64,000 nt of DNA, taken from Thomasclavelia saccharogumia DSM 17460 (GTDB lineage: Bacteria; Bacillota_I; Bacilli_A; Erysipelotrichales; Coprobacillaceae). Position 1 is the stretch's first letter. Each line of letters starts with the position of its first letter. This document shows, piece after piece, positions 1 to 64,000 of the stretch. The position numbers and the translations under genes were made by a program. The stretch is from NCBI RefSeq assembly GCF_000686665.1, contig NZ_JMLH01000006.1, positions 1-64,000 on the forward strand. Direction: 5' to 3'. Under the pieces are notes generated by a model that was not told where the DNA came from, made no database searches, and saw only the letters and a list, made by a program, of their open reading frames with translations.

Positions 1-148
1 CAGGTAATAAGCGATTACGAGTAAAATTTGAGATTGGATCATGGCAGAAGCACTGAATCCCTTCAAGAGTAAAATCGATAGATTGATTGAGAATCTTTTT
101 GATCTTTTTTGGTGAATAGTAGATGTTTGAATTTGAATGTTTCATCAT
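1..148 (-). CDS. IS4-like transposase, N-terminal part (runs off window)
   Basis: An open frame on the minus strand starts at ATG 148 (a second ATG follows directly) behind an AGGAGGT ribosome site at 155-161 and stays open for 49 codons to the window edge. The visible N-terminus reads like IS4-superfamily transposases: a short basic lead, then a segment ending NFTRNRLLP, resembling the usual FxRxRxLPF motif. The DDE catalytic core lies outside the window. Its start site is covered by an inverted repeat, annotated separately. Family assignment rests on the short motif alone; an unrelated gene with the same motif cannot be excluded. Confidence 0.6.
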   Translation of the reverse strand, partial: MMKHSNSNIYYSPKKIKKILNQSIDFTLEGIQCFCHDPISNFTRNRLLP

Positions 149-179
149 ATGTAATACCTCCTAAAAAATACATCTACTA
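117..179 (-). promoter_or_regulatory. Inverted repeat enclosing transposase ribosome site and start codon
   Basis: TAGTAGATGT (117-126) and ACATCTACTA (170-179) are perfect 10-bp complements. In the minus-strand mRNA they would pair around the AGGAGGT and the ATG, hiding the start site. Such hairpins are known in several IS elements as protection against read-through expression. Confidence 0.5.
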
Positions 180-184
180 AAAAG

Positions 185-220
185 GGCTAGTAATGAATAT
201 TTTGCTATTCATTACTAGCC
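185..220. repeat. 15-bp perfect inverted repeat upstream of transposase
   Basis: GGCTAGTAATGAATA (185-199), loop TTTTGC, and its exact complement (206-220). It lies in the transposase leader and may be an IS-end hairpin or a structure blocking read-in transcription. The IS boundary itself cannot be placed. Confidence 0.6.
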
Positions 221-253
221 ACACGATTCTCACTATTTGTCAATAGCTAAATA

Positions 254-290
254 AAAAAGTCTCTTTAAATTACATTAAAGAGCTTTTTCA
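254..290. terminator. Bidirectional terminator after asnA
   Basis: CTCTTTAA (261-268) pairs with TTAAAGAG (275-282), flanked by A-rich sequence on the left and a T tract on the right, so it can work on both strands. It ends the minus-strand asnA transcript. Confidence 0.65.
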
Positions 291-371
291 GTATTTTAAT
301 GCCTAACTTAATGACATTGGATCGATCACCAGTATTTTTAATTACTGTGATTCTTCCTTATTTTTATTCAA

Positions 372-1379
372 TTATAGTAAATGGATGTTATGTTTCTCAC
401 ATTCATCGATTACTTCTTGAGGCCAAATACTAGCTTGAACTTCACCGACATGAGCTTTTTTTAATAATAGCATACATAATCGTGATTGTCCGATTCCCCC
501 ACCAATAGTATATGGCAATTCTTTATTAAGAATCTGTTTATGATAAGGTAATTCTAAACGTTCTAGACAATTTTCAGCTTCTAATTGTTTTACTAAAGCA
601 TCTTCATCAACTCTGATTCCCATTGATGAAATTTCTAGAGCGCATTTAAGTGGTTCAAACCAAAATAAGATATCGCCATTTAAATCCCAATCGTCATAGT
701 CTGGTGCTCGACCATCATGTTTGATTCCACTTTTTAATTTCTTTCCAACTCCCATGACGAAGATGCAGCCATATTCTTTACACATTGCTGTTTCACGCTC
801 AGTTGGTGTTAGATTAGGATAACGATCTTCTAACTCTTGTGATGTAAAAAAATGAATTCTATCTGGTAAACGATTAACAGCATGAGGGTATTTATACCAA
901 ACTTCATGTTCCATGTGTTTAATTACTTTAAAAATCTTTAAAACATGACGTTTAAGAGTATTTTCGTTTCTTTCAGATTTAGAAATAATTTTTTCCCAAT
1001 CCCATTGATCAACATAGTATGAGTGCAGATTATCAACAGCTTCATCTTTTCTAATAGCATTCATGTTTGTATATAGACCTTCATGCATTTTAAAGCCATA
1101 TTTTTTAAGAGCCATCCGTTTCCATTTTGCTAATGAATGAACGACTTCGATTGTTTCATCAGGTATTTCTTTGATTTCAAATGAGACCGGATTTTCTACA
1201 CCATTTAAATTATCATTTAAACCACTATTTTTCTCAACAAATAATGGAGCTGATATTCTAGATAACTGTAAAGCTCTTCCGATTTCTTTTTGGAATGTAT
1301 CACGAATATATTTGATTGCTTCCTGAGTTTGACGTAAATCTAAAACAGGATCATAATTTTCAGGTATAATTAATTTCAT
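372..1379 (-). CDS. asnA: Aspartate--ammonia ligase AsnA
   Basis: Makes asparagine from aspartate, ammonia and ATP in the cytosol. The 335-residue product has the length and sequence of AsnA, a class II aminoacyl-tRNA-synthetase-like fold: N-terminal [14 protein letters not shown], the SAPLFV segment, central [13 protein letters not shown], and the C-terminal [14 protein letters not shown]. The ATG is preceded by AAAGGAGAG. It is monocistronic, divergent from proBA, and followed by a terminator at 254-290. The ammonia-dependent enzyme implies that this organism can make asparagine without glutamine. Confidence 0.95.
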
Positions 1380-1412
1380 TGTAGTAATAACTCTCCTTTA
1401 ATATTTTTCTAC

Positions 1413-1442
1413 ATTGTAACATGTATAAATACTTAGATACAA
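1413..1442 (-). promoter_or_regulatory. Predicted sigma-A promoter of asnA
   Basis: On the minus strand, TTGTAT (1442-1437), an 18-nt spacer and TACAAT (1418-1413) lie about 35 nt upstream of the asnA start. Confidence 0.45.
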
Positions 1443-1478
1443 TAAGAAAATAGAGTAATTTTGTAAACTTTTAAGGTG

Positions 1479-1505
1479 ATTTATAAACGTTAAAGGTTTA
1501 TAAAT
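1479..1505. promoter_or_regulatory. 10-bp inverted repeat between asnA and proB promoters
   Basis: ATTTATAAAC (1479-1488), 7-nt centre, GTTTATAAAT (1496-1505). It sits between the two divergent promoters, where an operator would be expected; no regulator is identified. Confidence 0.4.
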
Positions 1506-1599
1506 GAAATTTAGGAAATATTTTTTTAAATATTCAATTTATATTTATTGAAATTAACATTAATTAAATCCATTATATTATTTAGTAAGAAAATATTTG

Positions 1600-1628
1600 T
1601 TGTTAAGTAGTGATAAAACTTGTATAAT
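1600..1628 (+). promoter_or_regulatory. Sigma-A promoter of proBA
   Basis: TTGTTA (1600-1605), 17-nt spacer, TATAAT (1623-1628). It lies 28 nt upstream of the chosen proB ATG and argues against the longer upstream reading frame. Confidence 0.75.
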
Positions 1629-1656
1629 TAAGAAAATAATTGCAGGGGGAATTAGT

Positions 1657-2790
1657 ATGCGAGATTTGAGTAAAATAAAAAATTTGATTATTAAGATCGG
1701 GTCTTCGTCATTATGTGATGATCAGGGAAATATAAATAAAGAAAAAATTTTAAACTTAATTCAGCAAATAGCATATATTAAGCGTAAGGGGATCAAAATT
1801 ACACTAGTCAGCAGTGGAGCAATCAATGCTGGCGTTCATGTAATGAAACTCGATGAGCGGCCTCAGACAATTCCTAAAAAACAAGCCCTGGCAGCTATTG
1901 GTCAAGCCTCGTTAATGCAAATATATGAAGATCTGTTTAGTTTGTTTAATTTAAAGTGTGCGCAAATATTGTTAAATCATGATGATTTTGATGATCGAAA
2001 ACGGTTGATGAATTTCAATCATGCGATGCAGGCATTAATTGAGTATGATGTCGTGCCGATCATTAATGAAAATGATACTTTGGCAGTCGATGAGATCAAA
2101 GTTGGGGATAATGATACTTTGGCATCACTGATCGTACCAGCTGTAAGTGGTGATATGCTAGTGCTGGTTAGTGATATTGATGGTTTATATGATGATAATC
2201 CGCATATCAATAAGAAGGCTAAGTTGATTAGAAATGTTAATGGTATTACTAAAGAAATTGAAAATATGGCTAAAGATGCTTCGAGTAAAGTTGGAACAGG
2301 CGGGATGATCACTAAGATCAAAGCTGCTAAAATATGTAATGAATTTGGCTGTGATATGGCAATTGTTAATGGGGCTCAAGCAAATGTTTTAATAGATTTG
2401 ATTGAAGGTAAAGAAGTAGGAACATATTTTAATAGTGATGCTGGTAGAAAGTTAAACTCGCGACAGCACTGGATCATGTATCGAAGTATGCCCAAAGGGA
2501 GTATTATTGTTGATGATGGTGCTAAAATGGCATTGATCAATAAACATACTAGTTTATTACCTAAAGGAATCGTAGATGTGAAAGGAAATTTTTTAATTTC
2601 TCAAATCGTCGATATAAGAGATCTTAATGATGATTTTTTAGCACGAGGAATGGTTAATTATTCAAGTGATGAAATTAAGTTGATCAAAGGTTTAAATACA
2701 AGTGAAATCGAAAAAGTGTTACATTATAAAGACTATGATGAAGTTATTCATGCAAATAATCTGGTCTTAGTAGAAGGGGTGAAGAAATGA
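1657..2790 (+). CDS. proB: Glutamate 5-kinase ProB
   Basis: Catalyses the first step of proline synthesis, ATP-dependent phosphorylation of glutamate. The kinase domain shows IKIGSSSL near the N-terminus, LVSSGAINAG, IINENDTLAVDEIKVGDNDTLA, and GTGGMITKIKAA. A C-terminal PUA domain follows (about residues 275-377). An upstream in-frame codon at 1597 would lie on the promoter, so ATG 1657 behind AGGGGGA is chosen, giving 377 residues, normal for the family. It overlaps proA by 4 nt (ATGA), forming a translationally coupled pair. Confidence 0.95.
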   Translation: MRDLSKIKNLIIKIGSSSLCDDQGNINKEKILNLIQQIAYIKRKGIKITLVSSGAINAGVHVMKLDERPQTIPKKQALAAIGQASLMQIYEDLFSLFNLKCAQILLNHDDFDDRKRLMNFNHAMQALIEYDVVPIINENDTLAVDEIKVGDNDTLASLIVPAVSGDMLVLVSDIDGLYDDNPHINKKAKLIRNVNGITKEIENMAKDASSKVGTGGMITKIKAAKICNEFGCDMAIVNGAQANVLIDLIEGKEVGTYFNSDAGRKLNSRQHWIMYRSMPKGSIIVDDGAKMALINKHTSLLPKGIVDVKGNFLISQIVDIRDLNDDFLARGMVNYSSDEIKLIKGLNTSEIEKVLHYKDYDEVIHANNLVLVEGVKK

Positions 2791-4016
2791 TGATTGAAGA
2801 ACAATTAAAAGAGGCTAAATTAGCTTGTCGTAAAATGCAAAATATTGATAAATATACTAAGATGGATGCTTTAGATGCTATTAGTAAAGGACTATTAGAT
2901 AATATCGATTATATTTTAGGTGAAAATGCTAAAGATATTGCAAATGCCAAATATAATGGAATTAGCGATGCGATGGTTGATCGTTTATTGTTAACAGAAG
3001 AAAGAATCAAGTCGATGGCCAAAGATGTTGAAAAGATTGCAGATTTAAAAGACTGTATTGGTGAAGTAGTACGTGAAATCAAACGTCCGAACGGATTAGT
3101 TATTGATCAAGTACGTATTCCTATCGGGGTAGTTGCAACAATTTATGAATCACGACCTAATGTTACCGTTGATATTGCTTCAATCTGTATCAAAACTAAT
3201 AATGTCTGTGTTTTAAAAGGTGGGAAGGAAGCAATCTATTCAAATATCGCTTTAGTTAATGTTATTAATATGGCAATTAAAGATATTTTACCTGATAATG
3301 TTGTAACGTTAATTGAAAATACAGACCGTAGTATCGTTACAGAGATAATTACAGCTAATCAATATGTCGATGTTGTGATACCTCGCGGTGGGGCAGGTTT
3401 GATTCAGCATGTAGTAAATAATGCAACAGTACCAGTAATTGAAACTGGAGCAGGGATCTGTCATTTATATGTCGATAAAGATGCCGATTTGCAAATGGCT
3501 GTAAAAATTGCAGTCAATGCCAAAATTTCAAGACCTTCAGTTTGCAATGCGATTGAAACGATTTTAGTACATCAAGATATTGCTAATGCTTTTTTGACAA
3601 GCTTGAAACCAGAGTTTACAAAAATCAAGATTTATGGCAATCCTGAAGCATTAAAGTTTATTGATGGGGAGTTAGCAACATCTAAAAATTATGCTACTGA
3701 ATACGATGATTATATTTGTAATATTAAAGTGGTCAAAAATGTTGACGAGGCAATTGAACATATTTATAATTATTCGACTAAACATTCTGAAAGCATTGTC
3801 AGTGAAAATGAAAATACAGCTAAATATTTTATGGAATCTTTAGATTCAGCTTGTGTATATCATAATGCTTCAACGAGGTTTACTGATGGTGGCGAATTTG
3901 GTTTTGGGGCTGAAGTGGGTATAAGTACGCAAAAATTACATGCCCGAGGGCCAATTGGATTACAAGAGATGACATCAACAAAATATATGATCTATGGAAA
4001 AGGACAGATCCGATAA
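2787..4016 (+). CDS. proA: Gamma-glutamyl phosphate reductase ProA
   Basis: Reduces gamma-glutamyl phosphate to glutamate semialdehyde with NADPH, the second proline step. The 409-residue aldehyde-dehydrogenase fold shows GVVATIYESRPNVT, CVLKGGKEA, and the catalytic-cysteine region SRPSVCNAIETIL, then the C-terminal GFGAEVGISTQKLHARGP. The start overlaps the proB stop; either of two adjacent ATGs (2787 or 2790) may be used. A terminator follows at once, closing a two-gene operon. Confidence 0.95.
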   Translation: MMIEEQLKEAKLACRKMQNIDKYTKMDALDAISKGLLDNIDYILGENAKDIANAKYNGISDAMVDRLLLTEERIKSMAKDVEKIADLKDCIGEVVREIKRPNGLVIDQVRIPIGVVATIYESRPNVTVDIASICIKTNNVCVLKGGKEAIYSNIALVNVINMAIKDILPDNVVTLIENTDRSIVTEIITANQYVDVVIPRGGAGLIQHVVNNATVPVIETGAGICHLYVDKDADLQMAVKIAVNAKISRPSVCNAIETILVHQDIANAFLTSLKPEFTKIKIYGNPEALKFIDGELATSKNYATEYDDYICNIKVVKNVDEAIEHIYNYSTKHSESIVSENENTAKYFMESLDSACVYHNASTRFTDGGEFGFGAEVGISTQKLHARGPIGLQEMTSTKYMIYGKGQIR

Positions 4017-4024
4017 ATATAAAT

Positions 4025-4060
4025 AAAAGTGTCTAGTGTTTTTATACCTAGATATTTTTT
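4025..4060 (+). terminator. Terminator of proBA
   Basis: An A-rich stem containing TCTAG pairs with CTAGA and the T-rich 3' side (4052-4060); the base-paired T tract makes it partly symmetric. Confidence 0.55.
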
Positions 4061-4162
4061 ATGCAAATAAATAATTTAATTACCTGTTTTTTGTAAAATG
4101 TTTGTAAATTTATGTGATATTATAGAAAATTTATCTAAAATTAACGAATTATTTAAAAAATA

Positions 4163-4190
4163 TTGACGCAAATTAAGTTTATCATATAGA
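4163..4190 (+). promoter_or_regulatory. Predicted promoter of EEP-family gene
   Basis: TTGACG (4163-4168), 16-nt spacer, TATAGA (4185-4190). Confidence 0.5.
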
Positions 4191-4229
4191 TTAAGTATAG
4201 AAGATGATAATGTATGGCAGGTGAAAGAG

Positions 4230-5042
4230 ATGAAAAAAATATTGAAATTAATGATATGTATTGTCATTTTATTATTTGTTGTTGTAGGGCGTTTTTATTA
4301 TAGTGTTTATGCTAGTGAATATGATTGTGATCTATCTAATGATGATAGTTTAAATATAGATGATTTTGATAGTTTACGGATCGGTAGTTATAATATAAAA
4401 TCTTTGAATTATGGAAAAGAATCTTTAGAAGATTTTAATAATGATATTAGTGGACTTGATCTTGATGTTATTTGTTTACAGGAAGTTGATAAAAATGCTT
4501 ACCGTTCAGGTAATTATGATATGCTGGAAGAAATGGCAGAGGCTAATGGCTATGCATATTATCATTTTTATTCAACGATGTGGATCTTAGATGGTTATTA
4601 TGGTTTAGGCATCTTAAGTAAATACCCAATCATTGAAGTATCGGCGAAACTTTTACCAAATAGTTTATTGAAAGAACCACGAATATTAACTAAAACTACG
4701 ATTGCTTTTGGTAATAAAGAAATCGATATCTATAACACTCATTTAACATATGAAAATAATGATTATCGTATTTCACAAATGGATTTTGTTAAAGAAGAAG
4801 TTGATTTTGATGATTATGCAGTTTTAGCCGGTGATTTTAATTCTTTTGGGATGAATGGTGATTTTGAACTTGAAGGTATTAAAAGTATTAATGATGAAAA
4901 AGAATATATGACATTTCGTGATTTTGCTGCCCCAGATGATATCTTTTATTCTGATAAATTTACAGTAAATGATCAAGGGTTGATCATGTCATCTTTTTCA
5001 GATCATAATCTTTTGTATGCAGAATTAAAACTGGAAAATTAA
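4230..5042 (+). CDS. Secreted endonuclease/exonuclease/phosphatase-family protein
   Basis: A 270-residue protein with an N-terminal hydrophobic segment (about residues 4-22, KILKLMICIVILLFVVVG), so it is exported or membrane-anchored. The rest is an EEP (DNase I-like) fold with its metal and catalytic motifs in order: SYNIKS, LQEVD, GILSKYP, YNTHLT, LAGDFN, and the C-terminal SDHNLL. The family includes nucleases and phospholipid or inositol-phosphate phosphatases; the substrate cannot be told. ATG 4230 is preferred over GTG 4221 because the GTG falls within the AGGTG ribosome site. It is monocistronic. Confidence 0.8.
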   Translation: MKKILKLMICIVILLFVVVGRFYYSVYASEYDCDLSNDDSLNIDDFDSLRIGSYNIKSLNYGKESLEDFNNDISGLDLDVICLQEVDKNAYRSGNYDMLEEMAEANGYAYYHFYSTMWILDGYYGLGILSKYPIIEVSAKLLPNSLLKEPRILTKTTIAFGNKEIDIYNTHLTYENNDYRISQMDFVKEEVDFDDYAVLAGDFNSFGMNGDFELEGIKSINDEKEYMTFRDFAAPDDIFYSDKFTVNDQGLIMSSFSDHNLLYAELKLEN

Positions 5043-5053
5043 TTATCGGATTC

Positions 5054-5082
5054 TTGACAATATTTGTAAATATCACTACACT
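5054..5082 (+). promoter_or_regulatory. Predicted promoter of C_GCAxxG_C_C gene
   Basis: TTGACA (5054-5059), 17-nt spacer, TACACT (5077-5082). Confidence 0.55.
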
Positions 5083-5115
5083 ATAAATAGCAATAAGGAA
5101 GGTAAGGATCAAACT

Positions 5116-5535
5116 ATGAATATTGAAGAAAGAGTAAAAAAGGCTTATGATTTGCATCATATGGGTTATAATTGTGCTCAGGCGGTATTAGGAGCATATG
5201 TTGATTTGTTAAATATTGACATGGATCAAGCTATGAGCATCGCCTATGGTTTTGGGGGCGGTGTAGGAATGACTAGAGAAATCTGTGGAACTTTGACTGG
5301 TGGGGCGATGGCATTAGGTCTAAAATATGGTAAAGGTGAAGCTGATGTAAAGCAAAAGAAATTTGTTAATGAAAAGGTAGCTGCTTTATGTAAAGAATTT
5401 GAAGAATCACATGGTTCAGTTATTTGTGGTGAGTTATTGGGAATTAGAAAAACAGATAAAGAAGTTAATCGTGCTACATGTGATGATCTAATTGCTGAGG
5501 TTGTTAGATTATTGGAAAAATATTTAATTGATTAG
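5116..5535 (+). CDS. C_GCAxxG_C_C family (putative redox) protein
   Basis: A 139-residue cytosolic protein of the C_GCAxxG_C_C family, named for its cysteine/glycine signature. Visible here: NCAQAV near residue 21, GGGVGMTREICGTLTGGAMALG in the middle, then VICGELLG and a final Cys in RATCDDL. The conserved cysteines suggest a metal or redox centre, but the biochemical role of the family is not settled. It has its own promoter and is followed by a terminator at 5536. Confidence 0.85.
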   Translation: MNIEERVKKAYDLHHMGYNCAQAVLGAYVDLLNIDMDQAMSIAYGFGGGVGMTREICGTLTGGAMALGLKYGKGEADVKQKKFVNEKVAALCKEFEESHGSVICGELLGIRKTDKEVNRATCDDLIAEVVRLLEKYLID

Positions 5536-5565
5536 AAGATGTCGTTTGACATCTTTTATTTTTTT
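5536..5565 (+). terminator. Terminator
   Basis: AAGATGTC (5536-5543), loop GTTT, GACATCTT (5548-5555), then a T-rich tract; the stem begins just after the upstream stop codon. Confidence 0.8.
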
Positions 5566-5566
5566 A

Positions 5567-5595
5567 TTGACATTAGTTTGTGTACTAACTATAAT
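5567..5595 (+). promoter_or_regulatory. Sigma-A promoter of marR-ABC operon
   Basis: Consensus TTGACA (5567-5572), 17-nt spacer, consensus TATAAT (5590-5595). A perfect promoter like this normally needs repression, matching the operator array over it. Confidence 0.85.
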
Positions 5596-5627
5596 GATTA
5601 GTATACTAACCATTGGTTAGTATTAAC
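5573..5627 (+). promoter_or_regulatory. Candidate MarR operator array
   Basis: TTAGT/ACTAA half-sites are repeated over and after the promoter: TTAGT-N6-ACTAA at 5573-5588 inside the spacer, the palindrome TTAGTATACTAA at 5598-5609, the 17-bp palindrome ACTAACCATTGGTTAGT at 5605-5621, and a half-site at 5616-5627. The position fits autorepression by the MarR protein encoded directly downstream. Confidence 0.65.
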
Positions 5628-5646
5628 TGATGAAAGGAGGTAGAAA

Positions 5647-6099
5647 ATGGAAGAGACTAATTTTGATGATATAAAAGAATTGTTTGATAATTTTCAAAAT
5701 TTTCATAAAAATGTACATTATACAATGAAGGGAAAAACAGAACATTTTGATATTTCAATCGATCAAACGAAATTGCTTATGATGTTACAGAAACATCACA
5801 ATATTAATCAAAATGCTTTAGCAAAAAAGCTTAATGTCACTAAGGCTACTTTATCAGTTAGGTTGCAGCGTTTGGAAAAGTTGGGTTATCTTATTCGCGT
5901 TCAAGATGAACACGATAAGCGTAATTATGTCTTAAACATTACAAATACTGGGGAAGCTTTTATCGAACAAGCAACTAAAATTATGAAAGAAAAGATTATG
6001 ATTTTGTTTAAAGGAGTTTCAAAAGAACAGATTAATGTGATAAATGATGTCATAAAAATTATGAAAAAGAATATTGAAGAATGTAAAGGAGAGAAATGA
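5647..6099 (+). CDS. MarR-family transcriptional regulator
   Basis: A 150-residue winged-helix regulator. The recognition region reads NINQNALAKKLNVTKATLSVRLQRLEKLGYLIR, followed by the wing DEHDKRNYVLNIT with the conserved D-x-R-motif region, all typical of MarR. It follows AAAGGAGG and overlaps the exporter gene by 4 nt (ATGA). Location upstream of a two-gene ABC exporter and the operator array suggest a locally acting repressor released by a small molecule, probably a substrate of the pump. The inducer is unknown. Confidence 0.9.
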   Translation: MEETNFDDIKELFDNFQNFHKNVHYTMKGKTEHFDISIDQTKLLMMLQKHHNINQNALAKKLNVTKATLSVRLQRLEKLGYLIRVQDEHDKRNYVLNITNTGEAFIEQATKIMKEKIMILFKGVSKEQINVINDVIKIMKKNIEECKGEK

Positions 6100-8327
6100 T
6101 GCTAAAATTAAAAAATTATTTTAAAAAATTTTGGGCACCGATTTTGCTTTGTGTAGGTTTATTATTCTTGCAATCACAATCAGAATTAGCATTACCTGAT
6201 TATATGTCGGATATAGTATCGGTTGGTATTCAAGCAGGCGGTTTTGATAGTGCGGTTAGTGATGTTTTAAGTGAAGATACGTATAATCATTTACTAGTTT
6301 TGATTGATAAAGATGACCAGGATTTTTTTAAACAGTCCTATAAATTAGTGGATAGTAAGGATATTGATAAAGATACTTTAGATAAGTTTCCTAATGCTAA
6401 AGGTCAAAATATCTATACTTTAAAAGATCTTAATGATAAAAATATGGATGAATTAGAACAGGTTCTTGAAAAACCAATGTTATTAGTAACATCAATAGAT
6501 ACAATGGATCCAAGTTCTAAAGAATATCAAGAAAAATTTGGTAATTTACCTGAAGGGATGAGTCCTTACGATGCTCTGGCAATGATTCCAGATGATCAAA
6601 AAGCAGAAATGTTTAGTGAAATTGATAGTCAAATGGAAGCAATGGGAGAGTCTACACTAAAAATTGCTGCTGGTAATGGGGTAAAAGCTGAATATACAAA
6701 ACTTGGCTGTGATATTGATCAAGTTCAAAATGAGTATATTTTAATGGCCGGAGTTAAAATGTTAGGAATTGCTCTTGTGGGAACTGTCTGTGCCATTGCC
6801 TGTGGTTTTTTAGCTAGTAGAGTTGGATCAGGTGTAGCTAGATTATTACGTGGCGATGTTTTTAAAAAAGTTGAAAGTTTTTCTAATGAGGAATTCAATA
6901 AGTTTTCAACAGCTTCTTTGATTACGCGAACCACTAATGATATTACGCAGGTTCAGATGGTTGTAATCATGTTTATTAGAATCGTCTGCTTTGCACCGAT
7001 GATGGGAATAGGAGCATTGATCAAAGCATTTCAAAATACACCATCAATGACATGGATCATCGGATTAGTATTAGTTGTTATCTTTTTATTAATTGGAATT
7101 ACTTTTGTGATCGTAATGCCAAAATTTAAAATTGTTCAGTCATTGATCGATAAACTTAATTTAACGATGCGTGAAAATCTATCAGGAATGCTGGTTATTA
7201 GAGCCTTTGGAAATGAGGAACATAGTGAAAAAAGATTTGAAAAAGCCAATTCTGATTTAACAAAAGTTAATTTATTTGTCAATCGGACAATGGCTTCGAT
7301 GATGCCAATCATGATGTTTATATTTAATGTTGTTAGTTTGTTGATTGTTTATTACGGTGCTAAACAAATTGATTTAGGAAATATTGCGATTGGTCAGATG
7401 ATGGCATTTATGCAATATGCAATGCAGATCATTATGTCATTTTTAATGATTGCCATGATTGCAATCATGTTACCACGTGCTAGTGTCGCTGCTGATCGTG
7501 TTTATGAAGTATTATCAATGGAACCAAAGATCATAGATCCTCAGGAGCCAAAATCTTTTGATGATAGTAAACGGGGCTTAGTTGAATTTAAAAATGTTAC
7601 ATTTAAATATCCTGGAGCTCATGAAGCGGTCTTAGAAAATATTAGTTTTACAGCTAAACCAGGGCAAACAACTGCTTTTATTGGTTCAACTGGTTCAGGG
7701 AAAAGTACATTAATCAATTTGATTCCACGATTCTATGAGGTCAGTGAAGGAAAAATTGAAGTTGATGGTGTTGATATTAGGGATGTTAAACAGCATGATT
7801 TAAGAGAAAAGATTGGTCTAGTTCCGCAAAAAGGATTATTATTTTCGGGAACGATTAGATCTAATTTGACTTACGGAGCACCAGAGGCAACCGATGAACA
7901 GTTAGAAGAAGTTATTAAAATTGCTCAAGCTAAAGAGTTCATCGATCATAAAGAAGAGCGTCTAGATTCAGAAATTTCTCAAGGTGGTACAAATGTTTCT
8001 GGGGGACAAAAACAGCGTCTAGCAATTGCAAGAGCTATTGCTAAAAATCCTGAAATATTTATTTTCGATGATAGTTTCTCAGCTCTTGATTTTAAAACGG
8101 ATGCTAAATTACGCCGTGAATTAAATGAGATGATCAAGAAAACTAAAAATACTGTTTTAATCGTTGGTCAACGTATTGCTTCGATCATGTCAGCAGATCA
8201 AATCATCGTTTTAGATGAAGGAAAGATCGTTGGTAAAGGTAAACATAGTGAATTGATGGAAAATTGTAAAGTATATCAAGAAATAGCTTATTCACAATTA
8301 TCAAAGGAGGAATTAGGACATGAGTAG
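6096..8327 (+). CDS. ABC exporter half-transporter, degenerate-site subunit
   Basis: A 743-residue membrane permease fused to an ATPase. An unusual insert of about 170 residues, rich in D/E/K, lies between the first and second membrane segments (about residues 35-205) and probably faces outside. The ATPase domain has Walker A GSTGSGKST (near 530) and a canonical signature VSGGQ, but Walker B ends in FDD instead of DE and the H-loop His is Gln (VGQRI). Both substitutions mark the non-catalytic half of heterodimeric exporters of the LmrCD/BmrCD/TM287-288 type. It overlaps the partner gene by 8 nt. Substrate unknown; drugs or toxic metabolites are likely. Confidence 0.9.
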   Translation: MMLKLKNYFKKFWAPILLCVGLLFLQSQSELALPDYMSDIVSVGIQAGGFDSAVSDVLSEDTYNHLLVLIDKDDQDFFKQSYKLVDSKDIDKDTLDKFPNAKGQNIYTLKDLNDKNMDELEQVLEKPMLLVTSIDTMDPSSKEYQEKFGNLPEGMSPYDALAMIPDDQKAEMFSEIDSQMEAMGESTLKIAAGNGVKAEYTKLGCDIDQVQNEYILMAGVKMLGIALVGTVCAIACGFLASRVGSGVARLLRGDVFKKVESFSNEEFNKFSTASLITRTTNDITQVQMVVIMFIRIVCFAPMMGIGALIKAFQNTPSMTWIIGLVLVVIFLLIGITFVIVMPKFKIVQSLIDKLNLTMRENLSGMLVIRAFGNEEHSEKRFEKANSDLTKVNLFVNRTMASMMPIMMFIFNVVSLLIVYYGAKQIDLGNIAIGQMMAFMQYAMQIIMSFLMIAMIAIMLPRASVAADRVYEVLSMEPKIIDPQEPKSFDDSKRGLVEFKNVTFKYPGAHEAVLENISFTAKPGQTTAFIGSTGSGKSTLINLIPRFYEVSEGKIEVDGVDIRDVKQHDLREKIGLVPQKGLLFSGTIRSNLTYGAPEATDEQLEEVIKIAQAKEFIDHKEERLDSEISQGGTNVSGGQKQRLAIARAIAKNPEIFIFDDSFSALDFKTDAKLRRELNEMIKKTKNTVLIVGQRIASIMSADQIIVLDEGKIVGKGKHSELMENCKVYQEIAYSQLSKEELGHE

Positions 8328-10170
8328 TAAAGAAAAAAGAAATGGTCCTAAATTCGGACCAGGAATGCAGGGAATGCGTGGTGGTGAAAAGGCTAAGGAT
8401 TTTAAAGGCACGCTTGGAAAGCTATTTAAATATTTGAAACCATATTATTTTAAATTGGTAATAGTAATAATTTTTGCTGTGGCTTCAACTGTATTTTCAA
8501 TTGTAGGACCAAAAATCTTAGCTAAAGCAACAGACAAATTAGGTGAAGGAATTATGGCTAAGGTCAATGGTACTGGCGGAATCGATTTTGAATATATTAG
8601 TTATATTATCTTGATTTTAGTTGGACTATATTTATTAAGTGCATTATTTAGTTATGTTCAAGGTTTTATCACTTCTACAGTATCCCAAAAAGTGGCATAT
8701 GATTTAAGAACATCAATTTCTACTAAGATGGATAAAATGCCATTAAGTTATTTTGATAAACATACAAGTGGTGATATTTTAAGTCGTGTTACTAATGATA
8801 TTGATACAATTGCCCAGTCATTAAATCAAAGTATGTCACAGGTAATTACTTCTAGTGTTACTGTAGTTGGTATCTTTATCATGATGTTGAGCATTTCGCC
8901 ACAAATGACATTGATCGCTGTTTGTGTTTTACCTGTTTCAATGATTTTAATTGCTTTGGTTATGAAGCGTTCACAAAAATATTTTGCAAGACAGCAGCAG
9001 GCTTTAGGCGATGTAAATGGTCATATCGAAGAAATGTATGGTGGTCATAATGTAGTTAAAGCTTTTAATGGTGAAGAGGCTTCAGTTGAGCAGTTTAATG
9101 AATATAATTATAGTTTATATGAAAGTGCCTGGAAATCACAATTTTTCTCAGGATTGATGCAGCCAATTACAAACTTTGTTGGAAATGTTGGCTATGTAGC
9201 TGTTTGTTTATTAGGTGGTGTTTTAGCTGGTGGTGGTAATATCACAATTGGTGATATTCAAGCTTTTATTCAGTATGTTCGTCAATTTAATCAGCCAATT
9301 AGTCAATTAGCACAAACGATGAATATGTTACAAAGTACAGCAGCAGCGGCAGAACGTGTTTTTGAATTTTTGAATGAAGAAGAGTTAGAATTGGAAACAC
9401 CAAAAGTAACAAGTGAAGAAGTTAAGAAAATCAATGGTTCGGTAACTTTTGCTGATGTTAATTTTGGATATGTAAAAGATCAAACGATCATTAATGATTT
9501 TAGTTTACATGTTCATTCTGGACAAACGGTAGCAATCGTTGGTCCTACAGGTGCTGGTAAGACAACGATTGTTAAATTATTGATGAGATTTTATGAGTTG
9601 AATGGTGGTTCGATTTTAATTGATGGTAAAGATATTCGTGATTTTGCTCGTAAAGATTTAAGATCATTATTTGGAATGGTTTTACAAGATACTTGGTTAT
9701 TTAATGGAACAATCAAAGAGAACTTAATGTATGGTAAACTTAATGCTAGTGATCAAGAAGTTAAAGAAGCTTGTAAAGTTGCTAATGTTGACCATTTTGT
9801 TCAAACTCTTGAAGATGGTTATGATACGATCATTAATGAAGAGTCATCAAATATTTCTCAAGGACAAAAGCAGTTATTGACGATTGCTCGAGCATTTTTG
9901 AAGAATCCTAAGATCTTGATTCTTGATGAAGCAACTTCATCGGTTGATACAAGAACTGAAGTCTTGATTCAACGAGGAATGGAAAAATTAATGGAAGGAA
10001 GAACAAGTTTTGTCATTGCCCATCGTTTATCAACGATTCGTGATGCTGATACGATCATTGTTATGAAAGATGGCGATATTGTTGAACTTGGTAATCATGA
10101 TTCTTTAATTGAGAAAAATGGTTTCTATGCTTCTTTATATCAATCTCAATTTGAAGGGATAACTGAATAA
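8320..10170 (+). CDS. ABC exporter half-transporter, catalytic-site subunit
   Basis: A 616-residue permease-ATPase. The N-terminus is basic and Gly/Met-rich, then six membrane segments (about residues 35-340). The ATPase has Walker A GPTGAGKTT (near 408), Walker B LILDEATSS with the catalytic Glu, and H-loop IAHRL, but its signature is ISQGQ rather than LSGGQ. This is the exact complement of the upstream subunit: one composite site (this Walker A/B plus the partner's VSGGQ) is complete and the other is degenerate. A terminator follows, so the operon is marR plus two ABC genes. Confidence 0.92.
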   Translation: MSSKEKRNGPKFGPGMQGMRGGEKAKDFKGTLGKLFKYLKPYYFKLVIVIIFAVASTVFSIVGPKILAKATDKLGEGIMAKVNGTGGIDFEYISYIILILVGLYLLSALFSYVQGFITSTVSQKVAYDLRTSISTKMDKMPLSYFDKHTSGDILSRVTNDIDTIAQSLNQSMSQVITSSVTVVGIFIMMLSISPQMTLIAVCVLPVSMILIALVMKRSQKYFARQQQALGDVNGHIEEMYGGHNVVKAFNGEEASVEQFNEYNYSLYESAWKSQFFSGLMQPITNFVGNVGYVAVCLLGGVLAGGGNITIGDIQAFIQYVRQFNQPISQLAQTMNMLQSTAAAAERVFEFLNEEELELETPKVTSEEVKKINGSVTFADVNFGYVKDQTIINDFSLHVHSGQTVAIVGPTGAGKTTIVKLLMRFYELNGGSILIDGKDIRDFARKDLRSLFGMVLQDTWLFNGTIKENLMYGKLNASDQEVKEACKVANVDHFVQTLEDGYDTIINEESSNISQGQKQLLTIARAFLKNPKILILDEATSSVDTRTEVLIQRGMEKLMEGRTSFVIAHRLSTIRDADTIIVMKDGDIVELGNHDSLIEKNGFYASLYQSQFEGITE

Positions 10171-10175
10171 TAATT

Positions 10176-10213
10176 AAATGAGCGGATGAATTTTATTCAT
10201 TTTGCTCTTTTTT
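10176..10213 (+). terminator. Terminator of ABC exporter operon
   Basis: GAGC...GCTC with inner ATGAAT/ATTCAT pairing (10180-10207), then seven T. Confidence 0.7.
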
Positions 10214-10219
10214 ATATTG

Positions 10220-10225
10220 TATAAT
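10220..10225 (+). promoter_or_regulatory. -10 box of rarA promoter
   Basis: Consensus TATAAT 26 nt upstream of the rarA ATG; the -35 region (TTCATT at 10196-10201) overlaps the preceding terminator and is weak. Confidence 0.45.
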
Positions 10226-10250
10226 AGTAGATGAATGGAAGTGATAGAAG

Positions 10251-11570
10251 ATGAAACAAAAGACGCTATTTACACATATTAGTAATGAACCGTTAGCTAA
10301 TCGTTTAAGACCTAAAACTCTGGAAGATTATGTAGGACAGAGTCATTTAGTTGCACCAGGAAAAATTTTGTACCAGTTGATCAATAGTGATACTTTACCT
10401 TCAATGATTTTTTGGGGGCCTCCAGGTGTTGGTAAAACAACACTAGCAAGAATCATTGCCAATCAAACAAAAGCAAATTTTATTAATTTCAGTGCTGTTA
10501 CTAGTGGTATTAAAGATATTCGAAGTGTTATGAAAAAGGCCAAGGATATACAGGAACATGGAGAAAAAACAATTGTTTTTGTTGATGAAATTCATCGTTT
10601 CAATAAAGCTCAACAAGATGCTTTTTTACCGTATGTTGAACAAGGAAGCATTATTTTGATTGGTGCAACAACAGAAAATCCATCATTTGAGATTAATTCA
10701 GCTTTGCTATCGCGTTGTAAAGTATTTACATTAAAAGCACTAACGAGTGATGATATTGTAAATTTATTACATCGCGCTTTAAATGATGAAAACGGTTTTA
10801 AAGGAGAAAATATAATCATTGAAGATGATTTATTGTATATGATTGCAAATTTTTCTAATGGTGATGCAAGAGTAGCAATAAACACTTTAGAAATGGTAGT
10901 TTTAAATGGAAATATCGATAAAGATAAGATATTTATTACTAATGAAACAGTTGAACAATGTATCAACCAAAAATCATTATTGTATGATAAAAATGGTGAA
11001 GAACACTATAATATTATTAGTGCTTTGCATAAATCAATGCGTAATAGCGATGTTGATGCTTCAATCTATTGGCTGGCTAGGATGCTTGAAGCAGGTGAAG
11101 ATCCTTTATATGTAGCTAGACGTTTGATTCGATTTGCATCAGAAGATATTGGAATGGCCGATAGTCGTGCTTTAGAAATAGCCACAGCTGCATATCAAGC
11201 TTGTCATTATATTGGAATGCCTGAATGTAATGTTAATTTAACTCATTGTGTAACTTATTTAGCTTTAGCGCCTAAATCGAATGCTTTATATATGGCATAT
11301 GAAAAGGCCAAAAATGATGCATTAAATACTGTTGCTGATCCTGTACCATTACATCTTTGTAATGCTCCAACACAATTAATGAAAGAATTAAATTATAGTA
11401 AAGGCTATCAGTATGCTCATGATTATGAAGATAAAATAACAAATATGCAGTGTTTACCTGATCGTCTTAAAGATCAACGCTATTATTTTCCTACTAATCA
11501 AGGGACTGAAGCAAAAGTGATTAAACGGCTGGAGCAGATAGCTTATTTAAAAAAAAGATATCATAAATAA
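10251..11570 (+). CDS. rarA: Replication-associated recombination protein RarA (MgsA)
   Basis: A 439-residue AAA+ ATPase of the RarA/MgsA/Mgs1 family that acts at stalled forks and interacts with SSB. The start region LANRLRPKTLEDYVGQSHL is diagnostic. Walker A GPPGVGKTT (about residues 57-65), Walker B VDEIHRFNKAQQDAFLP, sensor-1 IGATTENPSFEINSALLSRC, and the C-terminal DAS(I)YWLARMLEAGEDP oligomerisation domain are all present. Length is typical. It is monocistronic. Confidence 0.95.
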   Translation: MKQKTLFTHISNEPLANRLRPKTLEDYVGQSHLVAPGKILYQLINSDTLPSMIFWGPPGVGKTTLARIIANQTKANFINFSAVTSGIKDIRSVMKKAKDIQEHGEKTIVFVDEIHRFNKAQQDAFLPYVEQGSIILIGATTENPSFEINSALLSRCKVFTLKALTSDDIVNLLHRALNDENGFKGENIIIEDDLLYMIANFSNGDARVAINTLEMVVLNGNIDKDKIFITNETVEQCINQKSLLYDKNGEEHYNIISALHKSMRNSDVDASIYWLARMLEAGEDPLYVARRLIRFASEDIGMADSRALEIATAAYQACHYIGMPECNVNLTHCVTYLALAPKSNALYMAYEKAKNDALNTVADPVPLHLCNAPTQLMKELNYSKGYQYAHDYEDKITNMQCLPDRLKDQRYYFPTNQGTEAKVIKRLEQIAYLKKRYHK

Positions 11571-11654
11571 ATATTTTATAGATAAAAGGTAAATATTTAC
11601 TGTATAAACATGGATCATAATTGATAAAAATTATTAATTTAATAAATAACCTAA

Positions 11655-11706
11655 CTTCTTTAGTTAAGAAAATAAAATCTCTTCTTTAGTTAAGAAAATA
11701 AAATCT
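11655..11706 (+). repeat. Perfect 26-bp tandem duplication
   Basis: Two adjacent identical 26-bp units (11655-11680 and 11681-11706), each starting CTTCTTTAGTTAAGAAAATA and containing a TTCTT/AAGAA mini-hairpin. The second copy ends two bases before the -35 box of the next gene. Confidence 0.9.
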
Positions 11707-11707
11707 C

Positions 11708-11736
11708 TTGTTATCTCTAAAAGATTTGATTATAAT
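11708..11736 (+). promoter_or_regulatory. Sigma-A promoter of DUF368 gene
   Basis: TTGTTA (11708-11713), 17-nt spacer, TATAAT (11731-11736). Confidence 0.75.
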
Positions 11737-11766
11737 AGGGATAAATTAAATAACAAGGAGAAGTAT

Positions 11767-12606
11767 ATGATAAAAAATATAATCGGTGGTATTGCCATAG
11801 GTATTGCCAATGTAATCCCAGGTGTTAGTGGGGGAACCATGATGGTTATTTTAGGTATTTTTAATCCTATGATGGATGCTATTAGTGGCATTTTTAAACG
11901 TGAAAATCCTAATCGAAAAAGAGATATTATTTTTATTTTTCAAGTATTGATTGGTGCTGCTGTTGGAATTATTGGTTTTGCTAAAATTTTAGAAGTACTA
12001 TTTAATTATTATCCAACTCAGACGATCTATTGGTTTATTGGGCTGATTGCATTTAGTATCCCTTTATTTTTAAAAGGTGAGATGAAAGGGCAAAAGTTGG
12101 CTGTGATTCCATTTATTTGCGGTCTAGCAATTATTTTTGCTTTAGAATATTTTAATCCTGGTGAAGGTAAAACAGTTGTAAATCCTGATTTTCCAGCGTT
12201 GAGTGCAGGTCTATTTATTAAGATGGTAATAATTGGGGCTATTTCTGGAGCAACGATGATCATGCCAGGTGTTAGTGGTAGTATGGTATTGTTGATTTTA
12301 GGAGAGTATTATTTATTTAAATCTTATCTAGCAAATGTTACTAGTTTTAGTTTAGATGTGATTCTGCCACTTGGTTTTATGGCAATCGGAATTGCTGTAG
12401 GTATTGTTATTAGTGCTAAATTATGTTCTTATTTTACTAGAACACATAAAGCAGGATTTTTAAGTTTGATACTTGGCTTGATCGTTGCTTCATCGTTAGT
12501 ATTAATTCCTTTTGATGTTAGTTATGATCTTAATTTAATCATTACATCATTAGCAGCTGTTATTTTTGGTGGAATAATTGTTTTAGGTTTATCTAAAATT
12601 CAATAA
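11767..12606 (+). CDS. DUF368 membrane protein, predicted undecaprenyl-phosphate translocase (PopT type)
   Basis: A 279-residue, almost wholly hydrophobic protein with about eight membrane segments. The family hallmark appears twice as an internal duplication: IANVIPGVSGGTMMVILG near residue 13 and ATMIMPGVSGSMVLLILGEYYL near residue 162. DUF368 proteins (PopT) have been shown to return undecaprenyl phosphate across the membrane for reuse in wall synthesis, so this is the likely role. It has its own promoter and ribosome site (AACAAGGAG) and a terminator. The upstream tandem repeat could affect expression. Confidence 0.88.
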   Translation: MIKNIIGGIAIGIANVIPGVSGGTMMVILGIFNPMMDAISGIFKRENPNRKRDIIFIFQVLIGAAVGIIGFAKILEVLFNYYPTQTIYWFIGLIAFSIPLFLKGEMKGQKLAVIPFICGLAIIFALEYFNPGEGKTVVNPDFPALSAGLFIKMVIIGAISGATMIMPGVSGSMVLLILGEYYLFKSYLANVTSFSLDVILPLGFMAIGIAVGIVISAKLCSYFTRTHKAGFLSLILGLIVASSLVLIPFDVSYDLNLIITSLAAVIFGGIIVLGLSKIQ

Positions 12607-12607
12607 T

Positions 12608-12650
12608 TTTAAAATCAATAATGCTTTTTAGTATTATTGATTTTAATTTA
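12608..12650 (+). terminator. Terminator after DUF368 gene
   Basis: AAAATCAATAAT (12611-12622) pairs with ATTATTGATTTT (12633-12644), flanked by T-rich sequence. Confidence 0.7.
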
Positions 12651-12716
12651 TAAAAAATTATTTTTTCTATTTATGATGTTTATAAACTAAAAAAATTACT
12701 CTTTTGGCTAAAAAAA

Positions 12717-12732
12717 TGACAAGAGAGTGTCA
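12717..12732. promoter_or_regulatory. TGACA-N6-TGTCA inverted repeat
   Basis: TGACA (12717-12721) and TGTCA (12728-12732); two further TGAC elements follow (12741-12745 and in TTGACG 12748-12753, a possible -35). A candidate operator for the small gene at 12792. Confidence 0.35.
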
Positions 12733-12791
12733 TAGGGAAGTGACATATTGACGATTTTGTGTTAGTATTGGACTAAAGGGGGGATAAAGAA

Positions 12792-13040
12792 ATGATTACG
12801 TATAAAAAAGCAACAACAAAAGATGAAATCATTAAAACTATTCATGAGATGGATTTAGAATATGTTAGAGAATATGGTACATCAATAGTAATTCCGTTTG
12901 TTGATAAAAAGACAAGAAAAATTATTGAACGAGAACTAAAAAAATTAAAAATATATCATAAAGTAGAACTTATTATGACTAATGATATAAAAGCAATGCA
13001 TGAACATGTATTAAAAGAATACAAAAAAACAGTGTCATAG
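12792..13040 (+). CDS. Small protein of unknown function (82 aa)
   Basis: An 82-residue soluble, charged protein behind a strong ribosome site (AAAGGGGGGATAAAGAA). No membrane segment, cysteine or known motif is visible. The N-terminus ITYKKATTKDEIIKTI recalls the first strand-helix of small acetyltransferases, but there is no acetyl-CoA motif and the length is too short. It stands alone between the DUF368 gene and lepB. It is retained here because codon use and the ribosome site look genuine; function cannot be assigned. Confidence 0.65.
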   Translation: MITYKKATTKDEIIKTIHEMDLEYVREYGTSIVIPFVDKKTRKIIERELKKLKIYHKVELIMTNDIKAMHEHVLKEYKKTVS

Positions 13041-13081
13041 TTTTTTAATTCTTATCCATAATCAAAAATATATTTACAAAA

Positions 13082-13168
13082 ATTTAATAACAACATTAGA
13101 TGTATTGAAATTCTATTTTCCATGTAAAAAATAATTTATCTTAATAACAACATTAGATGTATTGTAAA
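13082..13168. repeat. Two-copy direct repeat resembling a CRISPR remnant
   Basis: A 24-bp sequence beginning TTAATAACAACATTAGATGT is exactly repeated at 13084-13107 and 13141-13164, with 33 bp between. Extended to 30 nt, the first copy ends ATTGAAAT, like the 3' end of type I-B repeats; the second copy diverges at its end as terminal CRISPR repeats do. There are only two copies and no cas genes in the window, and the implied 27-nt spacer is short, so this is left as a repeat. Confidence 0.5.
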
Positions 13169-13299
13169 GAATATCTAGGTTTAAGATATATTGAGATAAT
13201 AATTTATTAACCCATATGGATATTTATAGTATTAATACATGTTTATTAATAACCTAGATTAGGATAATGGTGATTTAGAATCATAAATAAGTAAATTTA

Positions 13300-13322
13300 T
13301 TTAAAGATATTTAATCTTTAAA
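13300..13322. repeat. 9-bp inverted repeat upstream of lepB
   Basis: TTTAAAGAT (13300-13308), 5-nt loop, ATCTTTAAA (13314-13322). The remaining 13169-13472 region holds no credible gene. Confidence 0.4.
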
Positions 13323-13442
13323 GAATTCTTTTATGTTACAATAAAATGTTTACAAATATGTGAAAATAGGTATTATTTTAACTGTAAAGTGTTAAAAAAT
13401 AGAATTTTTGAAACTAATGTTTCTTTTTTTTATAATCTTTTG

Positions 13443-13448
13443 TATAAT
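13443..13448 (+). promoter_or_regulatory. -10 box of lepB
   Basis: TATAAT 24 nt upstream of the lepB start; no good -35. It also shows that an upstream in-frame codon at 13389 is not the start. Confidence 0.45.
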
Positions 13449-13472
13449 AATTCTATTGCAGGAGGCTTTCAG

Positions 13473-14018
13473 ATGACAAAGAAAAAAGAACTAGTTAAGT
13501 TTTCAATTGAAATGATAGCGATCGTTGCAGTAACAGCAGTTGTTTTTACGAAGATCGTGATTCCCGTAAAAGTAGATGGGGAAAGTATGTATCCTACATT
13601 GCATGATAAGGATACTGCAATAGTAAATGCTTTGTATTTAGGTAAAAATGATATAAAACGTTTTGATATTGTCGTTTTGAAATGTGAAAAATTAGATAAA
13701 GATATCATTAAAAGAGTAATTGGACTACCTGGCGATACTATTGTTTTTAGTAATGATAAATTATATATAAATGGTTCATATTATGCAGAAGATTATTTAG
13801 ATAAAGATTATATTGAAGAAGCGAAAGAAAGATATGCTACTGATCTATTTACAAATGATTTCGAAGTAACATTAGGCGATGATGAGATATTTGTTTTAGG
13901 CGATAATCGCTTACGTTCAGCTGATTCAAGAACACTAGGGACTTTTAAGTATAGTGATATTGTTGGTAAAAAAGGAGTAATCATTTATCCATTTAGTAAT
14001 ATGAAGTTTATTGATTAA
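13473..14018 (+). CDS. lepB: Signal peptidase I
   Basis: Cleaves signal peptides of exported proteins at the outer face of the membrane. The 181-residue product has one N-terminal membrane segment (about 9-29), the catalytic Ser in GESMYPTL (Ser38), the general-base Lys in DIIKRVIGLPGD (Lys80), and the box GDNRLRSADSR. The start is ATG 13473 behind GCAGGAGG. Single-span and compact, it is like Gram-positive Sip/SPase I. It lies 12 nt upstream of rbgA, so the two are probably co-transcribed. Confidence 0.93.
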   Translation: MTKKKELVKFSIEMIAIVAVTAVVFTKIVIPVKVDGESMYPTLHDKDTAIVNALYLGKNDIKRFDIVVLKCEKLDKDIIKRVIGLPGDTIVFSNDKLYINGSYYAEDYLDKDYIEEAKERYATDLFTNDFEVTLGDDEIFVLGDNRLRSADSRTLGTFKYSDIVGKKGVIIYPFSNMKFID

Positions 14019-14030
14019 AGGAGGTAAAGT

Positions 14031-14897
14031 ATGTCGAAGAAAATTCAATGGTTTCCTGGACATATGGCTAAAGCTCGTCGGGAAATTAGTGAGAAAATGA
14101 AATTGATTGATATTGTTATTGAGTTAGTAGATGCTAGAGCACCACTTTCATCAAAGAATCCTTTATTTAATCAAGTCTGCAATAATAAGCCCCGCTTAAT
14201 TGTTATGACAAAAAGAGATCTAGCTGATGAAGAAATAACTGATAAGTGGATCAAATATTTTAAAAACAAAGGGATTCATGCAATATGTGTAAATTTGAAA
14301 AACTTCAATGAATATTATTTAATAATTGATCTTTGCAAAGATATTTTAAAAGAAAAGATGGAACGTGAAGCCAAGCGAGGTCTTAAGCCCCGAGCGATGA
14401 GAGCGATGGTATTAGGAATTCCCAATGTTGGTAAATCAACTTTTATTAATCGTCTTGCTAAGCGTAAAGCGACAATTACGGGCAATCGCCCTGGTGTAAC
14501 TAAAGCACAGCAAATTATCAAGGTTGATAAAGATTTTGAATTATTTGATACACCGGGAGTTCTATGGCCACGATTTGATGATATAAATACAGCTCGTAAT
14601 ATTGCTTTGATCGGATCAATCAAACAGGATATTTTACCATTAGATGAATTGTTTATTTATGCAGTCAAATATTTAGAAACAACATACTATCAAATGGTTA
14701 GTAAACGTTATAATATTGAAATCGATTTTGATAGTGACTGGGTGGAAAAAGTTTATGATGATATCGCGAAAAATCGTAAAATTAAACCAGTGCGCGGTTA
14801 TACAGACTATGATCGGGTAATGGAAGTGTTTTTTAATGATATATTTGATGGCAGTATGGGAAGAATTACATGGGAGAAACCAGATGAATCGCTATGA
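14031..14897 (+). CDS. rbgA: Ribosome biogenesis GTPase RbgA (YlqF)
   Basis: GTPase needed for late assembly of the 50S subunit. The 288-residue protein shows the circularly permuted order of this family: G4 (MTKRD) before G1 (GIPNVGKST, about residue 126) and G3 (DTPG). The N-terminus IQWFPGHMAKA is diagnostic. It follows AAAGGAGG. It overlaps rnhB by 14 nt, the same neighbour as in Bacillus subtilis. Confidence 0.95.
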   Translation: MSKKIQWFPGHMAKARREISEKMKLIDIVIELVDARAPLSSKNPLFNQVCNNKPRLIVMTKRDLADEEITDKWIKYFKNKGIHAICVNLKNFNEYYLIIDLCKDILKEKMEREAKRGLKPRAMRAMVLGIPNVGKSTFINRLAKRKATITGNRPGVTKAQQIIKVDKDFELFDTPGVLWPRFDDINTARNIALIGSIKQDILPLDELFIYAVKYLETTYYQMVSKRYNIEIDFDSDWVEKVYDDIAKNRKIKPVRGYTDYDRVMEVFFNDIFDGSMGRITWEKPDESL

Positions 14898-15504
14898 GTA
14901 TGAAAGTAAATATTACCAGATGGGCTATGATTATATTATTGGTCTAGATGAAGCTGGTCGTGGGCCAATGGCAGGCGAATTAGTTGTAGCTGGTGTAATC
15001 TTTCCAAAAGGTTTTTATGATGAAAAAATTAATGATTCAAAGCAGCTTTCAGAAAAAAAACGTGAAGCACTGTATGATTTGATTGTCGAAAATGCTTTAG
15101 CTTATGATATTGAAATTATTAGTGTTGAGGATGTTGATAGTTTAAATGTATATCAAGCTAGTAAGCTGGGAATGGAAAAATGTATTGAAAATTTAAAACG
15201 TGAAAAGATGTTTGCATTAAGTGATGCAATGCCTCTAAATTATGCTGATCATGAAGCTATCATCAAAGGTGATGCTAAAAGTATTTCTATTGGGGCAGCT
15301 AGTATATTAGCTAAGGTTACAAGAGATCGATTAATGAAAGAATATGCTAAAATTTATCCAGAGTATGGTTTTGATAAACATAAAGGTTATGTTACAAAGA
15401 TGCATAAAGAGGCAATTGAGAAATATGGAGTTTGTCCAATTCATCGTAAATCTTTTGCACCAGTACAAAAAATTTTAAATAAACAGATGTCATTTGATTT
15501 TTAA
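14884..15504 (+). CDS. rnhB: Ribonuclease HII
   Basis: Removes ribonucleotides and RNA from RNA-DNA hybrids. The 206-residue product has the RNase HII signature GLDEAGRGPMAGELV with the first acidic pair, KQLSEKKR, and the SIGAASILAKVTRDR and YPEYGFDKHKGY motifs. ATG 14884, inside the end of rbgA and behind GGGAGAAACC, aligns with family N-termini; an earlier in-frame codon at 14836 would add an unconserved lead. The transcript ends in a hairpin that overlaps the stop codon. Confidence 0.93.
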   Translation: MNRYEYESKYYQMGYDYIIGLDEAGRGPMAGELVVAGVIFPKGFYDEKINDSKQLSEKKREALYDLIVENALAYDIEIISVEDVDSLNVYQASKLGMEKCIENLKREKMFALSDAMPLNYADHEAIIKGDAKSISIGAASILAKVTRDRLMKEYAKIYPEYGFDKHKGYVTKMHKEAIEKYGVCPIHRKSFAPVQKILNKQMSFDF

Positions 15505-15520
15505 ATGACATTTTTTATTT
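15487..15520 (+). terminator. Terminator overlapping rnhB stop
   Basis: ATGTCATTT (15487-15495), loop, AAATGACAT (15503-15511), then six T. Confidence 0.75.
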
Positions 15521-15572
15521 TTTGTAGTAATTTTTGTTTTTTTGGAGTAAAAGATAATGAGGTGATAAATTT

Positions 15573-16325
15573 ATGGAAGAAATTTTGTTATATTTCTCAT
15601 TAAAATATGAAGGTGATTTTGATGAAATATATGGAGCTTTACAGCAAAAAGAAAAAGTTGATGAAAATTTGAAAGAAAAGTTATTTAAAAGTTTAAAAAC
15701 CAGGTATACAACCATAATATCCAAAGATTATCCGATCAGTTTAAAAGAAATCAGCTGTCCACCTTTTGTATTATACTATCATGGAAATTTAGGGCTGGTC
15801 AAAAATAAGTGTATTGGTGTTGTCGGAATGCGCCATCCTAGTGAATATGGGATTGAGGTGACAAAAATGATGGTTGAGCAGTTAGTAAAAGAAAACTATA
15901 CAATCGTAAGTGGCCTGGCATTAGGAATCGATGTTACAGCTCATAAAAGTGCGATGAATAGTTTTGGGCAAACAATTGCGGTATTAGGAAGTGGAATTGA
16001 TTATTGTTACCCTTTAAAAAATAAGTCAGTTTATCAGGCTATGAAATGTAATCAGTTGATTATTAGCGAATATCCAGGAAATCTGGTGCCAAAGAAAGTT
16101 AATTTTCCGCGGCGAAATCGCATAATTTCAGGATTAAGTGAATCTATATTAGTAACAGAAGCAAATTTACGTAGTGGAACGATGATTACAGTAGGGCATG
16201 CTTTAGAGCAGGGTAAAGATATATACTGTATCCCTAGTAGAATTACGGATTCTTTAGGGTGTAATCATTTGATTCAACAGGGAGCAAAATTGATAGTTGA
16301 TATCAATGATATTATTGATGATTAA
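15573..16325 (+). CDS. dprA: DNA-processing protein DprA, compact form
   Basis: Loads RecA on incoming single strands during natural transformation. The 250-residue product contains the Rossmann-like DprA core: GVVGMRHPSEYG, VSGLALGIDVTAHKSA, VLGSGIDYCYP, PRRNRIISGLSESILVTEA, RSGTMITVGHALEQGKDIYCIP. It ends soon after the core, so the C-terminal winged-helix of longer homologues is missing, and the N-terminal region is short. The ribosome site is GAGGTG. Together with comG (57-60.6 kb) and the short ssb it points to a transformation system. Confidence 0.92.
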   Translation: MEEILLYFSLKYEGDFDEIYGALQQKEKVDENLKEKLFKSLKTRYTTIISKDYPISLKEISCPPFVLYYHGNLGLVKNKCIGVVGMRHPSEYGIEVTKMMVEQLVKENYTIVSGLALGIDVTAHKSAMNSFGQTIAVLGSGIDYCYPLKNKSVYQAMKCNQLIISEYPGNLVPKKVNFPRRNRIISGLSESILVTEANLRSGTMITVGHALEQGKDIYCIPSRITDSLGCNHLIQQGAKLIVDINDIIDD

Positions 16326-16344
16326 ATATTTTTTTAAATTTTAG

Positions 16345-16373
16345 TTGACAAAAGTTAAAAAAAAACTAATAAT
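16345..16373 (+). promoter_or_regulatory. Promoter of topA
   Basis: TTGACA (16345-16350), 17-nt spacer, AATAAT (16368-16373), 27 nt upstream of the chosen topA ATG. Confidence 0.65.
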
Positions 16374-16399
16374 TGTGTTATTCGTGTGGAGGAAATGAA

Positions 16400-18472
16400 A
16401 TGAGCAAAAAAGTTGTTATTGTCGAGTCGCCATCAAAATCCAAAACAATTGAGAAATATTTAGGAAGTGATTATTTGGTTACTTCTTCAAAAGGTCATGT
16501 TCGGGATTTGGCTACTTCAGGAAAAGAGGGATTAGGTGTAGATGTTGAAAATAATTTTGCACCTAAATATGTAATAAATAAAGATAAAAGAGATGTTGTT
16601 AAAGAATTGAAGCAATTGGTCAAAGAATCTGATGATGTATATTTAGCGACCGACCCTGATCGCGAAGGGGAAGCAATTTCCTGGCATTTAGCGCAGGTTT
16701 TAAATGTTGATATGGATAAAGAAAATCGGGTCGTATTTAATGAGGTAACTAAAGATGCTGTTGTTGATGCGTTAAAGCACCCACGTAAGATCGATCAAAA
16801 TTTAGTAAAGTCTCAAGAGACAAGAAGGGTTTTAGATCGAATTATTGGATTTAAATTATCTAAGTTATTACAAAAGAAGATCAAATCTAAAAGTGCTGGA
16901 CGTGTTCAATCAGTTGCTTTACGTTTGATCGTTGAAAGAGAGCGTGAAATTGAAGCGTTTGTTCCTCAAGAATATTGGAAAATCAAAGCTGAGTTTGAAA
17001 AAGATCAAATTGAATTTACCGGTGAACTAACAAAATATAATAATAAGAAATTAGAAATCAAAAATGGTGAAGAAGCAAATAATATTTATGAATCATTAAA
17101 TAAAGAATTTGAAATTGCTAATGTTAAAAAGACAACCAAAAAAAGAGAGTCAAAACCACCATTTATAACATCAACTTTACAGCAGGAGGCTTCTTCTAAA
17201 TTAGGCTATAAAGCAAGAAGAACCATGTCGATTGCCCAAAAGTTATATGAAGGGATTGCTTTAGAGGATGAAACAGTTGGTTTGATTACGTATATGCGTA
17301 CTGATTCGACTCGTTTATCAGATTCTTTTGTAAGTAGTGCCCATGAATATATTAGTGAAAAATATGGTAAGGACTATGTTGGGAAAGTCAAAGTTAGTAA
17401 AAAGACAGAAAATGTCCAGGATGCTCATGAAGGAATTAGACCAACAAGTGCTCTACGAACTCCTGAAAGTGTAAAGAAATTTTTAAAACCAGAAGAGTAT
17501 AAGTTATATGCTTTGATTTATGCTCGGGCGATGGCTTCATTGATGGCACCAGCTAAATTTGATGCGACATCAGTATCTTTGATGAATAATGGATATGAAT
17601 TTAGAGCTAGCGGTTCAGTAATTAAATTTGATGGTTATTTGCGAGTTTATGGTGATTATGAAAAACAAAGTAATGAATTATTACCAGAATTAAAAGAAAA
17701 AGAAATGATTGAAAGCAAGAAGATTGAAAAAACTCAACATTTCACTAAACCACCAGCTCGATATAGTGAAGCAAAATTAATTAAAGAAATGGAAGAATTA
17801 GGAATTGGACGTCCTAGTACTTATGCGATGATCATCGATACGATTCAAACTAGAGGTTATGTAGAATTGATCGATAAAGCATTTAAACCAACCGAATCAG
17901 GAATTTTAACAAGTGATCGTTTAACGCAATACTTCAACGATATTATAAATGTTGAATACACTGCTAAAATGGAACATGAATTAGATGAAATTGCTGAAGG
18001 TGAAGACGATTATGTAAGTGCACTGCAAAGTTTTATGGATATTTTTCAGCCTTTATTAGATGATGCCTACGATAAAATGGAAGTAATTGCTCCTAAGAAA
18101 ACTGGGGAGAAGTGTCCTGAATGTGGACATGATCTGGTAGAACGTAAAGGTCGTTATGGAACATTTGTAGCATGTGAAAATTATCCAGAATGTAAATATA
18201 TTAAAAAGGATCCTGTAGAACCAGAATATACTGGTGAGGAATGTCCAAAATGTGGTGGTAAGATGGTCTTTAAAAATGGCCGTTATGGACGTTTTGAAGC
18301 ATGTTCAAATTATCCAGAGTGTAAGTATATTAAAAATAGTAAGAAAAAAGAACCTGTCATGACTGATGAGATTTGTCCCAATTGTGGTTCACCAGTTGTA
18401 ATCAAGCAGGGACGCTGGGGTGAATTTAAAGCTTGTTCAAATTATCCTAAATGCAAGACGATCATAAAGTAG
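16400..18472 (+). CDS. topA: DNA topoisomerase I
   Basis: Type IA topoisomerase that relaxes negative supercoils. The 690-residue product has the TOPRIM start (KVVIVESPSKSKTIEKYLG; DPDREGEAISWH), and the active-site Tyr298 in LITYMRTDSTRLSD. It ends in three zinc-ribbon repeats, each CPxCG...C-x-NYPxCKxI (about residues 570-690). ATG 16400 follows GTGGAGG and lies after the promoter; an in-frame codon at 16373 sits on the -10 box. Order dprA-topA-trmFO-xerC is as in Bacillus. Confidence 0.96.
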   Translation: MSKKVVIVESPSKSKTIEKYLGSDYLVTSSKGHVRDLATSGKEGLGVDVENNFAPKYVINKDKRDVVKELKQLVKESDDVYLATDPDREGEAISWHLAQVLNVDMDKENRVVFNEVTKDAVVDALKHPRKIDQNLVKSQETRRVLDRIIGFKLSKLLQKKIKSKSAGRVQSVALRLIVEREREIEAFVPQEYWKIKAEFEKDQIEFTGELTKYNNKKLEIKNGEEANNIYESLNKEFEIANVKKTTKKRESKPPFITSTLQQEASSKLGYKARRTMSIAQKLYEGIALEDETVGLITYMRTDSTRLSDSFVSSAHEYISEKYGKDYVGKVKVSKKTENVQDAHEGIRPTSALRTPESVKKFLKPEEYKLYALIYARAMASLMAPAKFDATSVSLMNNGYEFRASGSVIKFDGYLRVYGDYEKQSNELLPELKEKEMIESKKIEKTQHFTKPPARYSEAKLIKEMEELGIGRPSTYAMIIDTIQTRGYVELIDKAFKPTESGILTSDRLTQYFNDIINVEYTAKMEHELDEIAEGEDDYVSALQSFMDIFQPLLDDAYDKMEVIAPKKTGEKCPECGHDLVERKGRYGTFVACENYPECKYIKKDPVEPEYTGEECPKCGGKMVFKNGRYGRFEACSNYPECKYIKNSKKKEPVMTDEICPNCGSPVVIKQGRWGEFKACSNYPKCKTIIK

Positions 18473-18492
18473 AACGGAAGTTCTACTTTTGT
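18466..18492 (+). terminator. Terminator overlapping topA stop
   Basis: Perfect 10-bp stem AAAGTAGAAC (18466-18475) and GTTCTACTTT (18480-18489) with a GGAA tetraloop; the topA TAG lies in the 5' arm. Confidence 0.8.
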
Positions 18493-18531
18493 TTTCAAAT
18501 AATAAATGTTAAAATATGAAAGGTGATAAAA

Positions 18532-19836
18532 ATGGAAAAGATAATAAATGTAATTGGTGCTGGTTTAGCAGGTGTCGAAGCTTGTTATCAGTTAGTTAAA
18601 CGTGGGTATAAAGTTCGTTTATATGAAATGCGCCCGCAAAAGATGACACCGGCCCATCATAGTGAAAATTTTGCCGAACTAGTTTGTTCTAATTCATTAA
18701 GAGCCGATGGAACAGCTAATGCTGTTGGTGTTTTAAAAAAAGAGATGGAAATGCTCGATAGTATCGTTATTAGATTTGCTAGAAAGCATCAGGTTCCTGC
18801 TGGTGGAGCTTTAGCAGTCGATCGTGAGAATTTTTCAAAAGATATTACTGAGTATTTAAGAAATCATCCTTTAGTTGAAGTTATCCATGAAGAAGTTACC
18901 GAGTTTCCAAAAGGCCATACGATCATTGCTTCGGGTCCTTTAACAAGTGATGCACTGTCTAATGCAATTAAAGATAAATTAGGAGAAGATTATTTTTACT
19001 TTTTTGATGCTGCTGCACCGATCGTTAGTAAAGAGAGTATCAATTTTGAAAAAGCATATTATAAATCACGTTATGATAAAGGTGATAATGAATATATTAA
19101 TTGTCCGATGAATGAAGAAGAATTTAATCATTTTTATGATGAGTTGATTAATGCTCAAGTGGTAAAGCCTAAAGATTTTGAGGAGAAGTTTTTTGAAGGC
19201 TGTATGCCTTTTGAAGAAATGGCGCGACGTGGTAAACAAACTTTATTGTTTGGTCCAATGAAACCAGTAGGTTTAAATACGCCTGATGGTAAACGACCAT
19301 ATGCTGTAGTACAGTTACGTCAAGATAATGTCCAGGCAAGTTTATATAATATCGTAGGTTTTCAAACACATTTGACATGGCCTGAACAAAAACGAATCAT
19401 TCAAATGATTCCAGGGCTTGAAAATGCTAGTTTTGTTCGTTATGGTGTTATGCATCGAAACAGTTTTATCTGTTCACCAAAACATTTATTAAATACATAT
19501 CAATTAAAAGCTGAGCCTAGTATTTTTATGGCTGGTCAAATTACTGGTGTGGAAGGGTATGTTGAATCAGCCCAAAGTGGAATCGTAGCTGGTATTAATA
19601 CGATTAGATTATTGGAAGATAAAGAACCTTTGATTTTTCCTAAAGAAACAGTTATGGGATCTTTAGCTAATTATATTACTAATGCTTCAGCTGAAGATTT
19701 TCAGCCAATGAAAGCCAATTTTGGAATTTTACCAGATTTTTCGACACGGATCAAAAAGAAGGAACGAAAAGCAGCATATGCTGCGCGGGCATTAGAAACA
19801 ATGAAGGAATTTATAGAGATAAATGGACTTGGATAA
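18532..19836 (+). CDS. trmFO: Methylenetetrahydrofolate--tRNA-(uracil-5-)-methyltransferase TrmFO
   Basis: Folate- and FAD-dependent enzyme forming m5U54 in tRNA. The 434-residue product begins with the FAD fold [15 protein letters not shown], followed by LYEMRP, the family block [11 protein letters not shown], and the C-terminal [28 protein letters not shown] 18532 follows AGGTGAT; the GTG inside that ribosome site is not a start. It overlaps xerC by 14 nt. Confidence 0.95.
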
Positions 19837-20728
19837 ATTGATTGATCAATACCTGGATTATTTAAAATATCAGCGTAATTATTCAGATAAAACGATTGAA
19901 TCGTATCGTCGTGAAATAAATCATTTTAAAAGATTTTTAATTCAAGAAGTAATCGATAGTTATAATGATGTTGATTATTTTATGTTAAGAGGTTATTTAA
20001 CTAAACTGTATGAAGAAAATTTATCAAAAGTTAGTATCAATCATAAATTAAGTGCCCTTAGAAGCTTTTTTAATTATTTGTTAAAGGAAGAATTGATCAA
20101 AGATAATCCTTTTAAGCTGATTGAATCACAAAAAGCAGCTAAACGAACTCCTGACTTTTTATTTCCTGAAGAAATCATCGCATTATTAGATAGTATTGAA
20201 ACAAAAGATGATCTAGGGATACGTAATAAAGCAATGCTGGAACTTATGTATGCTTCAGGTCTAAGATGTTCAGAAGTAGTGAATTTGCAAATCTCAAACA
20301 TTGATTTAAATCAACAAGTATTATTAATTCATGGAAAAGGAAATAAAGATCGTTATGTCCCGTTTCATGAATATGCGCGGGATTGGTTAATTGAATATAT
20401 TGATGATGCTCGTAATAATTTAATGGTCAAAAACGAAGGGCATAATTTTGTTTTTGTAAATAAGTTTGGTAATCCCTTGACAAACCGTGGCGTTGAAAAT
20501 ATTGTTGATCGTGTTACTAAGCATTATGATCCAACAAAAAAAATCCATCCTCATACGATCAGACATTCGTTTGCAACCCATTTATTAAATGCTGGTGCTG
20601 ATATTCGAACTGTTCAGGAGCTTTTAGGTCATGAAAATCTTGCAACAACACAAATTTATACCCATATTACAAAAGATCATTTAAAAGAAGTGTATTTGCA
20701 AACACATCCACGAAGTGAAGATAAATAA
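19823..20728 (+). CDS. xerC: Tyrosine recombinase XerC
   Basis: Chromosome-dimer-resolving recombinase acting at dif. The 301-residue product has the N-terminal SAM-like core-binding domain (residues 1-90) and the catalytic set: Arg in SGLRCSEV, Lys in [32 protein letters not shown] with the Tyr nucleophile. The position after trmFO matches B. subtilis codV. In Bacillus hslV, hslU and codY follow; here they are absent and rpsB comes next, after a 530-nt gap. Confidence 0.9.
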
Positions 20729-20735
20729 AAAACTC

Positions 20736-20763
20736 TTGATTTTTTCTAAAAATAAGCTAGAAT
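20736..20763 (+). promoter_or_regulatory. Promoter of candidate antitoxin RNA
   Basis: TTGATT (20736-20741), 16-nt spacer, TAGAAT (20758-20763), four bases before the element TTGTAAATCAAG that is shared with a second locus at 24394. Confidence 0.5.
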
Positions 20764-20767
20764 ATAG

Positions 20768-20828
20768 TTGTAAATCAAGTATTCCAAAAGAAAAGGAAGA
20801 GGTGTGACTCTTCCTTTTCACTGTTTTA
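20768..20828 (+). ncRNA. Candidate type I antitoxin RNA (par RNA II-like)
   Basis: Predicted RNA of about 60 nt: 5' TTGTAAATCAAG, then a perfect 12-bp hairpin GAAAAGGAAGAG (20790-20801) / CTCTTCCTTTTC (20808-20819) as terminator, probably working in both directions. Its segment ATCAAGTATTCCA (20774-20786) recurs at 20891-20903, so the RNA is complementary in trans to the minus-strand transcript exactly at the start of a hydrophobic 19-codon frame. Architecture and size resemble antitoxin RNA II of the enterococcal par (Fst) locus. No homology search was possible. Confidence 0.5.
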
Positions 20829-20844
20829 CGGGCTATTATTCTAA

Positions 20845-20904
20845 CTAAATCTGCTTAGATTTAATTAGATATAAAATTAGAAATAATATTATCAAGTATT
20901 CCAT
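20845..20904 (-). CDS. Candidate type I toxin, 19-residue hydrophobic peptide
   Basis: The minus-strand frame MEYLIILFLILYLIKSKQI is a single membrane helix with a basic tail, comparable in length to Ibs-type toxins. It has no ribosome site of its own; it lies inside a larger in-frame stretch open from ATG 20973 (42 residues) and overlaps a leader frame with a strong ribosome site. The antitoxin-complementary repeat covers its start codon. The function is inferred from architecture only. Confidence 0.4.
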   Translation of the reverse strand: MEYLIILFLILYLIKSKQI

Positions 20905-20956
20905 AATTGGAAACTTTATTATTTTTAATATGAGCCCGCTGGAAAATTTTAAACAT
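20861..20956 (-). CDS. 31-codon leader ORF overlapping candidate toxin
   Basis: ATG 20956 is preceded at ideal distance by AAGGAGG (20969-20963) and opens a 31-codon frame, MFKIFQRAHIKNN..., that is polar and not membrane-like. It overlaps the start of the hydrophobic 19-codon frame and ends inside it. This is the layout of mok/hok, where translation of a leader frame drives an overlapping toxin. Alternatively it is itself the product. A -10 (TAAAAT, 21005-21000) preceded by TGTGA lies upstream. Confidence 0.4.
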   Translation of the reverse strand: MFKIFQRAHIKNNKVSNYGILDNIISNFISN

Positions 20957-21124
20957 TCGTTTCCTCCTTCCATTCAAACAGCGGCAGCTATCTTTTTATA
21001 TTTTATCACAGTTTAAATAATTATTCGTCTCAACATTGTTGCTGATTTGTTTCATGATTATTTATTTTTTATGTTATTAGATTGTTGAGATGTTTACAAA
21101 AGTGAAGCAATTAAAAAAATATGC

Positions 21125-21153
21125 TTGTATGTTATATTTTTTTGTGATAAAAT
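21125..21153 (+). promoter_or_regulatory. Promoter of rpsB-tsf
   Basis: TTGTAT (21125-21130), 17-nt spacer, TAAAAT (21148-21153) preceded by TGTGA. It leaves a leader of about 100 nt. Confidence 0.65.
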
Positions 21154-21187
21154 ATCTCAGGTATGAAAAATACACACATTATGGATT

Positions 21188-21217
21188 CATTTATCTAGTG
21201 CCTAATGGTGATAAATG
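21188..21217 (+). promoter_or_regulatory. rpsB leader hairpin
   Basis: CATTTATC (21188-21195) pairs with GATAAATG (21210-21217), with an inner GCC/GGT helix and a one-sided bulge. A structured leader before rpsB suggests S2 autoregulation as known in other bacteria; no binding site was proven here. Confidence 0.45.
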
Positions 21218-21258
21218 TTCGAAATAATGGAGGAAAAAACAAAAAGGAGGAAGTTACA

Positions 21259-22122
21259 ATGTCAGTAATTTCAATGAAAAAATTATTAGAAGTAGGTGTT
21301 CATTTTGGACATCAAACAAAAAGATGGAATCCTAAAATGGCTCCATACATCTTTACAGCAAGAAATGGTATTTACATTATTGATTTACAAAAATCATCTA
21401 AAAAAATTGATGATGCTTATAAAGCAATGAATGAAATCGCTGCAAAAGGTGGAAAAGTATTATTTGTTGGTACTAAAAAACAAGCTCAAGAAGCAGTAAA
21501 AGAAGAAGCTATCCGTTCTGAAAGTTTCTATGTAAACTCTCGCTGGTTAGGAGGAACTTTAACTAACTTCAAAACAATTCAAAAAAGAATCAGAAGATTG
21601 ATTGAATTAGAAAAAATGGAAGCTGATGGTACTTTTGATCTATTACCTAAAAAAGAAGTAATCTTACTAAAAAAAGAAGCTGATAAGTTAGAAAAGAACT
21701 TAGGTGGTATCAAAGAAATGAGAAGATTACCAAATGCATTATTCGTAGTAGATCCAAAAGCTGAACATAATGCAGTAGCTGAAGCTAGAATCTTAGGAAT
21801 TCCTGTATTTGGTATCGTTGATACTAACTGTGATCCTGATGAAGTTGATTATGTTATTCCAGCTAATGATGATGCAATCAGGGCTGTTAAATTAATCGTT
21901 GCAGCTATGGCAGATGCTATTTGTGAAGCTAAAAACGAACCATTAACTGTAGCATATATCAAAGATGAAGATGACAAAGAAGTGTCTATGAATGATGCTA
22001 TCACTTCAGTTGAAAATAATCAAAGAAGAGCTCCTAGAAATAAGGGTGGTAGACCTAATCCTAAAAGAAATGGTGCTCCAAAGGCAACTAAAGAAGAAAA
22101 AACAGCTGGAACTGAAAAATAA
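21259..22122 (+). CDS. rpsB: 30S ribosomal protein S2
   Basis: The 287-residue S2 protein: [44 protein letters not shown], and [19 protein letters not shown] are diagnostic. ATG 21259 follows AAAAAGGAGG; an upstream codon at 21205 gives a spurious lead. The C-terminus is about 40 residues longer than usual, polar and basic ([19 protein letters not shown]). It is followed by an attenuator and tsf. Confidence 0.97.
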
Positions 22123-22131
22123 TTGTAAAAT

Positions 22132-22157
22132 AAGGGAAAGCTTTGCTTTTCCTTTTT
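22132..22157 (+). terminator. Attenuator between rpsB and tsf
   Basis: AAGGGAAAGC (22132-22141), loop TTT, GCTTTTCCTT (22145-22154), then TTT. It probably lowers tsf readthrough rather than ending all transcription. Confidence 0.6.
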
Positions 22158-22185
22158 AATAAATATACATAAAGGAGATAATAAA

Positions 22186-23073
22186 ATGGCAATTAGTGCA
22201 AAATTAGTAAAAGAATTACGTGAAAAAACTGGTGCTGGGATGATGGACTGCAAAAAAGCTTTAGAAGCTTGTGACGGTGATATTGAAAAATCATTCGACT
22301 GGTTAAGAGAAAAAGGAATCGCAAAAGCTGCTAAAAAAGCAGATCGTATTGCTGCTGAAGGATTAACTACTTTTGTTATTGAGGGTAATACTGCTGCAAT
22401 CGTAGAAGTAAACTCAGAAACTGATTTCGTTGCAAAAAATGCTGAATTCCAAGGATTAGTAAAAACAATCGCAGAAACTGTTGTTGCTAATAAACCTGCT
22501 GATTTAGAAGCTGCTTTAAATACTGAAATCGAAGGTAAAAAATTAGAAACAGTTATTGCTGAAGCAAGTGGTAAAATTGGTGAAAAATTAAGTTTTAGAA
22601 GATTTGAAGTATTAACTAAAGAAGATAATGAAGCATTTGGTGCTTATTCACATATGGGTGGAAAAATGACTGCAATTGTTAAAGTTGCTAATTCTACTGC
22701 TGAAAAAGCTCGTGATGTTGCTATGCATGTAGCTGCTTCAAATCCTCAATATATCGATAGAACAGCTATTCCTCAAGAAGTATTAGATCATGAATTAGCT
22801 GTATTAAAAGCTCAAGCAATGGAAGAAAATGCAAAGGCTGCTAAACCAAAACCAGAGAATATTGTTGAAAAAATGGTTCAAGGTAGATTAAATAAAAACT
22901 TAAAAGAAATATGCTTAGTTGATCAAGAATTTATTAAAAATCCTGATGAAACTGTAGCTAAATTCTTAGGTGAAGGTAAAGTTTTAAATATGGTTAGATT
23001 CCAAGTTGGTGAAGGAATGGCTAAAAGAGAAGAAAACTTTGCTGAAGAAGTAGCTGCGCAAATGAAAGGTTAA
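22186..23073 (+). CDS. tsf: Elongation factor Ts
   Basis: Guanine-nucleotide exchange factor for EF-Tu. The 295-residue product shows the N-terminal [19 protein letters not shown] motif, SETDFVAKN, and the paired core subdomains. Length is typical. It follows AAAGGAG and ends at a strong terminator; in most Firmicutes pyrH comes next, but here 2.7 kb of decayed DNA intervenes. Confidence 0.97.
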
Positions 23074-23099
23074 TTTTTAGTTACTATTATAATAATAAA

Positions 23100-23135
23100 T
23101 AAACCCCGTTAATTTATGTTCTGCGGGGTTTTTAA
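23100..23135 (+). terminator. Terminator of rpsB-tsf
   Basis: AAACCCCG (23101-23108) pairs with CGGGGTTT (23124-23131), followed by T. Confidence 0.8.
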
Positions 23136-23236
23136 ATATAATTATTTGAAATTTTATTTTCCTTTTTCCAAATTAAAATCAAAATTATTAAAAATGTGCA
23201 TCGTTTGTAAATAAGAAAAAAGGAAATGTTAGTAGT

Positions 23237-23652
23237 CTGTCAGAACTTATAGAATATGGAAAAACTTTTCGAAGTTATTATTATTTGAAGAAAGAATTGA
23301 TTTTTGTAGAGAAAACAACTTACCCGTTTCAGGTGGAAAGATAGAACTTACAGATAGGATTGTATGTTTTCTTGATATGAGGAAGATGTTAGAAACTTCT
23401 CCAAAAAGGAAAACAGCAATAACTGTTGGATCAATTGCTGAGAATACAATAATAGAACTTAATATAGTATGTTCTAAAAAACATAGGGCCTTTTTTATAA
23501 AAAAATTGATAAAAGCTTTTCTTTTAACGTGCTGTTTCAAAAATGGTTAAAGGGCAATGCTGGAAATATAAAAAAGTTTGCAGGGACATAATCGTTATGA
23601 ACAATCTGATAAATCGGGATTTTCAGATTATACAAAGGGGAATATCGAGTGA
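23237..23652 (+). pseudogene. Decayed DUF6434/SAP-type domain gene
   Basis: Reading across frames restores a protein with YYYLKKEL, then DFCRENNLPVSGGKIELTDR, VCSKKHRAFF, FSFNVLFQKWLKGNAG, and CWKYK-SLQGHNRYEQSD. This order matches SAP-like DUF6434 proteins as I know them. It is broken by at least three frameshifts (near 23295, 23505 and 23570), and an internal segment seems missing between NAG and KYK. No start codon or ribosome site survives. It is dead, and part of the tsf-pyrH island. Confidence 0.6.
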
Positions 23653-24255
23653 ATGATTATAAGATTGAATTAGGAATGTATCAAGATTGCTTATATGAAA
23701 TAAAGAGAAGAATTGACGTTATTGCAGAACATCTCAACAGAGTGACTACTGAAAAGTATTTGATAATTGGAAATAGAAACTGTTTGTTTACAGTTTAGAA
23801 AAATATTTGAAAAAATTGCTTTAATGTTATTAGTAGCTAATAAAGAATCATATGCAGAACAAAATGACAAATTTGTTAAGCACTATCATACCAAAAGAAT
23901 ATTGAATGATTTGGAAAGGATTAATCCTGATTTTTATCCTGTTCCGACAAAGAGAGTAACACATGAAAATAAAGAAGATGAATAGATTGAAATTGAGAGT
24001 GGGTATTTAACAAAAGACGAATTAATTAAAATTTATGAAAAGTGTGGAGGTATGATGCATGCACAGAATCCTTTTGCAAATAAAAAACCTTTAGAAGAAA
24101 TAGAGGCATGTTTTCCAGGATGGTTAACAAAGATATGTATTCTTTTGAATCATCACCATATTAAGTTGGTTGGAGGAGAAATTATGGTTGTGGGTTTAAT
24201 GAAAAGAAAAGATAACGGACTTCCACAGGCAGTACTATTTAAAAAAGTTGATTAG
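23649..24255 (+). pseudogene. Decayed gene of an uncharacterised conserved family
   Basis: Starting near GTG 23649, frames join to give YEIKRRIDVIAEHLNR, IETVCLQFRKIFEKIALMLL, ANKESYAEQ, HTKRILNDLERINPDFYPVP, then after an in-frame TAG (23983-23985) SGYLTKDELIKIYEKCGGMMHA and NHHHIKLVGG. There is one frameshift near 23770 and one stop. The pattern resembles a widespread unnamed bacterial family of about 230 residues; I know no function for it. The C-terminal part (24052-24255) could still be translated but lacks the core. Confidence 0.6.
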
Positions 24256-24360
24256 ATATTTATCTTATTAAAAGACAAATTCCAGTTTATGAAAGGCTTC
24301 AATAAATGCTGGTATCAAAATAACTGATATTTGGTATAAAATTGAATATTATGTTTATAC

Positions 24361-24389
24361 TTGAAAACGAGTAGGTTAAATGTTATAAA
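24361..24389 (+). promoter_or_regulatory. Promoter of orphan antitoxin-like RNA
   Basis: TTGAAA (24361-24366), 17-nt spacer, TATAAA (24384-24389); four bases later comes TTGTAAATCAAG, the same arrangement as at 20758. Confidence 0.6.
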
Positions 24390-24393
24390 CTAC

Positions 24394-24462
24394 TTGTAAA
24401 TCAAGAAGCATTGTATCAATGTAAAAAGGTAAGCAACGCACGCAACTCCTTACCTTTTTTAG
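24394..24462 (+). ncRNA. Second antitoxin-like small RNA (orphan)
   Basis: A predicted 68-nt RNA starting TTGTAAATCAAG (24394-24405), as in the locus at 20768, and ending in an 11-bp terminator AAAAAGGTAAG (24423-24433) / CTTACCTTTTT (24449-24459) with a 15-nt loop. On the opposite strand no short hydrophobic frame is seen within 250 nt, so any toxin partner has been lost. Confidence 0.5.
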
Positions 24463-24487
24463 TTTTTAGAGAGTGAACTTAACATCA

Positions 24488-25032
24488 GGCTAGTTACCGT
24501 TATAAGTGTCTGTTTAACCATTTGCATATGTGTCAGCTATTTGACGCTTACGTTGTTTCTTTACCGTTAAGTATCAGGTGATCCTCTTCATCTACACCGC
24601 TGATAATACAGGTTCTTGCTATTGTTTTTATTTGAACCACGTTTTTTTTGTGAATAAAGCATTTTGTTCTACCTCTTTAAGGTTGATTGGAATATTTCTA
24701 GCATCTAATTGAATCTGATCACTTAATGAGTTATTCTGTAGATAGTTTATGGAATCATAAGTAACTGTGCTGTATTTTTCTTGATACTAACAATATCAGT
24801 AGTTTTGCGATGCAAAAAGCCGTTTATTCATATTTGATAAACTTAGTTCATTTTTATTAAAATGAGTAGAATCATGATAAGGGTATTTATGTTTCTTGGC
24901 ACACCAAATAAAGATCTGTTGAGCTTGTGGGCCTCTAATAACAGGTTTCATAGTAAATAATATTTCAAATAATTCATTTAATAAATCAGGTAAAAGTTTT
25001 TTTAAATCATCAATGGCATATTTTTATTCCAT
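24488..25032 (-). pseudogene. Minus-strand gene remnant, family unknown
   Basis: On the minus strand, frames read DDLKKLLPDLLNELFEILF, PQAQQIFIWCAKKHKYPYHD, then after a stop and frameshift SINYLQNNSLSDQIQLDARN, FTKKTWF, and RTCIISGVDEEDHLILNG. The composition is protein-like, but stops and frameshifts interrupt it at least four times. I do not recognise the family. It shares the island with two plus-strand pseudogenes. Confidence 0.4.
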
Positions 25033-25039
25033 ATAAGTA

Positions 25040-25690
25040 CTTCTCTAATATAAGTTACTTATATTCATGTTATACACTAAATATGTTTATCAGTTTAATG
25101 ATGTGGCATAGTTATGTATTTAGAGATTAACTCTTTTATTGTAAGAAAAGGATATCGTTTATTTTGATACATATTTCATTTTTGGCATTATATCAAGGCT
25201 TATTCAATCGTGATAAAATTAATAATTTTTGCAACATCAAATTTTTTGAAAATATAATATTTATGTGGATGATTTCAAATCACATACAAAAATTTTCTGT
25301 AAATAATTATAAAGTTATGTTTTTAATTGATTTAAGTAAGGAAGTTATCATTTAGAAAAAGGATAATCAAGTGTTAGTTAAAATAGATAAAGAGGTGAAT
25401 TAGAGATAAATTCAGATTTTTTGGCAAGTTCAAATATGAATTAGGGTTTAAAATTATAGGAAGATAATGCTGTTCATGATTTTCAAAACTGTGTATAGGA
25501 TTTATTATCTGATGATAGATCGTGATTCTTTTTTGTGTAACATATTTTATTATTGATCTTTTATGCTTTAACGAAATAGTAAATATTGGTGATACAACTA
25601 GGTTAATTCTAAAATTAAATTGATTATCTATTAATTGTTTATAATAAGAAAAATCTAAAAAATATCTAGATAGTTTTACGAGTATAATGT
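25040..25690. other. Gene-free AT-rich stretch
   Basis: No reading frame with a ribosome site or recognisable protein pattern is seen on either strand; a 63-codon frame at 25164-25355 has neither. Confidence 0.5.
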
Positions 25691-25693
25691 ACC

Positions 25694-25722
25694 TTGACTA
25701 AAAAGAGAAAATATGATAAATT
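25694..25722 (+). promoter_or_regulatory. Predicted promoter of pyrH-frr
   Basis: TTGACT (25694-25699), 17-nt spacer, TAAATT (25717-25722). Confidence 0.45.
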
Positions 25723-25812
25723 TTGTAAAGAAAAAGTAATCATTATTGTTGATAATGGGATGCAAATTTATGCATAGATATTTTTTAAGAAAATGTAAAA
25801 AAGGAGATTAAT

Positions 25813-26529
25813 ATGAAGTATAAGCGGGTATTATTGAAATTAAGCGGTGAAGCTCTAGCTGGTGATGATAAAATGGGAATCAATGCGCAGACTGTTGCAG
25901 ATATTGCACGTCAAATCAAAGATGCCAAAGCTATTGGTGTAGAAATTGCAATAGTATGTGGTGGTGGAAATTTATGGCGTGGTAAAACTGGTGCTGATAT
26001 GGGAATGGATCGATCAAGTGCTGATTATATGGGAATGTTAGCAACTGTTATGAATGGTTTAGCAGTTCAAAATGCATTAGAAGCTATTGATGTTCCAACA
26101 AGAGTTCTTTCAGCAATTGAAATGCGCCAAGTAGCAGAACCATATATTAGAAGACGGGCGATTCGTCATTTGGAAAAAGGGCGTATCGTTATTTTTGGAG
26201 CTGGTACGGGAAGCCCGTTCTTTACAACTGATACAACAGCAGCTTTAAGAGCAGCTGAAATTAATGCTGATGTTATTTTAATGGCAAAAAATGGTGTTGA
26301 TGGTGTTTATTCAGCTGATCCTAAACTTGATCCAAATGCAGAGCGTTTTGAAAACATTTCATATTTTGATGTATTACAAAAAGATTTGAAAATTATGGAT
26401 CAAACTGCAATTACTTTATGTAAAGATAATAATATTGATTTATGTGTATTTAATATGTCTGAAGATGGCAATATTGCTAAAGCATGCAATGGCGATAAAA
26501 TAGGAACAATTATTTCAGGAGGAAAATAG
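25813..26529 (+). CDS. pyrH: Uridylate kinase PyrH
   Basis: Phosphorylates UMP to UDP. The 238-residue amino-acid-kinase fold shows [25 protein letters not shown], the [20 protein letters not shown] block, and [16 protein letters not shown] follows AAAAAGGAG. Only 2 nt separate it from frr, its usual partner. Because of the island upstream, it now has its own promoter instead of following tsf. Confidence 0.97.
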
Positions 26530-26531
26530 AA

Positions 26532-27077
26532 ATGATAAACATGATTTTAGATGATACGAGTGAAAGAATGAGTAAAACGATTGATTCTTTTAAGCGTGAT
26601 TTAACAACAGTTAGAACAGGACGGGCTAATCCTGCAATGCTTGATCGTGTAATGGTCAATTATTATGGATCACCGACACCAGTTAATCAAATTGCGGGAA
26701 TTTCAGTAGTAGAAGGACGTCAATTAGTAATCAAACCTTATGATAAATCAAGTATTAAAGATATTGAACATGGTATTTATGAAGCTGAATTAGGATTAAC
26801 ACCACAAAATGATGGGGAACTTATTCGAATCATGGTACCAGCTTTAACTGAAGAACGCCGTAAAGAATTCGCTAAACAAGTTTGGAAATATGCTGAAAAT
26901 GCTAAAGTATCAGTTCGTAATATTCGTCGTGATAGTAATGATGAAATAAAAAAAGTTGATGGCAGTGAAGATGAAATAAAATCTGGTCAAGAAAAAGTTC
27001 AAAAGTTAACAGATAAATTTGTTAAAGAAATTGATGAGATTGCTAAAGCAAAAGAAAAAGAGATTATGACTGTATAA
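26532..27077 (+). CDS. frr: Ribosome recycling factor
   Basis: Splits post-termination ribosomes with EF-G. The 181-residue product has the typical L-shaped RRF sequence: DLTTVRTGRANPAMLDRV, VNYYGSPTPVNQIA, KPYDKSSIKDIE, and RIMVPALTEERRKEFAKQ. ATG 26532 lies 9 nt after AGGAGG. It is followed by a strong terminator. Confidence 0.97.
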   Translation: MINMILDDTSERMSKTIDSFKRDLTTVRTGRANPAMLDRVMVNYYGSPTPVNQIAGISVVEGRQLVIKPYDKSSIKDIEHGIYEAELGLTPQNDGELIRIMVPALTEERRKEFAKQVWKYAENAKVSVRNIRRDSNDEIKKVDGSEDEIKSGQEKVQKLTDKFVKEIDEIAKAKEKEIMTV

Positions 27078-27085
27078 TAATTATC

Positions 27086-27118
27086 GATGCTAAGTTTAGA
27101 TTTAGCATCTTTTTTTTA
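27086..27118 (+). terminator. Terminator of pyrH-frr
   Basis: GATGCTAA (27086-27093) pairs with TTAGCATC (27102-27109), then eight T. Confidence 0.8.
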
Positions 27119-27129
27119 TAGTCTATTTA

Positions 27130-27138
27130 TGGTATAAT
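27130..27138 (+). promoter_or_regulatory. Extended -10 promoter of uppS operon
   Basis: TGGTATAAT, a TGn extended -10, 28 nt before uppS; the -35 region is only T-rich and overlaps the terminator. Confidence 0.6.
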
Positions 27139-27166
27139 CTCGAATAGTTAAACAGGAGGTCAACAA

Positions 27167-27919
27167 ATGTTTTTTAAAAAAGATAAAAAAGAAGAAGATT
27201 ATCAAGATCTTGATTTGAATAATATTCCGAAACATATTGCTTTTATTATGGATGGCAATGGTAGATGGGCAAAGAAACGTAAAATGCCTCGTACATATGG
27301 ACATCATGAAGGAACTAAGACGATTCGTGATATTGCTTTAAAATGCAATGAATTAAAGGTGGAAGCAATGACTGTTTATGCTTTTTCAACAGAAAATTTT
27401 GCGCGTCCTGAAAATGAAGTTCAGTATATTTTTAAACTGCCAAAAGATTTTTTTGATGCATATATGAAAGAATTGATGGAAAATAATGTTAAGATCTGTA
27501 CGATCGGTCATTTAGATATGGCGCCTCAAGAAACTCAGGATATCATTAATAAAGCAATTGAAAAAACACAGCATAACACTGGTTTAAAATTATGTTTTGC
27601 CTTTATTTATGGTGGACGTGATGAGATAGTTAATGCTGGTAAGAATATTGCTATCAAACTAAAAGAGGGTGAGATCGATATTAATGATATTGATGAACAG
27701 TTATTTGCTGGTGAATTAATGACTAAAGATTTACCAGATGTTGATTTGATGGTTAGAACGAGTGGTGAACAGCGTTTGTCTAACTTTCTATTATGGCAAT
27801 TAGCTTATGCCGAATTTGTTTTTACAGATGTATTATGGCCAGATTTCAATGAAGAAGAATTGTGTAAAGCGATTTGGCTGTATCAAAATCGAGATCGGCG
27901 TTTTGGAGGATTAAAATAA
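27167..27919 (+). CDS. uppS: Undecaprenyl diphosphate synthase (isoprenyl transferase)
   Basis: Adds eight cis-isoprene units to farnesyl diphosphate to make the wall-lipid carrier. The 250-residue product shows HIAFIMDGNGRWAKKR with the catalytic Asp, GHHEGTKTIR, VYAFSTENFARPENEV, and LMVRTSGEQRLSNFLLWQLAYAE. The charged N-terminal tail precedes the domain. The stop overlaps the cdsA ATG by 1 nt (TAATG). Confidence 0.96.
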   Translation: MFFKKDKKEEDYQDLDLNNIPKHIAFIMDGNGRWAKKRKMPRTYGHHEGTKTIRDIALKCNELKVEAMTVYAFSTENFARPENEVQYIFKLPKDFFDAYMKELMENNVKICTIGHLDMAPQETQDIINKAIEKTQHNTGLKLCFAFIYGGRDEIVNAGKNIAIKLKEGEIDINDIDEQLFAGELMTKDLPDVDLMVRTSGEQRLSNFLLWQLAYAEFVFTDVLWPDFNEEELCKAIWLYQNRDRRFGGLK

Positions 27920-28701
27920 TGAAACAAAGAATAATTACGGCTATTTGTTTATTGATAGTAGCTTTGCCATGTGTTATTTTAGGTGGTTACTTTTTTAAGG
28001 GACTAGTAGGTGTAGTACTAGCTCTGTCGGTTTATGAAATGCTTCATATTTGTACTCGTCCTAAAATTAAATTATATATTTATCCCTTAGTATTTTTATT
28101 TTTTAGTTATGGTTTTTTATTTGATCAAAATGATTTGTTTTTGGCTTCTTATGGGATACTGCTTTATTTGGTTGTCTTATTTGCAGCAACGATATTTGAT
28201 GAGACTTTAACGATTGAAAGAACAAGTTATATTTTTACGATGGGGGTACTGATTTGTGCCGGTTTACACGCATTGATGTCACTTCGTGATGTTTATGGTT
28301 TTCAGTATTTATTATTATTGGCTTTAGCTACTTATGGTAGTGATACGGGAGCTTATTTTGCGGGTGTCTTTTTTGGAAAACATAAACTAATTCCTAGATT
28401 ATCACCAAAGAAAACTGTTGAAGGATCGATAGGCGGGGTGTTTTTAGGAACTTTGCTGGCAGTTAGTTTTGCTGGGTATTTTGGACTTTTAAAAACAAAT
28501 TCAATTTTGATCGTAGCATGTTTTGTTTTAACTCTTACAAGCCAAATCGGTGATTTAGTTTTTAGTGCTGTGAAACGTCATTTTGGCGTTAAAGACTATT
28601 CAAATTTATTACCTGGGCATGGTGGTATTTTAGATCGAATTGACAGTATTTTATTTAATGCACTTGTGTTAAGTTTCTTTTTAGTGATGGTGAGGTTATA
28701 A
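27919..28701 (+). CDS. cdsA: Phosphatidate cytidylyltransferase
   Basis: Makes CDP-diacylglycerol from phosphatidic acid and CTP at the membrane. The 260-residue product has several membrane segments and the C-terminal CdsA signature region SAVKRHFGVKDYSNLLPGHGGILDRID. ATG 27919 follows GGAGG in the end of uppS; the longer frame from 27874 overlaps uppS without a ribosome site. Confidence 0.95.
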   Translation: MKQRIITAICLLIVALPCVILGGYFFKGLVGVVLALSVYEMLHICTRPKIKLYIYPLVFLFFSYGFLFDQNDLFLASYGILLYLVVLFAATIFDETLTIERTSYIFTMGVLICAGLHALMSLRDVYGFQYLLLLALATYGSDTGAYFAGVFFGKHKLIPRLSPKKTVEGSIGGVFLGTLLAVSFAGYFGLLKTNSILIVACFVLTLTSQIGDLVFSAVKRHFGVKDYSNLLPGHGGILDRIDSILFNALVLSFFLVMVRL

Positions 28702-28702
28702 A

Positions 28703-29866
28703 ATGAAAAATATTACAGTCTTAGGAGTAACAGGATCAATTGGAATGCAGACTGTTGATGTGGTCAAAAATCATTCTGACAGGTTTAAGATCAAGGCAAT
28801 GTCAGCAGGATTCAATATTGCAAAAGTAGAAGAGATTTTAGAGATGATCGATGTTGAATATATTTGTGTGGTTAATAAAGAAGATGCCACTTATTTACAA
28901 AAAAAATATCCCCATAAATATATTTATCATGGAACCGAGGGATTGATTAAAATAGCAACATTGAGTGAAGTCGATATTGTTTTAAATGCAATCGTTGGCT
29001 TTGCCGGTTTATTACCAACAATTGAAGCAATCAAAGCTAAGAAAGATATTGCTTTAGCTAATAAGGAAACATTAGTAGTTGCAGGGCATATAATTACTAA
29101 GCTGGTAAAAGAAAATAATGTTAAATTGTTACCAGTTGATAGTGAACATTCAGCTATTTTTCAATCTTTAAATGGAGAAAATAGAAAGCAGATAAAAAAG
29201 ATTATTTTAACTGCTAGTGGTGGCAGCTTTCGCGATAAAAGTTGCGAAGAACTTGTAGGTGTAAGTGTACAGGAAGCTTTGAATCATCCTAATTGGTCGA
29301 TGGGAGCTAAAATAACTATTGATAGTGCTACTCTTTTTAATAAAGGTTTGGAAGTTATTGAAGCTAAATGGCTTTTTGATGTTAGTTATGATCAAATAGA
29401 AGTACTGATTCATCCTGAAAGTATCATTCATTCAATGGTTGAATTTGTTGATACATCAGTCATTGGACAACTAGGTAATCCTGATATGCGTCTACCGATT
29501 CAATATGCTTTAACTTATCCTGAACGTGATGTCTTAGCTGGTGGTGCGAGTTTAGATTTAGCTAAGATTGCTGCTTTAACGTTTAAAAAACCTGATTTTA
29601 AACGCTTTAGAGCTTTAGCATTAGCATATCAGGCAGGGCGTGAAGGTGGTAGTAAACCATGTGTTTTAAATGGTGCAAATGAACAAGCCAATGAATTGTT
29701 TAGAAATGGTAAAATTGAGTTTTTACAAATTGAAGAATTAGTCGAAAAAGCTTTATCTTGCCATCAAACTATTAAAGAGCCAACTTTACAGCAGTTAATT
29801 GAAGTTGATGCTTGGGCTCGTGATTTTGTATTAAAAGAGATAGGAGAAGATGGATGCAAACATTAA
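28703..29866 (+). CDS. dxr: 1-deoxy-D-xylulose 5-phosphate reductoisomerase
   Basis: First committed enzyme of the MEP isoprenoid pathway, feeding UppS upstream. The 387-residue product has the NADPH site VLGVTGSIGMQTVDVV, the DIALANKETLVVAG block, the metal/substrate loop PVDSEHSAIFQSL, and LTASGGSFRD. It overlaps rseP by 13 nt. Confidence 0.96.
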   Translation: MKNITVLGVTGSIGMQTVDVVKNHSDRFKIKAMSAGFNIAKVEEILEMIDVEYICVVNKEDATYLQKKYPHKYIYHGTEGLIKIATLSEVDIVLNAIVGFAGLLPTIEAIKAKKDIALANKETLVVAGHIITKLVKENNVKLLPVDSEHSAIFQSLNGENRKQIKKIILTASGGSFRDKSCEELVGVSVQEALNHPNWSMGAKITIDSATLFNKGLEVIEAKWLFDVSYDQIEVLIHPESIIHSMVEFVDTSVIGQLGNPDMRLPIQYALTYPERDVLAGGASLDLAKIAALTFKKPDFKRFRALALAYQAGREGGSKPCVLNGANEQANELFRNGKIEFLQIEELVEKALSCHQTIKEPTLQQLIEVDAWARDFVLKEIGEDGCKH

Positions 29867-30933
29867 TAAATATTGTTGTTTTTATATTGATATTAGGAAT
29901 TGTTGTTTTAGTCCACGAATTAGGACACTTTTTAACAGCAAAATCATTTGGTGTATATTGTAGCGAATTTTCAATTGGTATGGGGCCTAAATTGTTTTCA
30001 CGAAAAGTTGGGGAAACTGAATATGAAATTAGAGCTTTGCCAATTGGCGGTTTTGTTAGTATGGCTGGAGAAGCAGATAATGATATTGAGGAATTTAAAG
30101 ATGTTCCTTTTGAAAGAACTTTAAAAGGAATTAGCTGTTGGAAGAAATGTGTTGTCTTTTTAGCTGGCGTCTTCATGAATTTTGTTTTATCATTAGTTAT
30201 TTTAATTAGTGTATATTGTTTTATCAATGTTCAAACTAACACCTCAGAAATTGGTACGGTTGTTCCAGATAGTCCAGCTATGATGGCAGGCTTAGAAGCC
30301 GGCGATACTATTTCTAAGATAACTTATAATGATCAAGAAAATATTGTTGCTTCGTTTAGTGATATTCAAAAAGTGTTAGATAATTCTAATTTGAAATCTG
30401 ACAGCAGTCAAGTTTCATTAAAAGTTGAGATCGTTCGTAATGGTAAGACAATGACCAAGAATGTTAGTGCTAATTATGACCAGGATACTAATTCTTATAT
30501 TATGGGAATTAAAGCTGCGACAAGAAGATTAAGTTTTTTTGAAGCAATCAACTATGGTTTGGATCAATTTAAAACAATGGCATTGTTGATTTTTACTACT
30601 TTAGGGAAATTAATAACTGATTCGGCTAATACAATAGGGCAGTTATCAGGTCCTGTTGGTATATACAATGTTACTTCAGAAATTACCCAAACAGGTTCGA
30701 TCAGTCAGCTTCTCATTTTACTAGCGCTTTTTTCAACCAATATTGGGATGTTTAATTTACTTCCGATTCCTGGTTTAGATGGATGTCAAGTGCTTTTTGC
30801 ATTAGTAGAAAAGATCATTGGTCGTGAACTGCCAATCAAGCTTAAATATGCACTTCAAGTTATTGGTTTATTATTTGTTTTTGGCTTGATGATTTTTGTA
30901 ACGATCAACGATATTTCGGGAATATTTAGTTAA
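29854..30933 (+). CDS. rseP: Site-2 intramembrane zinc protease RseP/RasP
   Basis: Cleaves membrane anti-sigma factors and signal-peptide remnants within the membrane. The 359-residue product has the zinc motif VHELGHFLTAK in the first membrane helix, a PDZ domain (about residues 120-215, GTVVPDSPAMMAGLEAGDTI), and the second metal motif NLLPIPGLDGCQ near the C-terminus. In Bacillus proS follows; here polC is next. Confidence 0.95.
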   Translation: MQTLINIVVFILILGIVVLVHELGHFLTAKSFGVYCSEFSIGMGPKLFSRKVGETEYEIRALPIGGFVSMAGEADNDIEEFKDVPFERTLKGISCWKKCVVFLAGVFMNFVLSLVILISVYCFINVQTNTSEIGTVVPDSPAMMAGLEAGDTISKITYNDQENIVASFSDIQKVLDNSNLKSDSSQVSLKVEIVRNGKTMTKNVSANYDQDTNSYIMGIKAATRRLSFFEAINYGLDQFKTMALLIFTTLGKLITDSANTIGQLSGPVGIYNVTSEITQTGSISQLLILLALFSTNIGMFNLLPIPGLDGCQVLFALVEKIIGRELPIKLKYALQVIGLLFVFGLMIFVTINDISGIFS

Positions 30934-30958
30934 AGGGAAATTAATTCCCTTTTCTTAT
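30932..30958 (+). terminator. Weak terminator after rseP
   Basis: AAAGGGAA (30932-30939), loop ATTAA, TTCCCTTT (30945-30952); starts at the stop codon. Confidence 0.6.
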
Positions 30959-30966
30959 GTTATAAT
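30958..30966 (+). promoter_or_regulatory. Extended -10 promoter of polC
   Basis: TGTTATAAT, a TGn extended -10, 34 nt before polC; no clear -35. Confidence 0.55.
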
Positions 30967-30999
30967 AACAAATATGAATTTAAAGATCGATGAGGTGAG

Positions 31000-33900
31000 A
31001 TGATGGAGGATAGACTATTAATATTATTAAAGAATTTAAAGATTGATGAACAAGTACAGTTTTTAAAAAAAGGTCTTATATCGAAAGTAGTGGTTGGTAA
31101 GGATGATAGTTATACGTTCTATTTATCATATCCGCAGCTAATACCATTTGATGAATATCAGTTGTTGTTGCAGGGAGCTCAAAATTTTCCCTATCCTGTA
31201 AAATATCGCATCAATTATGAAAATACTGATTTTACGGTTGAGCAATTATTACCATATGTAGGATATCTTTTAGAAAAATTGAAACAAGAATATCCAGTTT
31301 GTTCAACTTTAACAATAGATAGTTTTAAAATTGGATCAATTATAAAAATAGAGACTTGTAACGAAATCCAGCTAGAACAACTATCCCAATTAAAAAGTCA
31401 AATTGAAACTCTTTTTGCGGGAGTTGGTATCGATAGACCATTTGATTTTTATATCGATGAAAATAATGATATTTTCAAAGATATCAAAGAAGAAATGGAA
31501 GCTTATGAACCAGTAGAAATAGATATGTCATTATTACAAAAAAACGAAAAACCACCTGTTCAGGAAAATAATTATAAAAACAATTACCGTCAAAAAGGTA
31601 ATGTCATTGAAATGAAGATAGAAGAAATAACTAATCAAACGATGGAGAATAATATCGTGATCAAGGGATATGTATTTAAAACGGATATGGTTAAAACCAG
31701 AGCCGGAAAGCATATTCAAAGTCTTTGGGTAACTGATTATACAGATTCTATTATCGTTAAAAGGTTTGAAAATAATTCTAATAATTCCCTTGAAGAGTTA
31801 AAAGTAATTGGTAAAGGGAATGTTTGGGTCAAAGTGCGCGGTGAAGCACGTTTTGATAGTTTTGCCCATGAAACAGTATTGATGGCGCGTGAAGTTGAAG
31901 TAATTAAAAGTCCTGCCGCAAGAAAGGATACATGTGAGACAAAACGAGTTGAATTACATACACATTCAAAAATGTCAGCAATGGATGGTATTGGAACGAT
32001 CAGTCAATATATAAATACGGCAGCATCATGGGGACATAAGGCTATAGCAGTGACAGATCATGGAAATGTCCAATCTTTTCCTGAGGCTCAAATGGCTAGT
32101 TTGAAAGCGGGTATCAAAATGATCTATGGAGTAGAGTTCAATATGATCGATCCAACTTTAAATATTGTCTATAATCCAATCGATACTTCAATTGAACACG
32201 CCACATATGTATCATTTGACTTAGAAACAACTGGTCTTTCAGTTATTCATGATGGCATAACGGAATTTGGTGCTGTAAAAATTAGAAATGGTGAGGTCAT
32301 CGACCGGATGCAAAGATTTATTAATCCTGGCAAGATAATTTCTTCTAGAATTACTAATCTTACTAATATTACTAATGATATGGTTAAAAATGAACCTACT
32401 ATTGATGCCATTTTACCGGATATTTTAGAATTTTTTGATGATTGTATCTTAGTTGCTCATAATGCGAATTTTGATATTGGCTTTTTAAATGAGAATTTAA
32501 GAAGAAATAATTTACCAGAAATAACTAATCCAATCATTGATTCATTAGCTCTAGCAAGAGCTATCTTAAAACCAATGAAATCATATCGATTGGGAAATGT
32601 CTGTCGTACTTATCGGGTTAATTATGATGATGAAGTTGCCCATCGTGCTGATTATGATGCTCAGGTTTTAGGTGATGTTTTTACTTTGATGATTCATCAA
32701 ATCATGCAGGGGGGAAAATATAATTTATTAGATTTATGTGAATTAACAGGTGATGATGTTTATAAAATTGTTTATCCTTATCATATGACAGCGTTAGCTT
32801 TAAATAAAACGGGATTAAAGAACATGTTTAAATTAGTAAGTGAAGCTAATACTAAATATTTTCATGGTGAATCAAGGATTCCTAAAGAGCGTTTGGAATA
32901 TTATCATGAAGGTTTGATTTATGGCAGCAGCTGTTATAATGGTGATGTTTTTGAAGCAGCTTTAAATCTTTCTGATGATAAATTAGAAAAGGCCATGGCA
33001 TTTTATGATTATATAGAAATTCAGCCGTTAGAAGATTACTATCATTTAATTGAACGAGGTAAACTTCAAGATCGTGATGAATTAATTAAGTCATTACATC
33101 GTATCGTCGATTGTGCTAAAAAATTAAATAAACTGATCGTTGCTACCGGAGATGTTCATTTTTTAGATCTTAAAGATAAGATTTTTAGAGATGTCTTTAT
33201 TTCTAACCCGACAATCGGAATAGGACATAAAGCACATCCCTTATGTGATCGTCGTAATCCTAAAGCTAAAAATCCTTCTCAGTATTTACGAACTACAAAT
33301 GAGATGCTGGAATGTTATCCTTATTTACCACAAGAAGAAGTATATGAATACGTTGTAACTAATACTAATAAAATTGCTGATATGATTGAAGAAATCAAAC
33401 CAGTACATGATAAATTATATACGCCAAAAATTGATGGTGCAGATGAAAATTTGAAAAAACTTTGTTATGAAACAGCTTATAAAACATATGGTAATCCCTT
33501 ACCAGAAATCGTTGAAAAGCGTTTAGAAAAAGAATTAAGTAACATCATCAAACATGGTTTTGGGGTCATTTATTATATTTCCCATTTATTAGTAAAGAAA
33601 TCTAATGATGATGGATATCTGGTTGGTTCAAGGGGATCGGTAGGATCTTCTTTTGTAGCCACGATGTCAGGAATTACCGAGGTTAATCCGTTACCGCCAC
33701 ATTATGTTTGTTTGAATTGTTCTTATAGTGAATTTTTAGATGAAGGTGTTATTGCCGATGGTTATGATCTTGAAGATAAGGTTTGTCCTAAATGCGGAAA
33801 GATAATGAAAGGCGAAGGACACAATATTCCTTTTGAAACCTTCCTTGGTTTTAATGCTGATAAAGTACCAGATATCGATCTTAATTTCTCAGGTGAATAT

Positions 33901-35322
33901 CAAGCTAATGCCCATGCTTTTACTAAAGAAATCTTCGGTGAAGATCATGTCTTTAGAGCCGGAACAATTTCGACAGTAGCGGAAAAAACTGCTTATGGTT
34001 ATGCCAAGGGCTATGCTGAATTAATGGGGACTGATCAAACGATCAGAAGTGCTGAATTAGAGAGAATCGCAGCTGGCTGTGGTGGTGTCAAGCGAACTAC
34101 GGGACAGCATCCTGGGGGAATAATTGTCATTCCTCGGGATATGGATGTTTTTGATTTTACTCCTTACCAATATCCTGCCGACGATCTAACGGCAGCATGG
34201 AAAACGACACACTTCGATTTCCATGCGATTCATGACAATGTCTTAAAATTTGATATTTTAGGGCATGTCGATCCTACGGTTACTAGAGCTTTACAAGATC
34301 TAACCGGAGTCGATCCTAAGACGATTCCCACGAATGATAAAAAAGTAATGTCTTTATTTACTAGTAGTGAAGCTTTAGGCTGTAATCTAGACTTTATTGG
34401 TTGTAAAAATGGTGCGCTGGGCTTACCCGAGTTTGGAACGACTTTTGTTCGCGGCATGCTGGATCAAACGCAGCCTAAGTCATTTAGTGATCTAGTTATC
34501 ATTTCAGGATTATCTCATGGTACGGATGTTTATTTGGGCAATGCTGAAAGTTTAATTAAATCAGGAACTTGTACGCTTTCGGAAGTAATCGGATGTCGTG
34601 ATGATATCATGGTTTATTTGATTGAAAAGGGCTTACCAAATAAAGATGCATTTGATATTATGGAATGTGTTCGTAAGGGAAAATCACCAGCCGTTTTTCC
34701 GGAGAAAAAGTATGAAGAATTAATGAAAAAATATAACGTACCACAGTGGTATATTGATTCATGTAAAAAAATCAAGTACATGTTTCCCAAAGCCCATGCA
34801 GTGGCTTATGTTCTTTCAGCAATTCGAGTAGCCTGGTGGAAAGTTTATTATCCTCGCGAATATTATGCAGTTTATTTTTCGACAAGATGTGATTTTTATG
34901 AAATAGATACCTTGATCCAAGGAAAAGATGCCATCATGGCAAGACGTGAAGAAATTACGCGGCTTCGAGCTGAGCGAAGTGCTTCAAATAAAGATGAGGG
35001 ATTATGGGATGTATTTGAAATTGCTTTAGAGATGATTGAACGAGGGTTCCATTTTAGTCCAATCAGTTTGGAATATTCACAAGCGAGTAAGTTTATTCTT
35101 GATCCTAATGATGATCATGCTTTGATTCCCCCATTTAGTGCTATTGATGCTTTAGGTGATGCGGTAGCTAAAACTGTTATTGAAGCGCGTGAAAAAGGGC
35201 CGTTTTTGTCAAAAGAAGATGTTATCAAACGAACTAAATTAAATAATTCACATATTAAGACACTTACAAAAATGGGTGTATTTAATGGGATGCAGGAAAG
35301 AAATCAATTATCACTTTTTTAA
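31000..35322 (+). CDS. polC: DNA polymerase III alpha subunit, PolC type
   Basis: Main replicative polymerase of low-GC Gram-positives. The 1440-residue protein has, in order, an N-terminal region, an OB domain (about 205-305), a PHP domain (HTHSKMSAMDG near 325) split by the 3'-5' exonuclease (SFDLETTGLS near 407, HNANFDIGFLN, HRADYDAQVLG), a zinc motif (CLNCSYSEF...CPKCGK), and the polymerase core (PDIDLNFSGEYQ, TGQHPGGI). All exonuclease acidic residues appear intact, so it proofreads. Two adjacent ATGs (31000, 31003) follow GAGGTGA. Confidence 0.97.
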   Translation: MMEDRLLILLKNLKIDEQVQFLKKGLISKVVVGKDDSYTFYLSYPQLIPFDEYQLLLQGAQNFPYPVKYRINYENTDFTVEQLLPYVGYLLEKLKQEYPVCSTLTIDSFKIGSIIKIETCNEIQLEQLSQLKSQIETLFAGVGIDRPFDFYIDENNDIFKDIKEEMEAYEPVEIDMSLLQKNEKPPVQENNYKNNYRQKGNVIEMKIEEITNQTMENNIVIKGYVFKTDMVKTRAGKHIQSLWVTDYTDSIIVKRFENNSNNSLEELKVIGKGNVWVKVRGEARFDSFAHETVLMAREVEVIKSPAARKDTCETKRVELHTHSKMSAMDGIGTISQYINTAASWGHKAIAVTDHGNVQSFPEAQMASLKAGIKMIYGVEFNMIDPTLNIVYNPIDTSIEHATYVSFDLETTGLSVIHDGITEFGAVKIRNGEVIDRMQRFINPGKIISSRITNLTNITNDMVKNEPTIDAILPDILEFFDDCILVAHNANFDIGFLNENLRRNNLPEITNPIIDSLALARAILKPMKSYRLGNVCRTYRVNYDDEVAHRADYDAQVLGDVFTLMIHQIMQGGKYNLLDLCELTGDDVYKIVYPYHMTALALNKTGLKNMFKLVSEANTKYFHGESRIPKERLEYYHEGLIYGSSCYNGDVFEAALNLSDDKLEKAMAFYDYIEIQPLEDYYHLIERGKLQDRDELIKSLHRIVDCAKKLNKLIVATGDVHFLDLKDKIFRDVFISNPTIGIGHKAHPLCDRRNPKAKNPSQYLRTTNEMLECYPYLPQEEVYEYVVTNTNKIADMIEEIKPVHDKLYTPKIDGADENLKKLCYETAYKTYGNPLPEIVEKRLEKELSNIIKHGFGVIYYISHLLVKKSNDDGYLVGSRGSVGSSFVATMSGITEVNPLPPHYVCLNCSYSEFLDEGVIADGYDLEDKVCPKCGKIMKGEGHNIPFETFLGFNADKVPDIDLNFSGEYQANAHAFTKEIFGEDHVFRAGTISTVAEKTAYGYAKGYAELMGTDQTIRSAELERIAAGCGGVKRTTGQHPGGIIVIPRDMDVFDFTPYQYPADDLTAAWKTTHFDFHAIHDNVLKFDILGHVDPTVTRALQDLTGVDPKTIPTNDKKVMSLFTSSEALGCNLDFIGCKNGALGLPEFGTTFVRGMLDQTQPKSFSDLVIISGLSHGTDVYLGNAESLIKSGTCTLSEVIGCRDDIMVYLIEKGLPNKDAFDIMECVRKGKSPAVFPEKKYEELMKKYNVPQWYIDSCKKIKYMFPKAHAVAYVLSAIRVAWWKVYYPREYYAVYFSTRCDFYEIDTLIQGKDAIMARREEITRLRAERSASNKDEGLWDVFEIALEMIERGFHFSPISLEYSQASKFILDPNDDHALIPPFSAIDALGDAVAKTVIEAREKGPFLSKEDVIKRTKLNNSHIKTLTKMGVFNGMQERNQLSLF

Positions 35323-35326
35323 AAGG

Positions 35327-35355
35327 TTGCAATATAAATTAAAATGTGCTATTAT
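35327..35355 (+). promoter_or_regulatory. Promoter of rimP-nusA-infB operon
   Basis: TTGCAA (35327-35332), 17-nt spacer, TATTAT (35350-35355). It gives a leader of about 58 nt. Confidence 0.7.
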
Positions 35356-35376
35356 ATAGACAGTTTCATAGGAAGC

Positions 35377-35394
35377 GAGTGGGGCAACCCACTC
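35377..35394 (+). promoter_or_regulatory. rimP leader hairpin
   Basis: GAGTGGG (35377-35383), GCAA tetraloop, CCCACTC (35388-35394), followed by TTTATT. A G/C-rich hairpin with this look is common ahead of rimP in Firmicutes. It could be an attenuator, perhaps answering to NusA encoded downstream. Confidence 0.6.
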
Positions 35395-35419
35395 TTTATT
35401 ATTGAATAGAGGTGAAATG

Positions 35420-35887
35420 ATGGAACTTTTGGATAAGATTAAAATGATGATTGAACCAATTTTACAAAGTAACGATGTTTATCTTGATGATATTGAATAT
35501 GTTCAAGATAAAGGGGAGTGGTATCTTAGAATCTTTATTGAAAAAAATGAAGGATTTTTAGATATGGATACTTGTGTAGCTGTAAGTGAAGCGATTAGCC
35601 AGAAACTCGATGAAGAAGATCCGATTCAAGGAGAATATTATTTGGAAGTTTCTTCACCGGGAATCGAAAAACCGTTAAAAACATTTGAACAGGTTAAAAA
35701 ATCGATCGGTAAATATGTTTATGCTAAATTTTATGATCCGATTGCGGGGATGGATGAAGTTGAAGGTTATATTAAGACAATTGAAGATGAAGTGATTGAA
35801 TTTGAATATTTGGTCAAAAATATTAAGAAAAAGATTAAGATTGACTATAACAATATTAAATTTATTAGACTAGCTGTGAAATTTTAG
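35420..35887 (+). CDS. rimP: Ribosome maturation factor RimP
   Basis: Needed for 30S assembly. The 155-residue product has the two RimP domains: YLDDIEYVQDKGEWYLRIFIEK, the EYYLEVSSPGIEKPLKT signature, and a C-terminal SH3-like domain. ATG 35420 is preferred (6 nt after AGAGGTG); ATG 35417 and TTG 35402 lie too close to or before the ribosome site. It is first gene of the nusA-infB operon. Confidence 0.93.
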   Translation: MELLDKIKMMIEPILQSNDVYLDDIEYVQDKGEWYLRIFIEKNEGFLDMDTCVAVSEAISQKLDEEDPIQGEYYLEVSSPGIEKPLKTFEQVKKSIGKYVYAKFYDPIAGMDEVEGYIKTIEDEVIEFEYLVKNIKKKIKIDYNNIKFIRLAVKF

Positions 35888-35899
35888 GAGGAAAAAAAA

Positions 35900-37204
35900 G
35901 TGGCAAGTAAAAAATTCATGGACGCATTAAATCTATTAATTGAAGAAAAAGGAATTGAAAAAGAAGTTTTCTTAGATATGTTAAAAGAATCAATTGCAAA
36001 AGCATACAAGAAAAATTATTTAAATCCTGATGCTAATGTCCGTGTTGAAATTAATGAAAAAACGGGTAAGTTTAGACTATTTGAATTAAGAACGGTAGTT
36101 GAAGATCTTGAAGATGAAGATATTGAATTATCTTTAGAAGAAGCTCAAGCTATCAATCCTTTTTATAAAGTAGGAGATGTTGTTGAAACAGAAGCTGATG
36201 TTGAACATATTGGGCGTTTAGCAGCAATTCAAACTAAACAGCTGTTTAGACAAAAAATTCGCGAAACTGAAAAAGAAACACTTTATAATGAATTTGCAGA
36301 TAAAAAAGATGATATTATTACGGGAATCGTTGATCGGGTAGAAGATAAGTTTGCAATTATCAATATTGGTAAAACTGGAGCTTTTTTAGCAATAAATCAA
36401 CAAATTCCTGGTGAAAAGATCAAAGAAGGTCAACATTTGAAAGTTTATGTTAATGATGTTGATCGTGGTACAAAAGGAACTCATATTGTCGTTAGTAGAA
36501 CCGAACCAAATTTTGTTAAGCGTTTATTTGAATTAGAAGTGCCTGAAGTATATGAAGGAATCGTTGAAATCAAAGCTGTTTCTCGGGAACCTGGCGAAAG
36601 AAGTAAAGTAGCTGTTTATACTAGCCATGAAAATGTTGATCCAATTGGTTCATGTGTAGGACCTAAAGGAAGCCGAGTTAAAAATGTCGTTGATGAATTA
36701 AATGGTGAAATGATCGATATTATTATTTGGAGTAGTGATCCAGTTGTCTTTATTTCAAATGCTTTAAGTCCATCTGATGTTAAATATGTTACTGTTAATG
36801 AAGATGATCATAGTGCTTTAGTAATCGTACCTGATGATCAGTTGTCTTTAGCAATCGGTAAACGTGGTCAAAATGCCCGTTTAGCAGTACGTCTTACGGG
36901 ATGGAAGATCGATATAAAATCAGTCAGTGAAGCTTTAGAACTTGGTTTAGTGACATTAGATGAAATTGATAATGAACCAAAAGATTCACCTGTTGATACT
37001 GGCTTTGAAGAAGAATTCGCTCAAGAAATGTTAGAAAAGACAGCAGCTGAAGCAATTGAAGATGATGAAACAGAAGCAGTTGAAGTGACACCAGTTAAAA
37101 AAGTCTTTGAATATGAAGATTTTGAAGATTTAGATGATGATTACAATAAGTATGATGAAGAAATCGATTATGATGAATATGATAAATATTATGATGCTGA
37201 TTAA
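35900..37204 (+). CDS. nusA: Transcription termination/antitermination factor NusA
   Basis: Binds RNA polymerase and RNA to control pausing and termination. The 434-residue product has the NTD (1-130), S1 (from about 135, IITGIVDRVEDKFAIINIG), and two KH domains (GPKGSR near 254; SLAIGKRGQNARLAVRLTGWKI near 313). The start is GTG 35900, 5-10 nt after AGGAGG. A very acidic, Tyr-rich C-terminal tail of about 60 residues (ending EEIDYDEYDKYYDAD) is unusual. Confidence 0.96.
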   Translation: MASKKFMDALNLLIEEKGIEKEVFLDMLKESIAKAYKKNYLNPDANVRVEINEKTGKFRLFELRTVVEDLEDEDIELSLEEAQAINPFYKVGDVVETEADVEHIGRLAAIQTKQLFRQKIRETEKETLYNEFADKKDDIITGIVDRVEDKFAIINIGKTGAFLAINQQIPGEKIKEGQHLKVYVNDVDRGTKGTHIVVSRTEPNFVKRLFELEVPEVYEGIVEIKAVSREPGERSKVAVYTSHENVDPIGSCVGPKGSRVKNVVDELNGEMIDIIIWSSDPVVFISNALSPSDVKYVTVNEDDHSALVIVPDDQLSLAIGKRGQNARLAVRLTGWKIDIKSVSEALELGLVTLDEIDNEPKDSPVDTGFEEEFAQEMLEKTAAEAIEDDETEAVEVTPVKKVFEYEDFEDLDDDYNKYDEEIDYDEYDKYYDAD

Positions 37205-37216
37205 GGAGTGATGATC

Positions 37217-37474
37217 TTGCATAAAATACCATTGAGAAAATGTTTGGCTACTGGAGAACAGTTGCCAAAAAAAGAAATGATAAGGGTCGTTCGTAATAAG
37301 GAAGGCGAAGTATTCGTTGATCCGACGGGAAAGATGAATGGTCGTGGTGCGTATTTAAAAAGAAGTAAGGCAGCTTTTGAAACGGCAAAAAAGAAAAAAG
37401 TTTTAGCCCGAGCTTTACAAGTTGAAATTCCTGAGCAGATTTTTGAAGAATTGGAAAAATATGCAAATGAATAA
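37217..37474 (+). CDS. ylxR: YlxR family protein (RnpM, RNase P modulator)
   Basis: An 85-residue protein with the YlxR/DUF448 signature: PLRKCLATGEQLPKKEMIRVVRN and GRGAYLKRS. YlxR has been described as a nucleic-acid-binding modulator of RNase P (RnpM). TTG 37217 is chosen because AAGGAG ends 8 nt before it and the family starts here; ATG 37211 is only 2 nt after the ribosome site. It lies between nusA and ylxQ as usual. Confidence 0.9.
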   Translation: MHKIPLRKCLATGEQLPKKEMIRVVRNKEGEVFVDPTGKMNGRGAYLKRSKAAFETAKKKKVLARALQVEIPEQIFEELEKYANE

Positions 37475-37763
37475 TTTTTTAAATACCTTAGGTCTAGCTA
37501 GTCGGGCTCGTAAAATCGTTACAGGAGAAACATTAATAAATAAAATTAGATCTAATGGGGTATATTTCGTAGTTATTGCTAGTGATGCAAGTGATAATAG
37601 TAAGAAGAAGATTACAGATAAATGTACTAGTTATAATGTTGATTATGTTATTGCTAGTAACATTAGTGAACTTTCTAAAGCAATCGGTAAAAATAATCGT
37701 GTCGCAATAGGAATTACAGATAGAGGATTTGCTAAAAATTTAAAAGAAAAGATAGGAGGGTGA
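37467..37763 (+). CDS. ylxQ: L7Ae-type RNA-binding protein YlxQ
   Basis: A 98-residue member of the L7Ae/L30e/Gadd45 family (YlxQ): [38 protein letters not shown], and [14 protein letters not shown]. It overlaps the end of ylxR by 8 nt; ATG 37461 is an alternative start. It is thought to bind kink-turn RNA. Gene order nusA-ylxR-ylxQ-infB-rbfA is intact. Confidence 0.9.
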
Positions 37764-37767
37764 AGTT

Positions 37768-39618
37768 ATGGTAAAACAAAATAAACATTCAAAAAATAAA
37801 AAGGGTGCATCAAAAAAGAAACAATTGAAATCTAATTTTCCTACTAAGAAAGAAGAAGTAGTTAAAGATGGAGTAATTGTATATGAAGAAGGAATCACAG
37901 TTGGACAATTAGCAGAAAAAATTGGTCAAACACCTGCTAATGTTATTAAAGTATTATTTTTATTAGGAACGATGGTGACGATCAATTCTTCATTGAATGA
38001 TGAACAAGTTGAATTAATATGTTTAGAATACGGTTTTGAAGCTGAAAAACATGTTGAAGTAAGTGAAGTTAATTTTGAAGAAATCGATATCGTAGATGAT
38101 GAAAAAGACTTAGTACCACGTTGTCCAGTGGTTACAATAATGGGACATGTTGATCATGGAAAAACAACATTATTAGATACAATTAGAAAATCTGCTGTTG
38201 TTGAAGGAGAATTTGGTGGAATTACTCAGCACATTGGTGCTTACCAGGTTGATGTAAATGGAAAAAAAGTAACTTTTTTAGACACTCCAGGTCATGAAGC
38301 TTTTACAGCAATGAGAGCTCGTGGGGCCCAGGTAACGGATATTGTAATTATTGTTGTTGCTGCTGATGATGGTGTTATGCCACAAACTAAAGAAGCTATC
38401 GATCATGCTAAAGCAGCTGGGGTTCCAATCGTTGTTGCCGTCAATAAGATCGATAAAGAAGGTGCTGATCCTGAAAGAATCAAAGGAGAAATGTCTGAAT
38501 ATGGTCTTTTACCTGAAGACTGGGGTGGAGATACCGTGTATTGTGAAATCTCAGCTAAAAAGGGAATCGGAATCGAAGAATTATTAGAAACTTTAACTGT
38601 AGTTGCGGAATTGGCAGATTTAAAAGCTAATCCTAATCGTTATGCATACGGTAGTGTCGTTGAGGGTAAATTAGATAAGGGACGTGGACCAGTAGCAACT
38701 TTATTAGTTGAAAATGGAACATTAAGAGCCGGTGATCCCATCGTTGTTGGTACGGCATTTGGTCGCGTTCGTCAAATGTTAGATGATCGTGGTAAAATTA
38801 TTAAAGAAGCTTTACCAGCAACACCTGTAGAAATTACGGGATTAAATGAAGTACCTGTAGCTGGTGATAAATTTATGGCTTTTGAAACTGAAAAACAGGC
38901 ACGTAGTGTTGGAGAATCACGTTTGAAAGCTAAACAGGATAAGGAACGTAGTACGGGAGCAGCTTTATCACTTGATGATTTATTTTCACAAATCAAAGAT
39001 GGTGAGGTCATTGATTTAAATATTATTGTTAAAGCTGATGTTCAAGGTACAGCTGAAGCGGTCAAAGCTTCACTTGAAAAAATAAATGTTGATGGTGTAA
39101 GAGTTAATGTAATTCGTTCAACAGCAGGTGGAATTTCAGAATCTGATGTATTATTAGCGACAGCATCTAAAGCAATTATTTATGGTTTTAATGTTCGTCC
39201 TAATGCTAAAGTTCGGCAAAAAGCAGAAGAGGAAGGCATTGAGATCCGTTTGCATAATATTATTTATAAGATGGTTGAAGAAATCGAAACAGCGATGAAA
39301 GGAATGCTTGCTCCTGAAGTGAAAGAAGTAGTTACTGGACAAGCTGAAATTCGTCAAATTATTAAAGTTTCCAAAGTTGGTAATATTGCTGGATGCTATG
39401 TTACTGATGGATTTATTCGTCGTAATTGTGGAGTACGCTTACTTCGTGATGGTGTTGTTGTATATGAAGGTAAATTAGGATCATTGAAACGTTTCCAAGA
39501 TGATGTAAAAGAAGTTGCCAGTGGTTTTGAATGTGGTTTAAGTATTGAAAACTTTAATGATATTAAAGAAGGCGATATTGTTGAAGGCTATATCATGGAA
39601 GAAGTAGAAATTAAGTAG
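37768..39618 (+). CDS. infB: Translation initiation factor IF-2
   Basis: GTPase placing fMet-tRNA on the 30S subunit. The 616-residue product has a short basic N-terminus (about 50 residues), one IF2_N domain, then the G domain (GHVDHGKTT near 128, [12 protein letters not shown]) and domains II-IV. It is about 100 residues shorter than the B. subtilis protein, lacking most of the variable N-terminal extension. ATG follows AGGAGGGTG. Confidence 0.97.
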
Positions 39619-39626
39619 GTGATTAA

Positions 39627-39974
39627 ATGGCTTTAAAGAAAGAAAAAGTTAGTGGTATTATTCAAAGAGAATTATCACAGATCCTTCAAACAGAAGTACG
39701 TGATCCTAAAATTGGTTTTTGTACGATCACAGCAGTTGATTTGACTAATGATTTATCGATTGCTAAAATTTATGTAACTTTTTTAGGTAAAGATTTTGAT
39801 ACACGTAAGGGAATGCAGGCATTAGAGCGTTCAAAAGGGTTTATTCGTTCATTGCTTGCTAAGCGTCTTACTATTCGTAAAGTGCCTGAATTATATTTTG
39901 TCAACGATACTTCTTTAGAGTATGGAAATAAGATTGAAAAGATAATAGATGATCTAAATCATCATGGTGAATAA
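39627..39974 (+). CDS. rbfA: Ribosome-binding factor A
   Basis: Cold-shock factor for 16S rRNA 5'-end maturation. The 115-residue KH-type protein shows REVRDPKIGFCTITAVDLTND-like sequence, KIYVTFLG, and the C-terminal VPELYFVNDTSLEYGNKIEKI. It ends the operon at a strong terminator; truB and ribF, often next, are not here. Confidence 0.95.
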   Translation: MALKKEKVSGIIQRELSQILQTEVRDPKIGFCTITAVDLTNDLSIAKIYVTFLGKDFDTRKGMQALERSKGFIRSLLAKRLTIRKVPELYFVNDTSLEYGNKIEKIIDDLNHHGE

Positions 39975-39977
39975 TTT

Positions 39978-40030
39978 TTAAGGTTTTGATTTATTAGTTC
40001 AGTGAAACTAAAAGATCAAAACCTTTTTTG
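39978..40030. terminator. Terminator of rimP-rbfA operon
   Basis: AAGGTTTTGAT (39980-39990) pairs with ATCAAAACCTT (40015-40025), enclosing TTAGTT/AACTAA, followed by T; AT flanks allow both directions. Confidence 0.8.
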
Positions 40031-40034
40031 TTTG

Positions 40035-40063
40035 TTGTAGGAAAATCTTTTAAATGATATAAT
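40035..40063 (+). promoter_or_regulatory. Promoter of DUF4062 gene
   Basis: TTGTAG (40035-40040), 17-nt spacer, TATAAT (40058-40063) with a TGA extended element. Confidence 0.65.
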
Positions 40064-40089
40064 TAAAATATTAAAGAAAGGGGAAAACT

Positions 40090-41013
40090 ATGGCAAATGT
40101 AATTTTGAAACAGCATATACCCATTTTTGTTTCATCAACCTACGAAGATTTGATTCCATATCGTGATCAAGTTAAAGAAGTTATCGTTAGATTAGAACAA
40201 ATAGTAAAAGGAATGGAATATTTTGGTTCTAGTCCAAGTAATTCACTAGCAACCTGTTTATCTCAGGTAAGAGAAAGTAAAGTATTTATTTCAATCATTG
40301 CTATGCGTTATGGTTCAGTTCATGAAGAGTTTGATCTTTCCTATTCAGAACTAGAATATAATGAGGCTATAAAAAATAACGTTCCTACTCTAGTTTATAT
40401 TTTGGATGATAATCATCCAATTCCTCCTAAATTTGTTGATACCGGAATTAAAGCAGAAAAATTGAAAAAAATACATACTGTTAGTTTTTTTACTACACCT
40501 GAGGATTTAAGAGATAAAGTTAGTAGAGATCTAGTAGATACTTTAAGCGGATTAGAGGAAAAAATTAAATTTGATATCGAAAGAAACCGTGAATTTGAAA
40601 TAAAAAGTGAAAATTTAAATAAAGAGATCATTAATGAATTTTATCTTCGCCCTAAAAAACATGCTGGTAAAGAAGGAAAAATAAAATTGCAAATGGTTGA
40701 TGAACCATTTACCGTAAAAAGTGAAATTGTAAATTCCATAGGTCTAACAATTGGTGATACGATCGGTCGAGAAGTAAATATTCTTGATTTTGAAACTAAT
40801 GAAAATATTGGAAGAGAAACATCATATATTTATGCTGATGGAGAAAATGCTGACTGGTTGGAAAAACTGGCTGTTAATGATGTAGTAGAAGTAAAAGTTC
40901 GTTTGAATTACTGTGTTGTAAAAGAAAAAAGAACTGCTGATGGTGAAATCATCTCTGATTTAACTGATGTAGTGTATAATTGTTTGATTTTATTAGAATT
41001 TGAAAAGAAATAA
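40090..41013 (+). CDS. DUF4062 domain protein with novel C-terminal domain
   Basis: A 307-residue soluble protein. Residues 8-160 are a DUF4062 domain: IPIFVSSTYEDLIPYRDQV at the start, GMEYFGSSP, and SKVFISIIAMRYGSVHEEFDLSYSELEYNEAI. DUF4062 domains often head STAND/NACHT or other conflict-system proteins, but here there is no ATPase. Residues 175-307 are a beta-rich domain I cannot name, with repeated val/glu strands (NDVVEVKVRLNYCVV). It has its own promoter and lies between rbfA and an epimerase gene. A signalling or defence role is a guess. Confidence 0.8.
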   Translation: MANVILKQHIPIFVSSTYEDLIPYRDQVKEVIVRLEQIVKGMEYFGSSPSNSLATCLSQVRESKVFISIIAMRYGSVHEEFDLSYSELEYNEAIKNNVPTLVYILDDNHPIPPKFVDTGIKAEKLKKIHTVSFFTTPEDLRDKVSRDLVDTLSGLEEKIKFDIERNREFEIKSENLNKEIINEFYLRPKKHAGKEGKIKLQMVDEPFTVKSEIVNSIGLTIGDTIGREVNILDFETNENIGRETSYIYADGENADWLEKLAVNDVVEVKVRLNYCVVKEKRTADGEIISDLTDVVYNCLILLEFEKK

Positions 41014-41054
41014 TTTAAGATATATTATTTTGGAAAGGTATGCAGGTAAAGAAA

Positions 41055-41933
41055 ATGATTACATTAAAAAATGATTTTTTAGAAGTACAATTAGCTAATA
41101 AAGGTGCTGAAATTATTAAAATTATTGGTCAAAAAGATCAAATAAATTATATGTGGCGTCGTGATCCGATTCAATGGGGGAGTAGTGCACCAGTTTTATT
41201 TCCGATAGTTGGCGCTTTACAAAATAATGAATGTCGTATCGATGGTAAGACATACAGTATGACGCAACATGGTTTTTCACGTCATAATGAATATCAGGCA
41301 AATCAAATTAGTGACCAGAAAGTAGTTTTTACACTTACATCAAATGAAGAGATCGTTAAACAATATCCATATTTATTTAAATTAGATGTTATTTATACTT
41401 TAAATGAGAATATTTTAACATGTAATTTTAAAGTAACAAATATTGATGAAAAAGAAATATATTTTCAAATTGGGGGACATCCAGCATTTGCTTGTCCATT
41501 TATGGAAAATGAATCTAGTAACGATTATTATTTGGAATTTAGTGAAAATGAAACTTTGGCACGTAAAATTTTGAATCTTGAAAAAAAGGGAATCACTCAT
41601 GAAACAGAAAGTTTTTTAGATAATGAAAGAAGATTTTTTATTCGTCAAAAATTGTTCAGTAATGATACGATCATCTTAGAAAATTTTAAATCGAAAAAAA
41701 TTGCATTAAAATCTTTGAATCATGATAAATCATTGGTAGTTCATATGGACGGTTTTAAACACTTAGGAATATGGGCGGCTAAACATGTAGGTGGACTTGT
41801 TGCTATTGAACCTTGGTTTGGACATAGTGACTATGTCGATTTTACTGGGGAATTTAAAGATAAAGAAGGAATTATCGCTTTAAAACCTAATGAAGTATTT
41901 GAAGCAGCATTAAAAATTGAAATCAACCAATAA
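41055..41933 (+). CDS. Aldose 1-epimerase family protein (LacX-like)
   Basis: A 292-residue galactose-mutarotase-like protein. Visible landmarks are AEIIKIIGQKDQINYMWRRDPIQWGSSAPVLFPIVG, TQHGFSRH, FQIGGHPAF with the catalytic His region, and IEPWFGHSDY. This is the LacX subgroup, whose sugar is not firmly known. ATG 41055 is preferred, 8 nt after AGGTAAAG; ATG 41040 is adjacent to the upstream GGAAAGGT. Whether it shares the DUF4062 transcript is unclear; the gap is short. Confidence 0.85.
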   Translation: MITLKNDFLEVQLANKGAEIIKIIGQKDQINYMWRRDPIQWGSSAPVLFPIVGALQNNECRIDGKTYSMTQHGFSRHNEYQANQISDQKVVFTLTSNEEIVKQYPYLFKLDVIYTLNENILTCNFKVTNIDEKEIYFQIGGHPAFACPFMENESSNDYYLEFSENETLARKILNLEKKGITHETESFLDNERRFFIRQKLFSNDTIILENFKSKKIALKSLNHDKSLVVHMDGFKHLGIWAAKHVGGLVAIEPWFGHSDYVDFTGEFKDKEGIIALKPNEVFEAALKIEINQ

Positions 41934-41959
41934 TGACAAAAATTTTATGATCTACAAAT

Positions 41960-41965
41960 TATAAT
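41960..41965 (+). promoter_or_regulatory. -10 box placing the start of Cse60 mRNA at its ATG
   Basis: TATAAT ends 6 nt before ATG 41972, so transcription would begin on or next to the A of the start codon. No convincing -35. Confidence 0.4.
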
Positions 41966-41971
41966 CTAATT

Positions 41972-42145
41972 ATGAAAATAAAAATAATTGAAAAAACTCA
42001 TGAATTAGATTTAGAAGATGAAATCAATGAATTTATCGCTAAAAAAGATCCTAAAATCTTAGCAATTCATTATCAAGTAGCAATGACTTTTTCTAGTGAG
42101 CTAGAATATAGTTTTAGCTGTTTGATCGAATATGAGGATAAATAA
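41972..42145 (+). CDS. Cse60-family small sporulation protein
   Basis: A 57-codon gene: MKIKIIEKTHELDLEDEINE..., ending FSCLIEYEDK. The short alternating strand-helix-strand pattern and the DLEDEINEF / ILAIHYQVAM elements match Cse60, a sigma-E-dependent protein of Bacillus sporulation of unknown action. No Shine-Dalgarno sequence precedes the ATG, and a TATAAT lies 6 nt upstream, suggesting a leaderless mRNA. A perfect palindromic terminator includes the stop codon. Confidence 0.65.
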   Translation: MKIKIIEKTHELDLEDEINEFIAKKDPKILAIHYQVAMTFSSELEYSFSCLIEYEDK

Positions 42146-42163
42146 TTATTTATCCTTTTTTTG
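42135..42163 (+). terminator. Palindromic terminator overlapping Cse60 stop
   Basis: A perfect 22-bp palindrome from AGGATAAATA to TATTTATCCT (42135-42156), then seven T. Confidence 0.75.
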
Positions 42164-42189
42164 AATAGTTTCTTTAAAACTGCTAAAAC
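42161..42189 (+). promoter_or_regulatory. Possible promoter of DUF1540 gene
   Basis: TTGAAT (42161-42166), 17-nt spacer, TAAAAC (42184-42189). Confidence 0.4.
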
Positions 42190-42208
42190 TAGTAATGGAG
42201 GTGATTCC

Positions 42209-42358
42209 ATGGCAAAAGATGTATGTTGTCATGTTGACAATTGTGTATACAATCATAATTGTAAGTGTGATGCCCAAGAAATTACAGTATGTAATTGTAG
42301 ATGTAATGAAGCAAAAGAAGTTAAAGAAACTGCTTGTGAAACTTTTAAATGTAGATAG
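42209..42358 (+). CDS. DUF1540 cysteine-rich small protein
   Basis: A 49-residue protein with eight cysteines: VCCHVDNCVYNHNCKC, then VCNCRC, ETACETFKC. This matches the DUF1540 domain, a putative small metal-binding module found in many spore-formers; function unknown. ATG 42209 follows TGGAGGTGATTCC, a near-perfect ribosome site. A UUCG-capped terminator follows. Confidence 0.85.
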   Translation: MAKDVCCHVDNCVYNHNCKCDAQEITVCNCRCNEAKEVKETACETFKCR

Positions 42359-42380
42359 GAACTTCGGTTCCTATTTATTT
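42355..42380 (+). terminator. Terminator with UUCG tetraloop
   Basis: ATAGGAAC (42355-42362), TTCG, GTTCCTAT (42367-42374), then T-rich. Confidence 0.8.
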
Positions 42381-42422
42381 TATTGTTTTATAAAAAGTGC
42401 TATAATGGTTACGGTGAAGAAT

Positions 42423-42926
42423 ATGAAAAGAATTGTTTTTATTATTATATGTAGTATATTGTTGACAGGCTGTTTTAATAATAGCTTAGACGATGATAAA
42501 AATGATAAATTATATAAACAATATAAAATATATGAAGAGATGCTCAATGAGTCTAAAAACTATCAGGATGGTAGTGATGAGTTTTCAATCAGATTAATTA
42601 TCAATAAAATAGATGATGAGACAAATCGCTATGATGTTGTTATTGACAGTCCTAAAATAAATATGTATCATTTACAAGCAATCGCAAAAGTTGAACAAGA
42701 TGAAAGTGCGAGTTTACCTAATTTAGGAATTCTTGAAGATGATGTATTTTCACTCGTCCCTAATGTTATAGATAAAGAAAAAGGAATTTATAAAGGTGTA
42801 AATTTATCTGGGATCACGACAAAAAAAGAGTTTAATGTATTAGTTTATTTAACTTTTTATAACGATGAAAATGGTAAAGAAAAAGAAGAGAGGTTTATAA
42901 GATTATATGGTAATGCGATTAGATAA
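42423..42926 (+). CDS. Lipoprotein of unknown function
   Basis: A 167-residue exported lipoprotein: basic-hydrophobic signal MKRIVFIIICSILLTGC with lipobox LLTGC (Cys17). The mature part is acidic and begins with a charged linker, then a beta-rich domain (FSIRLIINKIDDETNRYDVVIDSP). No family is recognised. The start is ATG 42423 behind GGTGAAG; a longer frame from 42195 only shadows the DUF1540 gene. It overlaps the pseudouridine synthase gene by 20 nt. Confidence 0.75.
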   Translation: MKRIVFIIICSILLTGCFNNSLDDDKNDKLYKQYKIYEEMLNESKNYQDGSDEFSIRLIINKIDDETNRYDVVIDSPKINMYHLQAIAKVEQDESASLPNLGILEDDVFSLVPNVIDKEKGIYKGVNLSGITTKKEFNVLVYLTFYNDENGKEKEERFIRLYGNAIR

Positions 42927-43626
42927 ATTGTTAGCTAATTATGGAATGGGAACTAGAAAAGAGGTCAAAGCTTTTATTAGAAAAGGATATGTTACAGTAA
43001 ATGGAGAAATAATAAAAAAAGATGACTATAAAGTTGATTATGAAAAAGATATAATTGTTTTTGATGGTGAAAAGGTCAATTATCGGCCTTATGTATATAT
43101 AATGCTTAATAAACCACAAGGATATGTTAGTGCTACCAAAGATAATGTTCATCCTACTGTAATAGATTTAATCATTGGTTATGAAAATTATGATTTATTT
43201 CCAGTTGGAAGATTAGATATTGATACAGAAGGTTTGTTGTTAATAAGCAATGATGGTGATTTTGCTCATAAATTGATGGCACCTAGTCGAAATCATTCTA
43301 AAATATATATAGCTGAAGTTGAAGGAATCATGAATGAAAATGATATTGCTGCTTTTAAAGAAGGAATTGTTTTAGATAATGGTTATAAATGTAAAAAAGC
43401 TAATTTACAAATACTAGAAACTGGTGAAGCTTTTTGTAAGGTACAAATTGAAATTTTTGAGGGCAAATTTCATCAGGTGAAAAAGATGGTTGAAGCCTGT
43501 GGCAAACATGTAACATATTTGAAGCGCTTAAAAATTAAAGATTTATCATTAGATCGTAGTTTAGAATTAGGTGATTTTCGTGAACTTACTGATGAGGAAT
43601 TGGTCGACTTGATGAATGATTTATGA
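42907..43626 (+). CDS. 16S rRNA pseudouridine synthase (RsuA/RluB family)
   Basis: A 239-residue enzyme with an N-terminal S4 RNA-binding domain (MRLDKLLANYGMGTRKEVKAFI) and the catalytic core GRLDIDTEGLLLISNDGDF, whose Asp is the nucleophile, plus KIYIAEVEG and FHQVKKMVEA. By length and S4 sequence it is closest to RsuA (16S Psi516). ATG 42907 or 42913 could be the start; spacing to AGAGG favours the first. It overlaps the lipoprotein gene. Confidence 0.9.
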   Translation: MVMRLDKLLANYGMGTRKEVKAFIRKGYVTVNGEIIKKDDYKVDYEKDIIVFDGEKVNYRPYVYIMLNKPQGYVSATKDNVHPTVIDLIIGYENYDLFPVGRLDIDTEGLLLISNDGDFAHKLMAPSRNHSKIYIAEVEGIMNENDIAAFKEGIVLDNGYKCKKANLQILETGEAFCKVQIEIFEGKFHQVKKMVEACGKHVTYLKRLKIKDLSLDRSLELGDFRELTDEELVDLMNDL

Positions 43627-43658
43627 TAGAATATGCATATATGTAAAGGGGAGTAGTA

Positions 43659-44312
43659 ATGCGACTTAGAAATAATCCAAAGGCTTATGATATAATGAAT
43701 GAAAATACTGATTTTGTTGTAATCGAGCCGGAAAAGTTTAAAAATAAATGGAAAGAAATTTTTGGTAATGATAATCCAATTTATATTGAAATTGGTATGG
43801 GCAAAGGTGATTTTATTTATGAAAATGCTCGTTGTAATCCAAATATCAACTTTATTGGAATTGAAAAATATCCAAGTGTATTAGCTGCTGCTATTAATAA
43901 AATTAATATGCAGGAAACAAAAATTACTAATCTACGCTTAATGCGTTATGATGCAATTTTATTAGGTGATGTTTTTAATGAGAATGAAGTTGATAAGATT
44001 TATTTGAATTTTAGTGATCCATGGCCTAAAAACCGCCATGAAAAAAGAAGATTGACTTCTAGTAAATTTTTAGATGTTTATCATAAAATATTAGTAAATG
44101 ATGGTGTGATTGAATTTAAAACAGATAATCGTGGTCTGTTTGAATATTCTTTAGTTTCATTGAATCAGTATCCATTAGATTTAGAAACTGTAAATCTTGA
44201 TTTGCATCACAGTCCTGAAAATGAAACTAATATTATGACTGAATATGAACGTAAATTTTGTAAGAAAGGCCCAATTTATAAATTGGTTGCGAGGTATCGA
44301 GAAAATGGATAA
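43659..44312 (+). CDS. trmB: tRNA (guanine-N7)-methyltransferase TrmB
   Basis: Makes m7G46 in tRNA. The 217-residue SAM enzyme shows YIEIGMGKGDFI, NFIGIEKYPSV, and the family signature NFSDPWPKNRHEKRRLT. It follows AAAGGGGAG and overlaps the thioredoxin gene by 8 nt. Confidence 0.95.
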   Translation: MRLRNNPKAYDIMNENTDFVVIEPEKFKNKWKEIFGNDNPIYIEIGMGKGDFIYENARCNPNINFIGIEKYPSVLAAAINKINMQETKITNLRLMRYDAILLGDVFNENEVDKIYLNFSDPWPKNRHEKRRLTSSKFLDVYHKILVNDGVIEFKTDNRGLFEYSLVSLNQYPLDLETVNLDLHHSPENETNIMTEYERKFCKKGPIYKLVARYRENG

Positions 44313-44625
44313 GTTAATTGAAATTAAAACACTTGAAGAATTTGACAAAGTTAGAGTGGGTAAAACAATTATCATGTTTACAGCTGACTGGTGTCCAGAT
44401 TGTATGTTTGTTAAACCTTTTATTGGCGATATTGTTGATGCTAATCCAGAATTTAAATTTTATTTAATAAATCGTGATAATTTATTAGATTTATGTAAAG
44501 ATTTAGATATTTTAGGAATTCCTTCTTTTGTAGGATATGAAGATGATAAAGAAATTGGACGCTTTGTAAGTAAACTTCGCAAAACTAAAGAAGAAATTCA
44601 AACATTTATAGATAGTTTAAAGTAA
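44305..44625 (+). CDS. Thioredoxin-like protein (YtpP type)
   Basis: A 106-residue thioredoxin fold with active site DWCPDCMFV (CPDC instead of CGPC) and the cis-proline in GIPSFVGY. The start is ATG 44305 within the end of trmB. Its position just before ytpR matches ytpP of B. subtilis. The altered CxxC suggests a redox potential unlike that of general thioredoxin. Confidence 0.88.
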   Translation: MDKLIEIKTLEEFDKVRVGKTIIMFTADWCPDCMFVKPFIGDIVDANPEFKFYLINRDNLLDLCKDLDILGIPSFVGYEDDKEIGRFVSKLRKTKEEIQTFIDSLK

Positions 44626-44636
44626 GAGGTGTAGAG

Positions 44637-45236
44637 ATGTTATTTCATGGATTTTATAATCATGGTCATATCGGTGATATAATGTTAGCTAGATGTAATG
44701 AAGGTAAGACATTCAGTTATGATAAATATGATGACCTAGTTGTTTTGAAAGATAAAAAGGATAAAGTTATTGGTTATAATTTATTAAATGCCAGTAAATA
44801 TTTAGGAGAAATTAATGATGGATTGATCAAATTTAGTGATGCACAGATAGAGGCTTTTAATCAACTTTTAAATAAATATGAATTAGAACCAGTAGTCTTA
44901 GATAAAACTCCACGTTTTATCGTTGGAGAAATCATTTCAATGTGCGATCACCCTGATTCAGATCATTTGCATATTTGTCAGGTGGATTTAAAGGATACAA
45001 AGACACAGATCGTTTGTGGGGCTCCAAATGTTGAAGCAGGACAAAGAGTTGTTGTTGCGACAGTGGGTGCAGTCATGCCCAGCGGTTTAATAATCAAACC
45101 ATCAAAATTGCGCAAAGTAGATTCAAATGGAATGATTTGTTCTGCACGTGAGTTAGGTTTACCAAATGCTCCTCAAGTTCGTGGTATTCTTGTATTAGAC
45201 AAAGATAAGTATGATATCGGAGATTCTTTTTTCTAG
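44637..45236 (+). CDS. ytpR: tRNA-binding domain protein YtpR
   Basis: A 199-residue protein with an N-terminal unknown region and a C-terminal tRNA-binding EMAP/OB domain (from about residue 95: IVGEIISMCDHPDSDHLHICQVD, QIVCGAPNVEAGQRVVVATVGAVMPSGL, SNGMICSARELGL), the same module as in PheT. Free-standing YtpR is common in Firmicutes; role not settled. It follows AAGAGGTG. Confidence 0.92.
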   Translation: MLFHGFYNHGHIGDIMLARCNEGKTFSYDKYDDLVVLKDKKDKVIGYNLLNASKYLGEINDGLIKFSDAQIEAFNQLLNKYELEPVVLDKTPRFIVGEIISMCDHPDSDHLHICQVDLKDTKTQIVCGAPNVEAGQRVVVATVGAVMPSGLIIKPSKLRKVDSNGMICSARELGLPNAPQVRGILVLDKDKYDIGDSFF

Positions 45237-45251
45237 AAAAGGAGGGTAAGT

Positions 45252-45932
45252 ATGTTTAGAGGTTTATTTAAAAAACATGAGCAGGATGATGATATTTTTG
45301 AAGTCGATCCAGTTGTTGAACAGCGTCGAAAAGAAAAGTTTAGTACGCCATTGATTTATGATGAAGAGTTTAAAGAAGAAGTTAGCGAAGCTGAAGAAAA
45401 ACCTGTAGCTAAACCTAAAGCAAAATCAAAAACTGTTGAAACAAAACCGGTAGTTGAAGAAAAGCCTAAACCTGTTTATCAAATGAGCGAAGTCATTTCA
45501 CCAATGAATGGTATTACAAAAAGAAAAGAAGAAGAAAAAACTGTTAAAACGAAAAAAACTGTTAAACCAAAGAAGAAAAAGAATAACGACCAGTTAGTGC
45601 CGGTATTGAGTCCATATTTTGGTAATTATGAAGAAAAACCAGTTGTTGAATCAGAAGCAAAATTAACTTCAATCAATGAAGAAAAAGCGAAAAAAAAGAA
45701 ATCTAAAGAAATTGAAAAGTTACCAACAGTGGAGGAAAACTTACGAAATATAGCTAAAATAGTTGAAGAGGAAAAAGATCAGTTAAAAATTATCGAAGAA
45801 AGAACTGGGGAGTTTAAACTTGATTTTAGTACTAATGAACTTGAAAAACAAAATTCTTTAATTGATGAAATTGATGATGATATGTCTTTAGATGAATTGA
45901 TGAGTTTGTATGAAAAAAAATTTAAGGATTAA
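45252..45932 (+). CDS. Lys/Glu-rich disordered protein of unknown function
   Basis: A 226-residue, highly charged protein with no hydrophobic core through most of its length: repeated K/E/P/V segments (PVAKPKAKSKTVETKPVVEEKPKP; VKTKKTVKPKKKKNN) between a short ordered N-terminus (MFRGLFKKHEQDDDIFEVDPV) and a helical C-terminus (SLIDEIDDDMSLDELMSLYEKKF). No family recognised. It follows AAGGAGGGTAAG and sits 2 nt before acpS. A scaffold or linker role is only a guess. Confidence 0.8.
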   Translation: MFRGLFKKHEQDDDIFEVDPVVEQRRKEKFSTPLIYDEEFKEEVSEAEEKPVAKPKAKSKTVETKPVVEEKPKPVYQMSEVISPMNGITKRKEEEKTVKTKKTVKPKKKKNNDQLVPVLSPYFGNYEEKPVVESEAKLTSINEEKAKKKKSKEIEKLPTVEENLRNIAKIVEEEKDQLKIIEERTGEFKLDFSTNELEKQNSLIDEIDDDMSLDELMSLYEKKFKD

Positions 45933-45934
45933 AA

Positions 45935-46258
45935 ATGATTAAGGGTATTGGTTGCGATATTGTTGATTTAAATCGGATAAATGATAAATTGGCTAATAAG
46001 ATTTTAACTGCAAAAGAACTAAAAATATATGAAAATAAAAAAACATCTAAGCAAAAGCGTGAGTTTTTAGGAGGACGTTTTGCTGGAAAAGAAGCATTTT
46101 TTAAAGCTGTAGGAATTGATCAGGGTTTGGATACTTTTTGTGACATTGAGATATTAAATGATGCTAAAGGGAAGCCATATCTTAATTATCCCAATTCTTT
46201 TATTTCGATTGCTCATGAAAATGATTATGCCATCGCTTATGTAGTTGTAGAAGCTTGA
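45935..46258 (+). CDS. acpS: Holo-[acyl-carrier-protein] synthase
   Basis: Transfers phosphopantetheine from CoA to ACP. The 107-residue product has the two AcpS motifs GIGCDIVDLNRI and GRFAGKEAFFKAVG. It is the last gene of the operon beginning with the lipoprotein. Slightly shorter than the family average, with the C-terminal SIAHENDYAIAYVV strand intact. Confidence 0.94.
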   Translation: MIKGIGCDIVDLNRINDKLANKILTAKELKIYENKKTSKQKREFLGGRFAGKEAFFKAVGIDQGLDTFCDIEILNDAKGKPYLNYPNSFISIAHENDYAIAYVVVEA

Positions 46259-46281
46259 TTATTATTGATATATACTTATGT

Positions 46282-46312
46282 AAATAACCTGAATACAGGT
46301 TATTTTTATTTA
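46282..46312 (+). terminator. Terminator of acpS operon
   Basis: AAATAACCTG (46282-46291), loop AATA, CAGGTTATTT (46296-46305), then T-rich. Confidence 0.8.
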
Positions 46313-47441
46313 TATACCAAATTTTTTATGTTATTTTTAGGAACTATACTTTTTTTGTTGCTAAAAAAAAGAATGTGTGGATTTTGTTTTGGGGTATATA
46401 GTTAATATATAAATAGTGTTGATGGTTTAAAAAATTTAATTCTATACGGGGAGCTTATGTATGAAGATGTGTATTTTTTTGAAAATAATACTACAATGGA
46501 ATAAATGAAGATGCTGGTTCTTCATTTTAATTATTAGTATTTCTGTCAAAAAAAGTGCATATTCTAAAAGTTTAGATTTAAAAAGCAAATTTTTAATTTT
46601 AAATGAAAGATGATTTTTAATAGTGTAATTATTTATGAGATTAATTTAAAATTGATAAATAATGATTAAACTTAATGATAGTAATAGATCCTTGTTGTTT
46701 TGCAACCTCAATTAGTGGAATTGTTACTTTTTTGTATGAAAAAGATTTTTAGTGAATCAATCAAAATAGCAGGAAAATGTAAATGGGATAATAATTATAT
46801 AAAATATAGAAATTATAATAAATTAACTTTTTGACACTGATTCTTTGTAAAGGTCTAATTATATTGAAGAATAATTGACAGGTATTATAGTTCTTTGAAA
46901 AGTGAATGAAAATGTATACTGAAAACAAGTTTAGTAGTTTTTATTTAATAAAATCACTATTGTACTAAATAAAAATGTTTTCGGTTAAAAGTTACTCAAG
47001 TAACTCTCTTATACAAGTATTAGATAGAATATTTATTGAAAGTAAGATAATGTAGTTTTTATTTTTGATAGAATTTTTAGAGTGCCATATTTAAGTTATT
47101 ATGCATAAAAAATATATTAAAATAAGAGAGCTAGTTTTAGGAGGTGACTCTTTTTGTTATCCACACTATTGATTAAGTTTTAATTATTAATTAACTGTTT
47201 TCTTTTATTTCTGTTAATAGAATACTAATGTATTTTTATTTATAGAATATTGCTAAAAGATTAGTTGTTTTTTATTTTGGGTAAAAGAGGAAATATGTAT
47301 ATTTTTATTAAGAGGCAATAACCAGCAAGATATCAAGAATTGATGAAAATTTGAATTATTGATTTTTTTATTGCTATTAAAACGAACAATAGAAACAAAT
47401 CATATACATCACTTTTATAATGTAATTAAAATTTAGAGAAA
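46313..47441. other. Gene-poor AT-rich region
   Basis: No credible gene. It contains a hairpin AAATGAAGA/TCTTCATTT (46503-46527), an imperfect inverted repeat around GAAAACA...TGTTTTC (46919-46983), the near-palindrome AGTTACTCAAGTAACT (46990-47005), and an isolated perfect ribosome site AGGAGGTGA (47139-47147) followed by a 9-codon TTG frame. Confidence 0.5.
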
Positions 47442-47447
47442 GGGAAA

Positions 47448-47464
47448 GGTATACAAAATATACC
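47448..47464 (+). promoter_or_regulatory. Hairpin just upstream of surface phosphoesterase start
   Basis: GGTATA (47448-47453), CAAAA, TATACC (47459-47464), lying between GGGAAAGG and ATG 47478. The usual ribosome-site position holds no Shine-Dalgarno, so the hairpin may shape initiation. Confidence 0.35.
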
Positions 47465-47477
47465 AAAAGTATAATTT

Positions 47478-50400
47478 ATGAAACATAATAGGTTTAGATT
47501 TCTTACATCTATTGCTCTAGTCTTCATGCTTTGCGTAAGTACTGTTATGCCGGTATTTGCTGATACACCAATAACAAAAGTCTTTGCAGCTTCAGATTAT
47601 CAGGCAAAAACCGGTGATGCTGAAGGTGAAGAAATACTTGGCGCTATCATCGATGCTATGATAAATGATGGTCATACAAGCGTAGATGGGGCTTTATATG
47701 CCGGAGATTATGACTACAATATGCCTAGTGATACATCACATGGTATAATTTCTATCAAGAATGTATTTAATTCAAAATGGCCATCACTCAGTGAGGATAA
47801 TATGGTATTTGTTCAGGGAAATCATGATCCTGCCAGCACTCCAGGAATTACTCCAAGTGGTGCTAACGATACTGAGGATTATGGGGTGTTTGTTATCAAC
47901 GAAGGTGATTATATGTGGTATAATAGTGATCGTGGAACGATTGAAAAAACTGCTAATAATCTAGAAAATTATCTTGGTGATAAGCTTATAGAAGGTTATA
48001 GTAAGCCAATCTTTGTAGTATCACATTTGCCATTGCATTATAGTATGCGTACTCGTAATGACGGTGATACTCAATATGCCAATTTATTGTTTGATGTACT
48101 TAACGAAGCAGGTGCTAATGGTTTAAATATTATTTTCTTGTTTGGTCATGATCATTCAAATGGTTGGGATGATTATCTTGGTGGTTCTTGTATATATCTT
48201 GCTAAAGGTGATAGTATTAATATTGCTCAATCAAGTCGTACAGAATTCAAAGCAGAAACTTTAAACTTTACTTATATGAATCCTGGATACACAGGTTATT
48301 ATAATCAAGTTAATAGTGGGGTTGAAGCTACACTTACTTCTACAGTATTTACAATTTATGAAAATCGTGTAGAGATAAATCGTTATAGTGCAAATGGTAC
48401 ATATAATCTTAAAAGCGAAGGAGTACGAAACGCTTATAAGAATGAAAGTGGTTATGATGTAGATACCCGAGTTGTTACCGGTCCTGGAAATCTTGAACTT
48501 AATACAGTTAAAGCCATGTCAGCTGTTAAGATTGTAAATGAGGGGAAAAATATTATCCCAGTTGGCGGAGCAGCTGCATTAACAGCAGAAATTTCTAATA
48601 TAACTGATCCAATATTTGATTGGTCAAGCAGTAATTCTGATATTTTATCAGTTGAAGGCAATGGTGATAATGCAGTAGTTTATGCTGTTGGAGAAGGAAG
48701 TGCAACAATTAATTTAACTGTAACAGATGGAAATGATTCTACTACTACATCAACGTCGTATAGTGCAACTGCTATTGATACAGCTAATAGCAATGTTTAT
48801 GAATTGGTAAATAAAGTTGATCAAATTGAAAGTGGTAATAAATATTTTATGATCTTTACAGATAGTAGAGATACATTACCTAAATACAGTGCTGTAACTC
48901 ATGAAGTAATGACAAATGGGGGAAGAACTGGGCTTGTTCCAAAAGATATTGGATTAACTAGTGATGTTGCACATTTAACTGGTGATTATAGTAGCTATGA
49001 ATGGACATTTACAGGATCAAATGGCAGCTATGTTATAAGTTGTGATAGTGGTGTTTTAAGTATTGGCAATAGTAATGTTAATTTAAATGGTTCTGCTGAT
49101 CATATAATTAAAATTACAGATGGTTTAACAGGATTATATTTTACAGACAGTACTACTAATTATCAGTTAAGCGATTCTAGTAAAGGGATGTTTAGTGGAT
49201 ATTCAAATGGTGAAGGTAAACAATTCTCTCTTTACAGAAATATTGATATCGTCGAAGCACCTGGGGAACCACAAAATCTTTCTGTCGTTTCTGGTAATCA
49301 AACTGTGACTTTATCATGGGATGTGCCTAAAACTAATGGAGGTAATGCTATTACAGGTTACCAAGTATCATGTGATGGTTTAACTTGGGTAGATACAGTT
49401 GATAACAGTTATACTTTTACAAATTTAACTAATAATACAGCATATACTTTCTATGTCCGGGCAGTTAATAGTAAAGGTGCTGGTATTACGGCTAATATTA
49501 TAGGAACACCTGTTGCTAAAGATCCTGAACCTGGAGAAATAGTAAACAAATTAGCTTTATCAATAGCTGTTGAAATGGCAAATAATGTAACTGATGAACA
49601 GTTAGCTAATGTTGTCCCAGCTGTCGTTAATGAATTTAAAGCCGCCCTACAAGAGGCAACAGTAATTTTAGCTGATGATAGTGCTAGTCAGGAAGTAGTA
49701 GATGCTTCATTTGCTCGTTTATCAGTTGCTATGCATATGTTAGAATTTGTAAAAGGTGATAAGAGTGCTTTAGAAGCCTTGATCAATGAAGCAAATAGTT
49801 ATGCAGAAGAAGACTACACACCAGCTTCATGGACAGTATTCAAAGAAGCCTTAGATGTTGCTAGTGTTGTCATGAATGATGAAAATGCATTAGAATATGA
49901 AGTAGTAGAAGCCTTAAATAACTTAAAAGATGCCATGACAAACTTAGTGATCAAAGTAGATAAAACAAGATTACAAGAAGCATATGACATGGTAAATGGC
50001 TTAGATAAGAGTCTATATACAGAAGGAAGTGTTGCCAACTTAGCTAAACCAATGGCAAATGCTAAAGCGGTATTAGATGATGCAGATGCAACACAAGAAG
50101 CAGTAGATAATGCATATGAAGCATTGATAAGAGCATACTTAGACTTAAGATTAATTCCAAACAAGGATTTATTACAAGGATTGATCAATAAAGCTGAAAC
50201 ATTAAATGTTACAAATTACAGTGCTAAGACATGGTCAGTGATGATGGAAGCATTAGATGAAGCCAAAGCAGTATTAAACGATCCAGAAGCAACACAGGAA
50301 CAGGTAGATAATGCTAAAGATGTTTTAACAAAAGCGATGGCTGGATTAGAAGTAAATGAAGCAAGTAATCCAGTAAAAGCCGGTGATACAACAGCAAGTG

Positions 50401-50498
50401 TAGCTACTGGTGATGATAGTTTAATTGGTTTATTTGCGGGAGTAGGATTGTTAAGCATGGCTACAGTTTTAACAAATCGTAAAAGAAAAGAGAACTAG
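47478..50498 (+). CDS. Cell-surface metallophosphoesterase with Big, Fn3 and FIVAR-type repeats
   Basis: A 1006-residue exported protein. Signal peptide 1-28 (ALVFMLCVSTVMPVFA). Residues 30-310 are a calcineurin-like phosphoesterase (LYAGDYDY, FVQGNHDP, VVSHLPLHYS, FLFGHDHSN). A bacterial Ig-like domain (about 345-430) and an unassigned domain follow, then fibronectin type III (about 592-680) and four FIVAR-like helical repeats (about 690-970). The C-terminus has a sorting-type tail: SVATGD, a hydrophobic span, and NRKRKEN. The pentapeptide is not LPxTG, so a variant sortase is implied. It probably binds or degrades host or bacterial phosphoesters. Confidence 0.85.
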   Translation: MKHNRFRFLTSIALVFMLCVSTVMPVFADTPITKVFAASDYQAKTGDAEGEEILGAIIDAMINDGHTSVDGALYAGDYDYNMPSDTSHGIISIKNVFNSKWPSLSEDNMVFVQGNHDPASTPGITPSGANDTEDYGVFVINEGDYMWYNSDRGTIEKTANNLENYLGDKLIEGYSKPIFVVSHLPLHYSMRTRNDGDTQYANLLFDVLNEAGANGLNIIFLFGHDHSNGWDDYLGGSCIYLAKGDSINIAQSSRTEFKAETLNFTYMNPGYTGYYNQVNSGVEATLTSTVFTIYENRVEINRYSANGTYNLKSEGVRNAYKNESGYDVDTRVVTGPGNLELNTVKAMSAVKIVNEGKNIIPVGGAAALTAEISNITDPIFDWSSSNSDILSVEGNGDNAVVYAVGEGSATINLTVTDGNDSTTTSTSYSATAIDTANSNVYELVNKVDQIESGNKYFMIFTDSRDTLPKYSAVTHEVMTNGGRTGLVPKDIGLTSDVAHLTGDYSSYEWTFTGSNGSYVISCDSGVLSIGNSNVNLNGSADHIIKITDGLTGLYFTDSTTNYQLSDSSKGMFSGYSNGEGKQFSLYRNIDIVEAPGEPQNLSVVSGNQTVTLSWDVPKTNGGNAITGYQVSCDGLTWVDTVDNSYTFTNLTNNTAYTFYVRAVNSKGAGITANIIGTPVAKDPEPGEIVNKLALSIAVEMANNVTDEQLANVVPAVVNEFKAALQEATVILADDSASQEVVDASFARLSVAMHMLEFVKGDKSALEALINEANSYAEEDYTPASWTVFKEALDVASVVMNDENALEYEVVEALNNLKDAMTNLVIKVDKTRLQEAYDMVNGLDKSLYTEGSVANLAKPMANAKAVLDDADATQEAVDNAYEALIRAYLDLRLIPNKDLLQGLINKAETLNVTNYSAKTWSVMMEALDEAKAVLNDPEATQEQVDNAKDVLTKAMAGLEVNEASNPVKAGDTTASVATGDDSLIGLFAGVGLLSMATVLTNRKRKEN

Positions 50499-50527
50499 GA
50501 AAAAGTTTTTAATGAAAAGATAAAAAT

Positions 50528-50585
50528 AAAAGGAACATAAATATGAAAAGAGATTTTCAATGATTTATGTTCTTTTGTTTTTAGG
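50528..50585 (+). terminator. Terminator of surface phosphoesterase gene
   Basis: GAACATAAAT (50533-50542) pairs with ATTTATGTTC (50563-50572), with an inner TGAAAA/TTTTCA helix, followed by T-rich sequence. Confidence 0.7.
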
Positions 50586-50744
50586 ATAACTAAAGTCTTA
50601 AAATCATAATATTTTCAACTTTTTTTTGTAGACATCTTTGGACTATTTTGGGATATTAAGTAAGGATTTAGATAAATTTTAATAAAAAATAGTCATCACA
50701 GACCGATTTTAGGAATTTACTAAATTAGGTTAAAAATCATCAAC

Positions 50745-50773
50745 TTGCAAAACATGTTCTTTCCGCCTATAAT
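50745..50773 (+). promoter_or_regulatory. Promoter of short ssb
   Basis: TTGCAA (50745-50750), 17-nt spacer, TATAAT (50768-50773); the palindrome AACATGTT lies in the spacer. The stretch from 50586 to 50744 shows nothing else. Confidence 0.7.
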
Positions 50774-50796
50774 TGCTATGCAAAGGAGGGGAATAG

Positions 50797-51132
50797 ATGT
50801 TAAATCAAGTAATGTTGGTAGGTCGTCTTGTAGATATACCGGTTATGAAAACAACTAAAGGAGGTGTAAAAGTCGCAAATGCAACTCTTCAAATTGAACA
50901 AGGATTTAAAAATGGCTTAGGTGCTTATGAAAGTGATTATGTTACTGTATCACTGTGGCGCGGTATTGCTGAAATGATAATAGAAACTGCAATGCCAGGC
51001 AGTCTAGTAGCTGTAAAAGGAAGATTACATTCGCGAACGTTTGAGTGCAGTGATTCTAAAATTATTACATCAATTGAAGTTATTGCCGAGCATGTTTCTT
51101 TACTTGACAAATATTTTCGTGAAAATAAATAG
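50797..51132 (+). CDS. Short single-stranded DNA-binding protein (SsbB-like)
   Basis: A 111-residue OB-fold SSB: MLNQVMLVGRLVDIPVMKTTKGG, ATLQIEQGF, DYVTVSLWRGIAEMI, GSLVAVKGRL. It ends right after the fold (LLDKYFRENK) without the Gly/Gln linker and the acidic DDDIPF tip that recruits partners. This is the form of B. subtilis SsbB, which protects incoming DNA during transformation. ATG follows CAAAGGAGGGG. It is monocistronic with its own promoter. Confidence 0.85.
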   Translation: MLNQVMLVGRLVDIPVMKTTKGGVKVANATLQIEQGFKNGLGAYESDYVTVSLWRGIAEMIIETAMPGSLVAVKGRLHSRTFECSDSKIITSIEVIAEHVSLLDKYFRENK

Positions 51133-51135
51133 TAT

Positions 51136-51164
51136 TTGAGTTTAAGAGACTTATTTGTTATAAT
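51136..51164 (+). promoter_or_regulatory. Promoter of lepA
   Basis: TTGAGT (51136-51141), 17-nt spacer, TATAAT (51159-51164) with TGT extended -10. Confidence 0.75.
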
Positions 51165-51189
51165 ATCATAACGAAAGTGGGTGATGAAA

Positions 51190-53001
51190 ATGACTATTGA
51201 TCAAAGTAAAATAAGAAATTTTTCAATTATCGCGCATATCGATCATGGTAAAAGCACCCTGGCAGATCGTATTCTTCAAATAACTGGCGCTGTTGCTGAT
51301 AGAGAAATGAAAGCCCAGCTGCTTGATAGTATGGATCTTGAACGTGAAAGAGGAATAACAATAAAGTTAAATGCAGTCCAATTAAATTATACTGCAAAAA
51401 ATGGTGAAACATATTTATTACACTTGATAGATACTCCAGGTCATGTGGATTTTACATATGAAGTGTCACGATCATTAGCAGCATGCGAAGGTGCTATATT
51501 AGTTATTGATGCAGTACAAGGTGTTGAAGCTCAAACTTTAGCTAATGTATATCTTGCTTTGGATAATAATCTAGAGATACTTCCAGTTATAAACAAAATT
51601 GATTTGCCTAGTGCTGATCCTCAAAGAGTAATTAGGGAAGTTGAGGACGTAATCGGTTTACCAGCTGATCATGCGCCATTAATTTCTGCAAAAACAGGAT
51701 TAAATATTGATGAAGTTCTTGAAAAGGTTGTTCAAGAATTTCCAGCTCCATCAGGGAGTATCAATAATCCAACCCAGGCATTAATTTTTGATTCTTATTA
51801 TGATAGTTATCGTGGAGTAATTGTTTTTGTTAGAATCAAAGAGGGAAAAATCAAATTAGGTGACACAGTTAAGTTTTTAGCAACTAACGCTACCTATGAA
51901 GTTACAGAATTAGGGGTTAGAACCCCAAGAGAAATAAAAAAAGAAGAGCTAGTTGTTGGAGAGGTTGGCTGGTTTTGTGCATCAATTAAATCTATTCAGG
52001 ATATCCATGTTGGCGATACTGTTACAACACTAGAAAATGAATCAGATCAACAATTACCAGGTTATCGACAATTGAATCCAATGGTTTATTGCGGCCTTTA
52101 CCCAATTGATAATGCTCGTTATAAAGATTTGCGTGAAGCTTTAGAGAAAATGCGATTAAGTGATTCTTCATTAATGTTTGAACCTGAAACTTCACAAGCA
52201 CTTGGCTTTGGTTTTAGATGTGGATTTTTGGGATTGTTACATATGGATGTAATTCAAGAAAGGTTAGAAAGAGAGTTTGATCTTGATTTAATAGCTACAG
52301 CGCCATCAGTTATTTATCATTGTTATTTAACTGATCGTAGTAAAGTAGTAGTGGATAATCCTGCGATGATGCCTAGTCCACAAGTTATTGATCATATTGA
52401 AGAACCATATGTAAAAGCTTCGATTATGTCACCAAGTGAATTTGTTGGTGTGATTATGGAACTTTGTCAAAATAAACGTGGTGAATATATTGATATTGAA
52501 TATATTGATGATACGCGTCGAAATATTATTTATGAAATACCATTATCAGAAATAGTTTATGATTTTTTTGATAAACTTAAATCTAGTACTAAAGGTTATG
52601 CTTCATTGGATTATGAATTGATTGGTTATCGTAGTAGTAAACTGCAAAAAATGGATATTTTATTAAATGGTGAAGTTGTAGATGCCCTTTCAACGATCGT
52701 ACATAAAGATTTTGCTTATAGTCGAGGAAAGGTTATTTGTGAAAAACTTAAAGAAATCATTCCTAAGCAAATGTTCGAAGTACCAATTCAGGCAGCTTTG
52801 CAAGGAAAAATCATCGCGAGAACTACGATCAAAGCAATGCGTAAAAACGTTCTTGCTAAATGTTATGGTGGTGATATTACCCGTAAAAAGAAATTATTAG
52901 AAAAGCAAAAAGAGGGTAAAAAAAGAATGAAAGCGGTTGGAAATGTAGAAATTCCACAAGAAGCTTTCATGGCAATATTGTCAGTCGATGATGATAAGTA
53001 G
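51190..53001 (+). CDS. lepA: Elongation factor 4 (LepA)
   Basis: Ribosomal back-translocase-type GTPase. The 603-residue product has the G domain ([28 protein letters not shown]), domain II, EF-G-like domains ([26 protein letters not shown]), and the LepA-specific C-terminal domain ([26 protein letters not shown]). ATG 51190 is chosen, 7 nt after GGGTG; earlier in-frame GTG/ATG codons overlap the ribosome site. Confidence 0.97.
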
Positions 53002-53026
53002 TACATGCCGTACTACTTATTTTTAG
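52994..53026 (+). terminator. Terminator overlapping lepA stop
   Basis: Perfect 11-bp stem ATAAGTAGTAC (52994-53004) / GTACTACTTAT (53010-53020) with loop ATGCC, then T. Confidence 0.8.
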
Positions 53027-53085
53027 TACTTATTAGAGAGTAATTTTGGGTACTTTCTTTATTTTGTGGTAAATTTCTGTTTTAA

Positions 53086-53114
53086 TTTACTTAATTAAGT
53101 AATTAGTCTATAAT
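53086..53114 (+). promoter_or_regulatory. Promoter of PBP gene
   Basis: TTTACT (53086-53091), 17-nt spacer, TATAAT (53109-53114). Confidence 0.65.
53087..53102. promoter_or_regulatory. 16-bp perfect palindrome over PBP -35 region
   Basis: TTACTTAATTAAGTAA overlaps the -35 (TTTACT, 53086-53091) of the promoter whose TATAAT is at 53109-53114, an ideal place for a repressor. Confidence 0.45.
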
Positions 53115-53140
53115 AATTAAAATGATAAGGAGGCGACAAG

Positions 53141-55234
53141 ATGGCATTTAATTTTAAAAACAAAATTCATAAAGTTCGTTTTTATGGAGCCTTAGAACAA
53201 GAACGAGAGCAAAAAAATAAACAGGATAATATAGTCAGCAGACGCTTGATCATTTTACTTTGTTTCATTGTTGCAATTACATCAGTTATGGCGGTTAGAC
53301 TAGCCTTGATCCAGTTTAGAGATGGTGATGAATTAGCTGTCAAATTAGAAAAATACGGTACAGCTACATATTCGACCGATGCCCCAAGAGGTGAGATCGT
53401 CGACCGTAACTACGTTAAACTGGTACAAAATACTAATGTTATCTGTGCAACTTATTATGCACCTAAAAAGATCAAGGATGAACAGTTAAAAACATCGGCT
53501 AAATTTTTAGCGAAAACGATAAATTTAGATACCTCTTCTATTACGACCCGTAATAAAAAAGATTATTTCATTATTGCCTATCCAGATCTAGCAGATGAAT
53601 TAGTCAGTGATGAAGAAAAAGCTAAACTTAAAGAACAAAATAACTACGACAGTGCCTTATTAAATCTCCAGATTGAACGGATCACTGATGAGATGCTTGA
53701 AAAATATATGGATGAAGAGACATTAAAATATACACACTTTTATTATTTGATGAAGAGCTGTTCAAGCGGATCATCAGTATTAGCAGAAGGGATAAGTGAA
53801 GAAGAAGCAAGTATTATTGGAGAAAATACAGATATTTTGCCAGGGATCGATGTAACGACGGACTGGTCACGGCAGTATGTCTATGATCGAGAGTTCAGTC
53901 AGGTACTAGGCAGAGTAACAACGAAAAAACAGGGTCTGCCTTCAGAAATGAAAAATGAGCTGTTAGCATTAGGATATCAGAATGATTCTAGAGTCGGGGT
54001 ATCGGGATTAGAAGCCCAGTATGAAGATATCTTGAGAGGAAGCGACAGCAGCTATACATTAAATTATGACAGTGATGGAAATCCGATTATTACAAGTACC
54101 AAATCCGGGACAGCAGGATCGAATATTCGTTTGACGATCGATTGGGAGCTGCAGCAGTTTGCTGATTCGATAATAGAAGAAGAACTGGTCAAGATGAACA
54201 GTCAAAACAAATTCTTTAATAAGATGTTTTTTACCCTGATGGATCCCGACACGGGCGAGATCATTGTGATGTCTGGAAAGATGATCGATAAAGAGACCGG
54301 AGAAGTAACGGATTATGCGGCAGGGAACTATTTAGATGCCAATTTGATTGGATCGACGATCAAAGGGGGAACACTTTATACAGCATTTAAAGAAGGAGTG
54401 ATAACACCAGGGACGACCTTTATGGATGAACCAATCAAGATAAAAGGAACGAAAGAGAAGAAATCACATCGAAATTTAGGACTGATCAATGAAGTAGATG
54501 CGCTAGCATACTCATCAAATGTATATATGTTTAGAATCGCGATGCTGTTAGGAGGAGCAAATTACGTATATGATGGACCGCTAAAGATCAATGATGAAGC
54601 TTTTGAAACCTTAAGAAGAGATCTGGGAGAATTAGGTTTAGGGGTAAAGACCGGAATCGATATTCCTAACGAAGCGTTTGGATACAGAGGAAGCAAACGA
54701 ACTGGAGGATATTTATTAGATGCTTCGATCGGACAATATGATACATATACAAATATTCAGTTGGCCCAGTATGCCTGCACACTAGCAAACGGGGGAAAGA
54801 GAATCAAACCGCACTTATTTTTAGATTCATATGTAACCGATGCTGATGGACTGGCCAATGCCAACTATACAGCGAAAACAGAGGTATTGGATGATGTTTC
54901 CAGCCAAACGACAGCCTTTGGTCAAATCAAGCAGGGGATGAGAGCGTGTGTAACAAGAAGCAGCGGGACATGCAATGCCTACTGGAGCAGTAAACCATAT
55001 GTGACATATGCCAAAACAGGGACAGCCGAAGATTATACGGGAACAGGAGAGACCGATTATCCAAACCATTTACAGATCGGATATATTCAGGCAGATGAAA
55101 ACTCTGAACCAATCGTAGCCTTTGCCTGTATTGCGATACGACAGACGACAGCATCGAATGGAGGCAGCAGTTCGGCACCGTTGATTTCACAACAAATAAT
55201 CGATAAATATGTCGAAAAGTATGGTTTAAATTAA
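53141..55234 (+). CDS. Class B penicillin-binding protein (transpeptidase)
   Basis: Cross-links peptidoglycan. The 697-residue product has a cytosolic start, one membrane anchor (about 34-54), a dimerisation/pedestal domain (APRGEIVDRN), and a transpeptidase domain with the three penicillin-binding motifs: STIK (Ser405), SSN (YSSNVYMF), and KTGT. The SxxK surroundings are unusual (LIGSTIKGGTL instead of PGSTFKP). Base use changes within the gene: the second half is 43-52 percent GC in hand-counted blocks against 25-33 percent nearby. Whether it serves division or elongation is unclear. Confidence 0.9.
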   Translation: MAFNFKNKIHKVRFYGALEQEREQKNKQDNIVSRRLIILLCFIVAITSVMAVRLALIQFRDGDELAVKLEKYGTATYSTDAPRGEIVDRNYVKLVQNTNVICATYYAPKKIKDEQLKTSAKFLAKTINLDTSSITTRNKKDYFIIAYPDLADELVSDEEKAKLKEQNNYDSALLNLQIERITDEMLEKYMDEETLKYTHFYYLMKSCSSGSSVLAEGISEEEASIIGENTDILPGIDVTTDWSRQYVYDREFSQVLGRVTTKKQGLPSEMKNELLALGYQNDSRVGVSGLEAQYEDILRGSDSSYTLNYDSDGNPIITSTKSGTAGSNIRLTIDWELQQFADSIIEEELVKMNSQNKFFNKMFFTLMDPDTGEIIVMSGKMIDKETGEVTDYAAGNYLDANLIGSTIKGGTLYTAFKEGVITPGTTFMDEPIKIKGTKEKKSHRNLGLINEVDALAYSSNVYMFRIAMLLGGANYVYDGPLKINDEAFETLRRDLGELGLGVKTGIDIPNEAFGYRGSKRTGGYLLDASIGQYDTYTNIQLAQYACTLANGGKRIKPHLFLDSYVTDADGLANANYTAKTEVLDDVSSQTTAFGQIKQGMRACVTRSSGTCNAYWSSKPYVTYAKTGTAEDYTGTGETDYPNHLQIGYIQADENSEPIVAFACIAIRQTTASNGGSSSAPLISQQIIDKYVEKYGLN

Positions 55235-55305
55235 AAAAAAACTAGTAATTAAGATGATACTATGTTAATATATTTAACGGAAGTTTACAAATGGAGGTGT
55301 AAGTA

Positions 55306-55455
55306 ATGAGAGAAAATATCATTCTTAGATGTACTGAATGCGGTGAAGAAAATTACATTAATACAAAAAATAAAAGAAATCATCCTGATAGAATGGAAAT
55401 AAATAAATATTGTCCAAGATGTAATAAGAAAACTGTACATAAAGAAAAGAAATAA
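55306..55455 (+). CDS. rpmG: 50S ribosomal protein L33
   Basis: A 49-residue L33: [37 protein letters not shown], and a basic tail. It has both zinc CxxC pairs (C+ form), so it is the zinc-binding paralogue rather than a C- version. ATG follows TGGAGGTG. A short terminator overlaps the stop codon. Confidence 0.93.
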
Positions 55456-55475
55456 GCCTAACGGCTTTTTTTCTT
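55454..55475 (+). terminator. Terminator of rpmG
   Basis: AAGCC (55454-55458), TAAC, GGCTT (55463-55467), then T. Confidence 0.65.
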
Positions 55476-55491
55476 TATTGGAGGTGGGAAG

Positions 55492-56100
55492 ATGAAAGTA
55501 AAAACATTATTATTAGGAAATATGCAAACTAATTGTTATGTTGTTAATGATGATACAAAACATTGTTTTATTGTAGATCCTGGTGCAAATGGTAAAAAGA
55601 TTATTAATTACTTAAATGAAAATGAATTAGTCTTAGATGCAATATTATTAACTCATGGTCATTTTGATCATATAGGAGCAGTTGATTATTTATATGAACA
55701 TTATCATTGTCCTATTTATATCCATCATGATGATATCTTGTTATTACATGATGCCAAAGCAAATTTATCAGTTTTTGAAAAACCATTTGTAGTTAAAGCA
55801 CCAGTAATTAAAAGTGATGAAAAAATGAAGATAGGTAATTTTGAAATAAGCTGGTTACATCTACCAGGACATTGTCCAGGATCTTCAATGATTTACTTAC
55901 CTAAAGAAAATGTGATTTTTGCTGGTGATGTATTATTTAAGGGATCGATTGGTCGTTTTGATTTTCCAAATTCTTCTAAACATGATACTTGTGAATCGTT
56001 AGCAAAGATCAAAGAGTATGATTTTGATGCTGTAGTATATCCTGGACATGGTCCTGCAACAACATTAAAAGAAGAACAAATGCATAATCCTTATTTTTAA
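55492..56100 (+). CDS. MBL-fold metallo-hydrolase (glyoxalase II-like)
   Basis: A 202-residue metallo-beta-lactamase-fold hydrolase of the YqgX type: MQTNCYVV start, zinc motif THGHFDHIGA, LPGHCPGS, the bridging-Asp region FAGDVLFKGSIGR, and YPGHGPAT. Homologues hydrolyse S-lactoylglutathione-like thioesters (hydroxyacyl hydrolases); the true substrate here is unknown. It follows TGGAGGTGGG. Confidence 0.88.
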   Translation: MKVKTLLLGNMQTNCYVVNDDTKHCFIVDPGANGKKIINYLNENELVLDAILLTHGHFDHIGAVDYLYEHYHCPIYIHHDDILLLHDAKANLSVFEKPFVVKAPVIKSDEKMKIGNFEISWLHLPGHCPGSSMIYLPKENVIFAGDVLFKGSIGRFDFPNSSKHDTCESLAKIKEYDFDAVVYPGHGPATTLKEEQMHNPYF

Positions 56101-56107
56101 GGGAATT

Positions 56108-56150
56108 AAAAATAGTAAAAGAAGTGTATTATTTCTTTTACTATTTTTTA
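56108..56150. terminator. Terminator after MBL gene
   Basis: Perfect 16-bp stem AAAAATAGTAAAAGAA (56108-56123) and its complement (56133-56148), symmetrical enough to work both ways. Confidence 0.75.
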
Positions 56151-56249
56151 TAAACTTCTTGATTTAAAAAAAGATGTGCGCAGAAAATATCAATCATATA
56201 GATTAACTATATAATTTATTTCTTTTTAGTATTTTTTTAACTAGGCAGG

Positions 56250-56318
56250 CTACCCAATATTACACCAGCAATTAAACCAAGCTGCTAATTTATCATTATT
56301 TGTATTTTTGATTTTCAT
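56250..56318 (-). CDS. Possible 22-codon small ORF (decayed membrane peptide)
   Basis: Minus-strand ATG 56318 behind AAAGGAAAATAAAT reads MKIKNTNNDKLAAWFNCWCNIG. A single-base shift after KLAA would instead give GLIAGVILGSLPS, a glycine-rich membrane segment, so this may be a frameshifted small membrane protein. Weak evidence. Confidence 0.3.
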   Translation of the reverse strand: MKIKNTNNDKLAAWFNCWCNIG

Positions 56319-56329
56319 ATTTATTTTCC

Positions 56330-56770
56330 TTTCATATATTAAATAGAAGTTATTAAAATTACACTTATCATGATAGCTATGATATTACTAGCATAATTTA
56401 TCTTTTCTATGAATTGTATATTATCAAAATCGTATTTTAATTTATTACATTATAACATAGATAAGTTCATCTTTATAATTCTTTTCTAGAAGCATATTGT
56501 TTTTAATTAAATAAGTCATTTCTACTTTGGTTTATAAATTATTTAATTGTTAACAAATTAATAGTCATTCACAAGTTTGTTTTTTGTTCATACCTTTTCA
56601 TTAAGATTGTATATAGTGATTTTTTAATTCAGTTGGTAAATCATTATTTATGATGATTTATCTCTATTTAGTATAGTTACAGCATTATCAATTGATTTTT
56701 ATAGCATGTGATAATATTCAAATCATTTTTTTACATAGTTACTAAACTTTGTTAAGGGAAGATTAGTAAT
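56330..56770. other. Gene-free AT-rich stretch
   Basis: No frame with a ribosome site or recognisable protein is seen on either strand. Confidence 0.5.
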
Positions 56771-56777
56771 TAGCCTT

Positions 56778-56826
56778 AAAAAGAATCAACTAATAAATCA
56801 TTTGATTTACTGCTGATTCTTTTTAT
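56778..56826. terminator. Terminator of comG operon
   Basis: AAAAAGAATCA (56778-56788) pairs with TGATTCTTTTT (56814-56824), enclosing AAATCA/TGATTT; downstream of the minus-strand operon. Confidence 0.7.
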
Positions 56827-56878
56827 TATTTACTTTTAAACAAATAAACATTACTCTTTATCATTTATAAAATGGTAG

Positions 56879-57250
56879 TTATTGATATTCAAATGCAGAA
56901 ATTATTAAAGTTTCAATGTTGATTTCTAAGTTAAAACTATACTCATATTTATCATTTCTAACAGTTGTTACAATATAATAATAGCTTCCTAAATCATCTA
57001 CTGTGTACTCAATGATATATTCACCAACTGTGATAATATCACTAATTAAAATATCGTTAGCAATCATTTCTTTATAATATCTTAATATACTAAGCTCAAC
57101 TAAACGCTCATTATTAATTTTTTTAACTCTTTCTATTGCTTTACTGTTTTCAATTATGCTAGTAAAAAACACTCCGATATTTAAGCTCAAAACCATAAAA
57201 ATAATTAATACTAATTGTAAAATTGTACCTTTATGGAAGTATTTCATCAT
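56879..57250 (-). CDS. comGG: ComGG-like minor pseudopilin
   Basis: A 123-residue protein, last in the operon. A short basic start (MMKYFHKG) leads into one hydrophobic helix (about 10-30), with no GFTLIE motif, as in ComGG of Bacillus; the rest is a beta-rich pilin-like domain (EYIIEYTVDDLGSYYYIVTTV). Assignment rests on position and topology rather than sequence. It overlaps comGF by 20 nt. Confidence 0.6.
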   Translation of the reverse strand: MMKYFHKGTILQLVLIIFMVLSLNIGVFFTSIIENSKAIERVKKINNERLVELSILRYYKEMIANDILISDIITVGEYIIEYTVDDLGSYYYIVTTVRNDKYEYSFNLEINIETLIISAFEYQ

Positions 57251-57695
57251 TCGTTTCCTCAAAATTATGAGTATGTTCATAATTTGTGGCAATTAGATAA
57301 TAAAAATCATCTTTACCATTATTTAAATGCATATAAATATTTTCATCTCTATTAAAAAAATCTAAGCTTTCAACATCTCTGATTATAATATCAAAACCAG
57401 GTTCTTTGACTACTCTTTTTTTATGCAGAGATATTGTAAATAACTGATTATTACTATCTTTAAAAGATAACTGATCACCAACAATAATATCTTTAGATGT
57501 ATATAAAATCTTAGTTAATTGTTTTGCCCCGATAGCATAAAAGCTAGTATTTACCTTAAGTTTATCTTTATAAGATATTGTTTTAATAAGCGGTACACTG
57601 TTTAAAACAATCAGCAGACAAATTGAAAGTGAAAATAAAACTTCAATTAATGTAAAACCTCTTCTATTGACTGATCCAATGCTGTTGTTTGCCAT
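57231..57695 (-). CDS. comGF: ComGF-like prepilin
   Basis: A 154-residue type IV prepilin-like protein: leader MANNSIGSVNRRG, then FTLIEVLFSLSICLLIV, the site cut by the prepilin peptidase and the N-methylated helix. The C-terminal domain (LDFFNRDENIYMHLNNGKDDFYYLI) matches the order of ComGF. It overlaps the genes on both sides. Confidence 0.7.
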   Translation of the reverse strand: MANNSIGSVNRRGFTLIEVLFSLSICLLIVLNSVPLIKTISYKDKLKVNTSFYAIGAKQLTKILYTSKDIIVGDQLSFKDSNNQLFTISLHKKRVVKEPGFDIIIRDVESLDFFNRDENIYMHLNNGKDDFYYLIATNYEHTHNFEETNDEILP

Positions 57696-57868
57696 AATTG
57701 TAACTCCTTAACATTTTGTTGTTCTAAATAATTTTGATAATCATCATTATTGATTTGGAAATGTCGCATACCAGTACGATAACAACTAAAAATTACTACG
57801 ATAATAGTAATAAAAATACTAAATGCCAACAAACTTTCAATCAAAGTCATTCCTTTATTCTTTGACAT
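57647..57868 (-). CDS. comGE: ComGE-like prepilin
   Basis: A 73-residue prepilin: MSKNKGMTLIESLLAFSIFITIIVVIF, with the peptidase site before Met (GMTLIE). The start at 57868 is chosen to give the normal short basic leader. It is unusually short after the helix. It lies between comGD and comGF, overlapping both. Confidence 0.65.
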   Translation of the reverse strand: MSKNKGMTLIESLLAFSIFITIIVVIFSCYRTGMRHFQINNDDYQNYLEQQNVKELQLWQTTALDQSIEEVLH

Positions 57869-58262
57869 AAAACGTACCACTGCCAACATTAAAAATAATA
57901 CTTCTACAATCATTTTGATTGCAGATAGTTAAGTGATTTCCTTTATTAATATTTCCATTTTCATTAAAATAAAGTTCAAAGCTATTTTGAAAATAATAAT
58001 TACGATCTAATTCAATTTTTTGTTCACCCTGATAATCATAACAGATTTGATTATTATCAATTAAAATATCGATTCTTTCATGATTTAATAAAGCTTGAGT
58101 TTTAGCTTCCTGTAATAAAGCAATAATTAGTTTACACTGCTGATCAATAGATATGCAGGGTGGGGTAGTAATTGCAAAATGCAGACTAAAAACGCTTAGA
58201 ATAATAATGATACTAATTGTAAAGACTACTTCAATCAATGTAAAACCATGTTTATCTTGCAT
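57855..58262 (-). CDS. comGD: ComGD-like prepilin
   Basis: A 135-residue prepilin: MQDKHGFTLIEVVFTISIIIILSVF, then a pseudopilin domain ending in a Cys-containing stretch (TICNQNDCRSIIFNVGSGTFYV). ATG 58262 overlaps the end of comGC; ATG 58274 is an alternative. Confidence 0.72.
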   Translation of the reverse strand: MQDKHGFTLIEVVFTISIIIILSVFSLHFAITTPPCISIDQQCKLIIALLQEAKTQALLNHERIDILIDNNQICYDYQGEQKIELDRNYYFQNSFELYFNENGNINKGNHLTICNQNDCRSIIFNVGSGTFYVKE

Positions 58263-58554
58263 AAGCTTGACCATCACTAATAGAAATCGTTAAACCGCTA
58301 GGACAGGTTACCTGTTTTTCTGTTAAATAAGGGTGATCACCTGATGTTAGATCAGAAATACTTGCTGGTAGATGACCATTTTCAATTTCATAAAGAACGA
58401 TTTGAGAATTGACAACTTCAATTTGGGCATCACAGCTTTTTTCTTTAACAACTCTGTTTTTGCTTGTAACATTTGGTATAACTAATAATAAAATAACTAA
58501 AATAACTGAAATACAAAAAATCATTTCAATTAAAGTAAATCCTTTTTGTTTCAT
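58252..58554 (-). CDS. comGC: ComGC, major pseudopilin
   Basis: A 100-residue prepilin forming the main competence pseudopilus: MKQKGFTLIEMIFCISVILVILLLVIPNV, with the peptidase site G-F and Glu5. The body has two cysteines (SCDAQIE, VTCPSG) that can form the disulphide known in ComGC. ATG 58554 follows GGAGGGAAAAG; the longer frame lacks a leader-like start. Confidence 0.9.
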   Translation of the reverse strand: MKQKGFTLIEMIFCISVILVILLLVIPNVTSKNRVVKEKSCDAQIEVVNSQIVLYEIENGHLPASISDLTSGDHPYLTEKQVTCPSGLTISISDGQAYAR

Positions 58555-58599
58555 CTTTTCCCTCCGTTTTGTGATAAATATCATGAAATATTCAAATTA

Positions 58600-59601
58600 C
58601 TATAAATTACCAATTATTGACATCATTGGAATAACAATTGAAACATAAACTAAAATAACGAATCCGGCTGTAAAACAGTAAATTAATGGTACGACAAGCT
58701 TGATTATTTTCATGACTTTAAAATGTAAAGTGTCAATAGAAATCTTTAAATAATTATCAAGCGATTTATGAGCTTGATTATCATGAATCAATAATTTAAA
58801 ACTAGCAATAAAAAGAGGCTCAAAATAGTTAAACTGAGAAATGATATGTTCTAAAGATTCACCCTTTAAAATCTTTAGATATATTTCATATACCAACATT
58901 TTAATATCACTATCATCAATTTGTTGATAAAGCATTACAACGATATCGGTAGTATCATAGCCATTGATCAATAGTTCATTATAATATAGAGCAAATTTAA
59001 TTGAATAATATTTTTGAATCATTTTTTGAATGAACCAAACATGAGTCACTAAAAAATCTATTAATTGATAATACTGTTTTTTTATTGCATAAACAGTTAT
59101 TAAACAGGTACAGCTAAAACATATTAAGATCATTAAAATAAGAAAGGGAATGATTTTAAATAGGCTAAACATCATTTTAGTAATAAAACCAGATTCAATG
59201 GCAAATTCGACAAAAAGCTGCATTATTGAGGGTAGTAAGGCATAAATGATAAACAATGAAAACATCATTAAAAAGATAATCAATAAAATAGGGTAAGTTA
59301 ATTCTTTTTTTAATTTATTAAATGTTTCGTCTCTTGTTTTACAAATATTTAAACTTTGAACAATTGCTTTAGATAGATTATTTTTAATTCTAAAAAATTT
59401 AAAATATTCAATGAACGTTCGATTAAAATCACCTTTGATTATTGCTTCATCTAATGTCAAACCATTATTTAATTTCTTTTTTAGATCTTCAATTCGTTCA
59501 TTACTATATATAAAAGAACATATCTCTAAAATATCTTGAATCAAATATCCCTGTTGTAAAAAATAAGCAATGCTTTCTAAAAAACGATATTCTTCATTCA
59601 T
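58600..59601 (-). CDS. comGB: ComGB, pseudopilus assembly membrane protein
   Basis: A 333-residue type II secretion F/PilC-family inner-membrane platform. It has three predicted membrane segments (about 110-130, 150-175, 300-325) and two duplicated cytosolic helical domains (NGLTLDEAIIKG; KGESLEHIISQFNYFEPLF). It overlaps comGA by 8 nt, as expected for the operon. Confidence 0.9.
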   Translation of the reverse strand: MNEEYRFLESIAYFLQQGYLIQDILEICSFIYSNERIEDLKKKLNNGLTLDEAIIKGDFNRTFIEYFKFFRIKNNLSKAIVQSLNICKTRDETFNKLKKELTYPILLIIFLMMFSLFIIYALLPSIMQLFVEFAIESGFITKMMFSLFKIIPFLILMILICFSCTCLITVYAIKKQYYQLIDFLVTHVWFIQKMIQKYYSIKFALYYNELLINGYDTTDIVVMLYQQIDDSDIKMLVYEIYLKILKGESLEHIISQFNYFEPLFIASFKLLIHDNQAHKSLDNYLKISIDTLHFKVMKIIKLVVPLIYCFTAGFVILVYVSIVIPMMSIIGNL

Positions 59602-60580
59602 AAAAAATTCCTGCTACCTGTTGATAATTAACCATGTTATTTTCCAATAAGATTTTTGCATTATCTTTAAAAGTAAGATAATCAACAGTCTGATTATTAA
59701 AAAAATCATTAATTTTTTTACGATCTAAGTATTCTGGTAAAACAAGCGGTGTATGCTTGTTTTTATGATAAAGCATCTTTTGTGACATTACACCAATTAA
59801 AACATCTTCAATATCTATTTTTAATATTCCTAAGTTCAATAGACGTCTAATCGTTGTCAAACAATTACTGGAATGAATCGTTGTTAAAACAAGATGTCCT
59901 GTCAAAGCACAGGTAATTGCCAATCTTGCCGTTTGTTCATCACGAATTTCTCCAATCATGATTATATCGGGATCATGGCGAAGAATTTGTTTTAATGAAT
60001 TATTGTATGTAATACCCAATTTTTCATTGATTTGGATTTGTAAACAGTAAGATTTTTTAATTTCTATGGGATCTTCTAAAGTTACGATATTCTTATGATA
60101 TTTTTGATTGATTGTATCCAACAAGGTATAAAGAGTGGTCGACTTTCCCGAACCGGTTGCCCCGCTAACAATAAATAGTCCGGAATTTAAAGTTACGATT
60201 TGGGCTAAAAATATTTTTACATCTTTAAAAATAGTAAGTTCCTCTAATGATAATTTACGATGATTATTCAATATTCTAATTACAATACTATCAATATCTT
60301 TTCCTGGTAAACTGGAAACACGTAAATAATATGCATTATTATCGTATTGATAGTTTAAGTGCCCAGTTTGCGGTTTTAGCTGATAATTAATATCAACGTT
60401 TGATTTAAAACGAATATAATTTAATAATTTTATTCCTTGTTTATATTCTAAAGTATCATAAAGTATTAGATCTCCCTGTTGACGAAAAGAAATAGTGCAC
60501 TGTTGTTTTAGTAATAGATGAATATCTGATGTTTTACAAGCAATAGCATGGTTTATTATTTTTTCAAATAGATCATTCAT
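59594..60580 (-). CDS. comGA: ComGA, competence pseudopilus ATPase
   Basis: A 328-residue secretion ATPase (GspE/PilB family). It shows SDIHLLLK, Walker A VSGATGSGKSTTLY, the Asp box VTLEDPIEI, Walker B RHDPDIIMIGEIRDEQTA, and the His box LTGHLVLTTIHSSN. The zinc CxxC pair of PilB is missing, as in ComGA. ATG follows AGGAGGAAATTTT. First gene of a seven-gene operon, divergent from efp. Confidence 0.93.
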   Translation of the reverse strand: MNDLFEKIINHAIACKTSDIHLLLKQQCTISFRQQGDLILYDTLEYKQGIKLLNYIRFKSNVDINYQLKPQTGHLNYQYDNNAYYLRVSSLPGKDIDSIVIRILNNHRKLSLEELTIFKDVKIFLAQIVTLNSGLFIVSGATGSGKSTTLYTLLDTINQKYHKNIVTLEDPIEIKKSYCLQIQINEKLGITYNNSLKQILRHDPDIIMIGEIRDEQTARLAITCALTGHLVLTTIHSSNCLTTIRRLLNLGILKIDIEDVLIGVMSQKMLYHKNKHTPLVLPEYLDRKKINDFFNNQTVDYLTFKDNAKILLENNMVNYQQVAGIFYE

Positions 60581-60687
60581 AAAATTTCCTCCTATTATCT
60601 TTTACAACAAAAAATCATAAATTACTTCAAAAAATAAAAAAATTCGTTTAAAATACTTTTTTATAGAACAGCAGCTTGTACATAACC

Positions 60688-60713
60688 ATTACAACAAATA
60701 TTACTGTTGTAAT
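60688..60713. repeat. 9-bp inverted repeat in comGA-efp intergenic region
   Basis: ATTACAACA (60688-60696), 8-nt centre, TGTTGTAAT (60705-60713), 108 nt upstream of comGA on its strand. Confidence 0.4.
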
Positions 60714-60798
60714 ATAGCTCAAAATAATTCCTAACTTTTTTATTTATACAAATGAAAACCTATACATCATTTTTGACCTTGGATCTTAAAAGTTGCTG

Positions 60799-60828
60799 TT
60801 TTAATTTATTACTAGTGATAAATTAAAA
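60799..60828. promoter_or_regulatory. 30-bp near-perfect palindrome between comGA and efp
   Basis: From TTTTAATTTATTACT to the matching half, fifteen base pairs with one T-G mismatch (60810/60817). It lies between the divergent comG and efp promoters and could bind a regulator or terminate transcripts. Confidence 0.5.
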
Positions 60829-60856
60829 TTAGAGTATCAATAATTATCAAAATCTC

Positions 60857-60885
60857 TTCACTTTATCAATAATTTTTGATATAAT
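60857..60885 (+). promoter_or_regulatory. Promoter of efp
   Basis: TTCACT (60857-60862), 17-nt spacer, TATAAT (60880-60885) with TGA extended -10. Confidence 0.7.
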
Positions 60886-60920
60886 CACAAAGTAAATTAC
60901 AAATAAGGAGATTTTTTAAA

Positions 60921-61478
60921 ATGATTAGTGTTGGAGATTTAAGACCAGGTATTACTTTTGAATATGAAGGTAACCTATATGTTGTATTAGACTATTCACA
61001 TAACAAGACAGCTCGAGCAGCTGCTAATATTAGAATCAAGATGAAAAACTTAAGATCTGGATCAACTACAGAGGTTACTTTTGGGGGAAATGATAAAGTA
61101 AAGAAAGCGCATATCGATAAAAATAAAATGCAATATCTATATAATTCTGGAGATGCATTAGTATTTATGGATAATGAAACTTATGAACAAATTGAAATTC
61201 CTGCTGATAATTTAAAATGGGAAATTAATTTCTTAAAAGAAAGTGATGAAGTTGAAGTAACTAGCTATGAAGGGGAAGTTTTAGGAGTTTCTTTACCTAT
61301 CAATGTTCCATTTAAAATTATTGAAACTGAACCAGCTGTTAAAGGAGATACTGCAACAGGAGCTACTAAAAATGCTATTATCGAAACTGGATATCAAATC
61401 AAAGTGCCTTTATTCATTTCTGAAGGTGAAATAGTTATCGTAAATACAGTTGATGGTAAATATCAAGGTAGAGCTTAA
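60921..61478 (+). CDS. efp: Elongation factor P
   Basis: Rescues ribosomes stalled at polyproline. The 185-residue three-domain protein shows VGDLRPGITFEYEGNLYVV, KMKNLRSGSTTEVTF, and the C-terminal ETGYQIKVPLFISEGE. The tip of domain I, normally Lys32 in Bacillus, reads NKTARAAAN with Arg at position 32. That residue carries the activating modification in other bacteria. ATG follows AAGGAG. Confidence 0.96.
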   Translation: MISVGDLRPGITFEYEGNLYVVLDYSHNKTARAAANIRIKMKNLRSGSTTEVTFGGNDKVKKAHIDKNKMQYLYNSGDALVFMDNETYEQIEIPADNLKWEINFLKESDEVEVTSYEGEVLGVSLPINVPFKIIETEPAVKGDTATGATKNAIIETGYQIKVPLFISEGEIVIVNTVDGKYQGRA

Positions 61479-61508
61479 CACTAGTTTTATTGAACTAGTG
61501 TTTTTTTC
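61477..61508 (+). terminator. Terminator of efp
   Basis: AACACTAGTT (61477-61486), loop TTATTG, AACTAGTGTT (61493-61502), then T; the stop codon is in the 5' arm. Confidence 0.8.
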
Positions 61509-61534
61509 ATACTTTTTTTCTTCTTGCATATAAT
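61506..61534 (+). promoter_or_regulatory. Promoter of spoIIIAH (sigma-E-like or sigma-A)
   Basis: TTCATACT (61506-61513), 13-nt spacer, CATATAAT (61527-61534) resembles the mother-cell sigma-E consensus; the same bases also read as a sigma-A promoter TTCATA-17-TATAAT. Confidence 0.45.
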
Positions 61535-61560
61535 AAAGTAGTTGATAAAGGAGAAAGAAA

Positions 61561-62028
61561 ATGAATAGACAAGCAATTACTTTTTTAACTTTATTTAGTC
61601 TAATTTTAGTATTATCAATTTATTATATTCTTCTGCCACCAGAAAATACTGCTAATGAAGTTGCTGTAAATAATCAAGAGGTATCGCAAATCGAAGCCCT
61701 GCAGAAGAACTTAGATAAAGAAAGAGAAGATCTAATCAGCGAAAATAATGCTATTATTGCTTCGAGCAAAAGTGATAGTGATAAAATAGCATCAGCTTTA
61801 GCAACAATTAGTGAAGCTAAAGAAACAGCTGCTTTAGAAGCAAAAATCACAAAGATTGTAAATGAGGCTGGATTTAAAAATGTTTTTGTAGAAGTGGAAA
61901 ATAAAACTATTAAGGTCGTTGTTGATAAAAAAGATGGCAGTGTAAATGATGCTAATGGTATAATTAAAATAATTATGGAAGAAACTAAAAATGAGTATCA
62001 AGTAGAAGTTAAGTTTATTGAGTCTTGA
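61561..62028 (+). CDS. spoIIIAH: SpoIIIAH-like sporulation protein
   Basis: A 155-residue single-pass membrane protein: an N-terminal helix (ITFLTLFSLILVLSIYYI), a coiled acidic linker (about 35-95), and the C-terminal ring-forming domain (ITKIVNEAGFKNVFVEVENKTIKVVVDKK) related to the EscJ/SpoIIIAH fold. In Bacillus SpoIIIAH in the mother cell pairs with SpoIIQ to form the feeding channel. Here it stands without spoIIIAA-AG, between efp and yqhY. Confidence 0.78.
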   Translation: MNRQAITFLTLFSLILVLSIYYILLPPENTANEVAVNNQEVSQIEALQKNLDKEREDLISENNAIIASSKSDSDKIASALATISEAKETAALEAKITKIVNEAGFKNVFVEVENKTIKVVVDKKDGSVNDANGIIKIIMEETKNEYQVEVKFIES

Positions 62029-62053
62029 ATTTTTTCTTGATTTTATATACAAT
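62025..62053 (+). promoter_or_regulatory. Promoter of asp23-type gene
   Basis: TTGAAT (62025-62030), 17-nt spacer, TACAAT (62048-62053); the -35 overlaps the spoIIIAH stop. Confidence 0.65.
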
Positions 62054-62079
62054 AAAGGTATATAAAAGGAGCATTTGTT

Positions 62080-62418
62080 ATGAGTCAAGAATATTATTCA
62101 GTAGAAAAAGAAACAAATTTGGGAGCTTTAAATATTGGGTTAAATGTATTTCAGTCAATTGTTATTAAAGCTGTAGAATCAATTGATGGCGTAGATTTTG
62201 AAGGAAATATGATTCCAATGCCTGGTAGTGGACCAGTAACAGTACGCTTAAATAAGAACAATCAGGTAATTGTTGATGTCGCTATTTTAATTGATTACGG
62301 TTTGAATGTTACATCTACAACTAATGCATTACAAAACAAGATAGCACAAAGCTGTTTTGAAATGACAGGAATAAAAAATATTAAAGTCAATATTGAAGTT
62401 AAAGGTATTAATTTTTAA
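62080..62418 (+). CDS. yqhY: Asp23/Gls24 family protein (YqhY)
   Basis: A 112-residue Asp23/Gls24-domain protein: GALNIGLNVFQSIVIKAVESIDGV and the paired VDVAILIDYGLNVTSTTNALQNKI, IKNIKVNIEVKGI. In Bacillus, YqhY tunes acetyl-CoA carboxylase encoded by accBC next to it; accBC are not here, so that link may be lost. ATG follows AAAGGAG. Position before nusB is conserved. Confidence 0.88.
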   Translation: MSQEYYSVEKETNLGALNIGLNVFQSIVIKAVESIDGVDFEGNMIPMPGSGPVTVRLNKNNQVIVDVAILIDYGLNVTSTTNALQNKIAQSCFEMTGIKNIKVNIEVKGINF

Positions 62419-62446
62419 AGATTATCTTTTGATAATCTTTTTATTT
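62417..62446 (+). terminator. Terminator of yqhY
   Basis: AAAGATTATC (62417-62426), TTTT, GATAATCTTT (62431-62440), then T. Confidence 0.8.
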
Positions 62447-62467
62447 ATTTATTTTAAGATATAAATA

Positions 62468-62476
62468 TGGTAAAAT
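62468..62476 (+). promoter_or_regulatory. Extended -10 promoter of nusB-xseA
   Basis: TGGTAAAAT, a TGn extended -10, 30 nt before nusB; no clear -35. Confidence 0.5.
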
Positions 62477-62506
62477 CATCTTAGATATTTTGGAAGGACG
62501 GTTTAA

Positions 62507-62911
62507 ATGAAAAAATATAGAAAAAAATTAATTAGAGAAAAAGCAGTTATTGCGATTTATCAAAAATTACTCGTTGATATAAATGAAGATGAAGTACGTG
62601 AATATTTAAATAGTGATAAAGATCTTGTTAGTGATAAAGATGATTATGATTATTGTTTTATGTTAATTACAAGCATTGCTAATGAGATTGAAAAATATAA
62701 ATCAGAAGTAGCTAAATATTTGAAATCAGGCTGGACTATTGATAGATTATCTAAGATGGAGCTGGCAATTCTTTTAGTAGGATGTTATGAATTATTAGAA
62801 ACAAAACAGAGTAAGGAAGTTATTATTAATGAAGCTGTTGAACTTTCAAAAAAATATTGTGATGAAGATGCTTATAAATTTGTTAATGGATTATTGAATA
62901 AGATCAAGTAA
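62507..62911 (+). CDS. nusB: Transcription antitermination factor NusB
   Basis: Binds boxA RNA with S10 for rRNA antitermination. The 134-residue all-helical protein shows REKAVIAIYQKLLVDI, WTIDRLSKMELAILLVGCYELL, and NEAVELSKKYCDEDAYKFVNGLLNKI. ATG follows GGAAGGACGG. The stop overlaps the xseA ATG by 1 nt (TAATG). folD, often next, is missing. Confidence 0.93.
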   Translation: MKKYRKKLIREKAVIAIYQKLLVDINEDEVREYLNSDKDLVSDKDDYDYCFMLITSIANEIEKYKSEVAKYLKSGWTIDRLSKMELAILLVGCYELLETKQSKEVIINEAVELSKKYCDEDAYKFVNGLLNKIK

Positions 62912-64000
62912 TGGAAAAAAAATATTTAACAGTCAGCGCTTTAAATCGTTATTTAAAAGCCCGAATCGATGCTGACGAACAGTTGCAAAAAATATTAATA
63001 AAAGGTGAGATTTCCAATTTTAAGCATCATAGTTCAGGACATCTTTATTTTACTTTAAAAGATGAATATTCAAGAATAAATGCTGTTATGTTCGCTTCGA
63101 AAGCTAAAAAAATTCCTTTTAAACTAGAAAATGGAATGAAAGTGCTGATACAGGCTAGTGTATCTGTATATGACGTTGCTGGAACATATCAGCTATATGT
63201 TGATAATATTGAGCAGGATGGTTTAGGAAATCTTTTTTTAAGATATGAACAGTTAAAAAAACAGCTTCTTTTAGAAGGCTTATTTGATTTAGATCATAAA
63301 TCAAAGATTCCTAAATTTCCTAGTAAAATTGCTGTTTTATCAGCATATCCTAGTGCTGCATTAGCCGATATTGTAAGAACGATCAAGTTAAGATTCCCTG
63401 TTGTTCGCGTAATCGTATTTCCTATTCCGGTTCAAGGAAAGGATGCCTATTTGCAAATAATGAAAACTTTGAGTTACGTTGATAGTTTAGGTTTTAGTAC
63501 TATTATTATTGCTCGTGGCGGTGGCTCTTTGGAAGATTTATGGAATTTTAATGAGGAGGCCTTAGCTAGAACGATATATAGTTGTAAAACACCTATCATC
63601 AGTGGTGTGGGACATGAGGTTGATTTTACGATTTGTGATTTGGTTTCTGACTATCGGGCTGCTACACCAACGGCAGCAGCGATCAAAGCAACACCAGATT
63701 TAGTGGAATTACAACAAAATGTAAATAATTTACAGTATACGCTAAATACCTTAATGAAACAAAAAATTGCTTTGAATAAACAAGCCCTTACAAAGATAAA
63801 ATCATTTTACTTATTTAAAAATCCTGATAAATTATTTGAAGATAAAAAAGCTAAAGTAGATTACTTATATGACCGCCTAAATGATGTTTTTGCTTATAAT
63901 TTAACGAATCAGAGTAATAAAATGAAACATTTGATACAATCTTTTGAGCATCAAACTAATTTATTTACAATTACTCAGCAAAATCATATAAATCTAATGA
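62911..64000 (+). CDS. xseA: Exodeoxyribonuclease VII large subunit (3' end beyond window)
   Basis: Processive single-strand exonuclease subunit. The frame starts at ATG 62911 on the nusB stop and stays open for 363 codons to the window end. The N-terminal OB domain (YLTVSALNRYLKARID, IKGEISNFKHHSSGHLYFTLKD) and catalytic core (SAYPSAALADIVRTIK, IARGGGSLEDLWNFNEE, SGVGHEVDFTICDLVSDYRAATPTAAA) are complete. The C-terminal coiled region continues off the window; xseB would be expected next. Confidence 0.95.
   Translation, partial: MEKKYLTVSALNRYLKARIDADEQLQKILIKGEISNFKHHSSGHLYFTLKDEYSRINAVMFASKAKKIPFKLENGMKVLIQASVSVYDVAGTYQLYVDNIEQDGLGNLFLRYEQLKKQLLLEGLFDLDHKSKIPKFPSKIAVLSAYPSAALADIVRTIKLRFPVVRVIVFPIPVQGKDAYLQIMKTLSYVDSLGFSTIIIARGGGSLEDLWNFNEEALARTIYSCKTPIISGVGHEVDFTICDLVSDYRAATPTAAAIKATPDLVELQQNVNNLQYTLNTLMKQKIALNKQALTKIKSFYLFKNPDKLFEDKKAKVDYLYDRLNDVFAYNLTNQSNKMKHLIQSFEHQTNLFTITQQNHINLM

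Follow-up and report, generated by a model that had tools for sequence, protein, structure and literature searches.

A PBP2b-type gene pair evolving in concert in Thomasclavelia saccharogumia and its unusual third-position composition

The penicillin-binding protein gene at the lepA locus

We analyzed a window of 64,000 nucleotides (the whole stretch of DNA under study, G000:C6:1-64000) from Thomasclavelia saccharogumia DSM 17460, whose genome, called G000 here, is a 3.14 Mb draft with 30% GC. All genome-wide composition figures refer to a 1.67 Mb sample of this genome, taken as stretches. The following features are relevant for the analysis.

51181..53001, plus strand: lepA, upstream neighbour, of normal composition (GC3 0.18), marking the ancestral locus
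53141..55234, plus strand: gene of a PBP2b-type class B penicillin-binding protein (PBP) of 697 aa, copy a, at the lepA locus
53141..53695, plus strand: 5' segment of this gene, codons 1-185, with pyrimidine-leaning fourfold sites (purine fraction 0.39) and GC3 raised already (change-point analysis, 50-codon bins)
53696..55231, plus strand: 3' segment, codons 186-697, with a fourfold purine fraction of 0.77, T strongly depleted and a codon usage close to that of A/G-rich mobile genes
54353..54364, plus strand: SxxK motif, S405-T-I-K
54512..54520, plus strand: SxN motif, S458-S-N
55013..55021, plus strand: KTG motif, K625-T-G
55306..55455, plus strand: ORF resembling ribosomal protein L33 (rpmG), downstream neighbour, read from the sequence
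55492..56100, plus strand: MBL-fold hydrolase gene, downstream neighbour of the lepA-locus copy

The predicted product is a PBP2b-type class B PBP with a dimerisation domain, a transpeptidase domain and the motifs SxxK, SxN and KTG; the NCBIfam cut-offs are not reached, the best match, strep_PBP2B, scoring under its cut-off. In Pfam the PBP_dimer domain covers residues 79-316 and the Transpeptidase domain residues 362-683, and along almost the entire protein there is resemblance to Streptococcus pneumoniae PBP2b (PDB 2waf) and to PBP3 (PDB 8c5b, 3vsk). The three motifs are identical among the congeners. A previous reading of the window, made from the sequence only, had called the surroundings of the SxxK motif atypical, but GSTIKGG is found in every complete orthologue of the genus that was examined (both G000 copies described below, G001, G002, G004, G005, G006 and G008). 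In-frame TAA codons flagged in the PBPs of genus g17 were set aside, the TAA in the one case checked (G024) being the normal stop near the C-terminus.

In most congeners the DNA of the rpmG-like place also adjoins the PBP gene, which is a conservation of place only. Further downstream, on the minus strand, positions 56879-59601 hold a run of ORFs that resemble prepilins and carry GFTLIE signatures, together with the ORF of a membrane protein like GspF/ComGB. They apparently form a competence pseudopilus operon of the comG type, and natural competence would be relevant to recombination in G000.

A second copy at the argC locus

A search of the same genome revealed a second full PBP gene, copy b, at G000:C22:35830-37920 (L041:9831-11924), which follows an ABC transporter permease gene and precedes argCJB. 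The two copies are 97% identical in protein and 92% identical in DNA, with 167 differences in a gap-free alignment of 2091 nt. This identity is confined to the stretch from the ATG to the stop codon, and the flanks are unrelated. Both ORFs are full with intact motifs, and dN is 0.016 compared with a dS of 0.41 (dN/dS about 0.04); both copies are therefore constrained and apparently functional. A promoter-like site lies upstream of each copy, such sites being no commoner in the region than by chance. The argC leader (L041:11925-12332) has a sequence resembling a T-box, GAGTGGTAACGCGG or close to it, with a terminator at 12279-12298; this feature is conserved in all seven argC upstream regions read from the genus.

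In two further species, G003 and G007, both loci are present with the same neighbours as in G000. Four contigs in each of them end inside the PBP gene, the eight copy ends lying at codons 40-43 and 558-598, and the middles of these copies are missing from the assemblies; presumably the near-identical middles collapsed during short-read assembly. In G003 the distance from the argC-locus PBP copy to argC is about 2 kb (L042, 7919-9937), compared with about 0.4 kb in G000, owing to an insertion.

No second PBP copy was found in the six other congeners, where the ABC permease gene directly adjoins argC. In G001 the argC intergenic region contains a 39-nt match of 82% to the PBP 3' end, at the expected place and in the expected orientation just before the argC leader. 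Its score of 43 compares with a best score of 33 in 1000 shuffles, and nothing similar was found at the argC locus of the other five single-copy congeners. In the control-gene tree G001 adjoins the two-copy clade, with only 61% support for leaving G006 out. The duplication predates the split of the three two-copy species; going by the short match, it most likely also predates G001, which would later have lost its argC copy.

Concerted evolution of the two copies

Using the 420 nt available from all copies, we could reject pure locus orthology as the tree topology (AU p=2.6e-6). Of the three trees compared, the best one joins both copies of G003, and partial locus signal is kept in G000 and G007. 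The two G000 copies can be told apart at diagnostic sites. At each of the seven successive ones in the 5' part (nt 20-116) the lepA-locus copy of G007 carries the arg-type allele, and its 3' end is mosaic, with small a-type patches at 1819-1854. The two copies therefore have the properties of a concerted pair: paralogues are closer within species, similarity is limited to a tract, flanks are unrelated, the duplication is older than the species splits and tracts are mosaic. These data show that the two copies evolve in concert, and from the sequences we infer that the ORF of one copy has been overwritten by the other through gene conversion. The sequence-only reading had proposed recombination with foreign DNA; recombination is indeed central, but its demonstrable partner is the second copy in the same genome, and all close relatives of either half of the protein lie within the genus. 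Between G007 and G000 (L049, L046) dS is 0.01-0.02 at the argC locus, 0.11 for lepA and 0.26 for the MBL gene, a contrast which suggests that the lepA region recombined between strains.

GC content and third positions

The GC step by which the gene had attracted attention is real. The original counts of 60-bp blocks are right within 2 points (43.3% at 54001, 51.7% at 54241, 48.3% at 54961, 23.3% at 52501 and 33.3% at 53221), and along a sliding profile GC climbs from 33% to 47% before dropping to 26% directly past the stop codon. In the congeners the GC content of first and second codon positions (GC1+2) climbs from about 0.38 to 0.47 along the PBP gene, and similarly in other family members; since this gradient is found in every relative, it is set by protein composition. 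The GC3 of copy a is 0.35, compared with a genome median of 0.183 (sd 0.056, 1.67 Mb sample). Among the ORFs of at least 300 aa in this sample a GC3 of at least 0.32 is reached only by ICE- or phage-like genes, a few transposase-, Rpn- or capsule-like genes and both PBP copies. One block with a GC3 of 0.41-0.50 in this 30% GC genome (L092, G000:C10, 2155-19157) resembles an integrative conjugative element, judging by eye from its large membrane and VirB4-like ORFs.

For the whole PBP gene GC3 is 0.11-0.22 in the six single-copy congeners, as against 0.35 and 0.32 for the two G000 copies and 0.29-0.33 for the 3' parts of the G003 and G007 copies. Thus the GC1+2 part of the step is common to all relatives, whereas the rise in GC3 goes beyond the range of the single-copy congeners. 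G010, a distant single-copy relative with a PBP GC3 of 0.36, had been considered as a counterexample and was ruled out on account of its own genome GC3 of 0.33. Neither lepA, the ABC permease gene, argC nor the MBL gene has a GC3 rise comparable to that of the PBP gene; at either locus the composition anomaly coincides with the ORF and does not extend into the flanks.

Relative to the single-copy congeners GC3 is up 1.4 to 2.4-fold in all 50-codon bins except the short last one. With GC3 about doubled along the whole ORF, there is therefore no GC3 patch confined to the transpeptidase half. The shift in codon usage noticed inside the gene does have a real boundary, but it is situated near codon 185-234 (about 53695-53840), far ahead of the part encoding the transpeptidase domain. 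What changes sharply at third positions there is the balance of purines and pyrimidines, not GC3. The preferred codons of the PBP gene differ from those of native genes in the codon table.

A purine switch at fourfold sites

In copy a codon 185 marks a change in the purine fraction at fourfold sites, with 0.39 before and 0.77 after it; the corresponding values of copy b are 0.35 and 0.76. These are the two strongest purine steps among 212 ORFs of at least 500 aa in the sampled half of the genome. The PBP gene of G001 has a similar step, from 0.26 to 0.71 near codon 229, with a slightly raised GC3. It is absent from the PBP genes of G006, G005, G002, G004, G008 and twelve more distant relatives. 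After codon ~175-234 the codon usage scores +0.16/+0.14 per codon on a log-likelihood ratio (LLR) scale of resemblance to the A/G-rich mobile genes of G000, as compared with -0.16 +/- 0.05 for native genes. A change point in codon usage is significant in both G000 copies and in G001, and there is none in G006, G005, G002 and G008.

The step is chiefly due to T>A changes. With single-copy outgroups, 36 of 65 outgroup-T fourfold sites after codon 190 changed to A, as opposed to 1 of 43 in the direction A>T. The 21 of these 36 sites that are common to G001 probably date from before the G001 split. Polarised against G001 and G006, W>W swaps amount to 16/262 sites compared with 30/477 in the controls (p=1); as this rate equals that of the controls, most swaps predate the G001 split. 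The A/T-swap clock at fourfold sites also gives control-gene values for the PBP gene, which deserves little weight since such sites are near saturation between species and the T>A shift is present in both sister lineages.

Origin of the unusual composition

On balance we favour as the best explanation, and consider somewhat probable, a concerted PBP pair in which GC-biased gene conversion has doubled GC3. Two full-length copies, one at the ancestral lepA-rpmG-MBL locus and one at the ABC permease-argCJB locus, would swap their ORF sequence by conversion, while the flanks and the promoter-like upstream sequence would remain specific to each copy. Repeated and biased recombination between a and b would have fixed third-position changes towards G/C and so doubled GC3 along the ORF, with the flanks spared; the raised GC3 together with the protein-driven GC1+2 gradient would produce the GC step first seen. 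Polarised with G001 and G006 as outgroups, synonymous W>S changes amount to 71/262 (27%) compared with 63/477 (13%) in the ABC-transporter and arg genes flanking copy b, which were used as controls (p=6e-6). These counts fit new W>S changes as well as donor bases that were inherited and that G001 has since lost. An association of GC3 with recombination has been described generally in bacteria (PMC4450053), and whether bacterial gene conversion is GC-biased is a matter of dispute (PMC8153448).

Genome-wide the expectation that duplicated genes have a higher GC3 gives a mixed picture, which is confounded by mobility: multi-copy Rpn-like and AAA-type genes are raised, but another 95%-identical gene pair, the tandem pair L127, has a normal GC3 of 0.19 and 0.15. 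This pair may be young. The family that looks to be of Rpn type (recombination-promoting nuclease), assigned by eye, comprises L140:15837-16811, L150:19289-19693, L151:3-596 and L094:9-431, which are 80-86% alike with a GC3 of 0.29-0.35. We also observed a dispersed, 92.7% identical pair of 542-548 aa (L115:3476-5122 and L129:14896-16524; MIEMKKAIPLGIMDYEKLIKDDYYAVDKT...), which has few T-ending fourfold codons and a mildly increased GC3.

A GC bias alone predicts neither the strong T>A excess nor the switch at codon 185-234. It should leave A/T swaps unaffected and should have no strand preference, whereas T>A and A>T differ greatly (36/65 vs 1/43); the purine switch near codon 185-234 is left unexplained by recombination-linked GC bias. 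It is conceivable, if unlikely, that long-running conversion itself left a strand-mirrored footprint, pyrimidine-rich on one side of codon 185-234 and purine-rich on the other, with doubled GC3. This would imply a preferred start of recombination inside the gene and strand-asymmetric mismatch repair, and the footprint would fade where one copy is lost. For the tuf genes of Salmonella a uniform initiation of conversion has been reported (PMC5485169).

The main rival to a recombination bias is an old import, which we regard as a serious possibility and yet doubt. An unsampled congener or a mobile carrier with A/G-ending codons would have supplied the common ancestor of G001, G003, G000 and G007 with the 500 codons of the 3' part or with the complete argC-locus copy, conversion would have spread the sequence to both loci, and it would since have been ameliorating, fastest in the single-copy G001. 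The resemblance to A/G-rich mobile genes past codon ~175-234 and the change point restricted to G000a, G000b and G001 speak for such an import, as does the fourfold purine step with its identical species distribution. The protein lends no support to it. The same trees are acceptable for the N- and C-terminal halves in the AU test, so that the conflict to be expected from foreign DNA is lacking, and both halves keep G000 with G001 and G006. Amino-acid divergence of the left part relative to the right part varies little between species pairs, and no donor beyond the G006 split is needed. Outside the genus the best match to the C-terminal 494 residues has 63% aa identity; a donor match of at least 60% was not found in plasmids and no match at all in viral_contigs, nor was a foreign donor found in the genomes of the family and class or in a scan of 84,980 species by six exact 8-residue patterns, which misses more diverged donors. 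Any donor would have had to be a close unsampled congener, whose own composition would need explanation. Furthermore, the single-copy congeners other than G001 are free of such a composition, and the 5' segment has a raised GC3 too, without the purine signature.

Selection on codons or mRNA structure in the PBP2b of this clade, independent of recombination, would fit the strand-specific nature of the shift (A/G up, T down within one gene), as is expected for an effect on the transcript. We consider it quite unlikely: the preferred codons are unlike those of native genes, the single-copy congeners except G001 show no trace of the shift in spite of 71-82% identical proteins, and the shift is found where the second copy or a remnant of it is present. 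A foreign mosaic of recent date in the transpeptidase domain, as known from penicillin-resistant pneumococci and from Neisseria, is very improbable indeed. Raw GC does peak over the transpeptidase half, but the composition boundary lies far upstream of the domain and is common to two loci and at least two species, and there is no donor, the trees are compatible and the active-site motifs are unchanged. Nothing points to beta-lactam selection.

Comparison with known systems

Mosaic PBPs are known from PBP2b and PBP2x of Streptococcus pneumoniae and from PenA of Neisseria. The gene pair shares with them that a class B PBP has a patchy sequence due to gene conversion or recombination; it differs in that there is no foreign donor, the boundary is outside the transpeptidase domain, the motifs are unchanged and there is no link to resistance. 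Unlike the genes behind the PBP3 and S. pneumoniae PBP2b structures, the gene is present in two copies in this clade. Caution is advisable, as a GC patch in a drug-target gene can mimic a foreign mosaic when the partner is a second copy in the same genome; such copies go unnoticed in short-read assemblies, which break within them.

Whether recombination raises bacterial GC content is disputed (PMC4450053 for, PMC8153448 against), and the genus offers a natural comparison, with the same core gene having a converting partner in three species, a lost partner in one and no partner found in five, on similar genomic backgrounds. As in the GC-biased gene conversion described before (PMC4450053), GC3 is higher in the recombining gene and third positions are affected. 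Here, on the other hand, recombination takes place between paralogues in one genome, the contrast is between species in which this gene does or does not have a second copy, and there is an extra strand-asymmetric T>A component.

Concerted evolution of duplicated bacterial genes is well described for tuf of Salmonella (PMC5485169) and for 26 long-lasting prokaryotic cases (PMC6053082), the main text of the latter containing neither 'penicillin' nor 'cell wall'. The PBP pair agrees with these cases in that a core gene is present as two full-length copies at separate places, that conversion restricted to the gene keeps them alike within a genome and that the flanks are unrelated. In contrast to them the gene encodes a cell-wall transpeptidase, the dS of the paralogues reaches up to 0.41 in one species and the composition of the converted ORF is strongly shifted.
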